A stretch of DNA of 64,000 nt from the NCBI RefSeq assembly GCF_010994755.1, contig NZ_WHSB02000008.1, forward strand, positions 62,001 to 126,000, given 5' to 3'. Shown here in pieces: positions 1 to 64,000 of the stretch; within the stretch, counting starts at the first letter, position 1, and each line of letters begins with the position of its first letter. The translations under genes and the position numbers were made by a program. The stretch comes from Shinella lacus. GTDB taxonomy: Bacteria; Pseudomonadota; Alphaproteobacteria; Rhizobiales; Rhizobiaceae. The notes beneath the pieces were generated by a model. That model saw nothing but the letters and a program-made list of their open reading frames with translations, ran no database searches and was not told where the DNA came from.

Positions 1-396
1 GCCGTCGAAGTGGGTCTTTCGCCTTCGGCGTGTTTGCGTCGGATCAAGCTGATGGAGCAGACGGGCGTCATCCGTGGCTATACCGCCCTCGTGGATGCGG
101 GAAATGTCGAGTCCACAATTGCCGTCATCATCAACGTCACGCTGGAACGGCAAACGGAAGACTACCTCGATCGCTTTGAGGCGGCCGTGCGCAAATATCC
201 GGAAATTCGAGAGTGCTTCCTGATGACGGGCGGCTCGGACTACCTGCTGCGCGTCGAGGTCGCCAATGCAGGCGAGTTCGAGCGCATCCACAAGGAAATC
301 CTCTCGGCCATGCCGGGTGTTTCGCGGATCCATTCAAGCTTTGCGATCCGCAACGTGCTCGCGACACGGCCAAGGAGACAATCAAAGCGCGTCTGA
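1..396 (+). CDS. Lrp/AsnC family transcriptional regulator, 3' part
   Basis: The frame is open from the first base, so the true start lies upstream of the window and about 131 residues are visible. The visible part begins inside the N-terminal helix-turn-helix (LSPSACLRRIKLMEQTG, the recognition helix and start of the linker). It continues into the Lrp ligand-binding RAM domain, with the usual GGSDYLLRV strand followed by a GVSRIHSSFAIRNV C-terminus. Such proteins are small dimeric or octameric DNA-binding regulators that sense amino acids and usually control a divergent or adjacent gene. The target is not in the window because the 5' neighbour is cut off. The next gene downstream is repA after 560 bases, so the two are probably unrelated. 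Confidence 0.9.
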   Translation, partial: AVEVGLSPSACLRRIKLMEQTGVIRGYTALVDAGNVESTIAVIINVTLERQTEDYLDRFEAAVRKYPEIRECFLMTGGSDYLLRVEVANAGEFERIHKEILSAMPGVSRIHSSFAIRNVLATRPRRQSKRV

Positions 397-619
397 ATGG
401 AAACAGGTGGGGCTGTTGCGATGCCACAGTTGGCGGCGACGGCGACGCCTCCTGATCCACAGCGCGCCACAGCCAGTGCTTCTTGCCGCGGATCGAAACG
501 AAATGGCTTGATCTCGTGTCATCCATGACGCCGAGTCTCGCCGTGGAAGAGAATCGCGTCCAACGACCTTTCGGAATCGGTTCGCGCGGATCGATTCATG
601 CGCGTGATGGGTTCGCGAT

Positions 620-635
620 GTTAACAGGTGTCAAC
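620..635. promoter_or_regulatory. Candidate parS centromere site
   Basis: GTTAACAGGTGTCAAC has the outer GTT-N4-NN-N4-AAC framework of the repABC parS consensus (GTTNNNNGCNNNNAAC), but its centre is GG rather than GC. Six of the eight dyad pairs match. It would be the binding site for RepB. The position upstream of repA is one of the places where parS is known in repABC plasmids. Only one such site was found, so the call is tentative. Confidence 0.4.
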
Positions 636-831
636 GCGGCCGTGGTGAATCCGGTGGATGACCGCGGCGGCGCCAGGGGCGAAAAGCCCGGTTTTCCAGC
701 CTCGCGCCGGGTTCGGCGTTAAGATTTCGTTAACCAAAAAACGCTTGACGCGACTCGGAAGCTGCCGCACCGTCCCTAACGGAACCGGGCGAAGATTGTA
801 ACTTTCGCCGTAACTGCCAAAAGCATCTGTA

Positions 832-869
832 GATTCTCCCGTCCCCGCATATCCCCGGGGTGGAGAATC
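832..869. repeat. Inverted repeat upstream of repA
   Basis: The arms GATTCTCC (832-839) and GGAGAATC (862-869) are perfectly complementary and enclose a C-rich then G-rich centre. The repeat ends 87 bases before the repA start. RepA with RepB represses the operon at an operator near this position in characterised repABC systems, so this is a candidate operator. A leader hairpin in the mRNA is the alternative. Confidence 0.4.
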
Positions 870-956
870 GGAGACACTATAGGCGAGACGATCCGCCCGA
901 TCATGACGGGACAGGGGGATTGAGCCCAAAGACTGGGCAAGGAACGGAGACTGCGG

Positions 957-2207
957 ATGGCCAAGCCGTCGGAGACAGCGTTGGGAGAACAGGTGCCGCT
1001 TCGCCCGGCCGACGAGACCATTGCGGAAGATGCGCATGCGCTTTCCGTGCAGCTCCAGGCGATGCGCGACCGGCTCTTCCCGCCGACCTCGCAGAAGACG
1101 CTGCGCAGCTTCACCTCCGGCGAGGCGGCGCGGCTGATCGGCGTGTCGGACGGCTACCTCAGGCAAATCTCGCTGGCGGGGGAGGGGCCTGAACTTGCGA
1201 CCGGCCCCGGCGGCCGGCGCATGTATTCGCTCGCCGACATCGACGCGCTGCGCCATCACCTCGCCGAGCAGGCCCGCGCCAAGGGCAATGCCGCCAAGGC
1301 CCGCGCCTATGTGAAATGGCGCGACCCCGCGCGCGGCGAACACCTGCAGGTCATCTCCGTCACCAATTTCAAGGGCGGCTCCGGCAAGACGACCTCTTCC
1401 GTGCATCTCGCCCAGCATCTGGCCATGACCGGCCACCGGGTGCTCGCCATCGACCTCGATCCGCAGGCCTCGCTCTCGGCGCTCTTCGGCTACCAGCCGG
1501 AACTCGATCTCGTCGGCAACGACACGATCTACGGCGCGATCCGTTACGACGCAGAAGTGCGCCCGCTCTCGGCGATCATCCGGAAAACCTATTTCCACAA
1601 TCTCGACCTGGTGCCGGGCAATCTGGAGCTCCAGGAATTCGAACATGCGACGCCGCGTGCGCTGACCGAGCGCAAGGCCGGCGAGGCGCATGGCCTGTTC
1701 TTCACGCGGGTGCAGGCGGCACTCGCCTCGGTCGCCGACGATTATGACGTGGTGGTGATCGATTGCCCGCCGCAGCTCGGTTACCTGACGCTGTCGGCGC
1801 TCTGCGCCTCGACCTCGGTCATCGTCACCGTGCATCCGCAGATGCTCGACGTCGCCTCGATGAGCCAGTTCCTGTTCATGACCTCCGACCTGCTCGGCGT
1901 GGTGCGCGAGGCGGGCGGCCAGCTCAATTTCGATTTCCTGCGCTACCTCGTTACCCGCTACGAGCCGCATGACGGGCCGCAGGCGCAGATCGTCGGCTTC
2001 CTGCGCTCGCTCTTCGGCAACCGGGTCCTGACCTCGGCCATGCTGAAATCCACCGCCGTCTCGGATGCCGGCCTCACCAAGCAGACGCTCTACGAGGTCG
2101 GCCGCGAGAATTTTTCGCGCGGCACCTATGACCGGGCGATGGATTCGCTGGAGGCCGTCAACAGCGAGATCGAACAATTGCTGCACACTGCATGGGGACG
2201 CGCATGA
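957..2207 (+). CDS. repA: Plasmid partitioning protein RepA (ParA-type ATPase)
   Basis: RepA is the ParA-family ATPase that, with RepB and parS, segregates repABC plasmids and represses the operon. The 416-residue length is normal for the family. The N-terminal third is a DNA-binding region with a MerR-like helix-turn-helix (about 50-100: SGEAARLIGVSDGYLRQI). The deviant Walker A motif KGGSGKTT lies at 139-146, the A' motif DLDPQAS at 166-172, and the Walker B-like VVVIDCPPQ near 265. repB follows with a 4-base ATGA overlap, so the two are translationally coupled. The ATG at 957 is preceded by a purine-rich GGAGACTGCGG. Identification is secure. Confidence 0.98.
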   Translation: MAKPSETALGEQVPLRPADETIAEDAHALSVQLQAMRDRLFPPTSQKTLRSFTSGEAARLIGVSDGYLRQISLAGEGPELATGPGGRRMYSLADIDALRHHLAEQARAKGNAAKARAYVKWRDPARGEHLQVISVTNFKGGSGKTTSSVHLAQHLAMTGHRVLAIDLDPQASLSALFGYQPELDLVGNDTIYGAIRYDAEVRPLSAIIRKTYFHNLDLVPGNLELQEFEHATPRALTERKAGEAHGLFFTRVQAALASVADDYDVVVIDCPPQLGYLTLSALCASTSVIVTVHPQMLDVASMSQFLFMTSDLLGVVREAGGQLNFDFLRYLVTRYEPHDGPQAQIVGFLRSLFGNRVLTSAMLKSTAVSDAGLTKQTLYEVGRENFSRGTYDRAMDSLEAVNSEIEQLLHTAWGRA

Positions 2208-3274
2208 TGACCGGCCGCGACCGCAAGAATTCCATCAAGGCCTTGTTCGGCGGCGATATCCTGCCGGCCGGCGAGGTGGCACCCGAGACGAAATCGCTGC
2301 CCGCCGCCGGCGAGCCCGGCCGCACGTCGTCGGGCGCCGTCAAGGCGATGGGGCTGACGCTGTCCTCGATCACGCGGGAAGCCGAAGAGGCGCGCGCGCT
2401 CCGCCAGGCGCTGGAGGAGGGCGAGCGCATCGTCGCGCTCGATACCGACCGCATCGAGGCGTCCTTCGTCAACGACCGGCTCTCCGACGAGGAGCGCGAC
2501 GACGCGGATTTCCTGGCGCTGGTCGACAGCATGCGCGACAGCGGCCAGCAGGTGCCGATCCTCGTTCGCCCCGCACCTGTTACGGACGGAGGAGGGGAGG
2601 GCCGCTATCAGGTTGCCTATGGTCATCGGCGCCTGAAGGCTGCGCGCCGCCTCGGCCAGAAGGTCAAGGCGATCGTGCGGGCTTTGTCCGACGAAGAGCT
2701 GGTGCTGGCGCAGGGCAAGGAGAATGCCGAGCGGCGCAACCTGAGTTTCATCGAGCGCGCGCTGTTTGCCCAGGCGCTGGTGGCGCGCGGCTTCGAGCGC
2801 CGGCTTGTCGGTGATGCGCTCGCCGTGCAGAAGAGCGAGCTGTCGCGCCTGCTTCAGGTGGCCGACAGCGTGCCCATCCGTTTCGTGCGCGAGATCGGCC
2901 CGGCGCCAAAGGCGGGGCGCGAGCGTTGGATGGCGCTGGGGGCGCTCTTCGAGAACGGCAACGGCGCGGAAATCGAGAAGGCGACCGACGAGGTCACGTC
3001 CGAGCAGTTCCGCCGGGTCGGCAGCGACGAGCGGTTCCAAAAGCTGTTCGACCGGCTGATGCATCGCGCACCGAAGGCGGTCGCGGCGGTGGAGGAAGTC
3101 CGCAAGGCCGATGGCGGGCTTCTCGCCAAGGTGGAGCGCAAGGGCAAGGCGGTGCGCATCGCGTTCCCGCCGGATGTCGACCCGGCCTTCATCGCACGGC
3201 TCACGGCGCGGCTGGAAGAGGATTATGCAGCCTTTCTCGCTGCCCGGAAGGGCGAAATGGCGGGCAAAAGCTGA
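2204..3274 (+). CDS. repB: Plasmid partitioning protein RepB (ParB family)
   Basis: RepB is the ParB-family centromere-binding protein of the repABC cassette. The start at 2204 (ATG ATG ACC GGC) overlaps the repA stop by four bases and gives 356 residues beginning MMTGRDRKNSIKALFGG, matching the RepB pattern of a charged N-terminus followed by KxLFG. An in-frame ATG at 2192 is less likely. The ParB N-terminal nuclease-like fold carries the GHRR motif (about 140-143) and the ENAERR box (about 173-178) typical of ParB CTPases. A helix-turn-helix follows (AVQKSELSRLLQVAD). About 260 bases separate it from repC; this gap carries the antisense RNA. Confidence 0.97.
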   Translation: MMTGRDRKNSIKALFGGDILPAGEVAPETKSLPAAGEPGRTSSGAVKAMGLTLSSITREAEEARALRQALEEGERIVALDTDRIEASFVNDRLSDEERDDADFLALVDSMRDSGQQVPILVRPAPVTDGGGEGRYQVAYGHRRLKAARRLGQKVKAIVRALSDEELVLAQGKENAERRNLSFIERALFAQALVARGFERRLVGDALAVQKSELSRLLQVADSVPIRFVREIGPAPKAGRERWMALGALFENGNGAEIEKATDEVTSEQFRRVGSDERFQKLFDRLMHRAPKAVAAVEEVRKADGGLLAKVERKGKAVRIAFPPDVDPAFIARLTARLEEDYAAFLAARKGEMAGKS

Positions 3275-3352
3275 GCGCAAGTCACACTGATTCGGCCGTG
3301 TGAACGGCCGGCAACACCCAGAGAAACCAGCGGAAGGAAGCGCGGAGACAAG

Positions 3353-3388
3353 AAAAAAGGCCCCCAAAACGTCACCATTTCGGAAGCC
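3353..3388 (-). terminator. Intrinsic terminator of the antisense RNA
   Basis: Read on the minus strand, GGCTTCC (3382-3388) pairs with GGGGGCC (3359-3365) through two G-U pairs around a 16-base loop. Six T residues (3353-3358) follow. Confidence 0.75.
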
Positions 3389-3389
3389 C
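3353..3389 (-). ncRNA. repABC antisense counter-transcribed RNA (incompatibility RNA)
   Basis: In all studied repABC plasmids a short RNA made from the strand opposite repB-repC controls repC expression and determines incompatibility. Here the minus strand has a promoter (TTGGAA, 17 bases, CTACAT; 3396-3424) that would start transcription near 3389. It then has the stem GGCTTCC/GGGGGCC, which pairs when two G-U pairs are allowed, followed by six T. Start and terminator lie so close that the predicted RNA is only about 40 bases, nearly all hairpin. The 5' end is inferred, so the boundaries may be off by several bases. Confidence 0.8.
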
Positions 3390-3395
3390 TCTTCT

Positions 3396-3424
3396 ATGTA
3401 GCAATTCGAGAGAATCACTTCCAA
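3396..3424 (-). promoter_or_regulatory. Promoter of the antisense RNA
   Basis: On the minus strand TTGGAA (3419-3424) and CTACAT (3396-3401) are separated by exactly 17 bases, a good sigma-70 arrangement. It directs transcription leftwards against the repC leader. Confidence 0.7.
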
Positions 3425-3513
3425 GGGTCAAAGTCAAGCGCCGTCGGCATCTGATGCTGCACGGCACAAGGGACTTCGCCTGCCTGACCGGCGGCGTTGA
3501 CGGGACCTCCTTG

Positions 3514-3527
3514 CCTCTCAAAAGAGG
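3514..3527 (+). promoter_or_regulatory. repC: Hairpin sequestering the repC ribosome binding site
   Basis: CCTCT (3514-3518) and AGAGG (3523-3527) form a small stem that contains the AGAGGA Shine-Dalgarno of repC. In characterised repABC plasmids, pairing of the leader with the antisense RNA promotes a stem that hides the repC ribosome binding site. This element fits that role. The exact fold is inferred from sequence only. Confidence 0.6.
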
Positions 3528-3535
3528 ACCCGACC

Positions 3536-4744
3536 ATGATGGAGCAGATTGCAACGACGCCTTTCGGCGGCGGGCGGATGAGTGCGCGCCTTTTCATGCG
3601 GCAGCGCGAGGCGGCGGAGCGGCAGGAAAAGCTGCGCGCCGGCGGCGGCGGCAATGACAATGGACGCGCCGACAAGTGGCAGCTGATGCGCGCCGTGACG
3701 GAGGCGCGCGGCGTCTTCGGCATCGGCGACCGTACGATCAGCGTGCTGGAGGCGCTCGTCTCCTTTGCTAACGAGCGCGAGCTCGACGGCACGGCGCCGA
3801 TCATCGTCTTCCCGTCCAACCGCGAGCTTTCGCTGCGGGCGCGCGGCATGGCCCCGGCGACGATAAGGCGGCATCTGGCGGCGCTCGTCGAGGCCGGCCT
3901 GATCTTCCGCCGCGACAGCGCCAACGGCAAGCGCTTCTGCCGGCGCGACGAGAAGGGCGCGTTGGAGGATGCCTTCGGCTTCGATCTCGCGCCGCTGGCG
4001 CTGAAGGCCGGCGAAATCTTCGAGGCGGCCGAACGTGCGCGCGCCGAGGACAGGGCCATGCGGGCGCTGAGGAGCGAAGTGACGCTGCACCAGCGGGATA
4101 TCGCCAAGATCATCGCCACGGCGCTGGAAGAGGGCAGGGCGGGCGATTGGCTCGGTCTTGCCGACCGTCTCGCAGATCTTGTGGCAGGGCTCGGACGCCG
4201 CACCGCCGCAGACATCCTGGCCACGCGCCGCGATGGCCTCCAGCGTCTCAGGGCCGAAGTGGAAAACGCTTATCTCTCAAGCCTTTCAGAGCAAGAAATG
4301 AGCGGCAGTGCGCATCAATCTGAGCAGCATATTCAGAATTCAAACACAGACCAACCTATTGAACCATATGGCCGGGAAAATGAAACGGCGAAGGCGGCAC
4401 CCGAGCAGAAGATGGCGATCAGTCTCGACCGGCTGATGCGGCTCTGCCCGCAGATCGCCGATTATGCCCGCAACGGCGTGAAAAGCTGGACGGACCTCGT
4501 GGCGGCGGCGGATCTGGTGCGCTCGATGCTGGGCATTTCGCCCGATGCCTGGCGCAAGGCGAAGGCGGCGATGGGGGATGCGGCGGCTGCGGTGGTCATC
4601 GCCGCCCTGCTGGAACGCGGCGAAGCCATCCGCTCGCCCGGCGGCTATCTGCGCGACCTCACCGATAAGGCGGAACGTTCGGCCTTCAGCATCTATCCGA
4701 TGGTGCAGGCGCTGGAACGCGGGCAGGGGCGGGGGCAAGCGTGA
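3536..4744 (+). CDS. repC: Replication initiator RepC
   Basis: RepC is the essential initiator of repABC replicons and binds the origin inside its own gene. The start at 3536 lies 7 bases after AAAGAGGA and gives 402 residues, the usual length. It begins MMEQIATTPFGGGRM, close to the QxxxTTPFGRR start of the family. A TTG at 3497 in the same frame is less likely. The N-terminal half is a winged-helix DNA-binding region (PSNRELSLRARGMAPATIRRHLAALVEAG split across about 100-128). The C-terminal domain (about 300-395) contains SPDAWRKAKAAMGD and SPGGYLRDLT. The middle is locally AT-rich, marking the likely origin. Expression should be limited by the antisense RNA upstream. Confidence 0.97.
   Translation: MMEQIATTPFGGGRMSARLFMRQREAAERQEKLRAGGGGNDNGRADKWQLMRAVTEARGVFGIGDRTISVLEALVSFANERELDGTAPIIVFPSNRELSLRARGMAPATIRRHLAALVEAGLIFRRDSANGKRFCRRDEKGALEDAFGFDLAPLALKAGEIFEAAERARAEDRAMRALRSEVTLHQRDIAKIIATALEEGRAGDWLGLADRLADLVAGLGRRTAADILATRRDGLQRLRAEVENAYLSSLSEQEMSGSAHQSEQHIQNSNTDQPIEPYGRENETAKAAPEQKMAISLDRLMRLCPQIADYARNGVKSWTDLVAAADLVRSMLGISPDAWRKAKAAMGDAAAAVVIAALLERGEAIRSPGGYLRDLTDKAERSAFSIYPMVQALERGQGRGQA
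4260..4400 (+). other. Putative oriV within repC
   Basis: This part of repC is clearly AT-richer than its surroundings (runs such as GAATTCAAACACAG and ATATTCAG). In repABC plasmids the minimal origin lies in an AT-rich stretch inside repC with imperfect dyad symmetry, at about this fraction of the gene. The borders are approximate. Confidence 0.55.
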
Positions 4745-4775
4745 GGCGGTTGACAGCTCCCGGCAAATTGCGCGC

Positions 4776-4808
4776 AAAAAAAAGGGCCGACGGAAAACCG
4801 TGGCCCTT
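4776..4808 (-). terminator. Intrinsic terminator between repC and the pentapeptide gene
   Basis: AAGGGCC (4782-4788) and GGCCCTT (4802-4808) form a stem extended by ACGG/CCGT around an AAAA loop. Eight A residues at 4776-4783 become an eight-T tail on the minus strand, so it ends leftward transcription from the pentapeptide/RpiR genes. It also shields repC. Confidence 0.85.
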
Positions 4809-4969
4809 GAAGTGTGAAGGTCAAAAACCTCCAGAGGGGAACAGCTGATGCGATGGACTGGGAGGAACCATCACGTGCATCAACTGCAGGCACTATGCCC
4901 AACTTTTGACCTTTTGATAAACATTTTTTGTGCAGTGCAGCTATGCAGGAACGCGAGGGCTGGTTGCCC

Positions 4970-5569
4970 TCACTTCAGCCGCACATCCAGCCCGAGCGCC
5001 TCGGCGATGAAGATGGTCTGGTCGATGGTGATGATGGCGTCCTTGAGGTGGATGGTTTTGAGCTCGATGGCGCTGAGATCGCTTCCCCGGAGGTCGCAGC
5101 CGTTGAAATCGGCATTGTGCAGCAGCGCGCCGGAGAGGTCGGCATTGCGGATCGAGCCCGAGCGGCACTGGGCGCCCGTCAGGTCCGCCTCGCGCAGCCT
5201 CGTGCCGGAAAACGAGGCGCGGCCGAGATCGGCATGGGCGAGGCCCGCAAAGGACCAATCGCCCTCCACCACCTTGATCGTGTCGAAGGCGCAATCCTCG
5301 AAGCGGCTGCCGACGAATTTGCAATTGGTGAAGCTCGCATCGAAGAACTTGCAGGCGATAAAGGTGCAGTTGACGAAAGCGGCATCGCGGTGGGCCGAGG
5401 CGTTGAAGCGGGCGCTGCGGAACACGCAGTCGGAAAAGACACTGCCGATATTCTCCGCCTCCGTCAGGTCGAGATCGGAAAACAGCGTGTCCGCATGACG
5501 CTCCCGCTCCAGTTTACGGCCGTACCAGTCGGCGCGGGTGATCGTGGTCTCCGGACGCTGGCTACTCAC
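4970..5569 (-). CDS. Pentapeptide-repeat protein
   Basis: The GTG at 5569 overlaps the stop of the upstream RpiR gene as GTGA, and GGAGGAGCT lies just ahead, so translation is coupled. The 199-residue product is built of tandem A(D/N)LxX-type pentapeptides through roughly residues 35-185 (for example FSDCVF, NCTFIACKF, ADLGRASF, NADLSGALL). Such repeats fold as a right-handed quadrilateral beta helix. The family includes Qnr and McbG, which mimic DNA and protect gyrase, but most members have no known role. Phenylalanine or leucine at the inward positions is well kept. There is no signal peptide or membrane segment, so it is probably cytoplasmic. The gyrase link is only a family analogy. Confidence 0.88.
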   Translation of the reverse strand: MSSQRPETTITRADWYGRKLERERHADTLFSDLDLTEAENIGSVFSDCVFRSARFNASAHRDAAFVNCTFIACKFFDASFTNCKFVGSRFEDCAFDTIKVVEGDWSFAGLAHADLGRASFSGTRLREADLTGAQCRSGSIRNADLSGALLHNADFNGCDLRGSDLSAIELKTIHLKDAIITIDQTIFIAEALGLDVRLK

Positions 5570-6408
5570 AGCTCCTCCAGCGTATCGCCGAAGCGTTCGA
5601 TGCCGCGCAGGCGGGTGCGGCCGGCAGCACCTGCCCGTTCGATTGCGCGGGTGGTGATGAGGTGGCAGACGGCCATGACGGAGACGTGGTTGAAGAGGGG
5701 GCCGGGGGCGAGCGTCTGGCAGCGGAAATGCCAGGTGGCGCTTGCCCGGTGGGCGACGCCTTCGTCGGTAATGTAGAGCAGTTTCGCGCCGCTTTTCTCG
5801 ATGGCCGAGAGGATCGCCTCCATCTGCGCGATGCGGCGGCGCAGGCCGAAGACGATGGCGACGTCGTGGTCGGTGACGCTCACAAGATGTTCGCCGAGCG
5901 TCTGGCCGGCGCCGGGGATGGCGACGATGTTTTCGGCGACCTGCGTCATCTGCCATTGCAGATAATCGGCAAAGGGGTGTGAGCTGCGAAAGCCGACGAC
6001 CCAGGTCTTGCGCGCCTCCAGCACGGCGTCGGCCACGGCGTTCACCTGCGCGTCGGTGATGGTGGCGAAGGTGCCTTCGAGATTGGCGATGCCCTGGGCG
6101 ACGTGGGCGGCCACCGACTGGTCGCCGGCCGCATCCGTCGAGGTGGCCAGAAACAGGCGCGAACCGGTCTGCCGCTCGTCGCGCGCGTGGCGGCGCGCCT
6201 CCTCGTAGTTCTCGTAGCCGAGGCGGCGCACGAAGCGGGTGACGGTGGCGTTCGAGACCTGGGCGAGCCGCGCCAGTTCCGAGGCGGAATAGCTCGCAAG
6301 TTCACCCGGAAAATCGCAGACGAAATCGCCGAGCCGCCGCTCCGCCGGATGCAGGTCGTCCAGCGCATCCCTCACCCGGAACAGGAACGAACGATCCGTC
6401 GAACTCAT
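5566..6408 (-). CDS. RpiR/MurR family transcriptional regulator
   Basis: The protein has an N-terminal RpiR helix-turn-helix (SASELARLAQVSNATVTRFV, about residues 40-60 from the start used here). A C-terminal SIS sugar-phosphate-binding domain follows (about 120-270; VVGFRSSHPFADYL, VTDHDVAIVFGL). I chose the ATG at 6408 (MSSTDRSF, 280 residues) because family members start just before the helix-turn-helix. An in-frame start at 6483 would add 25 unconserved residues. It faces the MFS transporter across 154 bases containing two GAAA/TTTC dyads, a pattern common for RpiR operators. It probably controls that transporter and the racemase-like gene as well as itself. RpiR proteins usually sense phosphorylated sugars or amino sugars. 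Confidence 0.92.
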   Translation of the reverse strand: MSSTDRSFLFRVRDALDDLHPAERRLGDFVCDFPGELASYSASELARLAQVSNATVTRFVRRLGYENYEEARRHARDERQTGSRLFLATSTDAAGDQSVAAHVAQGIANLEGTFATITDAQVNAVADAVLEARKTWVVGFRSSHPFADYLQWQMTQVAENIVAIPGAGQTLGEHLVSVTDHDVAIVFGLRRRIAQMEAILSAIEKSGAKLLYITDEGVAHRASATWHFRCQTLAPGPLFNHVSVMAVCHLITTRAIERAGAAGRTRLRGIERFGDTLEEL

Positions 6409-6493
6409 CTCACCCCAAACCCTCGTTTGCCATCGCCTGCTTGTAACGGAGGGACCGGCCTTCGGGAAGAACAGGGCGCTCACAAGTTTCTCT

Positions 6494-6538
6494 TGAAAAG
6501 ATCATTTCTTGAAGGCATAGTATGAAAATTGATTTTCA
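6494..6538. promoter_or_regulatory. Candidate RpiR operators in the divergent promoter
   Basis: TGAAAAT-TG-ATTTTCA (6523-6538) is a near-perfect palindrome. TGAAAAGATCATTTC (6494-6508) is a second, looser GAAA/TTTC dyad. Both sit between the divergent RpiR and MFS genes in an AT-rich stretch. The assignment to RpiR is by position. Confidence 0.5.
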
Positions 6539-6562
6539 CGCTGATGCCAGGAGGAGGAGACT

Positions 6563-8020
6563 ATGGCAGCAGAAGGTATGGTGCAGTCCGGCAAATCATC
6601 GCCGGTCATTCGGCAACTGGAAGGCGCGCTCACCCGGATTGGAGTGACCGGGGCGCACAAACAGATCATCGCATTGGTGCTGATCGGCTGCCTGTTCGAC
6701 AGTTTCGAGCAGAACACGATCGGCGTGTCCGGCCCGCTCCTGAAGGAGCACTGGGGCCTGACGGGCACGGATATCGGCTTCCTGAACACGATCACCTTCG
6801 GCAGTGCGGCCATCGGCCGCCTGCTTTCGGGCATTCTCGGCGACCGCTACGGCCGCCGCGTCATGCTCACCGTCAACCTGCTGCTGTTCTCGTTGGGCTC
6901 GGCAGCCTGCGCGCTGGCGCCGGACTTCATGTTCCTGTGCATTGCGCGCGCCATCGTCGGCTTCGGCGTCGGCGGCGAGATTTCGACCGCCGTGACCATG
7001 CTGTCGGAATTCTGCTCGCCAAAGTTCCGCGGAACGGCGGCCGGCCTCGTCAATGTGGGCGCCGGCGGCTTCGGCAACTTTCTCGCACCCGTCTACGGGC
7101 TGATGATCTTCAGCATCTTCCCTGGTGAAGATAGCTGGCGCTGGCTCTTCGCCTCGCTGGCGCTGCCCGCCCTGCTCGTCGTGTTCTACCGCCGCTACGT
7201 GCCGGAAACACCGCGTTTCCTTGCCTCGCAAGGGCGGATAGACGAGGCGAACGAGGTGCTCTCGGTGCTGGAATCCGGGTCGCTGCGGCCGAAGAACCTG
7301 GTGGTGCGCGAGCACCTGACGAAGGACCAGGCGACGGACGCGCCGCCGACCAAGGGCGCCTGGAAGGAACTGTTCCGCGCGCCCTTCCTCGGCCGCATCG
7401 TGCCGGTGTCCATCGCCATCCTGATGAGCTATGGCGCGCAGCTTTCCGTGCTGACGCTGATGCCCGTCATCTTCGTCTCGATGGGTTACACGCTGCAGGG
7501 CAGCCTGCTCTACAGCATGATCATCCAGAGCGGCAGCGTGCTCGGCGCCATTGCGGCCTCGATGTTCGGCTATTACTTCCCGCGCAAGCGCGTGCTGACC
7601 GTCGGCGCGATCTGCGCCTGCCTGGCGGCGCTGTCGATCATGTATCTCGGCACCACCATCTATCTGGTGCTGTTCTTCGGCGCGCTCTTCCAGTTCTTCG
7701 TGCTCCTGCTCAACACGTCCATCTGGATCTATGCGCCGGAACTGTTCCCGACCCGCATCCGCGCCTTCGGGGTGGCCTTCATCCTGGCTTCGGGCTCGGC
7801 GGCCGGTTCCTTCGTGCCCACCATTTCCGGCGCGCTGTTCGACCATTACGGCATGGTCGGCGTGTTCGGCCTGGCGGCGGCCATGTATGCGGTCTTCGCG
7901 GTGTGCATTCGTCTCGGACCGGAAACCTACGGCATGTCGATGGAGGACATCACGCAGCGCGCCGATGCCACCACCGAAAGCCCGGAGCTTGCCGTGCAAC
8001 CCCTGAAAGCTGGAGCTTGA
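6563..8020 (+). CDS. MFS transporter (sugar/organic-acid porter type)
   Basis: This 485-residue inner-membrane protein has about twelve hydrophobic segments. It carries the MFS signature GDRYGRRV between helices 2 and 3 (about 93-100), a PETPRFL motif after helix 6, and PELFPTRIRAFG in the second half, as in the sugar porter/SV2-like branch. An acidic residue pair in helix 1 (FDSFEQ) is typical of substrate/proton symporters of organic acids. GAGGAGGAGA precedes the ATG. The racemase-like gene starts 7 bases after its stop, so the two form an operon opposite the RpiR gene. The substrate is unknown; context suggests a chiral acid or amino-acid derivative. Confidence 0.9.
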   Translation: MAAEGMVQSGKSSPVIRQLEGALTRIGVTGAHKQIIALVLIGCLFDSFEQNTIGVSGPLLKEHWGLTGTDIGFLNTITFGSAAIGRLLSGILGDRYGRRVMLTVNLLLFSLGSAACALAPDFMFLCIARAIVGFGVGGEISTAVTMLSEFCSPKFRGTAAGLVNVGAGGFGNFLAPVYGLMIFSIFPGEDSWRWLFASLALPALLVVFYRRYVPETPRFLASQGRIDEANEVLSVLESGSLRPKNLVVREHLTKDQATDAPPTKGAWKELFRAPFLGRIVPVSIAILMSYGAQLSVLTLMPVIFVSMGYTLQGSLLYSMIIQSGSVLGAIAASMFGYYFPRKRVLTVGAICACLAALSIMYLGTTIYLVLFFGALFQFFVLLLNTSIWIYAPELFPTRIRAFGVAFILASGSAAGSFVPTISGALFDHYGMVGVFGLAAAMYAVFAVCIRLGPETYGMSMEDITQRADATTESPELAVQPLKAGA

Positions 8021-8027
8021 ACCAAGC

Positions 8028-8705
8028 ATGACCCCGCACATCCTGTTGATCAATCCCAACAGTTCCGAGGCGACGAGCGAGATGATGCACGCCATCGCGC
8101 TCAACGCTCTCGCCGGCAGGCTGGCGGTGAAAACCGTCACCGCCAGCCGGGCGCCCTCCATGATCGTCACGCCCGAGCAGCTCACGGCATCCGCCGCCGA
8201 GGTGGTCGAACTGGGCGCGGCACATGGACGGGAGTGTGTGGGGATCATCGTCAGCGCCTTCGGCGATCCCGGCCTTGCCGAGCTTCGCCGCAAGGTGGCC
8301 GTTCCGGTGGTCGGCATCTGCGAGGCCTCGATGATCGAGGCTTCGGAGGGCGGGCGCCGGTTCGGCGTGGCGACCTCCACGCCGGATCTGGCCGAAGCGA
8401 TCGGCCAGCGGGCGCATGATCTCGGCCTTGCCCATCTCTATACGGGCATCCGCTGTACGGCGGGCGATCCGGTGGCGCTTGCCGCCGATCCGGCCCTCCT
8501 CATCGAGGCGCTCGCCGGTGCGGTCGGCGCGTGCATCGGGGAGGACGGCGCGCAGGCCGTGGTCATCGGCGGCGGCCCGCTCGGCGAAGCAGCCAAGGCG
8601 CTCCGCCCCCGCTTCGGCAAGCCGGTGCTGGGACCGATCCCGTCGGCCGTCGAGCGTATCGTCGGCCTCATTGGCGAGGCCGACCGGGTGTCCAGGGCGA
8701 TCTAG
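8028..8705 (+). CDS. Asp/Glu/hydantoin racemase superfamily protein, catalytic cysteines absent
   Basis: The 225-residue protein shows the family start ILLINPNSS (5-13) and the two pseudo-repeated active-site segments. At the first (VSAFGDPGL, 76-83) the usual cysteine is replaced by alanine. At the second (VIGGGPLGE, 179-187) the GCAG-type cysteine is replaced by glycine. True hydantoin, allantoin and glutamate racemases use this cysteine pair as acid and base. This protein may therefore be a non-racemase member (decarboxylase, isomerase or binding protein) or a divergent enzyme. It forms an operon with the MFS transporter. Its stop overlaps the convergent phosphatase stop by four bases. Confidence 0.8.
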   Translation: MTPHILLINPNSSEATSEMMHAIALNALAGRLAVKTVTASRAPSMIVTPEQLTASAAEVVELGAAHGRECVGIIVSAFGDPGLAELRRKVAVPVVGICEASMIEASEGGRRFGVATSTPDLAEAIGQRAHDLGLAHLYTGIRCTAGDPVALAADPALLIEALAGAVGACIGEDGAQAVVIGGGPLGEAAKALRPRFGKPVLGPIPSAVERIVGLIGEADRVSRAI

Positions 8706-9286
8706 TCGAGGATCGCCATCTTCAGCTCGGCGTCGCGGCCGAGCGTCGTCATCCATTCGGTGAACTGCGGCCGGCTCTTGATCTGCCGGCCGTAATGGCG
8801 ACGAAGGGCGGCCGTCAGGTCGCCCTTTCGGCTGAGCTGTTCATCGGCAAAACCCACCATCTGCGAATTCGGCCAGGCCTGCGGGCGGATGGCGACGAGG
8901 CGGGCGAACAGGCTTTCGGCCGGCTCGTCCGGGTTCGCCTGCGCCATCAGCGTCAGCATGGCGGCCGTCGAGCGCGACACGCCCATATGGCAATGCACCA
9001 GCAGGTGGCTCGGCCCCTTGGCATCCTGCCGGGCGTGGAAATCCGTGCCGAAGCGCAGGATTTCCTGCGTGTGGTCCGGATGCGGCATCACGCGCTCCGG
9101 CGCGGCGGCGATGATGTCGTGGAAGCGCAGCGTCGTGCGGTGATGCGTGCCATAGGCCAGGAAGGCTTCCAGCTCCGGATAGTCCGGATCGATGATGGAG
9201 AGCACATGGGTGACGTTGCGCGTGCCGTGGCCCGGCAGTTCATCGATCCCGCACACCGTCAATTCCGGCGTAAAAACCACATCCAT
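8702..9286 (-). CDS. Tyrosine/dual-specificity protein phosphatase
   Basis: The 194-residue product has the P-loop HC-X5-R of cysteine phosphatases: H98, C99, HMGVS, R105. A general-acid aspartate candidate lies in RFHDI (about 57), as in small cytoplasmic phosphatases of the rhizobial type. I chose the ATG at 9286 because GGAG lies 6 bases ahead. The ATG at 9292 sits directly on that Shine-Dalgarno, and an upstream extension to 9547 is unconserved. The enzyme should hydrolyse phosphotyrosine or a related phosphoester. It is divergent from the NmrA-type reductase and convergent with the racemase-like gene, so it is probably a single-gene transcript. Confidence 0.88.
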   Translation of the reverse strand: MDVVFTPELTVCGIDELPGHGTRNVTHVLSIIDPDYPELEAFLAYGTHHRTTLRFHDIIAAAPERVMPHPDHTQEILRFGTDFHARQDAKGPSHLLVHCHMGVSRSTAAMLTLMAQANPDEPAESLFARLVAIRPQAWPNSQMVGFADEQLSRKGDLTAALRRHYGRQIKSRPQFTEWMTTLGRDAELKMAILD

Positions 9287-9420
9287 GTCCATCTCCAACA
9301 CTGCGTTTCGGCTTTGCCGCAGATAGCACCTGCACCGCCCGCCCGGCAAACCTATTCGGCCCGGTTTTGGAACCCTGTCGCGGCAAATGGGTTTTTTCGG
9401 GGAAGACCAGGAGGTGACCC

Positions 9421-10281
9421 ATGTTTGTCGTTCTCGGAGCAACCGGCCATATCGGCGCAAACCTCGTGCGCGCGCTCGACCAGGCGGGCCAGCGGGTGAT
9501 CGCCGTGCTGCACGATGCGGACAAGGCCGGCGCCATCGCGACGGCAAGGGTGGAGCCGGCGGTGGTCGACATCACCGACACCGAGGCCCTGCACAAGGTG
9601 CTGCGTTGCGGCCACCGCGCCTTCCTGCTCAACCCGCCGGCCGATACACGCGGCGACAGCGACGCCGCCGAGCTTGCGACGGCGCGCAGCATCACGGATG
9701 CGCTGGAAGGTTCGGGGCTGGAAAAGATCGTCGTCGCCTCGACCTATGGCGCGCAGAAGGGCGAGGCGATCGGGGATCTCTCGGTGCTCTACGACTTCGA
9801 GCAGCGGGCGAAGGCGAGCGGCATTCCCACCGCCATCGACCGCGCGGCCTATTATTATACCAATCTCGACATGCTGCTGGACCCGGCGCGCGGCGGCACG
9901 CTGCCGACAGCCTTTCCGGCCGACATGGTGCTGCCGATGGTCTCGCCGACGGATCTGGCGGAGGCGGCCTATCGCCGGCTGGTGAGCGGGCTCGACGATG
10001 TCGGCATCCGCTATGTCGAAGGCCCGCGGGCCTATACGTTCCAGGACGTCGCCAACGCCTTTTCCGCCACGCTCGGCCGGCCGGTGGTGGTGGAGACCAC
10101 GCCGCGGGAAGGCTGGGAGCAGAGTTTTCGCGAGGCCGGCTTTTCCGCCGAGGCGGCGCGCGCCTATGCCCGCATGACCGCGGCGACGGTGGACGCGCCG
10201 GCGCGGCCGGACAATCCCATCCGCGGCACGGTGACCTTGCAGGCCCATATCGACAGCCTGGTCGCCTCCGGCACGCCGTGA
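9421..10281 (+). CDS. NmrA-type NAD(P)-binding oxidoreductase
   Basis: This 286-residue Rossmann protein of the atypical short-chain dehydrogenase group has GATGHIG at 6-12 for the dinucleotide. Relatives are the QOR2-type quinone reductases and NmrA sensors. The catalytic YxxxK is not present in standard form, as is usual in this group. A strong AGGAGGTGACCC precedes the ATG. It stands alone between a divergent phosphatase and the convergent ABC permease. The likely role is NAD(P)H-dependent reduction of quinones or azo compounds, or redox sensing. The substrate cannot be told. Confidence 0.85.
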   Translation: MFVVLGATGHIGANLVRALDQAGQRVIAVLHDADKAGAIATARVEPAVVDITDTEALHKVLRCGHRAFLLNPPADTRGDSDAAELATARSITDALEGSGLEKIVVASTYGAQKGEAIGDLSVLYDFEQRAKASGIPTAIDRAAYYYTNLDMLLDPARGGTLPTAFPADMVLPMVSPTDLAEAAYRRLVSGLDDVGIRYVEGPRAYTFQDVANAFSATLGRPVVVETTPREGWEQSFREAGFSAEAARAYARMTAATVDAPARPDNPIRGTVTLQAHIDSLVASGTP

Positions 10282-10299
10282 GCCGGAGGCGAGGGGGTC

Positions 10300-11097
10300 C
10301 TACTTTACGAAGGCTTTGCCGAGGCCCATGGCGCGTTCCACGATCATGATGACGGCGAGCGTCAGGAGGATGAGGAGCGCGGAGGCGGCGGCGACGAGCG
10401 GGTCGGCCTGGTTGTAGACGTAGTTGTAGAGCTCGACGGGCAGCGTGCTGATTCGCGGTCCGGTGAGGAACAGCGTGATCACCACCTCGTCGAACGAGAC
10501 GAGGAAGCACAGCGCCGCCGCCGCGACGATGCCGGGGGTCAGCATGGGCACCGTGACGCGGAAGAACACGGTGAGCGGCTTGGCGCCGAGCGTGCGCGCC
10601 GCCTCCTCGCAGGCGCGGTCCTGCGTGCTGAGCGACACCGCCAGCACCCGCAGCGCGTAAGGCAGCGTCACCACCAGGTGGGCGAAGACCAGGCCGTGCA
10701 TCGTCGCTAGCAGCCCGAAGGAGGCGAAGACGATGAGGATGGCAAGGCCGAGCACGATGGTGGGCAAAAGCAGCGGCGCGGTGAAGAGGTTGAACAGCAG
10801 GTCGCGGCCGGCGAAGGTGAGCCGCGTCATGACCCAGGCGGCGGGCACGGCGATGACGATCGACAGGGCCGTGACGATCGCCGCGAGCGACAGGCTCGTC
10901 CAGAAGGCCTGCAGCATCTGGCTGTTGGCGAAGAGGGCCGAATACCAGCGCGTCGACCAGAAGGACGGCGGGAAGCGCAGCACCTGGTCGCCCGAAAAGG
11001 ACAGCGGGAAGACGAGGATGACCGGCGCCAGCAGGTAGACGAAGAGCAGGAAGACGAGGATGCGCATCGGCCAGGAGGTCTTGTGGATTTCCATCAT
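10300..11097 (-). CDS. Polyamine-type ABC transporter permease (PotC-like)
   Basis: This 265-residue inner-membrane protein has about six helices. The permease EAA loop EEAARTLGAKPLTVFFRVTVP (about 164-184) contacts the ATPase. AGGAGG lies just ahead of the tandem ATG ATG at 11097/11094. It is the last gene of the leftward operon and begins 8 bases after the first permease ends. With that permease, the ATPase and the binding protein it makes a complete spermidine/putrescine-type (MOI) importer. The ligand is not predictable from the permease alone. Confidence 0.92.
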   Translation of the reverse strand: MMEIHKTSWPMRILVFLLFVYLLAPVILVFPLSFSGDQVLRFPPSFWSTRWYSALFANSQMLQAFWTSLSLAAIVTALSIVIAVPAAWVMTRLTFAGRDLLFNLFTAPLLLPTIVLGLAILIVFASFGLLATMHGLVFAHLVVTLPYALRVLAVSLSTQDRACEEAARTLGAKPLTVFFRVTVPMLTPGIVAAAALCFLVSFDEVVITLFLTGPRISTLPVELYNYVYNQADPLVAAASALLILLTLAVIMIVERAMGLGKAFVK

Positions 11098-11105
11098 CTT
11101 TCCTC

Positions 11106-11987
11106 CTAGTCGAGACGCCGCAGCACGGCGGAGTAAGCCCATAATGCTGCACCGAAGACGATGAGCACGAGGATCGACAGCGTCGAGGCGAGCGGCCAGT
11201 TGAGCGTGACGATCGCCTGGTCGTAGATCTCCGTCGCCAGCAGGAACACCCGCCCGCCGCCCATCAGCTTGGGCGTGATGAAGGACGAGACGGCGAGTAC
11301 GAAGCAGAGCAGGCAGCCGAGCGCGATGCCGGGCAGGGTCAGCGGCAGGATGACCTTCATGAAGGTGCGCGACGGCGTGGCGCCGAGCGTGCGCGCGGCC
11401 TCTTCCACCCGCGGATCGAGCCGGCCGAAGCCGGCCATCAGCGCGAGGATCATGTAGGGCATCAGGATTTCGGTGAGGCCGATGAAGACGCCCTTGATGT
11501 TGAACATCAGGCTCGGCGCCGGCAGGCCAAGCGCCTTGATGGCGCCGACCACCGGCCCGTCGTCGACGAGGATGGCGATCCAGCCATAGGTGCGCACGAC
11601 GGCGGAGGTCAGAAGCGGCGAGATGACGAGCACGGTGAGGAAGGTGCGCCAGGCGCCGGACGCGCGGTGCAGGTAGAGCGCGATTGGATAGGAGACGACG
11701 AGCGTCGTCAGCGTGATCGCCAGGCTGATCCAGACCGAGTTGAACACCAGTTCGAGATAGAACGGGTCGCTCAAGAGCCCCGCCCAGTTCTCCCAGGTGA
11801 AGACGGCCTCGATGCCGCCGCCGACGCGCGATTTGTTGAAGGAGTAACGCGCGAGGTTCAGCACGGGCAGGATGAAGCCGATCGCGTTGATGAGCGCGAT
11901 GGGCAGGAGCAGGAGCACGGCGAGTTCGCCGTCGCGCCATTGCCGGGGTGCCGCCGGCACGGGGGTGGTGGTGGGGACGGCGCTCAT
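11106..11987 (-). CDS. Polyamine-type ABC transporter permease (PotB-like)
   Basis: This 293-residue inner-membrane permease has a hydrophobic N-terminal helix (LAVLLLLPIALINAIGF, about 22-38) followed by an extended periplasmic segment. The EAA motif EEAARTLGATPSRTFMKVILP lies near 195-215. The start overlaps the stop of the ATPase gene by four bases, so it is translationally coupled. It pairs with the following permease as the heterodimeric channel of the importer. Confidence 0.92.
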   Translation of the reverse strand: MSAVPTTTPVPAAPRQWRDGELAVLLLLPIALINAIGFILPVLNLARYSFNKSRVGGGIEAVFTWENWAGLLSDPFYLELVFNSVWISLAITLTTLVVSYPIALYLHRASGAWRTFLTVLVISPLLTSAVVRTYGWIAILVDDGPVVGAIKALGLPAPSLMFNIKGVFIGLTEILMPYMILALMAGFGRLDPRVEEAARTLGATPSRTFMKVILPLTLPGIALGCLLCFVLAVSSFITPKLMGGGRVFLLATEIYDQAIVTLNWPLASTLSILVLIVFGAALWAYSAVLRRLD

Positions 11988-13051
11988 TGTTCGCCCGCCG
12001 GATAAACGAGCGTGTCTTCCGCCGACCAGCCGAGCGTGACCGTGTCGCCGACGGCAAGCGCGCTGCGGTCGCGCCGCGTCGCCTCTTCCACGACGACCTC
12101 CGCATCGCCGACGCGCACGGCATATTGCACGAGGTCGCCGATGAAGGTGATGCCGGAGACGGCGCCCTTCACCCGGTTGGCGGTCTCGGCAGCGTCATCG
12201 ATGCGGATGCGGTGCGGGCGCACGAGGATCTCGACGGCGCCGGGCGGCAGCGTGGTGGCGGAACGCAGCTGGTGGCCGGCCGCCGTCAGCGTGCCCTCGG
12301 CGGTGATCGCGCCCTTGAGGCGGTTGGTGCGGCCGACGAAATTGGCGACGAAGGCGGTGGCCGGTCGCTCGTAGACCTCCGTCGGCGTGCCGAACTGCTC
12401 GACGCGACCGCCGCGCATCACCACGACGCGGTCGCACATCGACAGCGCCTCGACCTGGTCGTGCGTGACGAAGACGGCGGTGATGCCGCTCTGCTGCTGG
12501 AGCGCGCGGATCTGCACGCGCATCTCATCGCGCAGCTTCGCGTCGAGGTTCGACAGCGGCTCGTCGAGGAGCAGGATCGATGGCTCGATGACGAGCGCGC
12601 GGGCAAGCGCCACGCGCTGCTGCTGGCCGCCGGACAGTTCCTTCGGCTTGCGGTGGGCGAGGTGGCCGAGCTGGACCATGTCCAGCGCCTGCGCCGCCCG
12701 GCTTTCCGCATCGCGCGACGGGATGTTGCGCATCTGGAGACCGAACGCGACGTTGCGCGTGACGTTCATATGCGGAAACAGCGCATAGCTCTGGAACACC
12801 ATGCCCATGTCGCGATCATGGATGGGAAGGCGCGTGATGTCGCGCCCTCCCACCATGATGCGGCCCCGGGAGGGTTTGTTGAGCCCGGCGATGATGCGCA
12901 GCGTCGTGGTCTTTCCGCATCCCGACGGGCCGAGGAAGGCAACCATCTCGCCCTTGCGGACCGAGAGGTCGAGCGCGGGGATGACGTTGACGGCGCCGAA
13001 GCTGACGCCGATCCCTTCCAGTCTGAGATGCTCTTCGGGTGCAGATGTCAT
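11984..13051 (-). CDS. Polyamine-type ABC transporter ATP-binding protein (PotA-like)
   Basis: From the ATG at 13051 the product is 355 residues, the usual PotA length. It has Walker A GPSGCGKTT (41-49), Q-loop FQSYALFP (about 86-93), signature LSGGQQQR (139-146), Walker B ILLLDEP (159-165) and a His in FVTHDQ. A C-terminal TOBE domain for regulation follows (about 270-350). GGAGGT lies 9 bases ahead of this start and 16 bases separate it from the binding-protein stop. An upstream start at 13117 would overlap that gene and is less likely. It powers uptake through the two permeases downstream. Confidence 0.95.
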   Translation of the reverse strand: MTSAPEEHLRLEGIGVSFGAVNVIPALDLSVRKGEMVAFLGPSGCGKTTTLRIIAGLNKPSRGRIMVGGRDITRLPIHDRDMGMVFQSYALFPHMNVTRNVAFGLQMRNIPSRDAESRAAQALDMVQLGHLAHRKPKELSGGQQQRVALARALVIEPSILLLDEPLSNLDAKLRDEMRVQIRALQQQSGITAVFVTHDQVEALSMCDRVVVMRGGRVEQFGTPTEVYERPATAFVANFVGRTNRLKGAITAEGTLTAAGHQLRSATTLPPGAVEILVRPHRIRIDDAAETANRVKGAVSGITFIGDLVQYAVRVGDAEVVVEEATRRDRSALAVGDTVTLGWSAEDTLVYPAGEQ

Positions 13052-13067
13052 CGGTTGCAGACCTCCA

Positions 13068-14123
13068 TCAACGGCTGAGCGGGATGACGCGGCGGCGCCA
13101 CTGCTCGGTGATGGCATCGCGGATCTTGGCGACCTCGAGCCAGTTGATGTCGATCATCTTGTCCATCGCGCCGGCGGCGGTGCGGCTCAGCGCCTTTTCC
13201 GAGATGAGGGCGGCGGCCTTGGAATTGGTCGGCGCGTAGAACATCTGCTCGGTGAAGGCGGCCTGCGCCTCCGGGCTCAGCGCATAATCGATGAATTTCT
13301 TGGCGCTGTCGCTGGCGGGGCCGCCCTTGACGAGGCCGATCACGTTGATCTGGAAGCCGCTGCCTTCCTCCGGCAGCACGACGCCGAGCTTGCCGTCGGA
13401 AAGATCGGCATAGACCTGCGCCCGGGCATTCCAGCCGATGCCGATCGCCGCCGTGCCGCTGGAAATCGGCTGGTAGACGTCCGGCCGCGGTTCCCAGGTC
13501 TGCACGAGGGGAGCGAGTTCGGCCAGCCGATTGATGCCGGCCTCGACGCTTTCGATGTAGTTGGTGCCGCCCGCCATCTTGTCGGTGATGATGGTGAAGG
13601 TCGTGCCCTGGATATCCGGCACGGCGGGAATGGAGACCTGCTTGGCATATTGCGCGTCCCACAGCGCATTCCACGAGGTGGGCACGGTCTTCACCTTGTC
13701 GGTGTTGTAGAGCAGGACGAGGTTGTCGAAGGTGACGCCGACGGCGTTGACGCCTTCGGCCTTGGCCTGCGGGTAGAGGTCGGCCAGATGCTTGGTCACG
13801 CTCTCGTCCATCGGCGCGAAGATGCCCTCGTCGGTCGCGGCCTTGGCGACGGAGACGTCCATGATGGCGATGTCGATCTGCGGGGCGCTGGCCTGGGCGC
13901 GCAGCGTGCCGAGCATCTGGGCGGAGTTGGGCATGCCGTAGAATTCGACGGTAATGTCCGGATTGGCCTTCATGAAGGGCTCGACGACGGCCTTCACGTA
14001 GTTTTCCTGGAAGATGCCGGAATAGGCGGTGAGCACCACCGTATCGGCCATCGCCACCGAAGTGGCGAGGGCCATGGCAAGCGCGGCAAGGCCGGCGCGG
14101 GTTGCGTGTCTGGTCTTGGTCAT
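13068..14123 (-). CDS. Polyamine-type ABC transporter periplasmic binding protein (PotD-like)
   Basis: The 351-residue product begins MTKTRHATRAG. A hydrophobic Sec signal peptide follows with likely cleavage after AMA (residue 26). The mature part has the extracellular solute-binding family 1 fold of polyamine/iron binding proteins (VLTAYSGIFQENY, DNLVLLYNTDKV, SGTAAIGIGWNA, YALSPEAQAAF). GGAGGAAAACTC precedes the ATG at 14123. Upstream codons in the same frame belong to no recognisable domain and were dropped. It is followed by the ATPase and two permeases. With nitrilase and RraA genes ahead of it, the ligand may be a nitrogenous compound that these enzymes degrade. Confidence 0.93.
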   Translation of the reverse strand: MTKTRHATRAGLAALAMALATSVAMADTVVLTAYSGIFQENYVKAVVEPFMKANPDITVEFYGMPNSAQMLGTLRAQASAPQIDIAIMDVSVAKAATDEGIFAPMDESVTKHLADLYPQAKAEGVNAVGVTFDNLVLLYNTDKVKTVPTSWNALWDAQYAKQVSIPAVPDIQGTTFTIITDKMAGGTNYIESVEAGINRLAELAPLVQTWEPRPDVYQPISSGTAAIGIGWNARAQVYADLSDGKLGVVLPEEGSGFQINVIGLVKGGPASDSAKKFIDYALSPEAQAAFTEQMFYAPTNSKAAALISEKALSRTAAGAMDKMIDINWLEVAKIRDAITEQWRRRVIPLSR

Positions 14124-14181
14124 GAGTTTTCCTCCACTCTTGGACCGAATTGTTCCCATATGCTTATAATGTTGGGCCGCC

Positions 14182-14844
14182 TCAGGCGGCCGAGGCTTCC
14201 ACGATTTTCGTGGCGCCGGATATGTCGGGCAGCTTCTCGCCCTTGCGCAGGCGTTCGAGCAGCACGAGTTCGCTTTCCTGCATGGCGAGCGCCTTGTCGA
14301 CTGCCCATTCCGCCTTCGACGGATCGAGCACCAGCACGCCGCTTTCATCCGCAATCACGGCGTCGCCCGGATTGACCGTCTGCCCGCCGACCGAGACCGG
14401 CACGTTGATCGCGCCTTCAAGGCCCAGGATCTTGGTGGTGATCGGCGAGGGGCCGCGGCACCACATGGGCAGGTCGACGCGGCGGATCTCGGAGAAATCC
14501 GTCGCCGGGCCATCGATGACCGCGCCGACAATGCCGCCGAGCTTCATCGAATGGGTGACGACACCGCCCCAGCAGGCGTGTTTGTCATCGCCGCAGCGGT
14601 CGACGACGATGAAATCGCCCGGCCGCACCAGCTTGGTGAGATAGTGCAGGATGGTCGAATCCGCATGGGGCAGGCGCACGGTGACGGCCGTGCCGCCGAC
14701 GCGCTTTTCCGGCAGGACGGCGCGCAGTTCCCGGTTCAGGAAGCCCGAATGCAGGAAATGGCCGACGGTCGCGGTCTCGACCTGTTCCATCTTCTTTATG
14801 AGTGCCGGAGCGATCTGCTGCGGCATGGGGTTGACGATGAACAT
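14182..14844 (-). CDS. RraA-like/HMG aldolase family protein
   Basis: The 220-residue protein matches the RraA fold shared by 4-carboxy-4-hydroxy-2-oxoadipate aldolases and other class II metal-dependent pyruvate aldolases or oxaloacetate decarboxylases. Recognisable parts are AVTVRLPHADSTILHYL, the GDFIVVDRCGDDKHACWGG loop (about 76-94) and GAVIDGPATDFSEIR (107-121), where GAVIDG and RD-like residues normally bind the metal and carboxylate. Here the second segment reads TDFSEIRR rather than RDxxEI, a modest deviation. It follows the nitrilase gene by 11 bases and precedes the binding protein. It probably acts in catabolism of the imported compound rather than as an RNase E inhibitor. Confidence 0.85.
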   Translation of the reverse strand: MFIVNPMPQQIAPALIKKMEQVETATVGHFLHSGFLNRELRAVLPEKRVGGTAVTVRLPHADSTILHYLTKLVRPGDFIVVDRCGDDKHACWGGVVTHSMKLGGIVGAVIDGPATDFSEIRRVDLPMWCRGPSPITTKILGLEGAINVPVSVGGQTVNPGDAVIADESGVLVLDPSKAEWAVDKALAMQESELVLLERLRKGEKLPDISGATKIVEASAA

Positions 14845-14855
14845 GGCTCTTTCCT

Positions 14856-15659
14856 TCACAGAACGTGATGCTGGGCGACGGGCACGTCGCGGCGCACGCT
14901 GCCGATGCGATCGAGGTCGAGGCGGGCCGAGGCGGCGCTGACGCCATCCGAGCACTGGGCGACCATGTGGCCCCAGGGATCGATGACCATGGAATGGCCC
15001 CAGCACCACTTCTTGCCGTCCGCATGCGCACCCGCCTGGCCGACCGCGACGAAATAGGTCTGGGTCTCGATGGCGCGGGCGCGGGCGAGCACTTCCCAAT
15101 GGTCCTTGCCGGTCATCAGCGTGAAGGCGGCGGGAAGCACGATGACGTCGGCGCCCTTGTCGCGCAGTGCGCGGAACAGTTCCGGGAAGCGGATGTCGTA
15201 GCAGATGGCGCAGCCGACCGTGGTCTCGCCGACCTTGTAGGTCACCACGTCCTCGCCGCGGCCGATCGTGTCGGATTCGCGGTAGGAGACGCCGCCGGGC
15301 GTGTCGACGTCGAACAGGTGGATCTTGCGGTATTTCGCGATTTCCTTGCCCTCGGGGCCGAAGACCACGGTGGCATTGTAGTGGCTGTTGCCGGCCTTCT
15401 CGACCATCGAGCCGGCATGCAGCGTCACGCCGAGTTCCTTGGCGAGTGCTGCGAAGCGCTGGTAGGTCGGGCCGTCCGGGAAGCTTTCGCCGCTGCCGTG
15501 CACCGCATCGCGGCCCTCGCCGAGAAAGGCGAAATATTCCGGCAGAACCACCAGGTCCGGCCCTTCCGCGGCCACTACGTCGCGCACCATGCGCTCGGCG
15601 TCGTCGAGGTTTTTCGCTTTGTCGGAACCGGAATTCATTTGCACAATACTGATCTTCAT
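14856..15659 (-). CDS. Carbon-nitrogen hydrolase (nitrilase superfamily amidase)
   Basis: The 267-residue product has the full nitrilase-superfamily triad: Glu41 in LPEYF, Lys112 in YRKIHLF and Cys153 in AICYDIRFPE. The overall sequence resembles omega-amidase/Nit2 and similar hydrolases acting on small amides. GGAGGACTTCG precedes the ATG at 15659, which removes 21 unconserved upstream residues. It is the first gene of the leftward operon nitrilase - RraA - binding protein - ATPase - two permeases. It is preceded on the same strand by a LysR gene, with a dyad between them. It should hydrolyse an amide or N-carbamoyl group of the imported substrate. Confidence 0.93.
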   Translation of the reverse strand: MKISIVQMNSGSDKAKNLDDAERMVRDVVAAEGPDLVVLPEYFAFLGEGRDAVHGSGESFPDGPTYQRFAALAKELGVTLHAGSMVEKAGNSHYNATVVFGPEGKEIAKYRKIHLFDVDTPGGVSYRESDTIGRGEDVVTYKVGETTVGCAICYDIRFPELFRALRDKGADVIVLPAAFTLMTGKDHWEVLARARAIETQTYFVAVGQAGAHADGKKWCWGHSMVIDPWGHMVAQCSDGVSAASARLDLDRIGSVRRDVPVAQHHVL

Positions 15660-15715
15660 CGAAGTCCTCCAAGTCTCAGTCCGGGTATCGTCAGGCCAGA
15701 AGATTGGAATGACAA

Positions 15716-15733
15716 ACGACAAAGAATTGTCGT
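15716..15733. promoter_or_regulatory. Palindromic operator candidate upstream of the nitrilase operon
   Basis: ACGACAA-AGAA-TTGTCGT is a perfect 7-base inverted repeat 57 bases ahead of the nitrilase start and after the LysR stop. Its position suggests the LysR regulator or another dimeric protein binds here. Confidence 0.5.
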
Positions 15734-15764
15734 CCCTGATAGAAAAAACTTGTGTGGACGACCT

Positions 15765-16661
15765 TTAGGCCGAGATGCCGGTCGTGTCGAGCGAAGCCTC
15801 TCTGGCGATGACGGAAAGCATTGACGGAATTAGGTTTTCCGGGTCGTCGGCATAGACCGCGTGGAGCTTGAGGGCCGGAAATTGCGGGGTGATCGACAGG
15901 CGCTCGACCACGCCCTCGGCGATCATCGGCACCACCATGGGCACCGGCAGCAGCGCGACCCCGATGCCGTCACGGGCCAGCCGCAGCATGGCGGAGAGCG
16001 AGTTGGAATTGGAAATGACCGGCGGCTGCACGCCCATTTCCTCGAACTGCCGCAGCAGCCAGATATGCGGCACGCTGTTGCGCGAGAAGGTCAGCACGGG
16101 GTGTTCGGCGAGGTCGTGCAACGTGAGCTCGCGCCCGCCGAGACCGAAGGACGGCGTCGCCACCCAGGCGCATTCCATGGTGCCGAGATCGATGTTCTTG
16201 AGGCCGGGGGTCAGCACCGGGCCCATCAGCAGCGCGAGGTCGAGCCGGCGTTCGCTGATGTCCTTGCCGATCGCCAGCGACGTGTCGACGTTGAGATCGA
16301 GGCCAAGCGCGGGAAAGCGTTCCTTCACGCGCTCGATGAAATTGGGCAGCCAGGCATGCACGATGGAATCGATGGTGCCGATCGACACGGTGGCGCGCAG
16401 ATGCTGCGGGCTGCCGATCGCCACCTTGAAGCTGGTCGCGGCCTTCAGCAGTTCCTCCGCCGGCTGCATGGCGCGCTGGCCGATGGTGGAGAGCCGCACG
16501 CCGCCCGGCACGCGCTCGAAGAGTTCGCAGCCCATCTCCGCTTCCAGGCTGGCGATGCGGTTGGAGACGGCTGCCTGGGTGGCGTTCAGCCGGTCGGCGG
16601 CGGCGCGAAAGCTGCCGAGCCGGGCCACCCAGACGAATGTTTCGACGAAACGCAGGTTCAT
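15765..16661 (-). CDS. LysR family transcriptional regulator
   Basis: The 298-residue protein has the LysR N-terminal winged helix-turn-helix (SFRAAADRLNATQAAVSNRIASLE, about 17-40). The periplasmic-binding-protein-like effector domain follows (about 90-290). It is transcribed in the same direction as the nitrilase/importer operon just downstream and probably activates it through the dyad at 15716-15733. The effector is unknown. Confidence 0.93.
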   Translation of the reverse strand: MNLRFVETFVWVARLGSFRAAADRLNATQAAVSNRIASLEAEMGCELFERVPGGVRLSTIGQRAMQPAEELLKAATSFKVAIGSPQHLRATVSIGTIDSIVHAWLPNFIERVKERFPALGLDLNVDTSLAIGKDISERRLDLALLMGPVLTPGLKNIDLGTMECAWVATPSFGLGGRELTLHDLAEHPVLTFSRNSVPHIWLLRQFEEMGVQPPVISNSNSLSAMLRLARDGIGVALLPVPMVVPMIAEGVVERLSITPQFPALKLHAVYADDPENLIPSMLSVIAREASLDTTGISA

Positions 16662-16721
16662 GGCATGTCCCCCCGTTCCGTCGATACAGTCACAGCCGCG
16701 CGGTTTCCACGCGTTTTTTCG

Positions 16722-18218
16722 CTACTCGGCGGGTGTCGCGTTGAAATCGGCGCCGCGATCGGCGTCGAGGATCGCGTCGATGGCGATCAGCTCCGGCATC
16801 TTCAACCCCTTGGCGCCGCCGCGCGAGGCGAGCAGGTAGCCGAGATAGACCGCGCCGATCGCAAACATGATCGCCACATAGGACCAGGGTTTTGCGAAGG
16901 AGGCATCGCGGAAGATCGCGAGCTCGAAGGCGAGCCAGGCGATGGCGAGCACCAGCACCGGCACCTCCCATTTGCCGAGCGAAAAGCCCTGGCTCGGCGG
17001 CAGCTGGTGGCGCTTGGCGGCATACATCAGCACGGTCACCGCATAGATGATGGCCGGCAGCAGGGTGGCGGCGGAAAACAGCGAGAACAGCGCATCCGTC
17101 TGCTGCGAGAACAGCGCCAGGATGATTTCGCCGATGGCGGCGACGAGGATCGTCGCATTGACCGGCGTGTGCAGCGTCGGGCTGATCTTGTGCCAGAGCT
17201 GCCAGCCCGGGAAGCGCTCGTCGCGCGACATGGCCCAGACGAGGCGCGTGCCGGAGAGAAGGATGACGAGGCCGCAGGAGAAGATGGAGATCACCACCAG
17301 CACCAAGAGGATATTGCCGACGACCGGGCCGAGCACGCGGGAGATGACATCCGCGATGGGGGTGGCCGAGCTGCCGATTGCCGCCGGATCGCCCAGAAGC
17401 GCGGTGATGGCGATGAGGAACAGCATGCCGATGATGCCGAGGCTCAGCACCGCCTGCCACATGGCCTTCGGCACGACGCGCGCCGGCTCGCGGGTTTCTT
17501 CCGCAAGGTTGGCGGCGGATTCGAAGCCGACGATGGTGAAGGCGCCGAGCAGCGTGCCCATGATCCACGGACCGACCTTGGTCAGTTCGCCAAACCCATA
17601 ATAGCCCTCCGGCGAGATGGTGCCGGTGCTGACGAGGTTGGAGAAGTCGAGTTCGTTGTTGAGGTAGCCGGCGGCGAAAAGCAGCACGACGAGGCCGATC
17701 ATGCCGACGAGCTGGATGGTGACGGCGACGGCGTTGAAGCGCTGGGTAAATTTCGTGGAGAACGCGATCATCACCGCCTGCACGACGATGACGAGGCTGG
17801 TGATCCACCAGGCATTCGTCGGCGTGCCCTCATAGCCGAACAGCACCGGCAGCACGGTGGAGGCGATGGTGTAATCCACCGCGCAGAGCACGATGGCGAG
17901 GAAGGTGAAGCTGATCCAGCCCATGATCCAGCCGAAGACCGGATTGGAGATGCGCGAGGCCCATTGGTAGACATAGCCGGTGACGGGAATGCGCGCGGAA
18001 AGCGAGCCGAGGATGAAGGCGACCATCAGCTGGCCGACGACGACGACCGGCCAGGTCCAGATGCCCATCGGCCCTGACGTCGAGAGCATGGCGCCATAGG
18101 CGGTGAAGATGCCGGTGGCGATCGATACGAAGCCGAAGGCGACGGCGAAGGACTGGAAGGCGGTGACGTCGCGTTTCAGCGTGTCGTGCTCGCTTGCATG
18201 GTGTGTCGTGCTGTTCAT
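16722..18218 (-). CDS. APC family amino-acid/polyamine permease
   Basis: This 498-residue secondary transporter has about twelve membrane segments and the APC features GFVSIATGIFTAYG in helix 1 and GFESAANLAEETREP (about 245-260). The latter contains the conserved Glu/Thr cluster of amino-acid permeases such as the GabP/choline-type group. CAGGAGGGGAACC precedes the ATG. It is the last gene of the leftward operon that starts with the GlpA-like dehydrogenase, 25 bases after the DUF1937 gene. Amino-nitrogen substrates are usual for the family, which is puzzling beside a glycerol-kinase-like gene. An amino alcohol such as ethanolamine is one possibility. Confidence 0.9.
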   Translation of the reverse strand: MNSTTHHASEHDTLKRDVTAFQSFAVAFGFVSIATGIFTAYGAMLSTSGPMGIWTWPVVVVGQLMVAFILGSLSARIPVTGYVYQWASRISNPVFGWIMGWISFTFLAIVLCAVDYTIASTVLPVLFGYEGTPTNAWWITSLVIVVQAVMIAFSTKFTQRFNAVAVTIQLVGMIGLVVLLFAAGYLNNELDFSNLVSTGTISPEGYYGFGELTKVGPWIMGTLLGAFTIVGFESAANLAEETREPARVVPKAMWQAVLSLGIIGMLFLIAITALLGDPAAIGSSATPIADVISRVLGPVVGNILLVLVVISIFSCGLVILLSGTRLVWAMSRDERFPGWQLWHKISPTLHTPVNATILVAAIGEIILALFSQQTDALFSLFSAATLLPAIIYAVTVLMYAAKRHQLPPSQGFSLGKWEVPVLVLAIAWLAFELAIFRDASFAKPWSYVAIMFAIGAVYLGYLLASRGGAKGLKMPELIAIDAILDADRGADFNATPAE

Positions 18219-18243
18219 GGTTCCCCTCCTGTTGAAAATTCAG

Positions 18244-18603
18244 TCATGCCGGAAAGTCGCGCTCGGCCTCGCTCCACAGGCTGACCCGGCGGCCGCGGTC
18301 CCTGAAGAAGTCGATCTCGCGGGCGACCCCGGCACTTTCCTTCCAGCCCGGTTCGTCGATGACGATCAGCTCCTCCATCGCCTCCATGAAGAGCGCATCG
18401 ACCGGCGCCCAGAGGCGGCCGATCGCCGCCTTGTCGAGATGGGCGAGCTGGCCGTTGATCGGGTGCGACATGGAGACCTGGCTGAAGACGGCCGCCCCAT
18501 TCGCCACGATGCGGGCGGCGACCGCGTTGGAAATGTCGAAGCGCCGTTCCACGACGGCTTTGTCCGCATGCCCGTAGGGGCACGCGAGGAAGATTTTTCG
18601 CAT
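18244..18603 (-). CDS. DUF1937-like small protein
   Basis: The 119-residue product starts MRKIFLACPYGHAD and continues with an N-terminal alpha/beta pattern (RRFDISNAVAARI, HPINGQL, ELIVIDEPGWKES, VAREIDFFRDRGRRV). It resembles DUF1937 and, more distantly, nucleoside 2-deoxyribosyltransferases, which share a CPYGHxD-like start. GGAG lies ahead of the ATG at 18603, and 38 bases separate it from the kinase gene. Conserved placement in a catabolic operon suggests an enzyme of nucleoside or sugar-phosphate type. No activity can be assigned. Confidence 0.75.
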   Translation of the reverse strand: MRKIFLACPYGHADKAVVERRFDISNAVAARIVANGAAVFSQVSMSHPINGQLAHLDKAAIGRLWAPVDALFMEAMEELIVIDEPGWKESAGVAREIDFFRDRGRRVSLWSEAERDFPA

Positions 18604-18641
18604 GTCTGGCTCCGTGAGGTTTTGGGATGCGGCTGGCGGCG

Positions 18642-20033
18642 TCACCGCCAGGCGCGCGCCCTTTCGATGGCTTTGGCGAAACGGGCATGGTCGGCGGCCC
18701 CGACCGTGCCGTCCGGCTTGAAGGTTTTGGCGGCGGTGCGCGCGCCGCGAACATCGACGCCGGCGAGTTCCGCAAGGCCGAGCGCCGTCAGCTCGTGCAT
18801 CGGCGCCACCGTGATCGCGCGGTTGCTGGCCGACGCCAGGAACTGCGCGAAGTAAGCGCTCTGCGACAGGCCGCCGTCGATGGAGATGCTGGGACCGAGT
18901 TCGCCGACCTTGGCGGCCGCCTCGATCAGCCCGACGGTCAGCATGGCGATGCCCTCCAGCACCGCGCGCACCAGGTCGCGCCGGTCCGTCGCATGGTCCA
19001 TGCCGATGAAGAGGGGGGCGGCCTGGCGGTCCCAATAGGGTGCCGCAAGGCCGGACAGCGCCGGCACGAAGACGATGCCGCGGCTGAGCGCGGAGGGGCC
19101 TTCGAAGCTGCCGAGCTCCTCCATGGCCGAAAACAGGCCGATATCGCGCGCCCATTCCAGCGCCGAGCCCGCATCATAGACGCCGCCCTCGATGGCGAAG
19201 GTCGGGCCTTCGCCCGTCAAGTGCCAGGCGATGGTGGGCAGGAGGTCGGATTCCGCCGGTCGCCGGTCGCCGGCGATCGCCAGCAGGAAGGCACCCGTGC
19301 CGAAGGTGATCTTGCAATCGCCGGGCTTGCGGCAATCATGCCCGAAGAGGGCGGCCTGCTGGTCGACGATCGAGACTTTTACCGGCGTGCCGCCGATCGC
19401 GCCGAAGCCGGCATCGACCGCGGCGATCTCCGGCAGGCACTGGCGCGGCACGCCGTGCAGCGCGCACATTTCCTCGCTCCAGGTGCCGGTTGCCAGATCG
19501 ATCAGGCCGGTGCGCGAGGCGGTGGCGAGATCGGTGCGGAAGGTGCCGCACAGCCGGTCGAGGAAGAAGGCGTCCGTGGTGCCGAGCCGCAGGCGGCCGG
19601 CCTCAAGGGCGGCGGCGACGGCGGGCAGGGTCTTTACCAGCCAGGACAGCTTGCTGGCGGAAAAATAGGGATCGAGCGGCAGGCCGCTCACCGCCTTCGA
19701 GCGCGCTTCCGCCTCCGGGGGCAGGTCGGCGAGAGCCTCTGCCGTGCGCGAATCCTGCCAGACGATGACGGGCGACAGCGGTTTTCCGGTCTCCGCATCC
19801 CAGGCAAGGCAGCTTTCGCCCTGGTTGGAAATGGCGATGGCATCGACGGGGCCGGCCCCCTCCAGCACCGCCTCGATATTGCGCAGCAGCTCTTCCGGAT
19901 CGTGCTCCACCCAGCCGGGGGCGGGGTGGTGCTGCGCATGGCGGCGCGTGCCGGCGACGCGCCAGGCGCCGCCATCCTCGATGACGAGGCAACGGGTGGA
20001 TGTCGTGCCCTGGTCTATGGCGGCTACCCGCAT
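18642..20033 (-). CDS. FGGY-family carbohydrate kinase (glycerol-kinase-like)
   Basis: The 463-residue protein has the FGGY N-lobe start AAIDQGTTSTRCLV (4-17), the glycerol-kinase-like WVEHDPEELL and VIVWQDSRT segments, and the C-lobe ATP site (ITFGTGAFLL; ISIDGGLSQSAYFAQFLA). It is shorter than glycerol kinases (about 500), mostly at the C-terminus. Its ATG directly follows the TAG of the FAD gene, with no spacer. It phosphorylates a polyol or related alcohol. With the GlpA-like and second flavoprotein it resembles a glycerol/glycerol-3-phosphate module, but no facilitator gene is present. The substrate could be another polyol. Confidence 0.9.
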   Translation of the reverse strand: MRVAAIDQGTTSTRCLVIEDGGAWRVAGTRRHAQHHPAPGWVEHDPEELLRNIEAVLEGAGPVDAIAISNQGESCLAWDAETGKPLSPVIVWQDSRTAEALADLPPEAEARSKAVSGLPLDPYFSASKLSWLVKTLPAVAAALEAGRLRLGTTDAFFLDRLCGTFRTDLATASRTGLIDLATGTWSEEMCALHGVPRQCLPEIAAVDAGFGAIGGTPVKVSIVDQQAALFGHDCRKPGDCKITFGTGAFLLAIAGDRRPAESDLLPTIAWHLTGEGPTFAIEGGVYDAGSALEWARDIGLFSAMEELGSFEGPSALSRGIVFVPALSGLAAPYWDRQAAPLFIGMDHATDRRDLVRAVLEGIAMLTVGLIEAAAKVGELGPSISIDGGLSQSAYFAQFLASASNRAITVAPMHELTALGLAELAGVDVRGARTAAKTFKPDGTVGAADHARFAKAIERARAWR

Positions 20034-21254
20034 CTAGTCTTCCTCCCTGAAACGAAAATGCACGTTCTGCGCCTGTGGCGCATCCGGCGGAATGGGCACG
20101 AGGATGCGCCGCTCGGGCATCCAGAGACCGCGCGCCTGCCAGACTTCGCGCCCGTCGAGTTCCAGCGACAACCGGCCGCGCACGCGCCGCAGCACGCGGA
20201 GCTGGAACTGCCGGAAGGCCGGGGCGGACGCGGTGCGGCGCAGGATATTCGGCACGACGAGTTTTATCGGCGCATCGAAGGTGACGGGCACCGGGACGCC
20301 GTCCTCGGGTTCGCGTCCAAAATCCTCGGCGATGGCCCTGCCGATGGCGCGGCCCTCGCGAAACGCCCAGCCGCCGGTCTCCACCGCGCGCAGGACATTG
20401 CCGGCGGCGAACATGCGCGGATCGAGCGAGCGGCCCTGCTGGTCGACCGCAGGCCCGGCGCTGCCCGGGTCGACGCCCAGGGCCGATTGCAGGAACAGCG
20501 CGGATTCCGGGGTGAACTGGCCGGTGAGCAGAACGCCGTCGCAGTCCAGCGTTTTGAGCTTTCCGCCACGGCGGATGGTGACGGCCTCGACGCGGGTTCG
20601 GCCGAGAATGTCGACGATCTCGGCGCCGCGGTGAAAGGGGATGCCCATCAGGCTCGGGAACCAGGCGAGCGGCGCGCGGGCGAGCGCATGGGCGCGCGGC
20701 TCGATCATCGCGACGGGCCTTGCGCCATGGCTGAGGCAGGTCAGCACCGCCGAGAGCGAGACGAGCTCGGAGCCGACGATCAGCGGGCGGCGGAAGGGCA
20801 GGAGGCCGTGGAAGGCGAGATAGGATTGCAGCGTGCCCGTGGTCACGACGCCGATCGGCCGGTCGCCGGAGAGCAGGCGGGCGGAGCGCGGCTTTTCGCG
20901 CGCACCCGTCGTGACGAGGATGCGCTCGGCCGTCAGCTTTTCCACACCGGGGCCGGTCGTGACGAGCACCGAGCCGTCCTCGCAAAGCTCCACCACCGAA
21001 TGCCCGGTGCGGATATCGACGCCGGCCTTTTCCGCCTCGCGCGTCAGCTTGCGGCCATAGGCGGCGCCGAAATAGACGCGGCCGAATTCCAGCATGCCGA
21101 AGGGCGAATGCGCGCAATGCCGCGTCGCCCCGCCCAGCGCCGGCTCGCGATCGAGCAGGATGACCCGCCGGCCCTGCCGCCGAAGCTCGATCGCCGCCGC
21201 CACCCCGGAGGGTCCGCCGCCAACGACCAGCACATCCGCATCGAGAGCGCTCAT
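20034..21254 (-). CDS. NAD(P)/FAD-dependent oxidoreductase (second flavoprotein of the GlpA module)
   Basis: This 406-residue protein of the pyridine-nucleotide-disulphide oxidoreductase fold has the FAD Rossmann motif VVGGGPSGVAAA (10-21). It has a second nucleotide segment (LIVGSELVSLSAVL, about 157-170) and the C-terminal FAD motif MFAAGNVLRAVETGGWAFREGR (about 283-304). Proteins of this kind sit beside GlpA-like dehydrogenases carrying a BFD iron-sulphur domain and are thought to pass electrons onward. The start ATG overlaps the TGA of a 65-codon frame that runs through a palindromic repeat (21251-21448). In the ancestral arrangement it probably overlapped the GlpA stop directly. Confidence 0.9.
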   Translation of the reverse strand: MSALDADVLVVGGGPSGVAAAIELRRQGRRVILLDREPALGGATRHCAHSPFGMLEFGRVYFGAAYGRKLTREAEKAGVDIRTGHSVVELCEDGSVLVTTGPGVEKLTAERILVTTGAREKPRSARLLSGDRPIGVVTTGTLQSYLAFHGLLPFRRPLIVGSELVSLSAVLTCLSHGARPVAMIEPRAHALARAPLAWFPSLMGIPFHRGAEIVDILGRTRVEAVTIRRGGKLKTLDCDGVLLTGQFTPESALFLQSALGVDPGSAGPAVDQQGRSLDPRMFAAGNVLRAVETGGWAFREGRAIGRAIAEDFGREPEDGVPVPVTFDAPIKLVVPNILRRTASAPAFRQFQLRVLRRVRGRLSLELDGREVWQARGLWMPERRILVPIPPDAPQAQNVHFRFREED

Positions 21255-21272
21255 CGGCCAGCCTCCGTGTCG
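21248..21272. repeat. Imperfect direct repeat, copy A
   Basis: These 25 bases match 21442-21466 at 22 positions (both begin CGCTCATCG and end CCTCCGTGTCG). Copy A covers the start of the second flavoprotein gene. The two copies flank the palindromic element at 21298-21416 and look like a duplication made at its insertion, since diverged. Confidence 0.7.
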
Positions 21273-21448
21273 TGGGGTCTTTGCGACGGGTGCGTCACCC
21301 CCTCATCCGCCTGCCGGCACCTTCTCCCCGTGGGGGAGAAGGGGAAGATAGCAAACGTCTCGTTTCTCCCTTCTCCCCCGCGGGGAGAAGGTGGCCCGAA
21401 GGGTCGGATGAGGGGGATGTCGCAAGCATGGACAGCAAACACGCTCAT
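21251..21448 (-). CDS. 65-codon frame created by the repeat insertion
   Basis: This frame starts with an ATG that overlaps the GlpA-like stop as ATGA. It runs through the palindromic repeat and ends with a TGA that overlaps the ATG of the next flavoprotein as ATGA. The 65-residue product has no known domain and is mostly translated repeat (PSPRGGEGR, FSPTGRRCRQADEG). Its value is probably to carry ribosomes across the insertion, so that coupling between the two flavoprotein genes survives. Whether the peptide accumulates is unknown. Confidence 0.45.
   Translation of the reverse strand: MSVFAVHACDIPLIRPFGPPSPRGGEGRNETFAIFPFSPTGRRCRQADEGVTHPSQRPHDTEAGR
21298..21416. repeat. Composite palindromic repeat element (REP/BIME-like)
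   Basis: The outer arms CCCCCTCATCCG (21298-21309) and CGGATGAGGGGG (21405-21416) are perfectly complementary. Inside are two further palindromes, CCTTCTCCCC...GGGGAGAAGG at 21320-21342 and at 21369-21391. This structure matches a class of intergenic palindromic repeats common in Rhizobiales genomes. No transposase is encoded. It lies between two genes of one operon rather than at an operon end. Confidence 0.85.
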
Positions 21449-21466
21449 CGCCCGCCCTCCGTGTCG
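21442..21466. repeat. Imperfect direct repeat, copy B
   Basis: Partner of 21248-21272. This copy covers the last codons and stop of the GlpA-like gene. The peptide ends are also similar, DTEGGR here and DTEAGR at the end of the 65-codon frame, showing that the duplicated segment came from the gene end. Confidence 0.7.
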
Positions 21467-22848
21467 ATGGCGAGCGGCGTGGCGAGCTTGCCCTTGGTCA
21501 TCTCGGCGAGCCGCGCATTGCAGTAAAACCCCTGGCAGCGCCCCATGCCGGCGCGGGTGCGGCGGCGCAGGCCGCCGAAATCGCCGGGAGGCACGGGGCT
21601 CGAAAAGGTCGCTTCGATCTCGCGGCGCGTCACCAGTTCGCAGTGACAGACGATCTCGCCGTGGTCCGGCCGCTGCCAGTCGCGCTCGCGGCATTCGGCG
21701 AGGTTGGGTGTGGCGATGTCGGGCACTTGCGCCGGCGGCGTGAAGGGTTCGGCGAAATCCGCATGGAGCTTCAGCGCATGCTGGGCGAGGCCGAGGGCGG
21801 AGCTGAGGCCCGTCGAGCGGATGCCGCCGAGCGTGATGGCGCGCTGGTCCGGCCGCACGAAGACGCGGTAGCCCTTCTCTTCGCTCGCGGGCCTGAGCCC
21901 GGCATAAAGCGCGGTGACGGGCATGCCCGCCAGCGCCGGCACGATCTCCGCCGCACGGGCAACGAGGGCTTCGAGCGTCTGCGTCTCGACGGTGGCGCGC
22001 ACCCGGTCCTCCTGCTCCTCCGCCGTCGGGCCGACGAGCACGTTGCCGAAGGCCGTGGGACAGACGACGATGCCCTTGGTCACTTCCGTGGGCACGGGCA
22101 GGATGATGCGCGGCACATGGCGCGCGGCCGCCTTGTCGAGCACGACGAACTGGCCCTTGCGCGGCTTGATGCGAAATCCGGGGGTGAAGCCGAGGCGGGT
22201 ATCGACGACATCGCCATAAAGCCCCGCCGTGTTGACCACCGCATCGGCGAGGATCTCGCCCGCCGTCGTCTCCAGCCGCCAGATGCCGTCGAACGTGCCC
22301 TTGATCAGTTCCGCCCCGCGCAGGAACCGTGCGCCGAGCGCCACCGCCTGGGTGAGATAGGCGAGCGGCGCCGACCACGGATCGATGATATGTTCGCCCG
22401 GCACTTCGAGTGCCGCGACGAGCCGGTCGGAGAGCGACGGCATGGCCGCGCGGGCCTCGCCGCCGGAGCGCAGCACGACATCCGTCGTGCCGTTGTCGCG
22501 CGCCTGCCGTTCGATGCCGGCGAGTTTTTCGGCTTCCTGTGCGTTCCAGGCGCAGACATAGGCGCCGGTCGTCACCAAAGCGAGGTTCAGGCTGTCCCTG
22601 ATCTCCAGATATTCCTGCCGGCCGGCGCGCACCAGCTCCAGTTCGAGGCTGCCGGGCGGCGCGTCGAAGCCGGTATGCAGGATGGCGCTGTTGGCCTTGG
22701 AGGCGCCCGACAAGATATCGGCGCCCTTCTCGATCAGGATCACCTTTGCGCCCGCCAGCGAAAACCGCCGGGCGACCGCACAGCCGACGACGCCCGCGCC
22801 GATGATGGCGACATCGTAGGTCTCCCCGGTCTGCGGCTGGCGTGGCAC
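21445..22848 (-). CDS. GlpA-like FAD-dependent dehydrogenase with BFD [2Fe-2S] domain
   Basis: The GTG at 22848 follows a GGGAGAGAA stretch and gives 467 residues. An ATG three bases upstream is in another frame, and longer extensions are unconserved. The DAO/GlpA fold begins with GAGVVGCAVAR (about 17-27), and IEKGADILSGASKANSAILHTGFD is typical of glycerol-3-phosphate dehydrogenase and L-2-hydroxyglutarate oxidase relatives. The C-terminus is a BFD-like [2Fe-2S] domain with Cys401, Cys403, Cys438 and Cys443. It should oxidise the phosphorylated product of the FGGY kinase and pass electrons through the partner flavoprotein. It is the first gene of the leftward operon, facing a DeoR regulator across paired dyads. 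Confidence 0.9.
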   Translation of the reverse strand: MPRQPQTGETYDVAIIGAGVVGCAVARRFSLAGAKVILIEKGADILSGASKANSAILHTGFDAPPGSLELELVRAGRQEYLEIRDSLNLALVTTGAYVCAWNAQEAEKLAGIERQARDNGTTDVVLRSGGEARAAMPSLSDRLVAALEVPGEHIIDPWSAPLAYLTQAVALGARFLRGAELIKGTFDGIWRLETTAGEILADAVVNTAGLYGDVVDTRLGFTPGFRIKPRKGQFVVLDKAAARHVPRIILPVPTEVTKGIVVCPTAFGNVLVGPTAEEQEDRVRATVETQTLEALVARAAEIVPALAGMPVTALYAGLRPASEEKGYRVFVRPDQRAITLGGIRSTGLSSALGLAQHALKLHADFAEPFTPPAQVPDIATPNLAECRERDWQRPDHGEIVCHCELVTRREIEATFSSPVPPGDFGGLRRRTRAGMGRCQGFYCNARLAEMTKGKLATPLAIDTEGGR

Positions 22849-22862
22849 GGCATTCTCTCCCG

Positions 22863-22883
22863 TTCGGTCACATTGTGACTGAA
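22863..22883. promoter_or_regulatory. Operator 1 for the DeoR regulator (candidate)
   Basis: TTCGGTCA (22863-22870) and TGACTGAA (22876-22883) form an inverted repeat with a 5-base centre, 14 bases before the GlpA-like start. The same motif recurs at 22898-22906 as a half site and as a second dyad at 23014-23035. Binding here would block the leftward operon. Confidence 0.6.
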
Positions 22884-22996
22884 CGGTATAAAATAAATGA
22901 CCGAATGTAAAGCGCGATGGTAGAGCGAGAAGGCCACGAGACGCTCGCAAGGGATGCGAAAGCGCGATTTCTGGGGCAAAGCAAAATACGTCAAAA

Positions 22997-23035
22997 TGAC
23001 TGAACGGTCGGAATTCAGTCATTGACTTGACCGAA
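22997..23035. promoter_or_regulatory. Operator 2 cluster for the DeoR regulator (candidate)
   Basis: TGACTGAACGGT (22997-23008) repeats the 12 bases found at 22876-22887 exactly. TTCAGTCA (23014-23021) and TGACCGAA (23028-23035) then form a dyad with the same orientation as operator 1 and a 6-base centre. About 150 bases separate the two dyads, which is suitable for looping. Confidence 0.6.
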
Positions 23036-23109
23036 CCGCAGGATACAACGGGAGAAATTCTGCAAATCGCGCGAATCCTTACGCGAATCTGTGCTTGCAA
23101 GGGGGCGCC

Positions 23110-23880
23110 GTGAGGCCGGCCGATCGCCACGAAAAAATTGTGAAGCTCGTGCACAAGGCGGGCGAAGTGAGCGTCGACGACCTCGCCCAGACGCTCGGCG
23201 CCTCGCGCGAGACGATCCGCCGCGACCTCGCCAATCTGGACGCCATGGGCCGCCTGAAGAAGTTCCACGGCGGTGCGCGCGTGCGCTCCAACACCGCGGT
23301 GGAGCCGGCGGTGGAGGGGCCGTTTGCGCTGCGCATGGCGGAAAACCTGCCGGCCAAGCGCCGCATCGCGCATGCTGCGGCCAGCCTGCTTGCGCCCGGC
23401 GATGCCGTCTTCATCGACACCGGCACGACGACGCTGATCCTCGCCGAAGCGCTGGTCGACCTGCCGGCGCTTGTCGTCGTCACCAATTCCTGGCGCATCG
23501 CCGCCACGCTGTCAGCCAATCCGGACCACAAGGTTTTCCTGATCGGCGGCGCCTATGGCGCGGATGCGGGCGAATCGCTCGGCCAGTTCGCGGTGGAGCA
23601 GATCCGCAAATTCCGCGCCCGCCACGCCTTCCTCACCGTCGGCGCGGTGGACGAACATGCCGTGATGGATTTCGACGCCGAGGTGACCGAGGTGGCGCAG
23701 ACCATGATCGAGCGCGTCGACAGCGTCACGGTGCTGGCGGACGCCTCGAAATTCGGCAAGCGCGGCATTTTCGAAGTCGCCCCCTGGGGCAATATCGACC
23801 GCCTCGTCACAGACGAGGCCCCGCCCGCCGCGATTGCGGAAGCGCTGAAGGGCGCGGGCACCGAAATTGTCGTCGCCTAG
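23110..23880 (+). CDS. DeoR family transcriptional regulator (GlpR-like)
   Basis: From the GTG at 23110 (AAGGGGG just upstream) the product is 256 residues. A TTG at 23095 is possible but has no better signal. It has the DeoR N-terminal helix-turn-helix (VSVDDLAQTLGASRETIRRDLANLD, about 20-44, followed by KKFHGGA). The sugar-phosphate-sensing DeoR C-terminal domain follows (about 75-235; DAVFIDTGTTTLILAEAL, VVTNSWRIA, ADASKFGKRG). It faces the GlpA-like operon across 260 bases with repeated TGAC(C/T)GAA sites and is the obvious local repressor. It is convergent with zwf. Confidence 0.92.
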   Translation: MRPADRHEKIVKLVHKAGEVSVDDLAQTLGASRETIRRDLANLDAMGRLKKFHGGARVRSNTAVEPAVEGPFALRMAENLPAKRRIAHAAASLLAPGDAVFIDTGTTTLILAEALVDLPALVVVTNSWRIAATLSANPDHKVFLIGGAYGADAGESLGQFAVEQIRKFRARHAFLTVGAVDEHAVMDFDAEVTEVAQTMIERVDSVTVLADASKFGKRGIFEVAPWGNIDRLVTDEAPPAAIAEALKGAGTEIVVA

Positions 23881-23911
23881 GTCAGCCCGACGATTTGATG
23901 CGGGCCGCCCG

Positions 23912-25468
23912 CTATTCCTTCGCCGAATCCCGCCAGGCGCGCTCGAACGGCAAGCGCCAGGCATGGGGGGCGATGAGCTGGTGGATCGACTTCGGCCCCC
24001 AGCCGCCCTGGTCGTAGAGCCGCACCGGCGGCGGGTTGTCGAGCAGCGGCTGGGAGACTTCCCAGAGCCGCTCGATGCCCTCGGCGGTGGTGAACAGCGT
24101 GTGGTCGCCGCGCATCGCATCCAGGATCAGCCGCTCGTAGGCCTCCAGCACTTCGCCGATCAGGCCGGTCTCGCTCATGGCGAATTGCAGCGACAGCTTG
24201 TCGAGGCGGAAGCCGGGGCCGGGGCGCTTGCCGTAGAAGGACAGCGAGACCTTGGAGGCATCGGCAAGGTCGAAGGTGAGATGGTCCGGACCCTGCGCGC
24301 CGACGCCGGAGCCCGCCGGGAACATGGATTTCGGCGGTTCGCGGAAGGCGATCGAGATGATGCGCTGCCCTTCGGCAAGGCGTTTTCCCGTGCGCAGGAA
24401 GAAGGGCACGCCGGCCCAGCGCCAGTTGTCGATGGCGCATTTGAGCGCGATGAACGTGTCGGTGTCGCTCTCCGGGTCCACCCCCGGCTCCTTGCGGTAG
24501 CCGATATATTGGCCGCGCACCACGTCGCGCGGCTCGATCGGCAGCATGGAGCGGAACACCTTGTTCTTCTCCTCGGAGATCGGCGCCGGCTCCAGCGCGG
24601 TCGGCGGCTCCATCGCCATGAAGGCGAGGATCTGGAAGAGATGCGTCACGACCATGTCGCGATAGGCACCGGTCGTCTCGTAGAAGGCGGCGCGGGTCGC
24701 AAGGCCGAGCGTTTCCGGCACGTCGATCTGCACATGGTCGATGAAATTGCGGTTCCAGATCGGCTCGAACAGGCCGTTGCCGAAGCGGAAGGCCAGGATG
24801 TTCTGCGCCGGCTCCTTGCCGAGGAAATGGTCGATGCGGAAGATCTGCTTCTCGTCGAAGACCTCGTGCAGCTTCTTGTTCAGCTCTACGGCGCTGGCGA
24901 GGTCCGTGCCGAAGGGCTTTTCCATGATGATGCGGCAGCGCTCCACCAGCTGCGCCTCGGCGAGAAGCTGCACGGCGGGAAGGGCGGCCTTCGGCGGCAC
25001 GGATAGGTAGTGCACGCGCCGTGTCTCCGGCCCCAGCGCCTCCTCCGCCCGCTCCACGGCCGCCCTCAGCGCGCCCGCGCCGGCATTGAGCGGCACATAG
25101 TCGAGCGAGGCGGCGAAGGCCTCCCATTCGGCCTCCGTGAACTTGCGGGTCAGGAACTTGTCCAGCGATTCGCGGGCGATGGTGCGGAAGCTGTCCGCAT
25201 TGATATCGTCGAGCGAGACGCCGACGATGCGGCAGCCCGGAATGAAGCCGGCATTGATGAGGTGGAACAGCCCCGGCAGCAGCTTGCGCCGGGAGAGATC
25301 GCCCGTCGCACCGAACAGCACGACGACCTGTGGAAAGCCGGGACCGACCCGGGTGGAATTCTTGCGCAAAGTGCCCGTCCCCAACTCTTGCCTGATGCTC
25401 TCGGCACCAGACGCGACCACGCCCGGCCTGCGCCGTCGCGAAGCAGTCGTCTTCGTGCCTGAGGCCAC
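23912..25468 (-). CDS. zwf: Glucose-6-phosphate 1-dehydrogenase
   Basis: This enzyme oxidises glucose 6-phosphate to 6-phosphogluconolactone with NAD(P)+. The product is 518 residues with the dinucleotide motif LFGATGDLSRRKL (51-63) and the active-site signature RIDHFLGKE (211-219, catalytic His214). EKPFGTD (183-189) is also present. The GTG start at 25468 is supported by GAGGG upstream. It gives an extra arginine-rich stretch of about 45 residues before the Rossmann fold that most family members lack. The gene stands without pgl or edd and is the only central-metabolism gene here, so it is probably a second copy in the cell. Confidence 0.96.
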   Translation of the reverse strand: MASGTKTTASRRRRPGVVASGAESIRQELGTGTLRKNSTRVGPGFPQVVVLFGATGDLSRRKLLPGLFHLINAGFIPGCRIVGVSLDDINADSFRTIARESLDKFLTRKFTEAEWEAFAASLDYVPLNAGAGALRAAVERAEEALGPETRRVHYLSVPPKAALPAVQLLAEAQLVERCRIIMEKPFGTDLASAVELNKKLHEVFDEKQIFRIDHFLGKEPAQNILAFRFGNGLFEPIWNRNFIDHVQIDVPETLGLATRAAFYETTGAYRDMVVTHLFQILAFMAMEPPTALEPAPISEEKNKVFRSMLPIEPRDVVRGQYIGYRKEPGVDPESDTDTFIALKCAIDNWRWAGVPFFLRTGKRLAEGQRIISIAFREPPKSMFPAGSGVGAQGPDHLTFDLADASKVSLSFYGKRPGPGFRLDKLSLQFAMSETGLIGEVLEAYERLILDAMRGDHTLFTTAEGIERLWEVSQPLLDNPPPVRLYDQGGWGPKSIHQLIAPHAWRLPFERAWRDSAKE

Positions 25469-25570
25469 AACAAACCCTCACCGATTTCAGCTGGAGTAGA
25501 CGCATGGATTGGCAAGCCGATCAAGGGGGTATCGAAGCCGGCGGGTGCCGGCTCCGATCGTGTTCGTTCG

Positions 25571-26359
25571 TTACATCGCCGGCAGCACCGCGATGTCGCG
25601 CAGGTCGCTGTCGACGCCGCTGATATCGCCGACTTTCGTCGCGGCGCCGGTCTCCAGGTTGACGGTGTAGAGCGTCTTGCCGGCGGCGAGGAAGGCGGTG
25701 TTCGTGCCGTCTTCCGTTGCCTGCACATCGAAGGCGTAGGCGGCGGGCATCGGCTCGATGCCGAGCTTGCCGATCGCCTTCAGCGTGCCGTCGTTCGGCT
25801 TGGTCTGCTGGATGAGCGCGCCGATCGTGGCATCGAGATTGTACATCGCCGTCTTCTCCGGCTTGCCGAAGGAATTGGTATAGGCGGCGGCGACGATGTT
25901 CGGGGTCTCGCCCTTGTGCATGTCGCCCTCCTCGTAGGCGAGCGTGCCGTCCACCGTGACGGCGCCTGTATCCGGGTGGACGCGGTGGTTGGTCGTGCCG
26001 GTCATGAAGCGCAGGCGATCGGCCATCGGGTTGAAATCGACGACGACCGGCGCTTCGGAGAGATCGAGCGTCTTGTCCATCTTCGCGACGTCGGTTGCCG
26101 CGCCGGTGTTGAGATCGATCGAGACGATGCGGTGGTCCGTGGTGACGCCGATGACGGTCTTGTTGCCGGGGCGGAAATCGATGCCGAGGAGCTTGTCGAC
26201 GCCGCCGACCTCCATGGTTTTCGAGACGGCGGGCTTTTCCGTGTCGAACAGCACGAGCGTCTTGTCGCCGGCAAGGCCGAGGACGGGCGCGGCAGACGCG
26301 GTGGTGGCGAGAAGGCCGATGGCGAGGGAGGCGGTGAGGGCGTGGAAGGGCTTGGTCAT
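25571..26359 (-). CDS. Secreted DUF4394 domain protein
   Basis: The ATG at 26359 follows GGAGAACGAC and gives 262 residues. A signal peptide of about 24 residues (LTASLAIGLLATTASAA) precedes a repeated beta-propeller-like domain with blocks such as LLGIDFRPGNKTVIGV, IVSIDLNTGAATDV and LYTVNLETGAATKVG, characteristic of DUF4394. The protein is presumably periplasmic. It is divergent from an ECF sigma factor gene across a 38-base perfect inverted-repeat element, so it is a likely target of that sigma factor. The biochemical role of DUF4394 is unknown. Confidence 0.88.
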   Translation of the reverse strand: MTKPFHALTASLAIGLLATTASAAPVLGLAGDKTLVLFDTEKPAVSKTMEVGGVDKLLGIDFRPGNKTVIGVTTDHRIVSIDLNTGAATDVAKMDKTLDLSEAPVVVDFNPMADRLRFMTGTTNHRVHPDTGAVTVDGTLAYEEGDMHKGETPNIVAAAYTNSFGKPEKTAMYNLDATIGALIQQTKPNDGTLKAIGKLGIEPMPAAYAFDVQATEDGTNTAFLAAGKTLYTVNLETGAATKVGDISGVDSDLRDIAVLPAM

Positions 26360-26432
26360 GTCGTTCTCCGGTGCTTTTGGCGTTAGAGAGAGGAAATGCT
26401 CTCCATCCGAAGACACATGGCGGGTGGCCTTT

Positions 26433-26470
26433 GGATGCAGCGTGCAAAAAAATATTTGCACGCTGCATCC
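26433..26470. repeat. Perfect 16-base inverted repeat between DUF4394 and sigma genes
   Basis: GGATGCAGCGTGCAAA (26433-26448) and its exact complement (26455-26470) flank a six-base AAAATA loop. It sits midway between divergent gene starts (26359 and 26530), where a terminator would make little sense. No T run follows the stem on either strand. An operator for a dimeric regulator or a DNA cruciform is more likely. Confidence 0.85.
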
Positions 26471-26529
26471 AGCAGGGCTGTCCGGGTGTCTTCCTGTCAC
26501 CAATGCCGGAGAGATGACTGGACGAAATC

Positions 26530-27153
26530 ATGCGGATGATGGCAATTGCTTTTCAGGAAACCGCGGCCGACTGCAATGTTCGACGGAAAGAGGGTGGCTT
26601 GGCTTTTAGACCTGACGATCCGGACGAACTGGAAGCCGCAGTACTTGCCTGCGCCAGGGGAGAGCGAAGCGGGCTCCGCGTGATCTTCGATCGCGAAAGC
26701 GGCCGGCTGGTCGCCGTCGCGCAGCGCATCGTGCGCCGGCGCGAGCTTGCGGAAGAGGTCGTGCAGGAGGCCTTCATCCGCATCTGGACCCATGCGCACC
26801 AATATTCGCGGGAGAGAGGTTCGGCGCGGGGCTGGATCTATGCCATCGTTCGCAACCGCGCGCTCAACCTGCTGCGCGATGGCGGGCGCGAGGAGGCGGT
26901 CGACGACATCGAGGCATTGCAGGACCGCGACCATGCCAATGAGGTCATGGCCGCCTGGCAGATGCTCGACCGCGACAGCCGCCTGCGCGAATGCCTCGAC
27001 GGGCTGGAAGAAACGCGGCGCAGCGGCATTCTCATGGCCTATGTGGGCGGCTACACCCACGGCGAAATCGCCGGGCGCCTGCGCCTGCCGCTCGGCACGA
27101 CCAAGTCGTGGATACGGCGCGGCCTTTCGGCGTTGAGGGAGTGCATGTCATGA
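26530..27153 (+). CDS. ECF-type RNA polymerase sigma factor
   Basis: The 207-residue protein has sigma region 2 (VAVAQRIVRRRELAEEVVQEAFIRIW, about 62-87) and region 4 with a helix-turn-helix near the end (YTHGEIAGRLRLPLGTTKSWIRRGLSALRE, about 176-205). It has no region 1 or 3, as in group IV sigma factors. The following anti-sigma gene starts within the stop codon (ATGA). It probably drives its own operon and the divergent DUF4394 gene under an envelope or redox stress. The start is uncertain among ATG 26530 and the following ATGs. Confidence 0.93.
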   Translation: MRMMAIAFQETAADCNVRRKEGGLAFRPDDPDELEAAVLACARGERSGLRVIFDRESGRLVAVAQRIVRRRELAEEVVQEAFIRIWTHAHQYSRERGSARGWIYAIVRNRALNLLRDGGREEAVDDIEALQDRDHANEVMAAWQMLDRDSRLRECLDGLEETRRSGILMAYVGGYTHGEIAGRLRLPLGTTKSWIRRGLSALRECMS

Positions 27154-27848
27154 CCGGCGGCAGAGAGGACGTTCTTTCGCTTGCGGACGAATATGTGCTG
27201 GGCCTGCTGGATGCCGGCGAGGCGGCGGCCGTGGATGCGCGCATCGAGCACGATGCGGCCTTGCGCGCGGCGGTCGCGGCCAGCCGCGAGCGCTTCCTGC
27301 CGCTCGACACCCAGCTTGCGCCGGCCGCCGTCGACGATGGCCTGTGGCGCCGGATCGAGGCGAACCTGCCCGCGCGCGGCGAGGCCCCTCCGGTTGCCGC
27401 TCCGGCAAACGACAACAGGCGCTCCGGCTGGCGGCTGGCGGCGCTTTCCTCCTTTGCCGCCACGCTGCTCCTGGCGGCGGGTCTCGTCTGGAGCCTCGGC
27501 CGCACGGTCGAGCCGGTGGTGATCGCCGTCCTCCTCAACGAGGCGGGCGAGGTGCAGGCGGTCGTCGAGGACTTCGGCAATGACACGGCCAATGTGCGGC
27601 TGCTCAGCGCCTTCGAGGTGCCGGCCGACAAGACCATCCAGGTCTGGACGCTTCCCTCGCGCGAGCTCGGCCCCGTTTCGCTGGGCCTTCTGGACGGCAG
27701 CCGCTCCGCCCGGCTGGAAGGGCCGACATTGCCCGATCCGAACGAAGACCAGCTTTACGAGCTGACGCTCGAACAGGCGGGCGGCTCCACGTCAGGCCGT
27801 CCCACGGGGCCGATCCTCGCCAAGGGCTTTGCCAAGGCGGTGCACTAG
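27150..27848 (+). CDS. Anti-sigma factor, RskA family
   Basis: The start overlaps the sigma-factor stop as ATGA. The 232-residue protein has a cytoplasmic N-terminal anti-sigma domain (LADEYVLGLLDAGEAAAVDARIEHDAALRAAVA, about 11-44) and one membrane helix (about 95-116). A periplasmic RskA domain follows (about 118-225; AVLLNEAGEVQAVVEDFG, IQVWTLPS, LGLLDG, YELTLEQAGG). The zinc-binding HxxxCxxC of the ZAS class is absent; the cytoplasmic part has no cysteine. It should hold the sigma factor at the membrane until an external signal releases it. Confidence 0.92.
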   Translation: MTGGREDVLSLADEYVLGLLDAGEAAAVDARIEHDAALRAAVAASRERFLPLDTQLAPAAVDDGLWRRIEANLPARGEAPPVAAPANDNRRSGWRLAALSSFAATLLLAAGLVWSLGRTVEPVVIAVLLNEAGEVQAVVEDFGNDTANVRLLSAFEVPADKTIQVWTLPSRELGPVSLGLLDGSRSARLEGPTLPDPNEDQLYELTLEQAGGSTSGRPTGPILAKGFAKAVH

Positions 27849-27856
27849 GACCGCGC

Positions 27857-28756
27857 TCAGGGTGAGGCGATATTGCGCGGCGACAGCGCGACGCGGCGCT
27901 CCCAGATGACGAGGACCATGCTGGCGGCGACGATGAGGAAGGCGCCGATGAAGACGTTGAGGGCGGGGATTTCCGCCCAGATGGCATAGCCGTAGACGAA
28001 GGCCCAGATCAGGCCGGTATATTCGACGGGCGCCAGCGCGGAGGCGGGCGCGTAGCGAAAACCCTCGTAGAGCAGGAACTGCCCGAGCGTCGCCACGAGG
28101 CCGAGCGCGAACATCAGCATCCACCCTTCCGCATCGGGCGTCTTCCACATCCAGGGGAAGGTGGCCGCACAGGCGATGCCGAAGAGCAGGCTGGTGGCGA
28201 ACATCTGCGTGAGCGTGCTCTCGCTGCGGCTGACAAGGCGGATGAGGATGGTGCTCCAGGCCCAGCAGAAGCCCGCGACAAGGCACATGGCGGCGGGGAT
28301 GAGGTTGGGCGAATGGGACGGGTTGGCCGCGATGATGACGCCGACGAAACCGCCGACGCAGGCGATCCAGCGTCCCGCGCCCACGGCCTCCTTGAGCACG
28401 AGGATCGACAGGAACACCGTGATGATCGGCGCGGAGAAATAGAGCGTGGTGAGTTCGGCGAGACCCAGATAGCGCGCGGCATTGTAGTAGAGCAGCCAGG
28501 CGACGAGCATCAGCGCGGCGCGCAGCACCACGGTGCCGCGATAGGGGCTCTTGAGGATCGAGGGGTGGCGGTAGACGCGGATCAGCACGCCGGAGACCAG
28601 CACGATGACGAGGCTGCGCACGAACAGGATCTGCGGAACCTCGTAGGTCGCCACCATCCATTTCACCAGCGCATCCTGCATGGCGAAACAGGCATAGCCG
28701 GCCGAGGCCAGCGCAATGCCGGCCAGCGGTTTCGTGTCGATCAGTCCGGAACTCAT
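27857..28756 (-). CDS. DMT/EamA family transporter
   Basis: This 299-residue inner-membrane protein has about ten hydrophobic segments arranged as two EamA repeats. Typical features are ALVKWMVATYEVPQILFVRSL in the first half, and YFSAPIITVFLSILVLKEAVG and VEYTGLIWAFVYGYAIWAEIP at the ends of the repeats. GAGG precedes the ATG. It is transcribed after the DadA-like oxidase (32 bases apart) and may export a metabolite linked to it. The substrate is unknown. Confidence 0.9.
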   Translation of the reverse strand: MSSGLIDTKPLAGIALASAGYACFAMQDALVKWMVATYEVPQILFVRSLVIVLVSGVLIRVYRHPSILKSPYRGTVVLRAALMLVAWLLYYNAARYLGLAELTTLYFSAPIITVFLSILVLKEAVGAGRWIACVGGFVGVIIAANPSHSPNLIPAAMCLVAGFCWAWSTILIRLVSRSESTLTQMFATSLLFGIACAATFPWMWKTPDAEGWMLMFALGLVATLGQFLLYEGFRYAPASALAPVEYTGLIWAFVYGYAIWAEIPALNVFIGAFLIVAASMVLVIWERRVALSPRNIASP

Positions 28757-28788
28757 GATGGCCTCAAGATGTCATGCCTTTTCGCCCG

Positions 28789-30144
28789 TCAAAGCCCGGG
28801 GCCTGGCCGAATGGCGCTTCCATCGCTGAAGCGCGCCAGCCGGAAACGGTGGAGACGATGGCCGGGATCGTTGCCCTGGATGAGATCCGCGACGACGCGC
28901 CCGATGCCCGGCCCGATGCCGAAACCATGGCCGCTCATGCCGGTCGCAACGAAGAGGCCGTCGATGGCCTGCGCGCGGTCGACGATGGGCACGACATCCG
29001 GCATGGCATCGATCATGCCCGCCCAGGTCGTCCGCAGCGAAACCGGCCCGATCTGCGGGAAGAGCGCCTGGAAGTCGCGCTCGATCGCGTGGAGGCGGGC
29101 GTTTTCCGGCGCGGGATCGAGCACCCGCATCGCCTCGAAGGGGCTCGGGCCGTCCGGCGTCCAGTCGCGCGGCGTCGTCCAGCCGTCGGGAAACGCCGTC
29201 GGCGCGGCAAGGCGATAGCGCATGCCCAGCGGGTTGGCCTTCAGGACGGGAAGATATTTTGGCGCGTGGCGGAAGGCATCCGGCCCGAGGGAGAGCTGGC
29301 TGCTGCCGCCGGGGGCGAGCGTGTATCCGCCATCCTGCCGGCGCCGGAAGGCGATTTGCGCATCGGCCGCCGCACCCGCATGGATCTCCGGCAGCGGCCC
29401 GGTGGCGGCCACGGTGGCGCGCACGCTGAGCTGCGGAATGGAAATGCCGTGTTTGCGCAGGAAGAGCGACGACCACGCGCCGCCCGCGACCAGCACGCTC
29501 GACGTTGCGATGAGGCCTGCCTCCGTCCACACGCCGCTGACCCGGCCGGCCGAAAGCTCCAGCGCCCGTGCGGCGCAGTTTTCCACGATCCTGACGCCGT
29601 GGCGCACGGCAAGGCGGGCGAGCGCCGGCACGGCGAGCCACGGCTCGGCGCGCATGTCGGAGGGCGTGACCATCGCGCCGGCATAGCGGCGTGCGGCGCC
29701 CTCGAAGAGGCTGGCGGTCTCGTCCCCATCGATGAGGCGGGTGTCGAGGTCGTGCTCGGCGGCGATCTTCATGAAAGCGTCGAAGCCGGCGAGGTCCTTT
29801 TGCGACCGGGCGAGATAGGTCACGCCCGTCTGGTTCAGGCCGATATCCTCGCCGCTTTCCTCGGCCAGCGCCCGCCAGAGGCGGCAGGCCTCGATGACGA
29901 TCGGAAGCTCGTCCGCATCGCGGCCCTGCTTGCGGATCCAGCCCCAGTTTCGCGACGACTGCTCGGCGGCGATGCGTCCCTTTTCCACCAGCGTGACGGA
30001 TATGTTCCGCTTGGCCAGGAAGAGCGCGGTGGTGACGCCGATGACGCCGCCGCCGATGATGACCACATCGGACGCCTGCGGCGGCGGCCCGGGATAGCGG
30101 ATGGGATCGGCCAGGGAGAAGGGAAAGGTGAGCACGGGATGCAT
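28789..30144 (-). CDS. DadA-like FAD-dependent amino-acid oxidoreductase
   Basis: From the ATG at 30144 the product is 451 residues. An upstream start at 30216 would add unconserved sequence. The FAD Rossmann motif VVIIGGGVIGVTTALFLAKR is at about 27-46. NWGWIRKQGRD and the C-terminal FATGMSGHGFGIGPGIGRVVADLI are typical of D-amino-acid dehydrogenase/glycine-oxidase-type DAO enzymes. It likely oxidises an amine or D-amino acid and passes electrons to the membrane chain. It forms a small operon with the EamA transporter. The substrate cannot be deduced. Confidence 0.88.
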   Translation of the reverse strand: MHPVLTFPFSLADPIRYPGPPPQASDVVIIGGGVIGVTTALFLAKRNISVTLVEKGRIAAEQSSRNWGWIRKQGRDADELPIVIEACRLWRALAEESGEDIGLNQTGVTYLARSQKDLAGFDAFMKIAAEHDLDTRLIDGDETASLFEGAARRYAGAMVTPSDMRAEPWLAVPALARLAVRHGVRIVENCAARALELSAGRVSGVWTEAGLIATSSVLVAGGAWSSLFLRKHGISIPQLSVRATVAATGPLPEIHAGAAADAQIAFRRRQDGGYTLAPGGSSQLSLGPDAFRHAPKYLPVLKANPLGMRYRLAAPTAFPDGWTTPRDWTPDGPSPFEAMRVLDPAPENARLHAIERDFQALFPQIGPVSLRTTWAGMIDAMPDVVPIVDRAQAIDGLFVATGMSGHGFGIGPGIGRVVADLIQGNDPGHRLHRFRLARFSDGSAIRPGPGL

Positions 30145-30257
30145 TCTGGGGCAGGAGAGTCGCTGCCTTGGCAGTACCAGATAAACCGCCGCCAAACTAC
30201 TGGCTTCCACGCGCAATCATGCCCCGGAATATCGGTCACGGGAGGGTAAAAACCGGC

Positions 30258-31193
30258 TCAGCGGCCTTGCAGGAGCGCGATGTCGCGGATCGGCGGATTG
30301 CCGAACAACCGCCTGTATTCGCGGCTGAACTGGGTGACGCTTTCATAGCCGACACGGAAAGCCGTGGTGCCGGCATCGAGCCGCTCGGTCAGGAGAAGGC
30401 GGCGCGCCTCGTGCAGCCGGATCTGCTTCTGGTACTGCAGCGGGCTCATGCGCGTGATGGCGTTGAAATGGTGGTAGAAGGTCGACACGCCCATGCCGGC
30501 CATGTCCGCCAGAACCTCGATCGAGGCCGGCTCGGCATAATGCGCGCGCAGCCAGCTGATGATGGCCGCGATCCGGTTGTGCTGCGTGCCGTGCCGCGCG
30601 ATCTGGCGAAGCTGGCCGCCCGCTGGTCCCACCAGCAGGTGGTAGATCACCTCGCGCAGCACCATGCGGCCGAGGATCGGGATGTCGCGCGGCACATCCG
30701 CAAGGGCGGCCAGCCGCAGGATCGCGTCGAGCAGGCCGGCCGTCACCATGCCGATCGTCATGCCGGTGCCGGCATCGCTTGTGGCGATGCCCTCCAGGTC
30801 GATCTCGGCGCCGACCGCCTGCACCGCCGCAAGGTCGAGCTTCAGCATGAGCGACAGGAAGGGATGCGCCTCGCTGCCGTCGAGCACCTGCGCGATCGTC
30901 GGCAGGTCGACGGAGGTCAGCATGAACCGGCAGGCGTCGTACTCATAGACATTCGCGCCGACCATCACCCGCTTGCGCCCCTGCACGACGAGCGAGAGGC
31001 TTGGCTCGTAGAAGGCGGACGCCGGGTCGCAGGCCGAGCCGCGGCGATAGAAGGACAGGCCGGGAACGCCGGACTGGCGGTCGTCCGCGCCGGCAAGATC
31101 ATGCAGGATACGGTCGGCCAGCCGGGCGCGCGCGATCGCCCTCTCGTCGGGATGGCCGGCCGGGCTGTGTTTCTTGTCGTCGGGGCGCAACAT
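30258..31193 (-). CDS. AraC family regulator with AraC_N domain (YqhC-like)
   Basis: From the ATG at 31193 the product is 311 residues. The N-terminal domain (about 25-180; GLSFYRRGSACDPASAFYEPSLSLVVQGRKRV) is the AraC_N type found in YqhC. The C-terminal AraC domain has two helix-turn-helices (VLADMAGMGVSTFYHHFNAITRMSPLQYQKQIRLHEARRLL split over about 225-265). YqhC regulates an aldehyde reductase. Here the gene faces a zinc alcohol dehydrogenase, so the analogous role of aldehyde-responsive activator is likely. Confidence 0.92.
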   Translation of the reverse strand: MLRPDDKKHSPAGHPDERAIARARLADRILHDLAGADDRQSGVPGLSFYRRGSACDPASAFYEPSLSLVVQGRKRVMVGANVYEYDACRFMLTSVDLPTIAQVLDGSEAHPFLSLMLKLDLAAVQAVGAEIDLEGIATSDAGTGMTIGMVTAGLLDAILRLAALADVPRDIPILGRMVLREVIYHLLVGPAGGQLRQIARHGTQHNRIAAIISWLRAHYAEPASIEVLADMAGMGVSTFYHHFNAITRMSPLQYQKQIRLHEARRLLLTERLDAGTTAFRVGYESVTQFSREYRRLFGNPPIRDIALLQGR

Positions 31194-31250
31194 GCCGGGC
31201 AGAGTAGCGTCGCGCCCGCCCCGCAGCAAGCGGCCGGGCGGCGGGCAAGA

Positions 31251-31277
31251 GGATTGGGCAACAATCCGGAAGGATTG
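31251..31277. promoter_or_regulatory. GGATTG repeat sites between AraC and alcohol dehydrogenase
   Basis: GGATTG (31251-31256), its inverse CAATCC (31262-31267) and a second GGATTG (31272-31277) occur 10-11 bases apart, on one DNA face. They lie between divergent genes and are a candidate AraC binding array. Confidence 0.45.
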
Positions 31278-31345
31278 AGCTACCGCGGCGGGGCAGGCTG
31301 CGGCTAGCTTCTCCCCATCTTCCCGAATGTGAACGGAACCTCCCC

Positions 31346-32404
31346 ATGCAAACGACCGGATACGCCGCCTACGACGCGGACACACCCCTTGCCCCCTTCT
31401 CCTTCGCCCGGCGCGAGCTGCGCGACAACGACGTGGCGATCGAGGTGCTCTATTGCGGCATCTGCCACACGGACCTGCATATCGCGAAAAACCTCTGGAA
31501 GGACTGGTTTCCGACGAGCTACCCGACCGTCCCCGGCCACGAGATCGTCGGGCGCGTCGTGGAGGTGGGCAAGGACGTCACGCTGCATGCCGTCAACGAC
31601 CTGGTTGCCGTCGGCACTATCATCGACAGCTGCCAGCATTGCGACCAATGCCGCCGGAACGAGGAGCAGATGTGCCGCCAGGGGCCGACGCTCACCTATG
31701 GCGGGGCCGACCGGATCGACCGCAGCATGACCTATGGCGGCTTTTCGAAACATATGGTCGTGCGCGACAATTTCGTGCTGAAGCTGCCGGAGGGGCTGGA
31801 TGCCGCCCGCGTCGCGCCGCTGCTTTGCGCCGGCATCACCGTCTATTCGCCGCTGCGGCTGTGGAATGTCGGCCCGGGCAGCCGGGTCGGCGTCGTCGGG
31901 ATCGGCGGCCTCGGCCATCTCGCCGTGCGCTTTGCCGCAGCCCTTGGCGCCAGCGTCACGGTCATCACGCGCTCGGCGGCGAAGGGCGAGGAAGCGCAAG
32001 CGCTCGGGGCCGACAGCGTGCTGATCTCGACTGCGCCCGACGCCATGGCGGCCGCGGCATCGTCCTTCGACGTCATCATCGACACGGTGCCCGTCGGCCA
32101 CGACATGTCGCCCTATATCGACCTGCTCGATGTCGAGGGCGTGCTGGTGATCGTGGGGGCGCTCGATACGATGAAGGGCTTCAGCTCCCTGCCGCTCATC
32201 ACCGGGCGCCGGCGCATCACCGGTTCGCCCTCGGGCGGCATCGCCGAGACGCAGGAAATGCTCGATTTCTGCGCCCGAAAGCAGATCCTGCCCGATTGCG
32301 AGATCATCGAGATACACGAGGTCAACGACGCCTTCGACCGGCTGGAGCACGGCGACGTCCGCTACCGCTTCGTCATCGACATGGCGTCGCTTGCCGTGGA
32401 ATAG
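31346..32404 (+). CDS. Zinc-dependent alcohol dehydrogenase (cinnamyl-alcohol/YahK type)
   Basis: The 352-residue medium-chain dehydrogenase has catalytic zinc ligands Cys40 in YCGICHTD and His65 in VPGHE. Structural zinc cysteines are at 96, 99, 102 and 110, and the nucleotide motif is GIGGLGHLAVRFA (about 183-195). The WFPTSYPTVPGHEIVG segment is typical of NADPH-dependent aldehyde reductases such as YahK and AdhC-like cinnamyl enzymes. It probably reduces reactive aldehydes and is controlled by the divergent AraC regulator. Confidence 0.94.
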   Translation: MQTTGYAAYDADTPLAPFSFARRELRDNDVAIEVLYCGICHTDLHIAKNLWKDWFPTSYPTVPGHEIVGRVVEVGKDVTLHAVNDLVAVGTIIDSCQHCDQCRRNEEQMCRQGPTLTYGGADRIDRSMTYGGFSKHMVVRDNFVLKLPEGLDAARVAPLLCAGITVYSPLRLWNVGPGSRVGVVGIGGLGHLAVRFAAALGASVTVITRSAAKGEEAQALGADSVLISTAPDAMAAAASSFDVIIDTVPVGHDMSPYIDLLDVEGVLVIVGALDTMKGFSSLPLITGRRRITGSPSGGIAETQEMLDFCARKQILPDCEIIEIHEVNDAFDRLEHGDVRYRFVIDMASLAVE

Positions 32405-32417
32405 GCGATACCGGGCT

Positions 32418-33401
32418 TCACGCGCGGCAATGCTGCTCCCAGTCGACGAGCATCGACAGGATTTCCAGCGAGTCGGAAAGGCGCGGCGCCGGGCGGGGTG
32501 GCCGCATCGCTCCATCGGCGAGGCAGGCTTCGACCGTGCGGAGCTGGTAGTCGAAGGCATCGCCATCGGCCTCGACGATGATCTCCTCGAAAGGGCCGTC
32601 ATGGTCGCGGATTTCGATCCGCGAAGGTCCGGCCTGCGGCAGCCAGGGATTGGCCGGCAGGCGCAGGCTCGCCCTCTCGCCATGCATGGCGAAATCGTGG
32701 GTGAGCCCATAACCGTCGCTGCATTGCAGGCTGGCCAGCACGCCGTTGGAAAAGCGCACGGTCAGCGCGGCATCGATGAGATTGCCGTCCGGGGCAGCGT
32801 TGCCAAGGCCCGTCACTTGCCGGGCGGCGAAGGCTTGCGGTCCGCAGGCGGCCTGCACCACGAAATGCAGAAGCGAGACGGGATAACAGCCGAGATTGAA
32901 GAGCGTGCCGCGCCCGGCCGGATTGGCGACGCGCCAGATATCGGCGGCGTAGAAGCCGGTAATGGCGCGCAGCGCGCCGAGCCGGCCGGAGGCGAGAATC
33001 TCGCCCAGCCGCGCCATCAGCGGGTGGGAGAGATACATCAGTCCTTCCATGAAGAAGACGCCGCTGTCCTCCACCGCGCCCGCCAGCGCCTGCGCATCGG
33101 CAAGCGTGGTGGTCAGCGATTTTTCGCACAGCACCGCCTTGCCGGCCTTGGCGGCGGCAATGACCGCCGCGTGGTGCACATGGTTCGGCAGGCCGACATA
33201 GACCACGTCCACATCGGGATCGGCGAGCAGCGCCGCGATGTCGCGGTAGGTATGGGCGACGCCGTGGCGGGCGGCGAAGGCGGCAAGCCGGCCTTCGTCG
33301 CGCCCGGCGACGGCCTGGATGCGCGAGGCCGGGCTTTTCGCGATCGCGCCGGCCATGGTGTCGGAAATGAAGCTCGTGCCCAGAATGCCCCAGCGCAGCA
33401 T
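32418..33401 (-). CDS. Gfo/Idh/MocA family oxidoreductase
   Basis: This 327-residue NAD(P)-dependent dehydrogenase has the N-terminal Rossmann fold WGILGTSFISDTMAG (4-18), VDVVYVGLPNHVHH (64-77) and the catalytic-site segment LCEKS (91-95), where EKP is usual. The C-terminal beta-sheet domain follows. GGAGCGACC precedes the ATG. It starts 8 bases after the S-adenosylhomocysteinase-like gene, so the two form an operon. Members oxidise sugars, inositols or amino sugars; the substrate is not clear. Confidence 0.9.
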   Translation of the reverse strand: MLRWGILGTSFISDTMAGAIAKSPASRIQAVAGRDEGRLAAFAARHGVAHTYRDIAALLADPDVDVVYVGLPNHVHHAAVIAAAKAGKAVLCEKSLTTTLADAQALAGAVEDSGVFFMEGLMYLSHPLMARLGEILASGRLGALRAITGFYAADIWRVANPAGRGTLFNLGCYPVSLLHFVVQAACGPQAFAARQVTGLGNAAPDGNLIDAALTVRFSNGVLASLQCSDGYGLTHDFAMHGERASLRLPANPWLPQAGPSRIEIRDHDGPFEEIIVEADGDAFDYQLRTVEACLADGAMRPPRPAPRLSDSLEILSMLVDWEQHCRA

Positions 33402-33409
33402 GGTCGCTC

Positions 33410-34573
33410 CTATCGGTTGAGATCAAGGAAGGCGCCGGCCACGGCGCGGTCGATATCGGCGGGCACGGGCACGAGGCAGGCGTCTGCGCCCAGCGTGCGG
33501 CCTGCCACCCGCTCCAGGCAGCGGGCCTGCATGGCAAAGCCCAGATCCATCGCCTCGATGCTGTTGCCGAGCGGGCGCGGGCCGGCGAGATTGGCCATGT
33601 GCCCGGCCGCAAGCAGGTGGATGCGGCGGCCATCCGCCAGGACAATCGTCTCGATGCCGTCTTCCGGCGACGATGCCACCGAGGCGACCGCGGGATTGGC
33701 GATAAGGCCGGCGCGGTCGATCTCGTGCGGGAAATGGCCGCCATTCATCAGGATGACGCCGTCCTTCAGGAGCGGCAGGTCGGCGGCGGTGACGATGCCC
33801 GGATGGCCGGTGACGGTGATGATCACGTCGGCCGCGCGGATGGCGTCCGCCCGATGCGGCGTCGAAAACCCGTCGAGATGGGCCTCCAGCGTCGTCACGG
33901 GATCGATATCGACGACGCTGACGGCGCTGTAGCCCTGGCGGAAGCAGGCGGCGGTGCCCTTGCCGCAGGCGCCGTAGCCGAAGACGAGGACGCGCTTGCC
34001 GTTGGTCGAGCGGTTGGTGAAGCGCAGGAAGCTTTCGAACAGGCTCTGGCCGACGCCATGGCGGTTTTCGGCGAATTGCTTGATGGGACTGTCGTTGATG
34101 ACGATGATCGGCCGCGCCAGCCTTTCGCGCAGCGGCGCCAGCCGCGTGCGGCCGGAGGTCGTCTCCTCCGTGCCGCCGATCAGCCCGTCATAGGGGCGTT
34201 CGAGGAAGCGGGCGAAAAGATCGCCGCCATTGTCGAGCAGCAGGTCGGGCTTTTCGTCGAGAAGCGCATCGATGAAACCGTGATGCGCGCCGGCATTGCG
34301 GGTCTGCTCGCCGATGATGGCGATGCCGTTGTCCGCGAGGAAGGCGGCCGTCGCCGGCTGGGTGCTGTTGAGATTGCCGGTCGCGACGATACGCGCGCCG
34401 CCGGCCTTCAGCGTCAGCAGCAAGGCGGCGGTCTTCGGCTCCAGGTGGATGGCGGTGCCGATCGTCAGGCCGGCAAAGGGCTGTGTGCGTGCAAACTCCG
34501 CCGCGATGCCCTTGAGCAGGCGGCAGCCCGATGCCACCCAGTCGATGCGCGAAAATTGCGGGTCCTGTTGCAT
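33410..34573 (-). CDS. Short S-adenosylhomocysteinase-like protein
   Basis: The 387-residue protein follows the S-adenosylhomocysteine hydrolase plan but is about 80 residues shorter than typical bacterial enzymes (about 465). Shared motifs are DNGGD (114-118; usually DDGGD), GGTEETTSG (133-141), NDSPIK (160-165; usually NDSVTK with the catalytic lysine) and the NAD site FGYGACGKG (198-206; usually GYGDVGKG). The KPDHYRY C-terminus of true enzymes is absent, and HLEPKTA (43-49) replaces HMTIQTA. It may act on a different adenosylated or purine compound. It is operonic with a Gfo/Idh dehydrogenase and downstream of a LysR gene. Confidence 0.8.
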   Translation of the reverse strand: MQQDPQFSRIDWVASGCRLLKGIAAEFARTQPFAGLTIGTAIHLEPKTAALLLTLKAGGARIVATGNLNSTQPATAAFLADNGIAIIGEQTRNAGAHHGFIDALLDEKPDLLLDNGGDLFARFLERPYDGLIGGTEETTSGRTRLAPLRERLARPIIVINDSPIKQFAENRHGVGQSLFESFLRFTNRSTNGKRVLVFGYGACGKGTAACFRQGYSAVSVVDIDPVTTLEAHLDGFSTPHRADAIRAADVIITVTGHPGIVTAADLPLLKDGVILMNGGHFPHEIDRAGLIANPAVASVASSPEDGIETIVLADGRRIHLLAAGHMANLAGPRPLGNSIEAMDLGFAMQARCLERVAGRTLGADACLVPVPADIDRAVAGAFLDLNR

Positions 34574-34639
34574 GTTTCCCCTATCCGGTCTCGTGGTTCG
34601 ATCCAGATAGAACTTTCCGCCCGCCCGGCGGCAGGGACA

Positions 34640-35593
34640 TTATTCTGCGCTGCCGGGCAGTTTTCCTGCGCCCTCGCGCGTCAGCCAGGTCCTGAGCGCG
34701 AGGATCGCCTTGCCTTCGGCATCCATGCTGCGGCAGCACAGGCGGTAGCCGACGGGCCGGGCGACGAAGCCGAGCGGTGCGACGAGCAGGCCTTCCGCCA
34801 GTTCGCGCTCGATGGAGGCGCGGGGTGCTGCGACGATGCCGAGCCCCGCCTTGGCGGCGGCGATGGCAAGCTCCAGCGTCTCGGTTTCGAAGCGCTTGTG
34901 AAACCGCAGGGGCGGCGTGCCGCTTTCGCGAAACCAGTCATCGAGGAGGTACGCGACATCGCGCGCGACGATGGCCACGGCGGCCGACGCTTCGCCGCCG
35001 TCCACCGCGCTTTGCAGCTTGGCGGCCTCGGCCGGCGTTCCGACAAGGCCGAACTCGTCCTTCATGAAGCCGAAGGCGGCGATGTCGGGCAGCGGCCGGT
35101 ATTCCCCGCCGACGATCAAGGCGTCGAGGTCTGGCCGGTCGGCGAGCGTGAAGGCGACGTCGACGGGGATGATGTCGATCTCCAGCGCCGGCAGGTCGGC
35201 CATCAGCCGCGGCAGGCGCGGGATCAGCCAGTTCGCGGCGAACGGCATGGGGGCACCGAGGCGGATGCGCCGGCGCCGCTCCGCATCCGTGATCTCATCG
35301 GCAGCACGGGTCAAAATATCGAGGGCGACGGCGACGGCGTCGGCGAAACGCCGGCCGGCATGGGTGAGCGCCACCCGCCCGCCCTCGCGGCTGAGCAGGG
35401 CGACGCCGAGGCTGTCCTCCAGGCTCGCCATCTGCTGGCGCACGGCGCCGGGCACGACGCGCAGTTCGTCCGCCGCCGCCCGCAGGCTGCCGCGCCGCGC
35501 CACCGCATCGAAGGCGCGTAGCGCATTGAGCGGCAGGGCTGCCGCCGCGCGCGGTCTGCCGGCAGGCAGGGACGGTGCGTCCTTCGCAGCCAT
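34640..35593 (-). CDS. LysR family transcriptional regulator (GcvA-like)
   Basis: The 317-residue protein has a LysR helix-turn-helix (SLRAAADELRVVPGAVRQQMASLED, about 36-60, in the GcvA-like style) and a C-terminal effector-binding domain. GGAGAGGCAACC precedes the ATG. It is transcribed toward the S-adenosylhomocysteinase-like/Gfo operon with 66 bases between, and so probably controls it. Confidence 0.92.
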   Translation of the reverse strand: MAAKDAPSLPAGRPRAAAALPLNALRAFDAVARRGSLRAAADELRVVPGAVRQQMASLEDSLGVALLSREGGRVALTHAGRRFADAVAVALDILTRAADEITDAERRRRIRLGAPMPFAANWLIPRLPRLMADLPALEIDIIPVDVAFTLADRPDLDALIVGGEYRPLPDIAAFGFMKDEFGLVGTPAEAAKLQSAVDGGEASAAVAIVARDVAYLLDDWFRESGTPPLRFHKRFETETLELAIAAAKAGLGIVAAPRASIERELAEGLLVAPLGFVARPVGYRLCCRSMDAEGKAILALRTWLTREGAGKLPGSAE

Positions 35594-35662
35594 GGTTGCC
35601 TCTCCTTCGCAAAGCTTCAGGAGTCTTTGCCATGGCCGGCGCGCGGGCAGAAGCGATTTTCG

Positions 35663-36172
35663 CTATTGGCGCTGGAGCGTGATCCGGCTCGTCGTCACCG
35701 TCTTGCCCGAGGCGGGGTCGCGGTCGGTGGTCGTGAGGGTCAGGCCGTCATTTCCGGCTTTCGCCACGGAGAGGCTTGCACGCCGGTCGCCGTTCACCTC
35801 CTTGGCCCAGCCGATGGCGAGGTTGAGCGTATCGCCCCGGCGCTTGCCGGACAGCGATGCCGGTCCCGAGCCCGCGCCGATATAGGAGCCGCGATAGGCG
35901 CCTCCGGAAATCTTCAGGTCGACGCCGACGGCCCTCGACACGACGAGCAGGCCGCGGCAGCGCCCCTTGAGCGACAGCGAATTGCCGGATGCCGTCGAAG
36001 TGAAGGTGCAATCGACGTTGATCGGCTCCTTGTTGGTGCGAAGCCGCACCTGGCCCTGGCCCGCATACTGGCCCTCAAGGCCGCCCAGAAACTGTTCTTC
36101 GCTGGCATGGGCGCCCGCGAAGAGCAATATCGGCGCACAGCAGGCCAGCACGGCCGGAATGATGCGATTCAT
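35663..36172 (-). CDS. Secreted hypothetical protein
   Basis: The ATG at 36172 follows GGGAGAAACATC and gives 169 residues. A signal peptide of about 23 residues (IIPAVLACCAPILLFAGAHA) precedes a beta-rich mature part with one cysteine pair (Cys54 and Cys72) and SLSLKGRCRGLLVVSR and GSYIGAGSGPASLSG blocks. Similar small periplasmic proteins of unknown function occur in Rhizobiaceae, but I recognise no named family with certainty. It is divergent from the TetR gene. Confidence 0.75.
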   Translation of the reverse strand: MNRIIPAVLACCAPILLFAGAHASEEQFLGGLEGQYAGQGQVRLRTNKEPINVDCTFTSTASGNSLSLKGRCRGLLVVSRAVGVDLKISGGAYRGSYIGAGSGPASLSGKRRGDTLNLAIGWAKEVNGDRRASLSVAKAGNDGLTLTTTDRDPASGKTVTTSRITLQRQ

Positions 36173-36310
36173 GATGTTTCTCCCAAAACCGGAGTAAGGC
36201 TGCTGACGTAACCGCCAGGCACCCCGCGAAGTTCCCCTGAACTTGATATCCCGTCCGGCATTGCGCAACATAAGCCCGCATGGAGCGGCGAAACCGGGTG
36301 AGACGACATC

Positions 36311-36973
36311 GTGAATGAGAAGAAGCCCCCGGGCGCAAGAGCCGGCGCCGCGAAGCAGACGACCGGCCGCATGACGCGGGAGGCCTGGATCGAGGCGGGC
36401 ATCGGGGCGCTCGCCGCGGAGGGCATCGCCAATGTGAAGATCCAGGTCATGGCCAAGACGCTCGCGGTGTCGCGGTCGAGCTTCTACTGGTTCTTTGCCG
36501 ATCTGCAGGAACTGCACCGGGAACTGCTGGACTATTGGCTGCGCAAGAACACCAGTCCCATCATCGAGCGTGCCCTTCGCCCCGCGCAAACCGTGACGAA
36601 GGCCGTGTGCCACATCTTCGAATGCTGGGTGGACCCGGCGCTGTTCGACCCGCGGCTGGACGCGGCGGTCAGATCCTGGGGGCAGGTGGATGCGGCCGTG
36701 CGCGGCGTCGTCGACCAGGCGGACGACCAGCGCGTCGATGCCGTGGCACGCATGTTCCTGCGCTACGATTATCCGCAGCAGGAAGCCTTCATCCGCGCCC
36801 GGGTGCTGTATTTCACGCAGATCGGCCATTACACGCTCGGCATGCGCGACGACCGCGACATGCGGCTGCGGCTCCTGCGGCCCTATCTCCTCAGTTTCAC
36901 GGGGCGCGAGGCCCCGGACGACGAGGTCGAGGCTTTCGAAAGCCTGGTGCGACGCGTGCAGCCCGACGGCTGA
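36311..36973 (+). CDS. TetR family transcriptional regulator
   Basis: The GTG at 36311 gives 220 residues. The TetR helix-turn-helix lies at about 22-66 (TREAWIEAGIGALAAEG, IQVMAKTLAVSRSSFYWFF). A longer ligand-binding region follows. It is divergent from the secreted protein and precedes the sarcosine-oxidase-like operon by about 250 bases on the same strand. The TGGACA dyad in that gap resembles sites of another regulator in this window, so TetR control of the sox-like operon is uncertain. Confidence 0.9.
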   Translation: MNEKKPPGARAGAAKQTTGRMTREAWIEAGIGALAAEGIANVKIQVMAKTLAVSRSSFYWFFADLQELHRELLDYWLRKNTSPIIERALRPAQTVTKAVCHIFECWVDPALFDPRLDAAVRSWGQVDAAVRGVVDQADDQRVDAVARMFLRYDYPQQEAFIRARVLYFTQIGHYTLGMRDDRDMRLRLLRPYLLSFTGREAPDDEVEAFESLVRRVQPDG

Positions 36974-37065
36974 CAATGGACAGGCCTGTACGGCTTTAAA
37001 AACCCCCCTGCCTGCTGGTCAAGGTCATGAACGCGCCTTTGGGCGTTGCAGCCTGTCGCGCTCTT

Positions 37066-37083
37066 CTGGACATCAGTGTCCAG
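37066..37083. promoter_or_regulatory. TGGACA-N4-TGTCCA operator upstream of the sox-like operon
   Basis: CTGGACA-TCAG-TGTCCAG is a perfect 7-base inverted repeat 142 bases ahead of the soxB-like start. Its TGGACA-N4-TGTCCA core is identical in arms and spacing to the dyad at 45690-45705, next to the DauR-type regulator. Confidence 0.6.
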
Positions 37084-37224
37084 ATGTTTTATTGAGATCA
37101 CGGGATCAATCAAAAACGCGGCCCAGAAGGCCGGTTCCGCCATGCAGGGGCAGCGCATGAAGCAGCACTCAGCCTTCCCGGTTTGCCGTTGCGCGCTGGC
37201 GTGCGCGGGCAGTGGGGCCATGCG

Positions 37225-38478
37225 ATGACGCGGCATTATTCGGCCCTCTCGCTGTTGAAGGAAGGTCTGAGAAGCCAGCAGGGATGGCAGCAGGCCTGGC
37301 GTTCGCCGGAGCCCAAGCCACGCTATGACATCCTCATCATCGGCGGCGGCGGGCATGGGCTGGCGACGGCCTATTACCTCGCCAAGGCGCACAATATCCG
37401 CAACATCGCGGTCATCGAGAAGGGCTGGCTCGGCGGCGGCAATACCGGGCGCAACACGACGGTCGTCCGCTCCAACTATTTCTTCCCCGAAAGCACGGCG
37501 CTCTACGACCTGGCGCTGCGGCTCTACGAGACGCTCGGCCGCGACCTCAACTACAATATCATGCTGTCCCAGCGCGGCATCGTCACGCTCGCCCACAGCG
37601 AGGCGGAGATGGAAATGGCGGCGCGCACCGTCAACGCCATGCAGATCAACGGCACGGATGCCGAACTCTTCGGCGTGGACGAGGTGCGCCGCGTCCTGCC
37701 GCTGCTGAACGTTTCGCCCGAGGCGCGTTATCCGGTCTTCGGCGGGGTCTGGCAGGGCAGGGCCGGCACGGCGCGGCACGATGCCGTCGCCTGGGGCTAT
37801 GCCCGTGCGGCCGACCGGCTCGGGGTCGATATCATCCAGTCCTGCGAGGTGGAGGAATTCCTCATCGAGGGCGGGCGCTGCCGCGGCGTGAAGACCAGCC
37901 GCGGCGAGATCCGCGCCGAGCGCACCGCCATGGTCGTCGCCGGTCATTCCTCGCATCTTGCGGCCAAGGCCGGCTTCCGCCTGCCGATCACCTCCTATGC
38001 CCTGCAGGCCTGCGTTTCCGAGCCGATCAAGCCGGTGCTCGACACCGTCGTGCTGTCGCCCGGAACCGGCACCTATGCAAGCCAGTCCGACAAGGGCGAG
38101 CTGGTTATCGGCGGCGCGCTCGACCGCGTTCCCTCCTACGGCCAGCGCGGCAACCTGCCGATGCTGGAAGGCGTCGTGTCGGGCCTGCTCGAAATGTTCC
38201 CGAGCTTCCGGCAACTGCGGCTGATGCGGCAATGGGCCGGCATCGTCGACGTCACGCCGGATTCCTCGCCCATCCTCGGCGAAAGCCCCCTGCCGGGGCT
38301 GTTCCTCAATTGCGGCTGGGGAACGGGCGGCTTCAAGGCGATCCCGGCCGGCGGCACGCTGCTCGCCCATCTGCTCGCCACCGGAAAACACCATGATATC
38401 AGCCGGCCCTTCGATCCCGACCGCTTTGCACGCGGGCGGCTGATCGACGAAGCCGCCGGCTCCGGCATCGCGCACTAG
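37225..38478 (+). CDS. soxB: Sarcosine oxidase beta subunit-like FAD protein
   Basis: From the ATG at 37225 the product is 417 residues, the usual SoxB length. An upstream start at 37183 is less likely. The FAD motif is IIGGGGHGLATAYYLAK (38-54), and GGGNTGRNTTVVRSNY (70-85) is characteristic. GTARHDAVAWGYA (181-193) carries the histidine (His185) that in heterotetrameric sarcosine oxidases holds FMN covalently. It oxidises N-methyl or secondary amino acids such as sarcosine. The gene order soxB, D, A, G that follows is that of the heterotetrameric enzyme, though relatives act on other N-methylated amino acids. Confidence 0.95.
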   Translation: MTRHYSALSLLKEGLRSQQGWQQAWRSPEPKPRYDILIIGGGGHGLATAYYLAKAHNIRNIAVIEKGWLGGGNTGRNTTVVRSNYFFPESTALYDLALRLYETLGRDLNYNIMLSQRGIVTLAHSEAEMEMAARTVNAMQINGTDAELFGVDEVRRVLPLLNVSPEARYPVFGGVWQGRAGTARHDAVAWGYARAADRLGVDIIQSCEVEEFLIEGGRCRGVKTSRGEIRAERTAMVVAGHSSHLAAKAGFRLPITSYALQACVSEPIKPVLDTVVLSPGTGTYASQSDKGELVIGGALDRVPSYGQRGNLPMLEGVVSGLLEMFPSFRQLRLMRQWAGIVDVTPDSSPILGESPLPGLFLNCGWGTGGFKAIPAGGTLLAHLLATGKHHDISRPFDPDRFARGRLIDEAAGSGIAH

Positions 38479-38485
38479 AGCAAAT

Positions 38486-38564
38486 CCGGCGGACCGGACT
38501 TGCTCCAGATTTTTGTTTGTACCGCATTGTCCGACGCCGAAGCGACGCTTCGGCCGGAAATGCT
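38486..38564. repeat. Dispersed intergenic repeat, copy 1 (minus orientation)
   Basis: Read on the minus strand this begins AGCATTTCCGGCCGAAGCG and contains the hairpin CCGAAGCG/CGCTTCGG, then GGCGTCGGACAATGCGG, an A-rich tail and GGTCCGCCGG. A second copy with the same order lies at 51189-51256. Both sit directly after a stop codon inside an operon. Two copies are seen here; the family is probably common in the genome. Confidence 0.75.
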
Positions 38565-38577
38565 CCAGGAGACCGCC

Positions 38578-38862
38578 ATGCAGCTTTTTCCCTGCCCCTT
38601 CTGCGGCCCGAGAAGCGAGACCGAATTCCACTTCGGCGGCGATGCCGGCAACCGGCGGCCCGAGGGGTTTCGCGCGGTGACGGACGGCGAATGGGCGGCC
38701 TACCTGCACGATCGCAACAACCCGCGCGGCGCGGCCAACGAAATCTGGATGCACATGACCTGCGGCGAGGTGTTCCGCATGGAGCGCGATACGGTGCACC
38801 ATGGCGTGGCGCAGGCCTTCGCCCTTTTGGAAGGAGGCGGCGATGACGGCTTGGCGCACTGA
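38578..38862 (+). CDS. soxD: Sarcosine oxidase delta subunit-like protein
   Basis: From the ATG at 38578 the product is 94 residues, the normal SoxD size. The zinc ligands of the family are visible as Cys6 and Cys9 in FPCPFCG and His59/Cys62 in WMHMTCG. It is the small structural subunit. It overlaps the soxA-like start by 20 bases. An upstream in-frame start at 38500 would lie inside the repeat and is rejected. Confidence 0.93.
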   Translation: MQLFPCPFCGPRSETEFHFGGDAGNRRPEGFRAVTDGEWAAYLHDRNNPRGAANEIWMHMTCGEVFRMERDTVHHGVAQAFALLEGGGDDGLAH

Positions 38863-41650
38863 GGGCGGCACGGCGATCGACCGGACGCGGCCGCTGCGCT
38901 TCACCTTCGACGGGCGAAGCGTCGCGGGTTTTGCAGGCGATACGGTCGCCTCGGCGCTATTGGCGGGCGGCGTCTCGATCGTCGGGCGCAGCTTCAAATA
39001 TCATCGCCCGCGCGGCCTGTGGGGTGCGGGCGTCGAGGAGCCGAACGCGCTTCTCGACATTGCGGGCGGCATGCCGAACACGCGCGCCACGCAGGTCCTC
39101 GCCGCCGATGGCCTTGCGGTGCGAAGCGTCAATGCCGAGCCGAGCGCGGAGAAGGATCGCCATGCCTTCCTCGATGCCTTTTCGCGCTTCATCCCGGCCG
39201 CCTTCTACTACAAGACCTTCATGTTCCCCGACTGGCACCTGTTCGAGCCGCGCATCCGCCAGATGGCGGGCCTCGGCACGCTGGATGGGGCGGTGCGCGC
39301 GCCGGCCTTCGCCGAACAGGTCAACCATCATTGCGACGTGCTGGTGGTCGGTGCCGGCCCCGCGGGCCTTGCCGCGGCCCGCGACGCCCTGCGCGCCGGC
39401 CGGCGTGTCGTGCTCTGTGACGACGGCCGGCAGGCGGGCGGCAGCCTGCTCTTCCGCGCCGCGACGATTGAAGGAAAGCCGGGCGCGGCCTGGGCGGCGG
39501 ATGTGGTGTCGGAGCTGGAGCAGGCCGGCGCGCTGGTGCTGGCCGGCACCACGGCCTTCGGCATCTATGACCACCACCTCGCGGGCCTGAACCAGAAAGG
39601 CGAGGGCGGCGCGCCCGACCGGCTCTGGCGGGTCCGGGCGAAATCCATCGTGCTTGCCACGGGCGCCATCGAACGGCCGCTGCCCTTCGGCAACAACGAC
39701 CTGCCGGGCATCATGTCCGCCGAAGCCGCGCTCGTCTACCTCCGGCGCTTCGGCGTCGCCGCCGGGCGCCGGGTCGTGGTGGCGACGAACAACGGGCTGG
39801 CCTATGAGACCGCGCAGGCGCTCTCGGCCGCCGGTGCCGATGTCACGGTTGTCGATTACCGCGCCGACGCCCCGTCGCCCGAGGGGCTGCGGGTGCTCAC
39901 GGGCCGCACCATCGTCAAGGCCAGCGGCCGTGGCGCCGTCAGCGCCGTGCGGCTGTCCGATGGCAGCGTGCTGGAGGCCGATGCGGTGCTCGCCTCCGGT
40001 GGCTTCACGCCGACCGTCCATCTCTATTGCCAGGCGCAGGGCAAGCTCGACTGGCGCGACGACATCCTCGCCTTCGTGCCCGGCCGGCCGGTGGAGGGCG
40101 TGGAAGTGGTGGGTGCCGCCGCCGGTGACTTTTCGCTGCCGGCGGGGCTTGCGGAGGGCGCGGGCCAGGACCTCGGCATCGTCGCGGCCTGGCCGAAGTC
40201 ACGGGCGAAGGAGCGTGTCTGGATCGACCTCCAGAACGACGTGACGGCGAAGGACGTGGAACTCGCCGTGCGGGAAAATTTCGTCTCCGTCGAGCACCTG
40301 AAGCGCTACACCACGCTCGGCATGGCGACCGACCAGGGCAAGACCTCGAACGTCAACGGGCTGGCGCTGGTGGCCGAGCTGACCGGCCGGCGCATTCCCG
40401 AGGTGGGCACGACGACCTATCGCCCGCCCTTCACGCCGGTTCCGCTCGCCTCCTTCGCGGGTGCCCGCTCCGGCACGCGCATGAGCCCGCTTCGCCGCCT
40501 GCCGCTGGAACGCGAGCACCGGGCGGACGGCGCGACCTTCCGGGAATATGGCGGCTGGTTGCGGCCGGCCTTTTACGGAAGCGGCGCGCCGGAAGACCGC
40601 ATCCAGGCGGAGGCGACGGCCACGCGCGCCGGCGTCGCCCTGTTCGACGGCTCGCCGCTCGGCAAGATCGAGGTCGTCGGGCCGGATGCCGGCTCCTTCC
40701 TCGATTTCATCTATTACAACACCATGTCGACGCTCGCCCCCGGCCGCTGCCGCTACGGCTTCATCCTCTCGGAGGCGGGCAATATCTACGATGACGGCGT
40801 GCTGGTGCGGCTCGACGAGAACCGCTTCGTCGTCTCCTGCTCCTCCTCGCATGTGGCGGGCGTGCATGCCCTGCTGGAGGAATGGCGGCAGGACCGTTTC
40901 GACCGGCGGCGCGTCTTCATTCACAACGCGACCGCCGAAATGGCGACGCTGACGGTGACCGGCCCGCAATCGCGCGCCCTTCTCGAAGCAATCGGCCTCG
41001 GCCTCGATCTGGACGATGCCGCCCTGCCGCATATGGCCGTTGCCATGGGCCGTTTCGAGGGGCAGGCGGCGCGTATCGCCCGGGTCAGCTTCACCGGCGA
41101 GCGCTCCTACGAACTCTCCGTGCCGGCCGATCATGCCGCTTCTCTCTGGTCAAGGCTGAGGCGGGAAGGGCAGGCATTCGGCGCGACGCTGCTCGGCCTC
41201 GAAGCGCTGATGGTGCTGCGCGCGGAGAAGGGCTACATCGTCATCGGCAAGGACACCGACGGCACGAGCCGGCCGATGGATTTCGGGCTCACCGCGCCGC
41301 TGGAGAGGAAGAAGGTCGAGTTCATCGGCCGCCGTTCCCTGGTCACCGAAGATGCCGCCCGCCCGGACCGCCGGCAGTTCGTCGGGCTGGAGGCGATCGA
41401 CGGCGCGGGTGTGCTGCCGACCGGCGCGCATGGCATAGAGCACTTGGCGGGCACGCCGCGCAGCCTCGGCTATGTCACGTCGAGCTATTTCAGCCCCGCG
41501 CTCCAGCGGCCGATCGCGCTCGGGCTGATCGAGCGCGGCCTCGATCGCATGGGCGACATCATCGAGTTGCAGCATTTGCGGGAGGTGCGGCGTGCCCGCA
41601 TCGTCGCCGCCTGCGCCTTCGACGCTGAAGGAGGCCGCCTCCATGCTTGA
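38843..41650 (+). CDS. soxA: Sarcosine oxidase alpha subunit-like protein
   Basis: The ATG at 38843 follows GGAAGGAGGCGGCG and gives 935 residues. In order it has an N-terminal ferredoxin-like fold without cysteines (RPLRFTFDGRSVAGFAGDTVASALLAGG, 16-43) and a dinucleotide-binding domain (VLVVGAGPAGLAAARDALRAG, about 172-192) that binds NAD+ in known enzymes. The C-terminal half is a folate-binding glycine-cleavage T-like domain (about 560-930). In the known enzyme the alpha subunit passes one-carbon units to tetrahydrofolate. It overlaps soxD by 20 bases and soxG by 8. Confidence 0.95.
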   Translation: MTAWRTEGGTAIDRTRPLRFTFDGRSVAGFAGDTVASALLAGGVSIVGRSFKYHRPRGLWGAGVEEPNALLDIAGGMPNTRATQVLAADGLAVRSVNAEPSAEKDRHAFLDAFSRFIPAAFYYKTFMFPDWHLFEPRIRQMAGLGTLDGAVRAPAFAEQVNHHCDVLVVGAGPAGLAAARDALRAGRRVVLCDDGRQAGGSLLFRAATIEGKPGAAWAADVVSELEQAGALVLAGTTAFGIYDHHLAGLNQKGEGGAPDRLWRVRAKSIVLATGAIERPLPFGNNDLPGIMSAEAALVYLRRFGVAAGRRVVVATNNGLAYETAQALSAAGADVTVVDYRADAPSPEGLRVLTGRTIVKASGRGAVSAVRLSDGSVLEADAVLASGGFTPTVHLYCQAQGKLDWRDDILAFVPGRPVEGVEVVGAAAGDFSLPAGLAEGAGQDLGIVAAWPKSRAKERVWIDLQNDVTAKDVELAVRENFVSVEHLKRYTTLGMATDQGKTSNVNGLALVAELTGRRIPEVGTTTYRPPFTPVPLASFAGARSGTRMSPLRRLPLEREHRADGATFREYGGWLRPAFYGSGAPEDRIQAEATATRAGVALFDGSPLGKIEVVGPDAGSFLDFIYYNTMSTLAPGRCRYGFILSEAGNIYDDGVLVRLDENRFVVSCSSSHVAGVHALLEEWRQDRFDRRRVFIHNATAEMATLTVTGPQSRALLEAIGLGLDLDDAALPHMAVAMGRFEGQAARIARVSFTGERSYELSVPADHAASLWSRLRREGQAFGATLLGLEALMVLRAEKGYIVIGKDTDGTSRPMDFGLTAPLERKKVEFIGRRSLVTEDAARPDRRQFVGLEAIDGAGVLPTGAHGIEHLAGTPRSLGYVTSSYFSPALQRPIALGLIERGLDRMGDIIELQHLREVRRARIVAACAFDAEGGRLHA

Positions 41651-42164
41651 CAATTCCGGCAAGTGGCAGCCCGAACCGGACTGGGCGAGCGCCCGCCTTG
41701 CGGGCCGCACCATCGCGCTTCGCGCCGTTACCGGCCTGCCGCAACGCCTCGTCAGCGGCGATCTCGACCGCTTCCTCGCCGGGCATGGTCTCGGCAAGGA
41801 TGTCGGCGCGCTCGGCCTCGCCACGGGCGCGCGCTATGCGGTGCGCCTTGCCCGCGACCGCCTCCTTGCGGTCGGCATTCCCGTCGACGACGGCTGGCAC
41901 GAGGCGGGATATGCCGTCACAGGCGTCGGCTCGGCCTTGCGGGTCTTCGAGGCGCGGGGAGATGGTATCCGCGATCTCCTGGCGCGCGCGACGACGATCG
42001 ATGTCGACAATCCGGGGCCGTGCGCCGCCCTGTCGTTTTGCGGCGTGACGGCGGTCGTGTATTTTCACGAGGACACGCAGACATTGCGCATCCACGCCGA
42101 TCGGGGGCTTGCCGTCTATCTGTGGGAATGGTTCGAATGCCAGCCGCTGCTGTCGGCGCGATAG
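41643..42164 (+). CDS. soxG: Sarcosine oxidase gamma subunit-like protein
   Basis: From the ATG at 41643, which overlaps the soxA stop by 8 bases and follows GAAGGAGGCC, the product is 173 residues. It is a diverged relative of the T-protein fold without catalytic motifs, ending with FHEDTQTLRIHADRGLAVYLWEWFE, typical of SoxG. It completes the heterotetramer. A short hairpin separates it from the binding-protein gene. Confidence 0.88.
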   Translation: MLDNSGKWQPEPDWASARLAGRTIALRAVTGLPQRLVSGDLDRFLAGHGLGKDVGALGLATGARYAVRLARDRLLAVGIPVDDGWHEAGYAVTGVGSALRVFEARGDGIRDLLARATTIDVDNPGPCAALSFCGVTAVVYFHEDTQTLRIHADRGLAVYLWEWFECQPLLSAR

Positions 42165-42180
42165 GTGTTTTTTGGAAGGA

Positions 42181-42202
42181 GCAGCCGCGCTGGTGCGGCT
42201 GC
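42181..42202 (+). repeat. Intercistronic hairpin between soxG and the binding protein
   Basis: GCAGCCGC (42181-42188) and GCGGCTGC (42195-42202) form a perfect 8-base stem with a six-base loop. AAAGAGGGAG follows instead of a T run. It could set the 5' end or stability of the binding-protein message rather than end transcription. Confidence 0.6.
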
Positions 42203-42218
42203 AAAGAGGGAGTTGAGA

Positions 42219-43334
42219 ATGAAGAAGATCCTGATTATCGGCACGGCCATCGGCCTGCTCATCGGCGGTGCCGCCCGCGCCGAAGACCTGACCTTTGCCG
42301 TGGCGGGTCCGCTGACCGGGCCGCTCGCCACGATCGGCGACCAGTTCAAGCAGGGCGCGCAGGCGGCCGCGGACGCCATCAACGCCAAGGGCGGCGTGCT
42401 CGGGCGCCAGATCAAGCTCCAGTTCGAGGATGACCAGTGCGACCCGAAGCAGGCCGTCTCGGTGGCAAACCGCATCGCGGCCAGCGGCGTCAAGTTCGTC
42501 GACGGCCATGCCTGCTCGGGCTCCAGCATTCCGGCCTCCGCGGTCTATGCCGAAAACGGCACGCTGATGATGAGCCCGGCCTCCTCCAACCCGGTCATGA
42601 CGGACGATGCGGCCGCCAAGGGCTGGACCAACATCATGCGCCTCTACACCCGCGACGACGCCCAGGGCGCCTTCATCGGCCCGTGGATCGCCAAGGAATA
42701 TGCCGGCAAGAACGTCGCCGTGCTGCATGACAAGACGGCTTACGGCCAGGGCGTGGCGGATGCGGTGCGCGCCACCATGAACGAGAACGGCCTGAAGGAA
42801 GTGCTCGCCGAGGGCATCAATGCGGGCGAGAAGGACTATAACGCGCTCGTCACGAAGCTGAAGGACGCCAAGGTCGATGTCGTCTATTTCGGCGGCTATC
42901 ACCCCGAAGCGGGCCTCATCCTGCGCCAGGCGGCGGAGCAGAACTACAAGTTCCAGCTGATCATGCCCGATTCCATCGCCTCGCCGGAATTCTGGCAGGT
43001 CGCAGGCCCGGCCGGCGAAGGCACGCTCTTCGTCTTCCCGTCCGATCCGCAGGCCAAGCCTGAAGCAAAGGAAGCCGTGGAAAAGATTTCCGCCGGCGGC
43101 TTCAAGCCGGAAGGCTTCACGCTCTTCTCCTATGCCGTGATCCAGGCCTTCGCCCAGGGTATCGAGCGCGCCGGCTCGGACGACCCGACCAAGGTGGCCG
43201 AGGCGCTGAAGAACGGCCAGTCCATCGACACCGTCGTCGGCACCATCACCTTCGACGAAAAGGGCGACCTGAAGGACGCCAGCTACGACATCAACCGCTG
43301 GCACGACGGCAACTACGCACCGATCAACAAGTAA
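42219..43334 (+). CDS. Branched-chain-amino-acid-type ABC substrate-binding protein
   Basis: The ATG at 42219 follows GGGAG and gives 371 residues. A signal peptide (MKKILIIGTAIGLLIGGAARA, cleavage about 21) precedes a type-I periplasmic binding protein of the LivJ/LivK class (VAGPLTGPLATIGDQFKQGAQAA, FEDDQCDPKQAVSVANRI, VDVVYFGGYHPEAG). Two cysteines near residues 71 and 92 probably form the usual disulphide. No permease or ATPase gene follows; a strong terminator ends the operon. It probably delivers the substrate of the sox-like enzyme to a LivHMFG system elsewhere. Confidence 0.94.
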   Translation: MKKILIIGTAIGLLIGGAARAEDLTFAVAGPLTGPLATIGDQFKQGAQAAADAINAKGGVLGRQIKLQFEDDQCDPKQAVSVANRIAASGVKFVDGHACSGSSIPASAVYAENGTLMMSPASSNPVMTDDAAAKGWTNIMRLYTRDDAQGAFIGPWIAKEYAGKNVAVLHDKTAYGQGVADAVRATMNENGLKEVLAEGINAGEKDYNALVTKLKDAKVDVVYFGGYHPEAGLILRQAAEQNYKFQLIMPDSIASPEFWQVAGPAGEGTLFVFPSDPQAKPEAKEAVEKISAGGFKPEGFTLFSYAVIQAFAQGIERAGSDDPTKVAEALKNGQSIDTVVGTITFDEKGDLKDASYDINRWHDGNYAPINK

Positions 43335-43357
43335 GGTCTGCCCTTATACGAAAACCG

Positions 43358-43384
43358 GGCCTGGCAAATTGCCGGGCCTTTTTT
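43358..43384 (+). terminator. Intrinsic terminator of the sox-like operon
   Basis: GGCCTGGCA (43358-43366) pairs with TGCCGGGCC (43370-43378) with one G-U pair. Six T residues (43379-43384) follow. Confidence 0.9.
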
Positions 43385-43444
43385 GTTTGTCACCCGGCAT
43401 GAAGCGGGAGATGACCTCGCCCTGCCTTTCGATTGGCCGCGGAC

Positions 43445-44620
43445 TCACGCAGTCCTGGTCTGAAGGCTTGCCTCGGCGGTCCGGGCGAGCAGTTCGGCTG
43501 CGGTCGTAAGGATGGCGTCGTTGAAGTTGTATTCCGGCTGATGCAGGCCGGCGCTGTCGGTGCCGTTGCCGATCCAGGCGTAGGCGCCGGGGCGTTCGGT
43601 GAGGAAAATGGCGAAGTCGTCGCCGGCCATGGAGGGTGGGCAGGATGTGAGCTGCTGCGAACCCAGCGTCGTTGCGACGTCGCGCATGATCTGCGCTTCG
43701 CGGGAGCTGTTGACGACGGGGGGAAAGTCGGGGCCGTCGAGGGTGAATTCGGCGGTGACACCGCTCATGTCGGCGGTGGCGCGCACGGCGTTTTCGAGCC
43801 GTGTGCGGATATGGGCGAGCATGTCGAGCGAGAAGCCGCGATAGGTGCCGCGCAGCCGCGCTTCCTTGGGAATGACGTTCTGCGCCATGCCCGCATGGAA
43901 CGAGCCGACCGTGACGACGGCCGATTGCAGCGGATCGACGGCGCGCGAGACGATCTGCTGCAGGCCGGTGAGGAAATAGCCGCCGGCGAGGATGGGGTCG
44001 GCGCTCAAATGTGGCATCGCGCCGTGGGCGCCATCGGCCCGGAAGACCACCTCGAATTCGTTCGAGCCGGCCATGACCGGGCCGTCCGCGACCGACACCG
44101 CGCCTTCGGCCAGCCCCGGCCAGTTGTGGAACGAGAAGATGCTGTCGAAGGGAAAGCGCGCGAGCAGGCCGTCGTCCAGCATCGGCTGCGCGCCGCCGTA
44201 GCGTTCCTCGGCGGGCTGGAACACCAGCAGCACGCGGCCGTCAAAATTCCGGGTCGTGGCGAGATAGGCGGCGGCACCCAGCAGCGCTGCGGTGTGCCCG
44301 TCGTGACCGCAGGCATGCATGCAGCCCGGATGGCGCGATGCATAGGCGAGCCCCGTCGCCTCCTGGATCGGCAGCGCATCCATGTCCGCCCGAAGGGCGA
44401 CCATCGGCCCCTCCGCCCTGCTGGCGATCTCCGCGACCACGCCGTAACCGCCGATATTCTCGTGGGGGACGAGCCCCAGCGCGCGCAGTTCCGCGGCGAC
44501 GAGCCTTGAGGTCTCGACCTCCTGGCGGGACAGTTCCGGCATGGCGTGGAGTTTCTGGCGCAGCGCCGTCAGGCGCGGCAACTCGGTGGCGAGGAAACCG
44601 GCGGCGGTTGCGTCGGGCAT
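43445..44620 (-). CDS. M20 family amidohydrolase
   Basis: From the ATG at 44620 the product is 391 residues. The M20D metal motif HACGHDGHTAALLGA is near 103-117, preceded by ALRADMDALPIQE, and QPAEERYGGAQPML lies near 140. Such enzymes remove acyl groups from amino acids or indole/hippurate-type amides. The start ATG shares a base with the TGA of the dehydratase gene (TGATG), so the two are coupled. In context it may release an amino acid that the dehydratase or cyclodeaminase-like enzyme then uses. Confidence 0.92.
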   Translation of the reverse strand: MPDATAAGFLATELPRLTALRQKLHAMPELSRQEVETSRLVAAELRALGLVPHENIGGYGVVAEIASRAEGPMVALRADMDALPIQEATGLAYASRHPGCMHACGHDGHTAALLGAAAYLATTRNFDGRVLLVFQPAEERYGGAQPMLDDGLLARFPFDSIFSFHNWPGLAEGAVSVADGPVMAGSNEFEVVFRADGAHGAMPHLSADPILAGGYFLTGLQQIVSRAVDPLQSAVVTVGSFHAGMAQNVIPKEARLRGTYRGFSLDMLAHIRTRLENAVRATADMSGVTAEFTLDGPDFPPVVNSSREAQIMRDVATTLGSQQLTSCPPSMAGDDFAIFLTERPGAYAWIGNGTDSAGLHQPEYNFNDAILTTAAELLARTAEASLQTRTA

Positions 44621-45579
44621 CAGAGAATGCCCTTCAGCACCGGAATGCTGACATTGCCGCCGCACACGACGATTGCCACCGGGCCTTCGATGAGGCCGCG
44701 CTCCGCCTTGATGGCGGCGGCGATGGCGACGCCCGCGGCGCCCTCGCAGAGCATGTGGTGATGCTCGACGAACAGCTTCATCGCCTGCGCGATCTCCACC
44801 TCGGAGACGTCGATCCAATGGTCGACCAGGTCGCGGCAGGGCGCAAACGTGATGGTGTCCGGCTCCACGCCGCCGGCCGTGCCGTCCGACAGGGTGTCGT
44901 CGGAATCGAGGTCGAGCACGCGCCCGGCCGCAACCGAGGCAGCCATGACGCGGGAGGCCTGTGGCGAGCAGCCGACGATCTTCACCTGCGGGGCTGCGGC
45001 CTTGAGATAGGTCGCGATGCCGGCGATCAGCCCGCCGCCGCCGACGGAGGCGATGACGGTGCGTACGTCCGGCAGTTGGCGCAGGATTTCCACCCCGAGC
45101 GTGCCCTGGCCGGCCATCACATCGATATCGTTATAGGGCGGCACGTAGACGCCGCCTTCGGCCTCGGCGAATGCCCGCGCATGGGCTTCCGTCACCGCGG
45201 AATCGGTGCCGTGGAAGCGGACTTCCGCGCCGAGGCGGCGGATGGCGGCGACCTTTGCCTCGGAGGCATTTTCCGGAACGAAGACGATGCCTTCGCCGCC
45301 GACCTGTCTCAGCGCGAAGGCGACGGCCGCGCCGTGGTTCCCCGACGAGGCGGTGACGACCCGCGTGGTCGCGGCGGCGCTCCCCAGCGACAGGATCTTG
45401 TTCAGCGCACCCCGCAGCTTGAACGAGCCCGTATGCTGGAGGTTTTCCAGCTTGAGATGCACGTCGAGGCCGATCGTCTTCGACAGATAGGGCGAGGCTT
45501 CGAGATAGGTCTCCCGCACGAAGGGCCGGACGCGCGTCTCGGCGTTCCGGATGGCATCGATTGCAGTGGTGGATTCCAT
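44620..45579 (-). CDS. Serine/threonine dehydratase-like PLP enzyme
   Basis: From the ATG at 45579 the product is 319 residues. An extension to 45696 would run across the operator dyads and is rejected. The PLP lysine lies in NLQHTGSFKLRGA (about 45-57), with SSGNHGAAVA and the glycine loop SVGGGGLIAGIATY. The C-terminal regulatory ACT-like domains of biosynthetic threonine deaminase are absent, so this is a catabolic type (threonine/serine ammonia-lyase or hydroxyaspartate dehydratase). It is the first gene of the leftward operon facing the DauR-type regulator. Confidence 0.9.
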   Translation of the reverse strand: MESTTAIDAIRNAETRVRPFVRETYLEASPYLSKTIGLDVHLKLENLQHTGSFKLRGALNKILSLGSAAATTRVVTASSGNHGAAVAFALRQVGGEGIVFVPENASEAKVAAIRRLGAEVRFHGTDSAVTEAHARAFAEAEGGVYVPPYNDIDVMAGQGTLGVEILRQLPDVRTVIASVGGGGLIAGIATYLKAAAPQVKIVGCSPQASRVMAASVAAGRVLDLDSDDTLSDGTAGGVEPDTITFAPCRDLVDHWIDVSEVEIAQAMKLFVEHHHMLCEGAAGVAIAAAIKAERGLIEGPVAIVVCGGNVSIPVLKGIL

Positions 45580-45601
45580 GGTTGCCGCCCTCAAACTGGT
45601 G

Positions 45602-45616
45602 TGGACTGAATGTCCA
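45602..45616. promoter_or_regulatory. TGGAC-N5-GTCCA dyad near the dehydratase start
   Basis: TGGACTGAATGTCCA lies 23 bases before the dehydratase ATG. Its arms resemble the TGGACA/TGTCCA operator but the spacing is one base shorter. It is probably a secondary site of the same regulator. Confidence 0.5.
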
Positions 45617-45689
45617 TGTAACACAATGCGTCCACGATAGGAGCGGCGTTTTCGGGGAAAGTCAAGCGGCGTGGATAAAATTTCTATTC

Positions 45690-45705
45690 TGGACAAATTT
45701 GTCCA
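45690..45705. promoter_or_regulatory. TGGACA-N4-TGTCCA operator between dehydratase and DauR-type regulator
   Basis: TGGACAAATTTGTCCA is a perfect 16-base palindrome 39 bases before the regulator's GTG start. It matches the dyad at 37066-37083 in both arms and spacing. It is the likely site for autoregulation and for control of the divergent operon. Confidence 0.65.
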
Positions 45706-45743
45706 CGAATGGCACTGTCGCGCTGAAATGTGAGGCCAAAGAC

Positions 45744-46352
45744 GTGAACCAGCAACTTGAGAGTTACGCCCGGATCTGCGACGCCGTCGCCCTGCTCTTC
45801 CAGCCGTTTGCCGAGGTCGTGCTGCATGATCTGGCGACCGAGACGGTCGTCTATCTCGCGGGCAATTTCTCCAAGCGGGAAATCGGCGAACCGTCGCTGC
45901 TGCACGAGATCGATTTCCAGCCGGACGAACGCCTGATCGGGCCTTACGAGAAGGTGAATTGGGACGGCCGGTCGATCAAGGCGATCAGCGTGGTGCTTTC
46001 AGACCATCTCGGAAAACCCGCCGCGGTGCTCTGCATCAATGTCGACCTGTCGGATTTCCATTCGGTCATGCGCACGCTTTCGACGCTGATCCGGCTGCCG
46101 GAGGACAAGGCGAAGCCCGCAAGCCTCTTCAAGGAAGACTGGCACGAGCGGATCAACGAATATATCCAGCAATGGACCCATGCCCGCGGCATCCGCATCA
46201 CCGACATGACCCGCCAGCAGAAGCGCGAACTCGTCGTGGCGCTCTCCTCCGACGGCGCATTCTCCGCGCGCAACTCCGCGCCCTACATTTCCCGTGTGCT
46301 GGGGCTGGGGCGCGCGACCGTCTACAAATATCTCAATGAAGGCAATGCATGA
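45744..46352 (+). CDS. DauR/YheO-type transcriptional regulator (PAS_6 plus HTH_22)
   Basis: The GTG at 45744 follows TGAGG and gives 202 residues, matching the family start of an ARICDAVALLFQPFAEVVLHDL type. The N-terminal YheO-like PAS domain (about 8-115) is followed by a C-terminal helix-turn-helix (RQQKRELVVALSSDGAFSARNSAPYISRVLGLGRATVYKYL split over about 158-198). A Pseudomonas relative, DauR, controls D-arginine catabolism beside an ornithine-cyclodeaminase-family gene (dauB), the same pairing seen here. The downstream gene overlaps its stop (ATGA). It likely senses an amino acid and acts at the TGGACA dyads. Confidence 0.88.
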   Translation: MNQQLESYARICDAVALLFQPFAEVVLHDLATETVVYLAGNFSKREIGEPSLLHEIDFQPDERLIGPYEKVNWDGRSIKAISVVLSDHLGKPAAVLCINVDLSDFHSVMRTLSTLIRLPEDKAKPASLFKEDWHERINEYIQQWTHARGIRITDMTRQQKRELVVALSSDGAFSARNSAPYISRVLGLGRATVYKYLNEGNA

Positions 46353-47311
46353 TGATCAGCCTCACGCTGGACGACCTCAAGCGCCTGCCGATTGCCGCTT
46401 TCGCGGTCGATGCCATTCGGGACGCCTATGTCGCGATCGTCGACGGGCGGGCGAACATTCCGCCGGTCGGCTATCTGCGGCTCGAAGCGCAGAATGCCGA
46501 CTGCCACATCAAATACGGCTATATCGCGGGCGACGATGTCTTCGTCGTGAAGATCGCCTCCGGCTTCTACAACAACCCGCGCCGCGGCCTTCCGTCGAGC
46601 AACGGCATGATGATCGCCATCTCCTCGGACACCGGCCAGGTGGTCGCCACGCTCTATGACGAGGGCTGGCTGACCGACCTCCGGACCGGTTTTGGCGGCG
46701 CCATCGCGACGCTGGCGCTCTGCCGGCGCGACAGCCGGTCCATCGCGATCGTTGGATCGGGCACGCAGGCCCGCCAGCAGATCAGGGCCCTGTCCGCCAT
46801 CGCGCAGCATCCGCTCACCTTCCGCAACTGGGGCCGCGACGGCGCCAGGGCTAAGACCTTTGCCAGCGAGATGACGGCCGAAGGATTCTCCGTCAAGGCG
46901 GAGCCGGATCTTGCGACGCTGTGCGCAACGGCGGATGCGATCATCACCACGACACCATCGGCCGCGCCGATCGTCATGGCCGAGTGGGTCCGGCCCGGCA
47001 CCCATATCACCGCGCTCGGCGCCGACGCCCCCGGCAAGCAGGAACTGCACCTCGACCTCCTGTCGCGTGCCGCGGTGATCGCGGTCGATCACCGCGCGCA
47101 ATGCGCCGACCATGGCGAGATCGCCACGGCGGTCGCGGCCGGCCTGCTCGATCCGTCCGCATGCCCGGAGCTCGGCGCCATCCTCAACGGATCGCAGCCG
47201 GGGCGGACCGCCGACACGCAGATCACGATCGCCGACCTTACCGGCGTCGCGACGCAGGATATCGCCATCGTCCGCGCGGCTCTCCAGGCGGTGAAACAGG
47301 CATCAACCTGA
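46349..47311 (+). CDS. Ornithine cyclodeaminase/mu-crystallin family protein
   Basis: The 320-residue enzyme has the family pattern GGWLTDLRTG-like DEGWLTDLRTGFGGA (about 103-117), the nucleotide motif IAIVGSGTQARQQIRAL (about 132-148) and ITALGADAPGKQEL (about 219-232). Members include ornithine cyclodeaminase, alanine dehydrogenase and the DauB L-arginine-forming dehydrogenase. Coupling to a DauR-like regulator favours an imino-acid or amino-acid dehydrogenase. The start overlaps the regulator stop by four bases. It is convergent with the C58 protease gene, 6 bases apart. Confidence 0.9.
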   Translation: MMISLTLDDLKRLPIAAFAVDAIRDAYVAIVDGRANIPPVGYLRLEAQNADCHIKYGYIAGDDVFVVKIASGFYNNPRRGLPSSNGMMIAISSDTGQVVATLYDEGWLTDLRTGFGGAIATLALCRRDSRSIAIVGSGTQARQQIRALSAIAQHPLTFRNWGRDGARAKTFASEMTAEGFSVKAEPDLATLCATADAIITTTPSAAPIVMAEWVRPGTHITALGADAPGKQELHLDLLSRAAVIAVDHRAQCADHGEIATAVAAGLLDPSACPELGAILNGSQPGRTADTQITIADLTGVATQDIAIVRAALQAVKQAST

Positions 47312-47317
47312 AGCGCC

Positions 47318-48037
47318 TCAGGCGGCTGCGACATAGGTGCGGGGACGAAGGCTCTTGTAGCTCTTGGAATAGGTCTTGGCCCAGAAGAACTTGAACCAGG
47401 TGGTCAAGGCAACTTTTGACGGAAACCAGAATTCGCCGTAGTTGGGATCCATGAACAGCGCATCGGAACCATCGTACCAGGCGCTCACGGCATGCCCGCC
47501 ACCGGCGCCCGAATTGGTCTTCTTCAGGCTGATCATCTTGTAGCCGTTGACCGAGGTGATCAGGGCGGCAGCCTGGTCCGTGGTGCCGGCCGTCAACGGC
47601 ATATAGGCGTTCGGCAACTGCCCGCCCGATATCGACTTGTTGCGCAATTCCACCCCGAACTTCTTCATGAAGTTGTCGAAATAGATGAGCTGGTTGCCGG
47701 ACGACTGGTGATGTTCGACGACGATATTGGTGGCCGCGCCCGTGTTCAGCCCGCCGTCGTTGAACAGGTAGTCCCAGACGGACCGTCCCTTGGTGAAGGC
47801 GCTGCCGCCCTTCTTGTCCTGCATGGCATGGAACACCACCCAGAAGGCGCACATGGTCATGCAGACGCCACCCATCGGCTGGCCGTTTCGCAAGACCATC
47901 TTGTACATCTTGCCCTGGCTGGGATCGTCCGTCTCGATGACCTTGAAGGCGTTGGCCTGGCTGAAATCGTAGGCCCTGAAGCCCCCCACGGTCTTGGCGA
48001 ATGCATCAAGCGCGTCACTGGTCGGGCTCTTACCCAT
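47318..48037 (-). CDS. YopT/C58-type cysteine protease-like protein
   Basis: From the ATG at 48037 (GGGGGAAC upstream) the product is 239 residues. It shows the C58 peptidase triad in order: Cys59 in GGVCMTMCAFW, His182 in GGGHAVSAWYDG and Asp197 in FMDPNYGEFWFP. YopT, AvrPphB and rhizobial NopT share this arrangement of G-x-C, HA and DPNxGE. There is no Sec signal peptide or membrane helix, and no type III or type VI genes lie nearby. By eye its codons are less GC-rich than those of its neighbours, hinting at transfer. It could be a secreted effector, a toxin, or a self-processing protease. Confidence 0.8.
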   Translation of the reverse strand: MGKSPTSDALDAFAKTVGGFRAYDFSQANAFKVIETDDPSQGKMYKMVLRNGQPMGGVCMTMCAFWVVFHAMQDKKGGSAFTKGRSVWDYLFNDGGLNTGAATNIVVEHHQSSGNQLIYFDNFMKKFGVELRNKSISGGQLPNAYMPLTAGTTDQAAALITSVNGYKMISLKKTNSGAGGGHAVSAWYDGSDALFMDPNYGEFWFPSKVALTTWFKFFWAKTYSKSYKSLRPRTYVAAA

Positions 48038-48245
48038 GTTCAGTTCCCCCGTTGCCGTTGAGTTCTTAAATAGCCGTGCTTCTGCACGCTTCGCGCGAAT
48101 GGTTGCATACACGCTCCCGCAGCACAATGAGCGCTGAGGGCAGCGGCGCGAAAACCTGCTTGCGATGGTAACCAGGTTCTTCCCGGCGGCTTGGGGGGAC
48201 GATCGGGGAGGGCGGGCAGCGGCGTTCAACGCCTCCGCCAGGGCC

Positions 48246-49280
48246 TCACTTCATCTGGTATTTCTTCGGCGCGATGCCGAACTGTTTGCTGAAGGCGCGG
48301 GTAAAGGCGGAGATTTCGGAATAGCCGACCTGCTGGGCGACCTCGCTCACCGACATCTGGCGGTTGACGAGCAGGTCGCGCGCCTTCTGCAGGCGCCAGT
48401 CGCGCCAATAGGCCTCGACGGAGGTGCCGTAGACCTCCTTGAAGGTGGTGACGAGCTTGGTGCGGTTCATGCCGACGCGCCGCGCGATATCGGCAAGCGA
48501 ATCCTTCGAGGCGGGGTTCGACGTCAGGTAGCTCGCCACCGCCTCGACCTTGCGATGGTCGCCGTCGCCGCAGAACGAGCGTTTCTGGTTGGCCTGGTCG
48601 ACCAGCGACTGGTAGATCGTCGATAGGAGTTCCAGATATTTGGAGCGCACGAAGGCACGGCGCACGCCGCCGGAAAAATTGCAGGCCAGCACGTCGTTGA
48701 CCGCATGGTACATCTGCGTCGTCAGCGGTATCGAGGCGTAATAGACCCGGTCCACGCGCCCCGCCTTCAGCCAGAACAGCTCGTCGGGAATGCGCGATTC
48801 CGTCGTTTCGAGCATTCTCAGCAAGGCCTCCGGCTTGAACCATAGACAGGCGATCTTGTATTGCCCGTCGAGCCGCGACATGCGGTCGATCACCGATTTC
48901 GCCGGATAGCGCGTGATCGTGCACTCGTAGCGCTCCTGCTCGACCACTTCCTGCCCGAGCACGTTTTCGCAAATGGCAGAGTCCAGACAGAGCGTGAAGT
49001 GGATCCAGTCCTCGTCGCCGACGGTCTGGACGTGGTGGCGCACATTGGGCAGCGGAAACGGGCTGCCGAAGCCGGCAAAGGCGAGCACGTCCGGCTCGAA
49101 CTGGATCAGGTCCTGGCGGAACGGGCCGCCGTCGACATGGGTGCGCACCACCATCCCGCGGTCGTCGTCATAGTAGCGTCCGGCAGGCTCGGGCTCGACG
49201 CCATAGTAGATTTGCGCCGTTTTCCGATCGAAAAGCATCTCATAGTCGATACGCGATGACAGATCGATAACGCGTTCCAT
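48246..49280 (-). CDS. AraC family transcriptional regulator
   Basis: The 344-residue protein has a C-terminal AraC domain with two helix-turn-helices (about 255-340; SLADIARRVGMNRTKLVTTFKEV and MSVSEVAQQVGYSEISAFTRAFSKQFG). Its long N-terminal region has no obvious cupin signature. It resembles PchR/OruR-like regulators in length. It is divergent from the peptide-type importer operon across 354 bases containing repeated CGTTGCTGCAAT, and is the probable activator of that operon. Confidence 0.92.
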   Translation of the reverse strand: MERVIDLSSRIDYEMLFDRKTAQIYYGVEPEPAGRYYDDDRGMVVRTHVDGGPFRQDLIQFEPDVLAFAGFGSPFPLPNVRHHVQTVGDEDWIHFTLCLDSAICENVLGQEVVEQERYECTITRYPAKSVIDRMSRLDGQYKIACLWFKPEALLRMLETTESRIPDELFWLKAGRVDRVYYASIPLTTQMYHAVNDVLACNFSGGVRRAFVRSKYLELLSTIYQSLVDQANQKRSFCGDGDHRKVEAVASYLTSNPASKDSLADIARRVGMNRTKLVTTFKEVYGTSVEAYWRDWRLQKARDLLVNRQMSVSEVAQQVGYSEISAFTRAFSKQFGIAPKKYQMK

Positions 49281-49634
49281 TCGTAACCCTTCGACGCATT
49301 GGCAGTTCGGGAGGTTTGACGTCGGGCGCCTCGCGCAGCCCGTTCGTCATTTTTTCATCATGATTGCCGGTGCCCGGCCGAATCGCAAGGCCTTTTGCCG
49401 CACGCGGTGACAAAAGACGGTTGGCGGGTTGCCGCGCTGGTGCAACGGCACGACCGCCGGTTGCTGCCCTGCACAAATCCGTTGCTGCAATCCTGCCGTT
49501 GCGACAAAAAAGACGTACGCGGTGTCAAGCCGGGAGTGCCGTGCGGCTGCTAACGTTGCTGCAATTGGAAGGGAACGGGGGTCGGGAAAGCCGCCGCTCT
49601 CCTCCGGCAGGTCAACGATAAAGGGAACCTATCC
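49281..49634. promoter_or_regulatory. Divergent promoter region with CGTTGCTGCAAT direct repeats
   Basis: No gene is seen. The sequence CGTTGCTGCAAT occurs exactly at 49480-49491 and again at 49554-49565, 74 bases (about seven helical turns) apart. Looser GGTTGC and TGCAAC sites occur at about 49428-49475 and 49497. Tandem asymmetric sites of this kind are typical for AraC activators. The AraC gene and the importer operon diverge from here. Confidence 0.55.
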
Positions 49635-51188
49635 ATGATTACACGTCGCGAACTGCTTGCGAGTGCGGGTGCTGCCGTTGCGGTGGCGGGCCTTGCCTCG
49701 ATCGCCGGGCCTGCCGCAGCGCAGGCGAAGAAGACCGTGGTCCTCGCCTCGATGGGTCCGGTGACCGGGAACTGGGACCCGACATCGCACACCACGCTCG
49801 GCCAGTCCAATTTCGAAAAGTTCGTGTTCAGCCACCTGACCCGCTGCCAGATGGAAGAGGGCAAGGTTCCCGAGCTGGAGCCGGACCTCGCGGTGAGCTG
49901 GCAGCTCATCGACGCCAACACGCTGGAATTCAAGCTGCGCGACGGCGTCAAGTTCCATGACGGCAAGGATTTCGGCGCCGAGGACGTCAAGGCGACGATG
50001 GAATATGCCTCCAACCCGGAACGGCCGGCCGCCTCCTTCTATCCGGGCCGCGTCGATGTCGAGGTCGTAGACCGCCTGACCGTGCGCCTCAGCACCGCCA
50101 AGTATGGTTATCCGGCATCGGCCTACTGGTTCATCTCCAGCTTCCTCCCGATCCTGTCGGCCAAGGACGTCGCCGATCCGGCGACCCTGCAAAAGCGTCC
50201 GAACGGCACCAATGCCTTCAAATATGTCGAGACGGTCGGCGATCGCAGCATGCTGGCGGCCAATGACGCCTATTATGGCGGCCGGCCGAAGATCGACGAG
50301 ATCGTCTATGCCTATGTGCCGGATGCCAATACGCGCCTGCTCGGCCTGATGAACGGCGAATACCAGATCGCCGAGCGCCTGGAGCCCGAGCAATATGCCA
50401 CGCTCGCCGGCAACGACGCCATCGTCGGGCACCGCGGCCTTTCCACCGAGAACAAGTACTTGCATTTCCGCTGCAACAAGGCGCCTTTCGACGATCCGCG
50501 CATCCGGCTTGCCGCCTGCCATGCGATCGATCGCGAGCAGATCCTCATGCTGATGGGCGACGCCGCCTCGGCGACGAGCTGCTTCATCTCGCCGATGAAG
50601 TTCGGCTTCAAGGACATCGAGACCTATCCGAAATACGACCCGGAGGAATGCCAGCGCCTTTTGGCGGAAGCCGGCTTCCCGAACGGCGAGGGCCTGCCGC
50701 CGCTCGAATATATTACCTCGATCGGCTTCTACCCGAAGACCAAGGAATATGGCGAGATCATCACCGCGATGATGGCCGAGCAGGGCTTCAACGTGCAACT
50801 GACCGTGCTGGAGCCGGCCGCCTGGGAACAGGCGATCTATCGCGCCGCCGACGGCCAGGGCCAGGGCCATATGTGCGACGTGGGCTGGATGACCGGTTCG
50901 CCGGAACCGGACCTGGTGCTGCGCCCGAACTGGCATTCGAAGGCGGCGCTCATCACCGGCGTCAACGATCCGGAGATCGACGCCGTGCTCGACGAGGAGC
51001 GGGGTGCCGCGACGCCGGAAGAGCGCCTCAAGATCCTTCAGGAAAAGGTCTTCCCGCTGATGGCGCAGAAATCGCCGAGCTTCTCGCTGTTTTCCGCCGT
51101 CAACTTCCACGGCGCGGCGAAGGGCCTTCAGGGTGCCTACTACTTCCCGAACGGTCCGATCGATCTCAGCAAGGCGGATCTGGTCTAA
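49635..51188 (+). CDS. Peptide-type ABC transporter substrate-binding protein (family 5)
   Basis: The 517-residue protein begins MITRRELLASAG, a twin-arginine-like signal, with cleavage probably after AAAQA (about 31). The mature part is a DppA/OppA-class binding protein (WDPTSHTTLG, LEFKLRDGVKFHDGKDFGAEDVKATMEY, ACHAIDREQIL). Its C-terminal segment FSLFSAVNFHGAAKGLQG is usual for the family. It is the first gene of a seven-gene rightward operon with two permeases, a fused ATPase, GMC oxidase, aldehyde dehydrogenase and M20 hydrolase. The ligand is likely the substrate of those enzymes rather than an ordinary peptide. Confidence 0.93.
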   Translation: MITRRELLASAGAAVAVAGLASIAGPAAAQAKKTVVLASMGPVTGNWDPTSHTTLGQSNFEKFVFSHLTRCQMEEGKVPELEPDLAVSWQLIDANTLEFKLRDGVKFHDGKDFGAEDVKATMEYASNPERPAASFYPGRVDVEVVDRLTVRLSTAKYGYPASAYWFISSFLPILSAKDVADPATLQKRPNGTNAFKYVETVGDRSMLAANDAYYGGRPKIDEIVYAYVPDANTRLLGLMNGEYQIAERLEPEQYATLAGNDAIVGHRGLSTENKYLHFRCNKAPFDDPRIRLAACHAIDREQILMLMGDAASATSCFISPMKFGFKDIETYPKYDPEECQRLLAEAGFPNGEGLPPLEYITSIGFYPKTKEYGEIITAMMAEQGFNVQLTVLEPAAWEQAIYRAADGQGQGHMCDVGWMTGSPEPDLVLRPNWHSKAALITGVNDPEIDAVLDEERGAATPEERLKILQEKVFPLMAQKSPSFSLFSAVNFHGAAKGLQGAYYFPNGPIDLSKADLV

Positions 51189-51256
51189 AGCATTTCCAGC
51201 CGAAGCGGCATCGCTTCGGCGTCGGATAATGCGGCAGAAACAAAAAGGTCCGCCGG
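51189..51256. repeat. Dispersed intergenic repeat, copy 2 (plus orientation)
   Basis: This begins one base after the binding-protein stop with AGCATTTCCAGCCGAAGCGG. It has the CCGAAGCG/CGCTTCGG hairpin, GGCGTCGGATAATGCGG, an A-rich tail and GGTCCGCCGG, matching copy 1 at 38486-38564 apart from a short internal deletion. It may lower read-through from the binding protein into the permeases. Confidence 0.75.
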
Positions 51257-51287
51257 CAGACTGTAACGGCATCGCGGGGTACCCTAC

Positions 51288-52277
51288 ATGCTCTTTGCTC
51301 TCGATTTCTTCATGCGAAGAATAGCGCAGGGTCTCATCATCGTTCTCCTCGTGGCACTGCTCATCTTCACCTTGTTGAGGGTGGTGCCGGGAGACCCCGT
51401 GCGCATCATGCTGGGGCCGATGGTGTCGCCATCGGTCGCAGAACAGACGGCCAAGGAAATGGGGCTGCGCGACCCGGTGCTCGTGCAGTTCGGCCGTTAT
51501 GTCGGGCAAATTGCCCAAGGCGATTTTGGGCGTTCGTTCGTGCGCAGCGCCCAGGGTGCCAGCACCGGCGGCACCCGCGCCGCCGATACGTTCAATGCCG
51601 CCAACCGGGCGTCGGTCATCGGGCTCATCGCGACGGCAGTGCCCTACAGCCTGCTGCTCGCCGGCCTCGCCTTCGTCTTTGCGCTCGCGCTGGCGGTGCC
51701 GATCGGCATCTATGCGGGCCTGCGGTCGGGCAAGTGGCCGGATCGCTTCGCGCTCTATTTGAGCTCGATCTTCGTCTCGCTCCCCAATATCTGGCTGGCG
51801 CTGGTGCTGATCTTCCTCGTCTCGGCGAAGGCAGGCTGGCTGCCGGCGATCGGCTACAAGGGTTTCAGCTACGCCATATTGCCGGCGATCGTGCTGGCGG
51901 TGGAACTGGCGCCGGTCTTCATCCGCTCGATTGCGGTGTCGGTCAGCGGCAACCTGATGGAGGCCTATGTCTCGGTCGGCCAGATCCGCGGCCTGTCACG
52001 GTCGCGCATGATCGTCTTCCACGTTTTCCGCAATTCGCTGATCCCGCTTCTCAACACGCTCGGCATCCAGGCCGTCGGCGTGCTGCTCGGCAGCCTGTTC
52101 CTCATCGAATACGTGTTCAACTTCCCGGGCGTGGGCCTCTTGATGATCAACGCGGTCTTCCAGCGCGATTTCCCGATCATCCAGGCGATTTCCATCCTCG
52201 CCTGCGTGGTTCTCGTCGTCGTCAACATCCTCGTCGACTTCGCCGCCACCACCATTGACAGAAGGCTGCAGTACTGA
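51288..52277 (+). CDS. Peptide-type ABC transporter permease (DppB-like)
   Basis: This 329-residue inner-membrane permease has the DppB/OppB N-terminus (FMRRIAQGLIIVLLVALLIFTLLRVVPGDPVRIMLG), about six helices and the EAA-like loop YVSVGQIRGLSRSRMIVFHVFRNSLIPLLN (about 226-255, divided by a short gap). The ATG at 51288 is used; an internal ATG at 51312 is possible. It overlaps the next permease start by one base (TGATG). Confidence 0.93.
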   Translation: MLFALDFFMRRIAQGLIIVLLVALLIFTLLRVVPGDPVRIMLGPMVSPSVAEQTAKEMGLRDPVLVQFGRYVGQIAQGDFGRSFVRSAQGASTGGTRAADTFNAANRASVIGLIATAVPYSLLLAGLAFVFALALAVPIGIYAGLRSGKWPDRFALYLSSIFVSLPNIWLALVLIFLVSAKAGWLPAIGYKGFSYAILPAIVLAVELAPVFIRSIAVSVSGNLMEAYVSVGQIRGLSRSRMIVFHVFRNSLIPLLNTLGIQAVGVLLGSLFLIEYVFNFPGVGLLMINAVFQRDFPIIQAISILACVVLVVVNILVDFAATTIDRRLQY

Positions 52278-53191
52278 TGGCTATCGGAACGGATATCGAT
52301 CCCGCCGGAACGGCCGTCGCAAGAAAGCGCGGCCCCGGCACCAGCCTCTTCGCAAAGGCATGGCGCACCGCCGATTTCAAGATCGGCTTCGCCATCGTGC
52401 TCGGGCTGCTGCTCCTGTCGGTGATCGGCCCCTATCTCCTCAACCTGTCGCCGACGCAGTTCAACGTCAGCAAGAAGTTCCTCGAACCCGGGCTTCTCGA
52501 CGGCGCGAACATGCCCTACCTCTTCGGCACGGACCAGCTCGGGCGCGACCTGTTCTCGCGCTCGCTGATCGGCCTGCGCAACGCGCTGTTCATCGGCGTC
52601 GTCAGCGTCATCGGCATGTTCATCGTCGGCTCGGCGATCGGCATGATCGCCGGTTATGTCGGCGGATGGGTCGGCCTGGTGCTGATGCGGCTCACCGATG
52701 CGCAGATGTCGATCCCCGTGGTCATCCTGGCGATCACCATCCTCGGCGTCACGCGGCCGACGCCGCTGACGATCATCCTCGTCTTCATCCTCGCCGGCTG
52801 GCCGGCCTATGCCCGCGTCGCCCGCAGCGTCACGCTGTCCGAGCGGCGACGGGAATATGTGCGGGCGGCCAAGATCCTCGGCGCGTCCGACCTCCGGATC
52901 CTGCTCGTGCACATCGCGCCGAACATCCTGCCGCCGATCGCCTTCGTCGCGGTGCTGGATGTGGCGAAGATGATGATCTTCGAGGCGGCGCTCGGCTTCA
53001 TCGGCATCGGCGTGCAGCCGCCGACGCCCACCTTCGGCACGATCATCGCCGATGGCACGAAATACCTCATGAACGCCTGGTGGATCACCACCGTGCCCGG
53101 CCTGCTGCTGGCCCTCTCGCTGTGCGGCATCAACTTCATGGGTGGGGCACTGGAACGTTCGCGCAACAAGATTCTGCAGGGGGTCGAATGA
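52277..53191 (+). CDS. Peptide-type ABC transporter permease (DppC-like)
   Basis: This 304-residue inner-membrane permease has a cytoplasmic N-terminus, about six helices and DppC features GTDQLGRDLFSRSLIGLRNAL (about 89-109). The EAA loop REYVRAAKILGASDLRILLVHIAPNILP lies near 193-220. It shares a base with the upstream permease stop and its own stop overlaps the ATPase start as ATGA, so the transporter genes are tightly coupled. Confidence 0.93.
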   Translation: MAIGTDIDPAGTAVARKRGPGTSLFAKAWRTADFKIGFAIVLGLLLLSVIGPYLLNLSPTQFNVSKKFLEPGLLDGANMPYLFGTDQLGRDLFSRSLIGLRNALFIGVVSVIGMFIVGSAIGMIAGYVGGWVGLVLMRLTDAQMSIPVVILAITILGVTRPTPLTIILVFILAGWPAYARVARSVTLSERRREYVRAAKILGASDLRILLVHIAPNILPPIAFVAVLDVAKMMIFEAALGFIGIGVQPPTPTFGTIIADGTKYLMNAWWITTVPGLLLALSLCGINFMGGALERSRNKILQGVE

Positions 53192-55020
53192 ACACGTCCT
53201 CGAAAATCCTGGATGTCCAGGGCCTTTCCGTCGATCTGCTTCTGGGCTCCGGCGCAAGGCGGCCGGTGCTCCGGGACGTTTCCCTCAGCATCGAGGAAAA
53301 CCGCGTGCTCGGCATCATCGGCGAAAGCGGCTCCGGCAAGACCGTGCTGTCGCGCGCGCTGATCAACTGGGTCGCCAGGCCGCTGGAAATCACCGGCGGC
53401 AAGATTCTCTATCGCGGCGAAGATCTCGTCACGCTGCCGCAGCGGCAGATGCAGGCGCTGCGCGGCCGCAAGATCGCCTATATCGGCTCCGATCCCGGCA
53501 GCGCGCTCGACCCGACCATCCCGATCGGCCACCAGATCGTGGAGAAGCTGAAAGCCGTCGAGCCGGGCATCAGCACGGCCGACGCCGCGCGCCGGGTCGT
53601 GCGCACGCTCGATGCGGTGCGGATTCCCTCGGCAGCGCAGCGCTTCCAGGAATTCCCCTTCCAGTTCTCCGGCGGCATGATGCAGCGCGTGATGATCGTC
53701 GATGCGCTCGTCACCCAGCCGGACCTGCTGGTGGCCGACAACATCACCCAGCCGCTCGACGTCACGGTGGCGGCGCAGATCCTGCGCCTGCTGAAGGATC
53801 TCCAGCGCGATTTCAACACGGCGATCCTCTTCGTCTCGTCCTCGCTCGGCACTTTGCACGATATCGCCGACGAGGTGCTGGTCCTGTCCGCGGGCCAGGT
53901 GGTCGAACACCAGCCTTTCGAGGACCTGCTCAGCGCGCCAAAACATCCCTATACGGCGAACCTCATCTCGGACCTGCCGAAAATCTGGGAGGCCGACACG
54001 CGCAACACCGGCGCCTCGATCGCCGACAAGATTTCCGACAGCGAGGTGGTGCTGTCCGTGCGCGATATCAGCCGCGTCTACAGCACCAAGGACCCGACAA
54101 AACTGTTCGGCAAGCAGCATGTGCATGCCGTGCGCGGCGTGTCCTTCGATGTGCACAAGGGCGACAGCCTCGGCATCGTCGGCGAATCCGGCTGCGGCAA
54201 GTCCTCGCTCTCGCGGCTGCTCAGCCTGCTCGAACTGCCCAATACCGGGCAGATCCTGTTCAAGGGCAAGGATATCGCCCGCCTCAATGCCAGGGGCCAG
54301 CTCGACCTGCGCAAGCGCTTCCAGCTTTTGCTGCAGGACCCGTTCAACGCCATCCCGCCGCATTTCACCATCGGCCGCACGATCGCCGAACCTTTGAGGA
54401 TCCACGGCATGGCGGGCAGCGCCATCCGCCCGAAGGTCGAGCAGGTCATGCAGGAAATCGGCCTGTCGCTCGATCTCCACGACAAGCTGCCGGTGGGCCT
54501 CAGCGCCGGCCAGCGCCAGCGCGTGAACATCGCGCGTGCCATGGTGCTCGATCCGGAACTGCTGATCCTCGACGAGACGCTGTCGGCGCTCGACCAGGTG
54601 GAGCAGACGAAGCTTCTGGCGCTCTTCGAGAAATTGCAGCGCGAGCGCGGCATCACGCTCCTCTACATTTCGCACGATCTCGGCATGGTGCGGCGGGTCT
54701 GCAACCGCGTCGCGGTGATGTATCTCGGCCGCGTCGTCGAGCTTTCCGACAACCAGACGACCTTCTTCAACCCCGGCCATCCCTATACGCGGGCACTTCT
54801 CAGCGCCGTGCCGTCGATCGAGGCGCGTCCCTACGACCCGGAAAAATACCTTCTCGAAGGCGAGCCGCCGAACCCGATCAACATCCCGCCGGGATGCAGC
54901 TTCCGGACGCGCTGTCCCTTCGCGATCGAGAAATGCGCAACCATCGATCCGGTGCTGACACCGCGGGCCGGGGAAGCCTTCGCCGCCTGTCACCTTGCGA
55001 AAATCGTCGAAGCGGCGTGA
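53188..55020 (+). CDS. Fused double ABC ATPase with degenerate first domain
   Basis: The ATG at 53188 overlaps the permease stop and gives 610 residues, two DppD/DppF-type ATPase domains in one chain. The first domain (about 8-270) keeps Walker A GESGSGKT (45-52) and signature FSGGMMQR. However, its Q-loop glutamine is Ser101, the catalytic glutamate after Walker B is Asn185 (VADN), and the H-loop histidine is Ser218. The second domain (about 288-560) has intact Walker A GESGCGKS (332-339), LLQDP, LDE (461-463) and SHD, with signature LSAGQ. One composite ATP site should therefore be active and the other only bind ATP. A C-terminal oligopeptide-transporter domain with cysteines ends the protein. 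Confidence 0.93.
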   Translation: MNTSSKILDVQGLSVDLLLGSGARRPVLRDVSLSIEENRVLGIIGESGSGKTVLSRALINWVARPLEITGGKILYRGEDLVTLPQRQMQALRGRKIAYIGSDPGSALDPTIPIGHQIVEKLKAVEPGISTADAARRVVRTLDAVRIPSAAQRFQEFPFQFSGGMMQRVMIVDALVTQPDLLVADNITQPLDVTVAAQILRLLKDLQRDFNTAILFVSSSLGTLHDIADEVLVLSAGQVVEHQPFEDLLSAPKHPYTANLISDLPKIWEADTRNTGASIADKISDSEVVLSVRDISRVYSTKDPTKLFGKQHVHAVRGVSFDVHKGDSLGIVGESGCGKSSLSRLLSLLELPNTGQILFKGKDIARLNARGQLDLRKRFQLLLQDPFNAIPPHFTIGRTIAEPLRIHGMAGSAIRPKVEQVMQEIGLSLDLHDKLPVGLSAGQRQRVNIARAMVLDPELLILDETLSALDQVEQTKLLALFEKLQRERGITLLYISHDLGMVRRVCNRVAVMYLGRVVELSDNQTTFFNPGHPYTRALLSAVPSIEARPYDPEKYLLEGEPPNPINIPPGCSFRTRCPFAIEKCATIDPVLTPRAGEAFAACHLAKIVEAA

Positions 55021-55045
55021 CGGATAATCCAGAGGTCTACAGCAA

Positions 55046-56641
55046 ATGAGTGCCTTGAAAGAATTTGATTATATCGTGGTGGGATCGGGCAGCGCCGGTT
55101 GCCCGCTGACCGCCCGGCTTCTTGAAAAGAAGAATTCCGTGCTGCTGGTGGAGGCCGGCAAGAAGGAACGGCTGAACCTCACCCATATTCCAGCAGCGCT
55201 CGTGCACACGATCGGCAACAAGCGCTACGACTGGGATTTCCAGACCGAGCCGGACCCGACCCGCGACAACCTCGTGGAAAAATGGCCGCGCGGCCGCGTG
55301 CCCGGCGGCTCGTCCGCCATCAACGGCATGATCTTCATTCGCGGCGCGGCGAAGGACTACGACGCCTGGGAAGCCATGGGCAACAAGGGCTGGGGCTGGA
55401 ACTCGGTGCTGCCCTATTTCCGCAAGATGGAGACCGCCGATAACGACAAGGACAATGCGCTGCGCGGCGGCCTCGGCCCCCAGCGCGTCTCGGCCCTGCG
55501 CTGGAAACATCCGGTCTCCGAGGCGTTCCTCGACAGTTTCGTCAATGCCGGCGTGCCGCTCAACCCAGACCTCAACGGCGCCTCCCATGAAGGCGTCGCC
55601 TGGAACCAGGGTTCGACGCGCGAGGGCAAGCGGCACTCGGCCTGGGAGGCCTTCATCAAGCCGAAGCTCGGCAATCCGGACCTCACCTTCGTCGACGGCA
55701 CGATCGTCGAGACCATCCTCTTCGAAGGCCGCCGCGCCGTCGGCATCAGGGCGATCAAGGACGGCACGCGCGTCACCTTCAAGGCGCGCAAGGGCGTCGT
55801 GCTGTCGGCCGGCTCCATCAACTCGCCGCAGATCCTGATGCTGTCCGGCATCGGCGATCCGGCGCAATTGAAGCGCCACGGCATCGAGCCGATCGTCGAG
55901 AGCCCGGATGTCGGGCGCAACCTCATGGAACATCCCGGCCTCTACGTGCTGGCCGAGATGAATGTGACGACGGCCAACAGCCTGGCGACGCCGATCAACG
56001 GCGTGAAGACGCTCGCCGAATGGGTGTTCCGGCGCAAGGGCTTCATGAGCGTGCCGACCGCGCAGGTGCTCGCCTTCCTGAAATCCGATCCGTCCTTCGA
56101 GGAGCCGGACCTGCAATTCCACCTCTTCCCCTTCGGCTGGGTGAAGAAGAAGGGCCGCTACACGGTTCCGAACCGCAAGCTCACCACCATCCTCGTCAAC
56201 ATCAACCACCCCAAGAGCATGGGCCATCTGGAGCTTCGCTCGAAGGACCCGCTGGCGCCGGTCGCCATCTATCCGCGCCTGCTCGACCATCCGGACGATT
56301 TCGACGGCGTCAAGCGCGGCCTCGCCTGGGTGCGCAAGATCGCCTCGACGGCGCCCTTCGGTTCGCAGGTGATGAAGCTGATCGACGTGCCGGACCCGAG
56401 CGCGGGGGCCGCGGCCGACGAGGCCTATATCCGCAAATCGACCGTGCCCTTCCTGCATCCGGTGGGCACCTGCCGCATGGGCATCGACGCGCGCGCGGTG
56501 CTGACGCCGGACCTGAAGGTCCGCGGCGCCGAGAACCTCTGGGTCGCCGATGCCTCGATCTTCCCGCGCCACATTGCGGGCAACACCAATGCCACATCGA
56601 TCATGATCGGTGAGAGGGCCTCAGACCTTATAGAACCCTGA
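55046..56641 (+). CDS. GMC family oxidoreductase (choline-dehydrogenase-like)
   Basis: This 531-residue FAD flavoprotein has the N-terminal dinucleotide motif VVGSGSAGCPLTARLLE (about 11-27) and GMC signature 1 (KWPRGRVPGGSSAINGMIFIRG, about 76-97, split). Signature 2 is AGSINSPQILMLSGIG. The C-terminal catalytic region is HPVGTCRMG and SIFPRHIAGNTNATSIMIGERA, with the usual His and Asn. It oxidises a primary alcohol to an aldehyde. It follows the importer genes by 25 bases and precedes an aldehyde dehydrogenase, consistent with a two-step alcohol-to-acid conversion. Confidence 0.93.
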   Translation: MSALKEFDYIVVGSGSAGCPLTARLLEKKNSVLLVEAGKKERLNLTHIPAALVHTIGNKRYDWDFQTEPDPTRDNLVEKWPRGRVPGGSSAINGMIFIRGAAKDYDAWEAMGNKGWGWNSVLPYFRKMETADNDKDNALRGGLGPQRVSALRWKHPVSEAFLDSFVNAGVPLNPDLNGASHEGVAWNQGSTREGKRHSAWEAFIKPKLGNPDLTFVDGTIVETILFEGRRAVGIRAIKDGTRVTFKARKGVVLSAGSINSPQILMLSGIGDPAQLKRHGIEPIVESPDVGRNLMEHPGLYVLAEMNVTTANSLATPINGVKTLAEWVFRRKGFMSVPTAQVLAFLKSDPSFEEPDLQFHLFPFGWVKKKGRYTVPNRKLTTILVNINHPKSMGHLELRSKDPLAPVAIYPRLLDHPDDFDGVKRGLAWVRKIASTAPFGSQVMKLIDVPDPSAGAAADEAYIRKSTVPFLHPVGTCRMGIDARAVLTPDLKVRGAENLWVADASIFPRHIAGNTNATSIMIGERASDLIEP

Positions 56642-56757
56642 CAATCTGACCCCACCACAGTCCGGCCACCGGTCCGGACACCGAAATTCTCCACCTTGCC
56701 CGCGCCTGCGCGTGGGCGGGACACCCTTCCTATAACTTCGAACAGGCTGAGCGCGAC

Positions 56758-58191
56758 ATGGTACATTTCACTGGAAACTTCATTGGCGGCCGTCGACAGG
56801 AACCACTGGGCGCCGAGCGCATCGAGGTCCGCTCGCCCTATGACGGCGCGCTCGTCGGCTCGGCGCCGCTGGCCTCGCGGGCGGATGTGGACCTTGCGGT
56901 GGCCACGGCCCGCGACGCCTTCGACAAGGGCGCCTGGCCCCGCCTGACGCCCGCCGAGCGCATCGCGGTGCTGCGCCGCTTCTTCGATCTCTACGAGGCG
57001 AGGGCGGAGGAGTTCGCGCAGTTCGTCTCGCGCGAGATGGGCGCGCCGCTCTGGTACACGCGGGCGATCCAGACGCTGATCCGCGACCAGAGCCTCGCCT
57101 ATTTCAAGGCGGCGGAAGAATATCCCTGGGAAGCGACGCGGGATGGTTTTCCCGAAGCGAAAACCCTCTGGATGCGCGCGCCGGTCGGCGTCGTCGCCGC
57201 CGTCATTCCGTGGAACGCGCCGCACCAGGTGGCGCTCGTCAAGCTCTATCCGGCGCTGCTTGCGGGCTGCACGGTCATCCTGAAGCTCGCGCCGGAAACC
57301 GCGCTCAGCGGCCAGTTCCTCGGCGAACTCTTTGCCGAAGCCGGCGTGCCGGAGGGCGTGGTCAGCATCCTCGTGGCGGACCGCGAGGTCAGCGAACATC
57401 TCGTCAGCCATCCGGGCGTCGACAAGATCGGCTTCACCGGGTCGAGCGCCGTCGGCAAGCGCATCGCCCACATCGCCAGCGACCGGCTCGCGCGCTTCAG
57501 CCTGGAACTCGGCGGCAAGTCGGCGGCGATCGTGCTGCCGGATGCCGATATCGACAGCACCGTCAGCGCCCTGCGCTACCGCTCCTTCCCCAACAACGGC
57601 CAGGTCTGCGTCGCCCAGACGCGCATCCTTGTGTCCGAAGGCCAGCATGACCAGTTCGTCGATGCGCTGGTGGGCGAGGTCTCGAAAATGGTCGTCGGCA
57701 ATCCGTCGGAGGAGGAGACCTTCATCGGCCCGCTCGTCTCCGAGCGCCAGCGCAAGCGGGTGGACGACTATATCGCGCTCGGCATGGAGGAGGGCGCTTC
57801 GATTGCGATCGGCGGCCACGGCATGCCCGATGGCATCAACCACGGCTCCTTCATCCGGCCGACCGTCTTCACCGGCGTGACGAACACCATGCGGATCGCG
57901 CGCGAGGAAATCTTCGGCCCTGTCGTCAGCGTCATCCGCTACCGGGATATCGACGAGGCGGTGGAGATCGCCGGCGATTCCGAATACGGCCTCGCCGGCT
58001 CCGTCTGGACCCGCGACGTGCCGGCAGCGCTCGACATCGCGCGAAAAGTGCGCACCGGCGGCCTGTCGATCAACGGCGCGGCGGCCGACCTGATGGCGCC
58101 CTTCGGCGGCTTCAAGCAGAGCGGCATCGGCCGCGAGTTCGGCGCCGAGGGCATCAACCATTACATCGAGCACAAGACGATCAGCTTCTGA
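56758..58191 (+). CDS. Aldehyde dehydrogenase
   Basis: This 477-residue NAD(P)-dependent enzyme has the conserved PWNAPHQV motif (about 145-152), nucleotide segment GFTGSSAVGKRI, general-base glutamate in LELGGKSA (about 248) and catalytic cysteine in NNGQVCVAQTR (about 282). The EEIFGPV and GGFKQSGIGRE segments complete the family pattern. It lies 116 bases after the GMC gene, in the same direction, and 30 bases before the M20 gene. It likely oxidises the aldehyde made by the GMC enzyme. Confidence 0.95.
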   Translation: MVHFTGNFIGGRRQEPLGAERIEVRSPYDGALVGSAPLASRADVDLAVATARDAFDKGAWPRLTPAERIAVLRRFFDLYEARAEEFAQFVSREMGAPLWYTRAIQTLIRDQSLAYFKAAEEYPWEATRDGFPEAKTLWMRAPVGVVAAVIPWNAPHQVALVKLYPALLAGCTVILKLAPETALSGQFLGELFAEAGVPEGVVSILVADREVSEHLVSHPGVDKIGFTGSSAVGKRIAHIASDRLARFSLELGGKSAAIVLPDADIDSTVSALRYRSFPNNGQVCVAQTRILVSEGQHDQFVDALVGEVSKMVVGNPSEEETFIGPLVSERQRKRVDDYIALGMEEGASIAIGGHGMPDGINHGSFIRPTVFTGVTNTMRIAREEIFGPVVSVIRYRDIDEAVEIAGDSEYGLAGSVWTRDVPAALDIARKVRTGGLSINGAAADLMAPFGGFKQSGIGREFGAEGINHYIEHKTISF

Positions 58192-58221
58192 CCGCAGTCA
58201 GCAAATCCGGAGATTACGCCC

Positions 58222-59391
58222 ATGCCGCTCAACAAGGACATCGCCCCGATGCTCGAGGAAATCGTGGCGTGGCGGCATGATTTCCATAAGCATCCGGAAT
58301 TGCAGTTCGAGGTGCACCGCACAGCCGGAATCGTCGCCGAGAAGCTTGCCGAATTCGGCTGCGACGCGGTGGTGACCGGCATCGGGCGCACGGGTGTCGT
58401 CGGTCTCATCCATGGCTCGGCCGGCGCCGGCGGACCCGTGATCGGCCTTCGGGCCGACATGGACGCGCTGCCGATCATGGAGGAGACCGGCTGCAGCTAT
58501 GCCTCGCAGACCGCCGGCCTGATGCATGCCTGCGGCCATGACGGGCATACCGCGATGCTGCTCGGTGCCGTGAAATACCTCGCCGCGACACGGCGCTTTG
58601 CCGGAAGCGTCGCGGTGATCTTCCAACCGGCCGAGGAGGGTGGCGGCGGCGCCAACGAGATGGTGAAGGACGGCCTGCTGGAACGCTTCGCCATCACCCA
58701 GGTCTACGGCATGCACAACATGCCGGGCCTTGCCGCCGGCACGTTCGGCATGCGCACCGGCCCCATCATGGCCGCAGCCGACCGCTTCCGCATCGAGATC
58801 GACGGCCGCGGCGGCCATGCCGCCCGCCCGCACGATTGCATCGATCCCATTCTCGTGGGCGCGCAGATCGTCAGCGCCGCCCACTCGATCGTCGCGCGCA
58901 ATGTCGATCCGCTGAACAGCGCCGTCCTCTCCTTCGGCGCCTTCAATGCGGGCTTCACGGACAATGTGATCCCGAACGTCGCGCTGCTGAAGGGCACGGT
59001 GCGCACGCTGAACGGGGCGGTGCAGGACCTGATGGAGCAGCGGCTCGGCGAGGTGGTGGACCTGACGGCCAGGACCTTCGGGGCCACCGCGCGGCTGCAC
59101 TATCTGCGCGACTACCCGGTGACCGTGAATGCGGACGCCAATGTCGACATCGCCTTTGCCGCCGCCGCCGCGGTGGCGGGCGCCCAGAATGTCGATCGCG
59201 ACGTGGCGCCGATGATGGGCAGCGAGGACTTCGCCTTCATGCTGCAAAAGCGCCCCGGCGCCTACATCTTCCTCGGCCAGGGCAAGACCGCCGGCCTCCA
59301 CCACCCGAAATACGATTTCAACGACGACGTCATTCCGGCCGGCGTCAGCTACTGGATCGAACTGGCCTCATCGTCCGCGGGCGCGCGCTGA
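58222..59391 (+). CDS. M20 family amidohydrolase
   Basis: The 389-residue metal-dependent amidase of the M20D group has GLRADMDALPIMEE (about 74-87), HACGHDGHTAMLLGA (about 103-117), QPAEEGGGGANEM (about 137-149) and a histidine in GGHAARPHD. Family members cleave N-acyl amino acids. It is the last gene of the importer/GMC/ALDH operon and would release an amine or amino acid from the oxidised product. Its 3' end overlaps the remnant of a sugar-acid kinase gene on the other strand by 43 bases. Confidence 0.93.
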   Translation: MPLNKDIAPMLEEIVAWRHDFHKHPELQFEVHRTAGIVAEKLAEFGCDAVVTGIGRTGVVGLIHGSAGAGGPVIGLRADMDALPIMEETGCSYASQTAGLMHACGHDGHTAMLLGAVKYLAATRRFAGSVAVIFQPAEEGGGGANEMVKDGLLERFAITQVYGMHNMPGLAAGTFGMRTGPIMAAADRFRIEIDGRGGHAARPHDCIDPILVGAQIVSAAHSIVARNVDPLNSAVLSFGAFNAGFTDNVIPNVALLKGTVRTLNGAVQDLMEQRLGEVVDLTARTFGATARLHYLRDYPVTVNADANVDIAFAAAAAVAGAQNVDRDVAPMMGSEDFAFMLQKRPGAYIFLGQGKTAGLHHPKYDFNDDVIPAGVSYWIELASSSAGAR

Positions 59392-59576
59392 GGCCAGGCC
59401 TCCGGCGGAAGGTCGAGCTTGCAGATGCCTGCGAGGAGCCTTGCGACGGAGGCGTCGTCATCCGCCGCCTCATGGCCGATGCCGGAAAACTGCACGGTCG
59501 ACATGCCGCCCTTTGCCAGCGTGTTGGCCAGGTCGCTCGCGCCGGTGAAATCGTCTGCAATGGCACCCAGCAGCAT
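59349..59576 (-). pseudogene. otnK: Truncated four-carbon acid sugar kinase (OtnK/DUF1537) remnant
   Basis: The first 36 or so residues (MLLGAIADDFTGASDLAN, then TLAKGGM and TVQFSGIG) are a clear OtnK-family N-terminus with the DDFTGA substrate-binding motif. The full protein is about 420 residues. The frame then continues for about 38 unrelated residues to a stop at 59349, so at least 90 percent of the gene is missing. It follows the denD-like stop by one base, the usual order in erythronate/threonate operons. The break lies close to the 3' end of the convergent M20 gene, pointing to a deletion or replacement there. Confidence 0.8.
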
Positions 59577-59577
59577 G

Positions 59578-60570
59578 TCAGGCGCGCTCCGGAGCCCGGT
59601 TTTCCAGTTCGTCCTCGATATGGACGCGGATGATCTCCTCGAAGGACGTCTCGGCTCGGAAGCCGAGGGTTTTGGCGCGGCTTGCGTCAAAGCTCTTCGG
59701 CCAGCCGGCGATGATGCCGGCGATCGTCTCGTCCGGTTCGCGGCGGATGAGCTTCGTGGCGCCATCGCCCGCAACGCGGCGAAGCGCCTCGATCTGGTCG
59801 CCGACGGTGGCGCAAAGGCCCGGCATGGTGATGGTGCGCAACTGGCCGAGCGATCCGGTATCGAGTTCGGCCGCATGCAGCAGGAAGCCGACGGCGGCGC
59901 GCGGGCTGGCGAACCAGTGGCGCACCGTCTCGCTGACGGGCAGGATAGCCGGCTCCCCGACCAGCGGCTCGCGCAGGATGGACGAGAAGAAGCCCGATGC
60001 CGCCTTGTTGGGCTTGCCCGGCCGGATCGAGATGGTCGGCAGGCGAATGCCGATGCCGTCGAAGAAGCCCTTCCGGGAATAGTCCGCCAGCAGAAGCTCG
60101 TCGATCGCCTTCTGGGTGCCGTAGCTCGTGAGCGGGGTGAGGCATTGCGTATCGCCGATCACCGCCGGCAGCGGCTCCCCGAACACCGCAATCGAGGAGG
60201 TGAACACGACTCGCGGCCTGTAGGGCCTTTCGAGGCCGGCGCGGCGGATGGCTTCGAACAGTGCATGGGTGCCGCCGAGATTGACGCGGTAGCCCTTCTC
60301 GAAATCCGCCTCGGCCTCGCCGGACACGATGGCGGCCAGGTGGAATATGATATCCGGCCGGGAGGCGATAAGGGCGGCCGCCGCACCGTCATGCGCGAGA
60401 TCGGTCGCGACGGCCTCGACCTCTCCGTCGAAATCGGGCGTTTCCGGCGCCACGATATCGGCAAGGGTGAGGCGGCGTATCGGCCTGCCGGCCACCGTGC
60501 CGGTCCGCAGCAGCGCGTTCACCAGCTTGCGCCCGACCATGCCCGCCGCGCCGATTATCAGGATATGCAT
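59578..60570 (-). CDS. denD: D-erythronate dehydrogenase-like NAD-dependent epimerase/dehydratase family protein
   Basis: This 330-residue extended short-chain dehydrogenase has GAAGMVG (7-13), SSIAVFG (125-131) and the YxxxK pair Tyr150 and Lys154 in SYGTQK. The overall pattern (RLPTISIRPGKPNKAASGFFSSILREPL, split) matches DenD, which oxidises D-erythronate to 2-oxo-tetronate in a pathway continued by OtnK and OtnC. Here the following otnK is truncated and no otnC is seen, so the pathway is broken locally. GGGAG precedes the ATG. A GntR/FCD regulator lies just upstream. Confidence 0.88.
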   Translation of the reverse strand: MHILIIGAAGMVGRKLVNALLRTGTVAGRPIRRLTLADIVAPETPDFDGEVEAVATDLAHDGAAAALIASRPDIIFHLAAIVSGEAEADFEKGYRVNLGGTHALFEAIRRAGLERPYRPRVVFTSSIAVFGEPLPAVIGDTQCLTPLTSYGTQKAIDELLLADYSRKGFFDGIGIRLPTISIRPGKPNKAASGFFSSILREPLVGEPAILPVSETVRHWFASPRAAVGFLLHAAELDTGSLGQLRTITMPGLCATVGDQIEALRRVAGDGATKLIRREPDETIAGIIAGWPKSFDASRAKTLGFRAETSFEEIIRVHIEDELENRAPERA

Positions 60571-60581
60571 AGGCCAACTCC

Positions 60582-61313
60582 CTAGTTTGTGAGGCCGCGC
60601 TCGTCGACGGCGCGCGATGTGTCGCGAATGCGCAGGATATGCTCGGAAAAAGCCGCCGCCACGGCCTCCGGATTGCGCATCTTCAGCGCCCGCACGATGA
60701 AACGGTGGTCTTCCAGGCTCTTCTCGATCGCACCGGGCTCGCCCATCGCGATGCGCCGATGGTCGAGCATGTAGGTGTAGAGATCGACCACGAAATCGGC
60801 GAGCAGCCGGTTGGTCGAGGCATAGTAGATCGTCAGGTGGAATTCGCGGTCGCAGATCAGGAAGCGGACCGGGTCGTCGAGGGCCTGCTCCTGCGCGGCG
60901 ATCGAATCCTCGAGGCGGCGGATATCGTCCGCGCTGAGATGGCGCGCGGCATCCGCCGCCACCGCGGTCTCGACGAGCAGCCGCGCCGCATGCACGGCCT
61001 CCAGGCTGTAGCCGTTGATGGAGGTGGGATCGGTGACCCCGATGCGCTGCGTGCGCACCGTCACGTCGACGCGGCAGACGCGCGTACGCGCGCCCTGCGA
61101 GACCTGCACGACGCCTTCGCCGGCAAGAAGCTGGATCGCGCCGCGAACGGTCTCCCGGCTGACGGCCAGCATGGTGGAAAGCTCGCGCTCGCTCGGAAGC
61201 TCGTCGTCCAGTTGCAGGATTCCCGACGCGATCATGGAGATGATCTTGTCGCGGATCATCTCCTTGGCGGTCTGCTTGTGGATCGTCTCGTTGAGGGGCG
61301 AGAGGCGCGGCAT
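60582..61313 (-). CDS. GntR family regulator, FCD (FadR-like) subgroup
   Basis: The 243-residue protein has an N-terminal GntR winged helix (about 15-75; LDDELPSERELSTMLAVSRETVRGAIQLLAGEG split). The all-helical FCD effector domain follows (about 100-230; VETAVAADAARHLSADDI, FHLTIYYASTNRLLADF, HRFIVRALKMRNPEAVAAAFSEHI). The FCD domain usually binds small carboxylates through a metal. Lying 11 bases upstream of denD in the same direction, it probably regulates sugar-acid use and itself. TGGTCTAT-containing dyads lie just upstream. Confidence 0.92.
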   Translation of the reverse strand: MPRLSPLNETIHKQTAKEMIRDKIISMIASGILQLDDELPSERELSTMLAVSRETVRGAIQLLAGEGVVQVSQGARTRVCRVDVTVRTQRIGVTDPTSINGYSLEAVHAARLLVETAVAADAARHLSADDIRRLEDSIAAQEQALDDPVRFLICDREFHLTIYYASTNRLLADFVVDLYTYMLDHRRIAMGEPGAIEKSLEDHRFIVRALKMRNPEAVAAAFSEHILRIRDTSRAVDERGLTN

Positions 61314-61325
61314 GGTTTGCTCTGA

Positions 61326-61346
61326 CTGGACTGCTTTATAGACCAG
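61326..61346. promoter_or_regulatory. Candidate FCD/GntR operator 1
   Basis: CTGGACT and AGACCAG flank a seven-base AT-rich centre, 13 bases ahead of the regulator start. The right arm on the minus strand reads CTGGTCTAT, a sequence found again as TGGTCTAT at 61413. Confidence 0.45.
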
Positions 61347-61412
61347 TTAAGCCATCTGTTGCCATCTGTCACCTCCCTTGTGGAAAAAATGCGCAAGGAC
61401 GGTGACGCCGAG

Positions 61413-61431
61413 TGGTCTATTTCCACGACCA
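61413..61431. promoter_or_regulatory. Candidate FCD/GntR operator 2
   Basis: TGGTC and GACCA flank a nine-base centre and share TGGTCTAT with the site at 61326-61346. It lies between the lipid-kinase stop and the regulator, upstream of the latter. Confidence 0.4.
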
Positions 61432-61442
61432 GTTCAGGGGCG

Positions 61443-62315
61443 TCAGGGCACGAAGACGGAGACGGCCTTTTCGAGGATCGCGAAGGTGACGGGCGTCGTG
61501 GTCTTCAATTCGCCGTCCAGGTTGACGGCGCGCGGCTTGCTCGTGCGAATGGTCAGCGCCTTCGTCGAGAAGGCGCGCACATCGTCCCATTCGCCCTGCG
61601 TGCCGTTCCTGAGGCTCGGCAGCAGGCGCAATAGCCGCCACCAGTGATCGACCTCCAGGCTGTAGAAATCGAGCATGCCGTCGGTCGCCGTCGCGTCGGC
61701 ATGCACGGTCATGCCGCCGCCGTAGAAGCGCCCGTTGCCGACGGAGACCTGCAGGGTTTTAAGCTCCTCCGCCTGGCCGTCATGTTCGAGCGTCGCGGTA
61801 AACAGGCGGGAGCTCGCCAGCAGGCGGGCGGCCACCAGGCCATAACCCAGCTTGCCCCAGCGCTTCTTCGCCTTCTCGGTGAGCGACATGGCGAGATCGG
61901 CGCTGAAGCCGATGCTGGCGACGTTGAAGAACGGGTGCTGGTTGGCCTGGCCGAGATCCACCTTCGTGGTGTTTCCCTTCGCGATGACGCCGATGGCGGA
62001 CGGCAGGTCCAGCGGTATGCCCACCGTCTTCGCAAAATCATTGGCCGTGCCAAGCGGCAGCACGCCGAGCGGCAGCCCGGTATCGAGCAATCCCGGCGCC
62101 GCACCATTGAGGCTGCCATCGCCGCCCCCGACGATCGCCATATCGACGCGCGCGGCGTGTTCGCGAATGGCATCCGCCGCCGAGACATCCGCCGTCGGCG
62201 GCAGTTCGACATAGTCGATCTGCGCACGGCTCAGCAGGTCACGGACTTGAGGAAGGCTTTCTCTGCCACGGCGCGAATTCGGATTGACCAAAAGCAATGC
62301 GGTCTTCGGTGTCAT
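61443..62315 (-). CDS. Diacylglycerol/lipid kinase family protein (YegS-like)
   Basis: From the ATG at 62315 the product is 290 residues. A longer frame to 62378 adds unconserved codons. It has the DAGK catalytic-domain motifs VNPNSRRG (10-17), IVGGGDGSLNGAA (61-73) and PLGTANDFAKT (87-97), and a C-terminal beta domain with VNLDGE near the end. Such enzymes phosphorylate diacylglycerol, phosphatidylglycerol or sphingoid lipids at the inner membrane. It lies upstream of the FCD regulator on the same strand, 129 bases away, and is probably independent of the sugar-acid genes. Confidence 0.92.
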   Translation of the reverse strand: MTPKTALLLVNPNSRRGRESLPQVRDLLSRAQIDYVELPPTADVSAADAIREHAARVDMAIVGGGDGSLNGAAPGLLDTGLPLGVLPLGTANDFAKTVGIPLDLPSAIGVIAKGNTTKVDLGQANQHPFFNVASIGFSADLAMSLTEKAKKRWGKLGYGLVAARLLASSRLFTATLEHDGQAEELKTLQVSVGNGRFYGGGMTVHADATATDGMLDFYSLEVDHWWRLLRLLPSLRNGTQGEWDDVRAFSTKALTIRTSKPRAVNLDGELKTTTPVTFAILEKAVSVFVP

Positions 62316-62457
62316 GCGGTCGTTGTCTTTCGATGGCTCAGCCCGCCCAGATATGTGCAGTGCGACATCCGCATTCAACGATGCGTCCCCGGTATTTGCA
62401 TCCTGCGATTTGACGAGCAGCGCGCCGGGGCTTTGCGTCAGACAATCACGCTCGTCA

Positions 62458-62473
62458 TTTTACTGTTGTAAAA
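62458..62473. promoter_or_regulatory. AT-rich palindrome upstream of the sugar-binding protein
   Basis: TTTTAC-TGTT-GTAAAA is a perfect 6-base dyad in an AT-rich stretch 120 bases before the binding-protein start. It is a plausible operator of the sugar ABC operon; the regulator is not visible in the window. Confidence 0.45.
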
Positions 62474-62595
62474 ATAAAAATACATCTGTATCAAATTCGC
62501 CGTGGGCTTTGGGTTTTGGGAGAGAGCCCCCATGCAAAGCCCCTGTTCCATCATTCAGGCGGGAGGGATTTTCGCCTGCTCCAAGGGAGGTCATC

Positions 62596-63543
62596 ATGAA
62601 GAAACTTGCCACGCTCCTGGCATGCGCCGCCGCGCTTGCCCTGCCGCTTTCCGTTTCGGCCCAGGACGCCGAGGGAACGACCAAGAAGGACAGCTACCGC
62701 TTCGTCGTCGTGCCGAAGGTCGTTCATCCGTGGTTCGACAAGGTGAACGAGGGCGCGCAGGCCGCCGCGGCCGCGATCAAGGCGCAGACCGGTTCCAACG
62801 TCGAGGTCATCTACTCGGCGCCGCAGTCCGCTGACGTCGTGCAGCAGAACCAGATCATCGACAGCGCGCTTGCGACCCAGCCCGATGGCCTGGCGCTCGA
62901 CCTGCTCGATCCGTCCGGCAACCGCGCTTCGCTCGAAGAAGCGCAGAACCAGAAGATCCCGCTGGTGATCTTCGATTCGATCCCGCCGGAAGGCATGGCC
63001 ATCCCCTATATCGGCTCCGATTTCTGCGAGCAGGCCAAGATCGCGGCCCGCCGCCTTGTCGAGGTTCTCGGCGGTGAAGGCGAAGTCGCCATCATGCAGG
63101 GCGTGCCGACCGCGCCGAACCACTCGATCCGCGCCGAATGCCACCGTCAGGTCTTCGCAGAACATCCGGGCATCAAGGTCGTTGCCGAAGGCATCGACAA
63201 TGACAGCATCGAGACGGCGCAGCAGCAGGCGGCCGCCATCATGCAGGCGAACCCGAACCTCAAGGGCTGGGTCGCATCCGACGCCGCCGGCCCGATCGGC
63301 ATCGGCCAGGCGATCGTCGAAGCCGGCAAGCAGGGCCAGGTCACGCTCGTCGGTCTCGACAACCTGCCGGAAATGCTCGACATGATCCGCGACGGCGTGG
63401 CCGACAGCTCGTCCGCCTCGCAGCCGGAACTCCAGGGCTACTGGTCGGTCATGCTGCTCTGGGCGCAGGCGACGGGCGCCAAGGTGCCGGGTTACCTCGA
63501 CACCGGCAACGCCTTCCTTACCAAGGAAAATGTGGGCGGCTGA
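62596..63543 (+). CDS. Sugar ABC transporter substrate-binding protein (ribose-binding type)
   Basis: The ATG at 62596 follows AAGGGAGG and gives 315 residues. A signal peptide of about 22 residues (LATLLACAAALALPLSVSA) precedes a type-I periplasmic binding fold of the RbsB class (FVVVPKVVHPWFDKVNEGAQAAA, PDGLALDLLDPSG, GWVASDAAGPIGIGQAI, VTLVGLDNLPEML). Ligands are usually pentoses, hexoses or polyols. It is followed by a weak terminator-like hairpin and the ATPase gene. Confidence 0.94.
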   Translation: MKKLATLLACAAALALPLSVSAQDAEGTTKKDSYRFVVVPKVVHPWFDKVNEGAQAAAAAIKAQTGSNVEVIYSAPQSADVVQQNQIIDSALATQPDGLALDLLDPSGNRASLEEAQNQKIPLVIFDSIPPEGMAIPYIGSDFCEQAKIAARRLVEVLGGEGEVAIMQGVPTAPNHSIRAECHRQVFAEHPGIKVVAEGIDNDSIETAQQQAAAIMQANPNLKGWVASDAAGPIGIGQAIVEAGKQGQVTLVGLDNLPEMLDMIRDGVADSSSASQPELQGYWSVMLLWAQATGAKVPGYLDTGNAFLTKENVGG

Positions 63544-63566
63544 TCCGGCACGACCGGACTGACGCG

Positions 63567-63595
63567 AGGCGCGGGGCACTCCCTCCGCGCCTTTT
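63567..63595 (+). terminator. Attenuator-like hairpin between binding protein and ATPase
   Basis: AGGCGCGG (63567-63574) pairs with CCGCGCCT (63585-63592), followed by four T. The short T run suggests partial termination, giving more binding protein than ATPase. Confidence 0.6.
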
Positions 63596-63623
63596 CCATC
63601 TCATTCCTGTACGCAGGTGCCCC

Positions 63624-64000
63624 ATGGCTTATCTCGAAACCCGCGGCCTTGGCCGGGACTTTCCCGGCGTGACCGCCCTCGACGGGGTCGATCTGACGAT
63701 CGAACTCGGCCGCACGCACATTCTCGCCGGCGAGAACGGTGCGGGCAAATCCACCCTCGTGAAGATCCTGACCGGCACAGACCGGCCGTCCCGCGGCCAG
63801 GTGCTGATCGATGGCCGCGATCCGGCAGAGGATGCGAGCCTCTACAAGAACGTCGCCTATGTGCCGCAGGAGCTCAATCTCTTCCCGCAGATGAGCGTTG
63901 CGGAAAACCTCTTCATGCCGTTCGACAGGACGGGGCATGGCGGCCTCTTGGTCAATCGCAATGCGCTCGTCGAGGAAGCCAGGACCTATCTGGAACGCTT
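63624..64000 (+). CDS. Sugar ABC transporter ATP-binding protein, 5' part
   Basis: The frame opens with an ATG at 63624 and stays open to the window end (125 codons visible). The first ATPase domain of an RbsA-type protein is recognisable. Walker A GENGAGKST lies at 36-44, preceded by GVTALDGVDLTIELG and followed by TGTDRPSRGQVLIDG and a Q-loop in YVPQELNLFPQMSVAENLF. RbsA-type proteins are about 500 residues with two ATPase domains; the rest lies beyond the window. It works with the binding protein upstream and permeases expected downstream. Confidence 0.95.
   Translation, partial: MAYLETRGLGRDFPGVTALDGVDLTIELGRTHILAGENGAGKSTLVKILTGTDRPSRGQVLIDGRDPAEDASLYKNVAYVPQELNLFPQMSVAENLFMPFDRTGHGGLLVNRNALVEEARTYLER

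Follow-up and report, generated by a model that had tools for sequence, protein, structure and literature searches.

Organization of the locus

Examination of a 64,000-nucleotide stretch of the Shinella lacus genome, referred to here as the window, revealed two flavoprotein genes, termed genes A and B, read from the minus strand and separated by a palindromic repeat. The features found at and around this repeat are as follows.

18642..20033, minus strand: FGGY-type carbohydrate kinase, the next gene of the operon, directly abutting gene B
20034..21254, minus strand: gene B, FAD/NAD-linked oxidoreductase (Pfam Pyr_redox_2)
21248..21272, minus strand: downstream junction copy, 25 nt, with GGAGG (21266-21262), the linker stop and the gene B ATG (21254)
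21251..21448, minus strand: linker (putative relay) reading frame, 65 codons, ATGA to ATGA
21273..21297, no strand: left spacer, 25 nt, from the repeat to the second junction copy, with no other occurrence in 21 Shinella genomes (24 nt searched)
21298..21416, no strand: composite palindromic repeat, 119 bp, RIME-like, with inverted arms
21417..21441, no strand: right spacer, 25 nt, from the junction copy to the repeat, with no other occurrence in 21 Shinella genomes (24 nt searched)
21442..21466, minus strand: upstream junction copy, 25 nt, with the end and stop of gene A, a Shine-Dalgarno-like GGAGG (21460-21456) and the linker ATG (21448)
21445..22850, minus strand: gene A, GlpA-like FAD oxidoreductase with a C-terminal BFD [2Fe-2S] domain (Pfam DAO and Fer2_BFD), 3' end exact, start approximate

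The open frame holding gene A extends over positions 21445-23373. As described in the original prediction, a 119-base composite palindrome lies between the GlpA-like gene and the second flavoprotein gene (21298-21416), with outer inverted arms at 21298-21309 and 21405-21416 (12 nt, 100%) and inner arms at 21318-21343 and 21368-21393 (26 nt, 96%). Within positions 20900-21800, no promoter or intrinsic terminator was found by consensus, and 26 Rfam matches, weak and mostly to microRNA-like hairpins, all scored below their own gathering scores. Outside the palindrome, a 7-nt inverted repeat (TTGCGAC/GTCGCAA) was noted at 21281-21287 and 21419-21425, i.e., in both spacers, perhaps by chance.

The 25-base direct repeat said to cover both the gene A stop and the gene B start is present as well, with positions 21248-21272 and 21442-21466 being identical at 22 of 25 sites at a spacing of 194 nt. 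As background, 60 stretches of 270 nt were drawn at random from the window, and the best pair of 25-mers in any of them matched at no more than 19 of 25 sites. Likewise, the matching ends that had been pointed out were recovered, with gene A ending in IDTEGGR and the linker in HDTEAGR, each directly before the stop. The 65-codon frame runs on the minus strand from 21448 to 21251, that is, from the ATGA at the gene A stop to the ATGA at the gene B start, as originally claimed, and the other two minus-strand frames across the insert each contain stops. G+C content at the three codon positions of the linker is 0.62, 0.61 and 0.70, as compared to 0.70-0.74, 0.51 and 0.86 in genes A and B. The linker hence lacks gene-like codon-position G+C, which fits a meaningless peptide and does not show translation. 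Because the insert folds very strongly (z -6.9), translation through it is plausible as a need.

The uninterrupted junction in relatives

The junction was read in 32 relatives carrying both genes, comprising seven of 13 first loci (the six distant ones being omitted) and further sets of 18 and seven, with distance being measured to the start codon nearest to the gene A stop. None of the 32 holds an insert and the gap never exceeds 10 nt. An exact shared ATGA was found in 21 relatives (20 by script and one, L173, from the printed sequence), including all 17 in which gene B identity is at least 63%. Ten of the other junctions overlap differently (-8 to +2, stop to start), and the genes lie 10 nt apart in L175. 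In the nearest relative, G154, gene A ends in IETEGGR and a single ATGAGCG is present. As such, the ancestral ATGA-coupled pair that had been proposed is borne out by uninterrupted junctions in relatives, the nearest among them. These empty sites, together with the single ATGAGCG of G154, argue that the insert of the window is derived and that its junction was duplicated.

The upstream junction copy (21442-21466) is alike to the single junction of the relatives. Three of the 25 sites are mismatched between the two copies, and genes A and B diverge from those of G154 at 25-30% of fourfold sites (the misaligned gene A value for L030 being dropped), in line with the insertion postdating the split from G154.

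Copies of the repeat and the extent of junction duplication

A search for further copies of the repeat, as had been proposed with the original prediction, yielded 14 matches in the same genome (E 1e-12 or better, including reverse-strand matches of the palindrome). At this threshold, the repeat is found in 17 of 21 Shinella genomes. In addition, 304 plasmid records matched, mostly from Rhizobium, Sinorhizobium, Azospirillum and Shinella.

Among 30 copies with called neighbors (two more, with unrecognized ends, being left out), 22 lie between co-directional genes, seven between convergent and one between divergent genes, with none being inside a gene; neighbors were called by codon scoring, such that some starts are wrong (that of gene B in the window was once off by 21 nt). 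In five of the 22 co-directional copies, a frame runs from the stop of the first gene to the start of the second, these being the copies of the window, hisS-hisZ (L002), ccmA-ccmB (L063, L081) and the gene upstream of addB (L080). As the 22 were scanned for such frames, these five are chosen cases and the remaining 17, two of which are open in the linking frame, do not serve as a fair control; the fair evidence comes from 49 long inserts at orthologous junctions, taken irrespective of frame. One copy in the genome of the window (L006) lies between convergent genes, where a terminator-like inverted repeat can be seen by eye in four relatives (L163-L166); here, the repeat may have replaced a terminator.

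Duplication at the flanks was considered in 93 copies, of which 90 have both ends recognizable. A flanking direct repeat was found in the window only (score 16), with the other 89 copies scoring 4-9 and 711 mismatched flank pairs scoring 4-12. Given this count of one in 90, long target duplication as the insertion mode of the repeat family, in the manner of a MITE, was rejected, and the duplication is seen as peculiar to the event in the window. The earlier proposal of a junction duplicated upon insertion thus stands for this locus and falls as the normal mode of the family. For four other copies, divergence at the orthologous intergenic sites prevented the joints of any short duplication from being placed.

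A donor copy carrying the spacers was found in none of 21 genomes of the genus (24 nt per spacer, up to three mismatches). In a test for a longer junction duplication with decayed outer parts, the left spacer matched the start of gene B of one relative at 13 of 25 sites (shuffle p 0.005, the best of four heads tried), and the right spacer showed no resemblance. The junction also matches the repeat's own end at 13 of 16 positions, with eight such 16-mers occurring in the window, the repeat ends among them.

Inserts at the ccmA-ccmB, hisS-hisZ and addB junctions

When orthologous junctions were fetched regardless of frame, this arrangement was met again at further gene pairs of related bacteria. 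In Shinella, 12 of 15 ccmA-ccmB junctions are filled, by 124-205 nt, and all 12 hold a linker from the ccmA stop to the ATGA of ccmB; the three empty junctions are -4 overlaps. The ccm inserts of the genus come in six different lengths, all 1 mod 3, and indels in them keep phase. Filled hisS-hisZ junctions (10 of 19) hold in each case a linker ending 10 nt inside hisZ, with the nine empty ones presenting gaps of 1-6 nt rather than overlaps. At the junction preceding addB (n = 20), there are 15 -4 overlaps, one 2-nt gap and four inserts, two with the repeat (181 nt) and two of 37 nt, all four being linked by the +1 frame.

In a search of the family covering 109 genera, 70 ccmA-ccmB junctions were read out of 292 matching genomes, these being the best-matching 30 and 40 chosen ones, and so not a random sample. 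Of the 69 that were readable (four already in the genus set), 39 show gaps of 20 nt or less, including 27 -4 overlaps, and 30 are filled, with 29 of these being linked and one (L274) holding a DUF4345 gene. For hisS-hisZ, the best-matching 30 of 112 were read, likewise not a random sample, yielding 27 readable junctions (two already in the genus set), nine empty and 18 filled. Fourteen of the latter are linked, three contain a glyoxalase-like gene (one insert was tested, the other two being alike by eye) and one, L319, is open in the +1 frame with no start near the hisS stop, that frame ending 70 nt inside hisZ.

Leaving aside the family hisS-hisZ set, 38 of 40 long ccm and his inserts show a hallmark of a palindrome under loose patterns, and inverted arms of at least 15 nt were found in 28 of the 40, as compared to none of 40 shuffles. 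Moreover, one junction can hold differing palindromic repeats in different species, encoding such peptides as PPHPPAGTFSPWGRRG (L063) and PLCPAGHLPLKGGD...ISPLEGEMPGRAEGG (L176).

The linking frame is open across junctions

The linking frame was defined as the +1 frame of the second gene, i.e., the frame of the ancestral ATGA stop, in a test that was fixed beforehand and that left out four gene-like inserts and duplicate genomes, with inserts of at least 100 nt being considered long. No stop interrupted the linking frame in any of the 54 long inserts, the window included, or in any of the 49 left when the five chosen cases (the window, L002, L063, L080 and L081) were set aside. By contrast, the other frames were open in only 23 of 108 instances (frame 0 in 15 and frame +2 in eight; Fisher p 6e-25, kinship being ignored). 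The insert-bearing species are related, such that the 54 inserts are not 54 independent events. When one case was taken per genus and junction (11 genera for ccm and 11 for his, counting L319), all 22 were open across 16 genera (~2e-9). Among 12 short inserts, the +1 frame was open in all 12 and the other frames in eight and five, as short stretches predict. For long and short inserts together, a start codon lies near the first stop in the linking frame in 65 of 66 cases, and in 65 of 66 that frame terminates between +1 and +13 relative to the second start.

The bare element, considered in 89 copies and both orientations, is open in 322 of 534 frames, falling to 214 of 534 when 26 nt of natural flank are included. 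At the window alone, the right phase and an open frame would thus coincide by luck with a chance of ~13% (1/3 x 0.40). The avoidance of stops beyond chance that the original prediction had raised is therefore not seen in the window by itself and is seen in the junctions taken jointly. Nor are all phases open simply from high G+C, the condition named there as refuting, since the other frames at these junctions are mostly closed. The proposal that the frame was kept so that ribosomes reach gene B likewise gains from these counts, with reinitiation itself being deduced. Taken overall, the original prediction holds as an observation and is largely right as to its interpretation.

Proposed translation relay and alternative explanations

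The reading to which we assign a probability of roughly 0.72 is that the repeat was inserted into an ATGA overlap with duplication of the junction, and is tolerated as a relay cistron, with reinitiation at both ends. In the lineage of this Shinella genome, as the comparisons show, a RIME-like repeat with two short spacers entered the overlap, with ~25 nt of the junction, comprising the Shine-Dalgarno-like GGAGG and the stop/start, being duplicated. The end and stop of gene A were so retained, as were the start of gene B and its ribosome site, and the insert turned into a frame of 65 codons that overlaps a stop-start site on either side. According to the relay scheme, ribosomes finishing gene A would reinitiate at the AUG overlapping its stop, melt the palindrome as they translate it, terminate at the second AUGA and reinitiate on gene B. 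The short readable linker thereby probably lets ribosomes pass from gene A to gene B. An insert in a coupled junction should be maintained only where gene A keeps its stop and gene B its ribosome site. Such a filter could account for the duplication seen in the window, as this spares both. Since inserts at such junctions appear to survive mainly when open in the linking frame, the repeat would be tolerated as a relay cistron of which the peptide is irrelevant. Given that all 54 long inserts are open in that frame, the element reads as a relay cistron keeping translation across a formerly overlapping pair, and relay by termination and reinitiation at both junctions appears, judging from the sequence comparisons, to be the best supported mechanism.

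The most serious alternative, which we hold to be unlikely, is that the linker frame was selected to keep ribosomes on the folded mRNA, protecting it against Rho and RNases, with gene B starting on its own GGAGG. That gene B retains this motif, which might suffice for initiation and so count against relay, is in keeping with such protection, as is the very strong folding of the insert. The same can be said of the Shine-Dalgarno-like 4-mer seen before the second gene in 41 of 49 filled ccm and his junctions scored and in 36 of 42 empty ccm rows (two genomes being entered twice). Ribosome cover alone would, however, accept any open frame, including one fused to the second gene or ending further inside it, whereas the open frame was +1 in all 54 long inserts and ended within +1 to +13 in all but one of the 66. 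Only relay accounts for a linker that in nearly all cases stops where the second gene starts. Both explanations require translation of the linker.

It is far less probable that the frame is unselected, with such repeats being open in most frames and the junction duplication alone having rescued both genes. The proportions of open frames in the element, both bare and flanked, and the ~13% chance calculated for the window would allow for this. They are nonetheless difficult to reconcile with 54 of 54 where 40% is expected (binomial 3e-22, kinship being ignored), or with the once-per-genus count. Finally, that the linker encodes a functional small protein, as might be thought from an open frame with a Shine-Dalgarno-like site, can practically be dismissed, as the peptides vary widely among species and repeat kinds at one junction, with the window linker matching nothing in Pfam or NCBIfam and two other linkers tried matching nothing in Pfam.

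Relay of this kind would show how repeats spread into dense overlapping operons without severing downstream genes. Two junctions in 16 genera offer a natural experiment on selection for stop-start coupling, such that the question of what gene overlap is for becomes directly testable at ccmAB and hisSZ. A whole class of translated cistrons in which the peptide is of no consequence is further predicted to go unannotated. More broadly, we lean toward the view that several unrelated palindromic repeat families in Rhizobiaceae serve recurrently as translated relay cistrons, kept at overlapping pairs only as linked frames, that part of the annotated intergenic repeat in operons (ccmAB, hisSZ, addB) is translated linker, and that this arrangement evolved separately from MIRU.

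Comparison with known systems

MIRUs live mainly at stop-start junctions. The Shinella repeat family does not, given the linking frame in only five of 22 co-directional copies. According to a 2025 review, mycobacterial MIRUs are mobile repeats inserting at start codons, with an internal ORF coupled at -4 nt (PMC12548453). In the window, the insert similarly occupies a stop-start site and carries an ORF coupled to its neighbor gene (ATGA to ATGA, from an ancestral overlap). It differs in that the rhizobial case involves several kinds of palindromic repeat otherwise residing in ordinary intergenic space, with the stop-start overlaps being in the flanking spacers and not in the repeat; the likeness is one of arrangement. 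MIRU is the closest known case and the rhizobial insert its multi-family counterpart. The original prediction had instead pointed to palindromic elements within coding sequence, a less apt likeness. The palindromic elements of Rickettsia and the ORF fusions of enterobacterial repeat units are repeats kept open in frame (PMC2229807), yet these are fused within proteins, whereas the Shinella repeat was inside a gene in none of the 30 copies with called neighbors and its frame is a separate cistron.

Short leader ORFs of which the stop overlaps or lies near the next start deliver ribosomes by reinitiation, according to two reports (PMC4833913, PMC6728339). Here, unlike in leader-ORF or ATGA termination-reinitiation, a mobile repeat that was inserted supplies the short ORF, which would relay between two genes. 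In the open-licence literature, as far as its available text goes and with subscription papers mostly falling outside, no report of a rhizobial relay linker was encountered (including in PMC3733652, PMC12306157, PMC2573895, PMC2245857 and PMC5082802), and the text searched makes no mention of a relay frame for RIME.

The Rhizobium intergenic mosaic element (RIME) is a palindromic, composite intergenic repeat present in many copies in Rhizobiaceae. The title of the 1995 RIME paper reportedly places the element within a two-component system. The Shinella repeat is likewise a palindromic composite, intergenic and found in many rhizobial copies, and so looks like RIME.

Further features of the filled junctions

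A stop ending at +10 of hisZ was found in all 10 filled Shinella junctions (L002, L129, L133, L205-L208, L210, L217 and L218) and in none of the nine empty ones (L209, L211-L216, L219 and L220), arising twice via a codon CTA followed by G. Outside the genus, the same stop is present in four of eight empty junctions, such that this covariation is not proof.

At hisS-hisZ, differing kinds of palindromic repeat occupy the one junction within the genus (L129, L133, L205, L206 and L217), which suggests that repeats entered repeatedly or were exchanged inside an existing linker. Elsewhere, a whole gene sits in the junction (L304, L315 and L316 at hisS-hisZ and L274 at ccmA-ccmB), ending 4 nt (L274, L315 and L316) or 6 nt (L304) before the next start; real genes can thus take the same slot as repeat inserts. 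Lastly, linkers at the unrelated ccmA-ccmB and hisS-hisZ junctions often begin alike, with TGATGGGCGTG or TGATGG (L181, L183, L185, L187, L206, L208 and L217), which could reflect either start-site selection or the end of a shared cassette.
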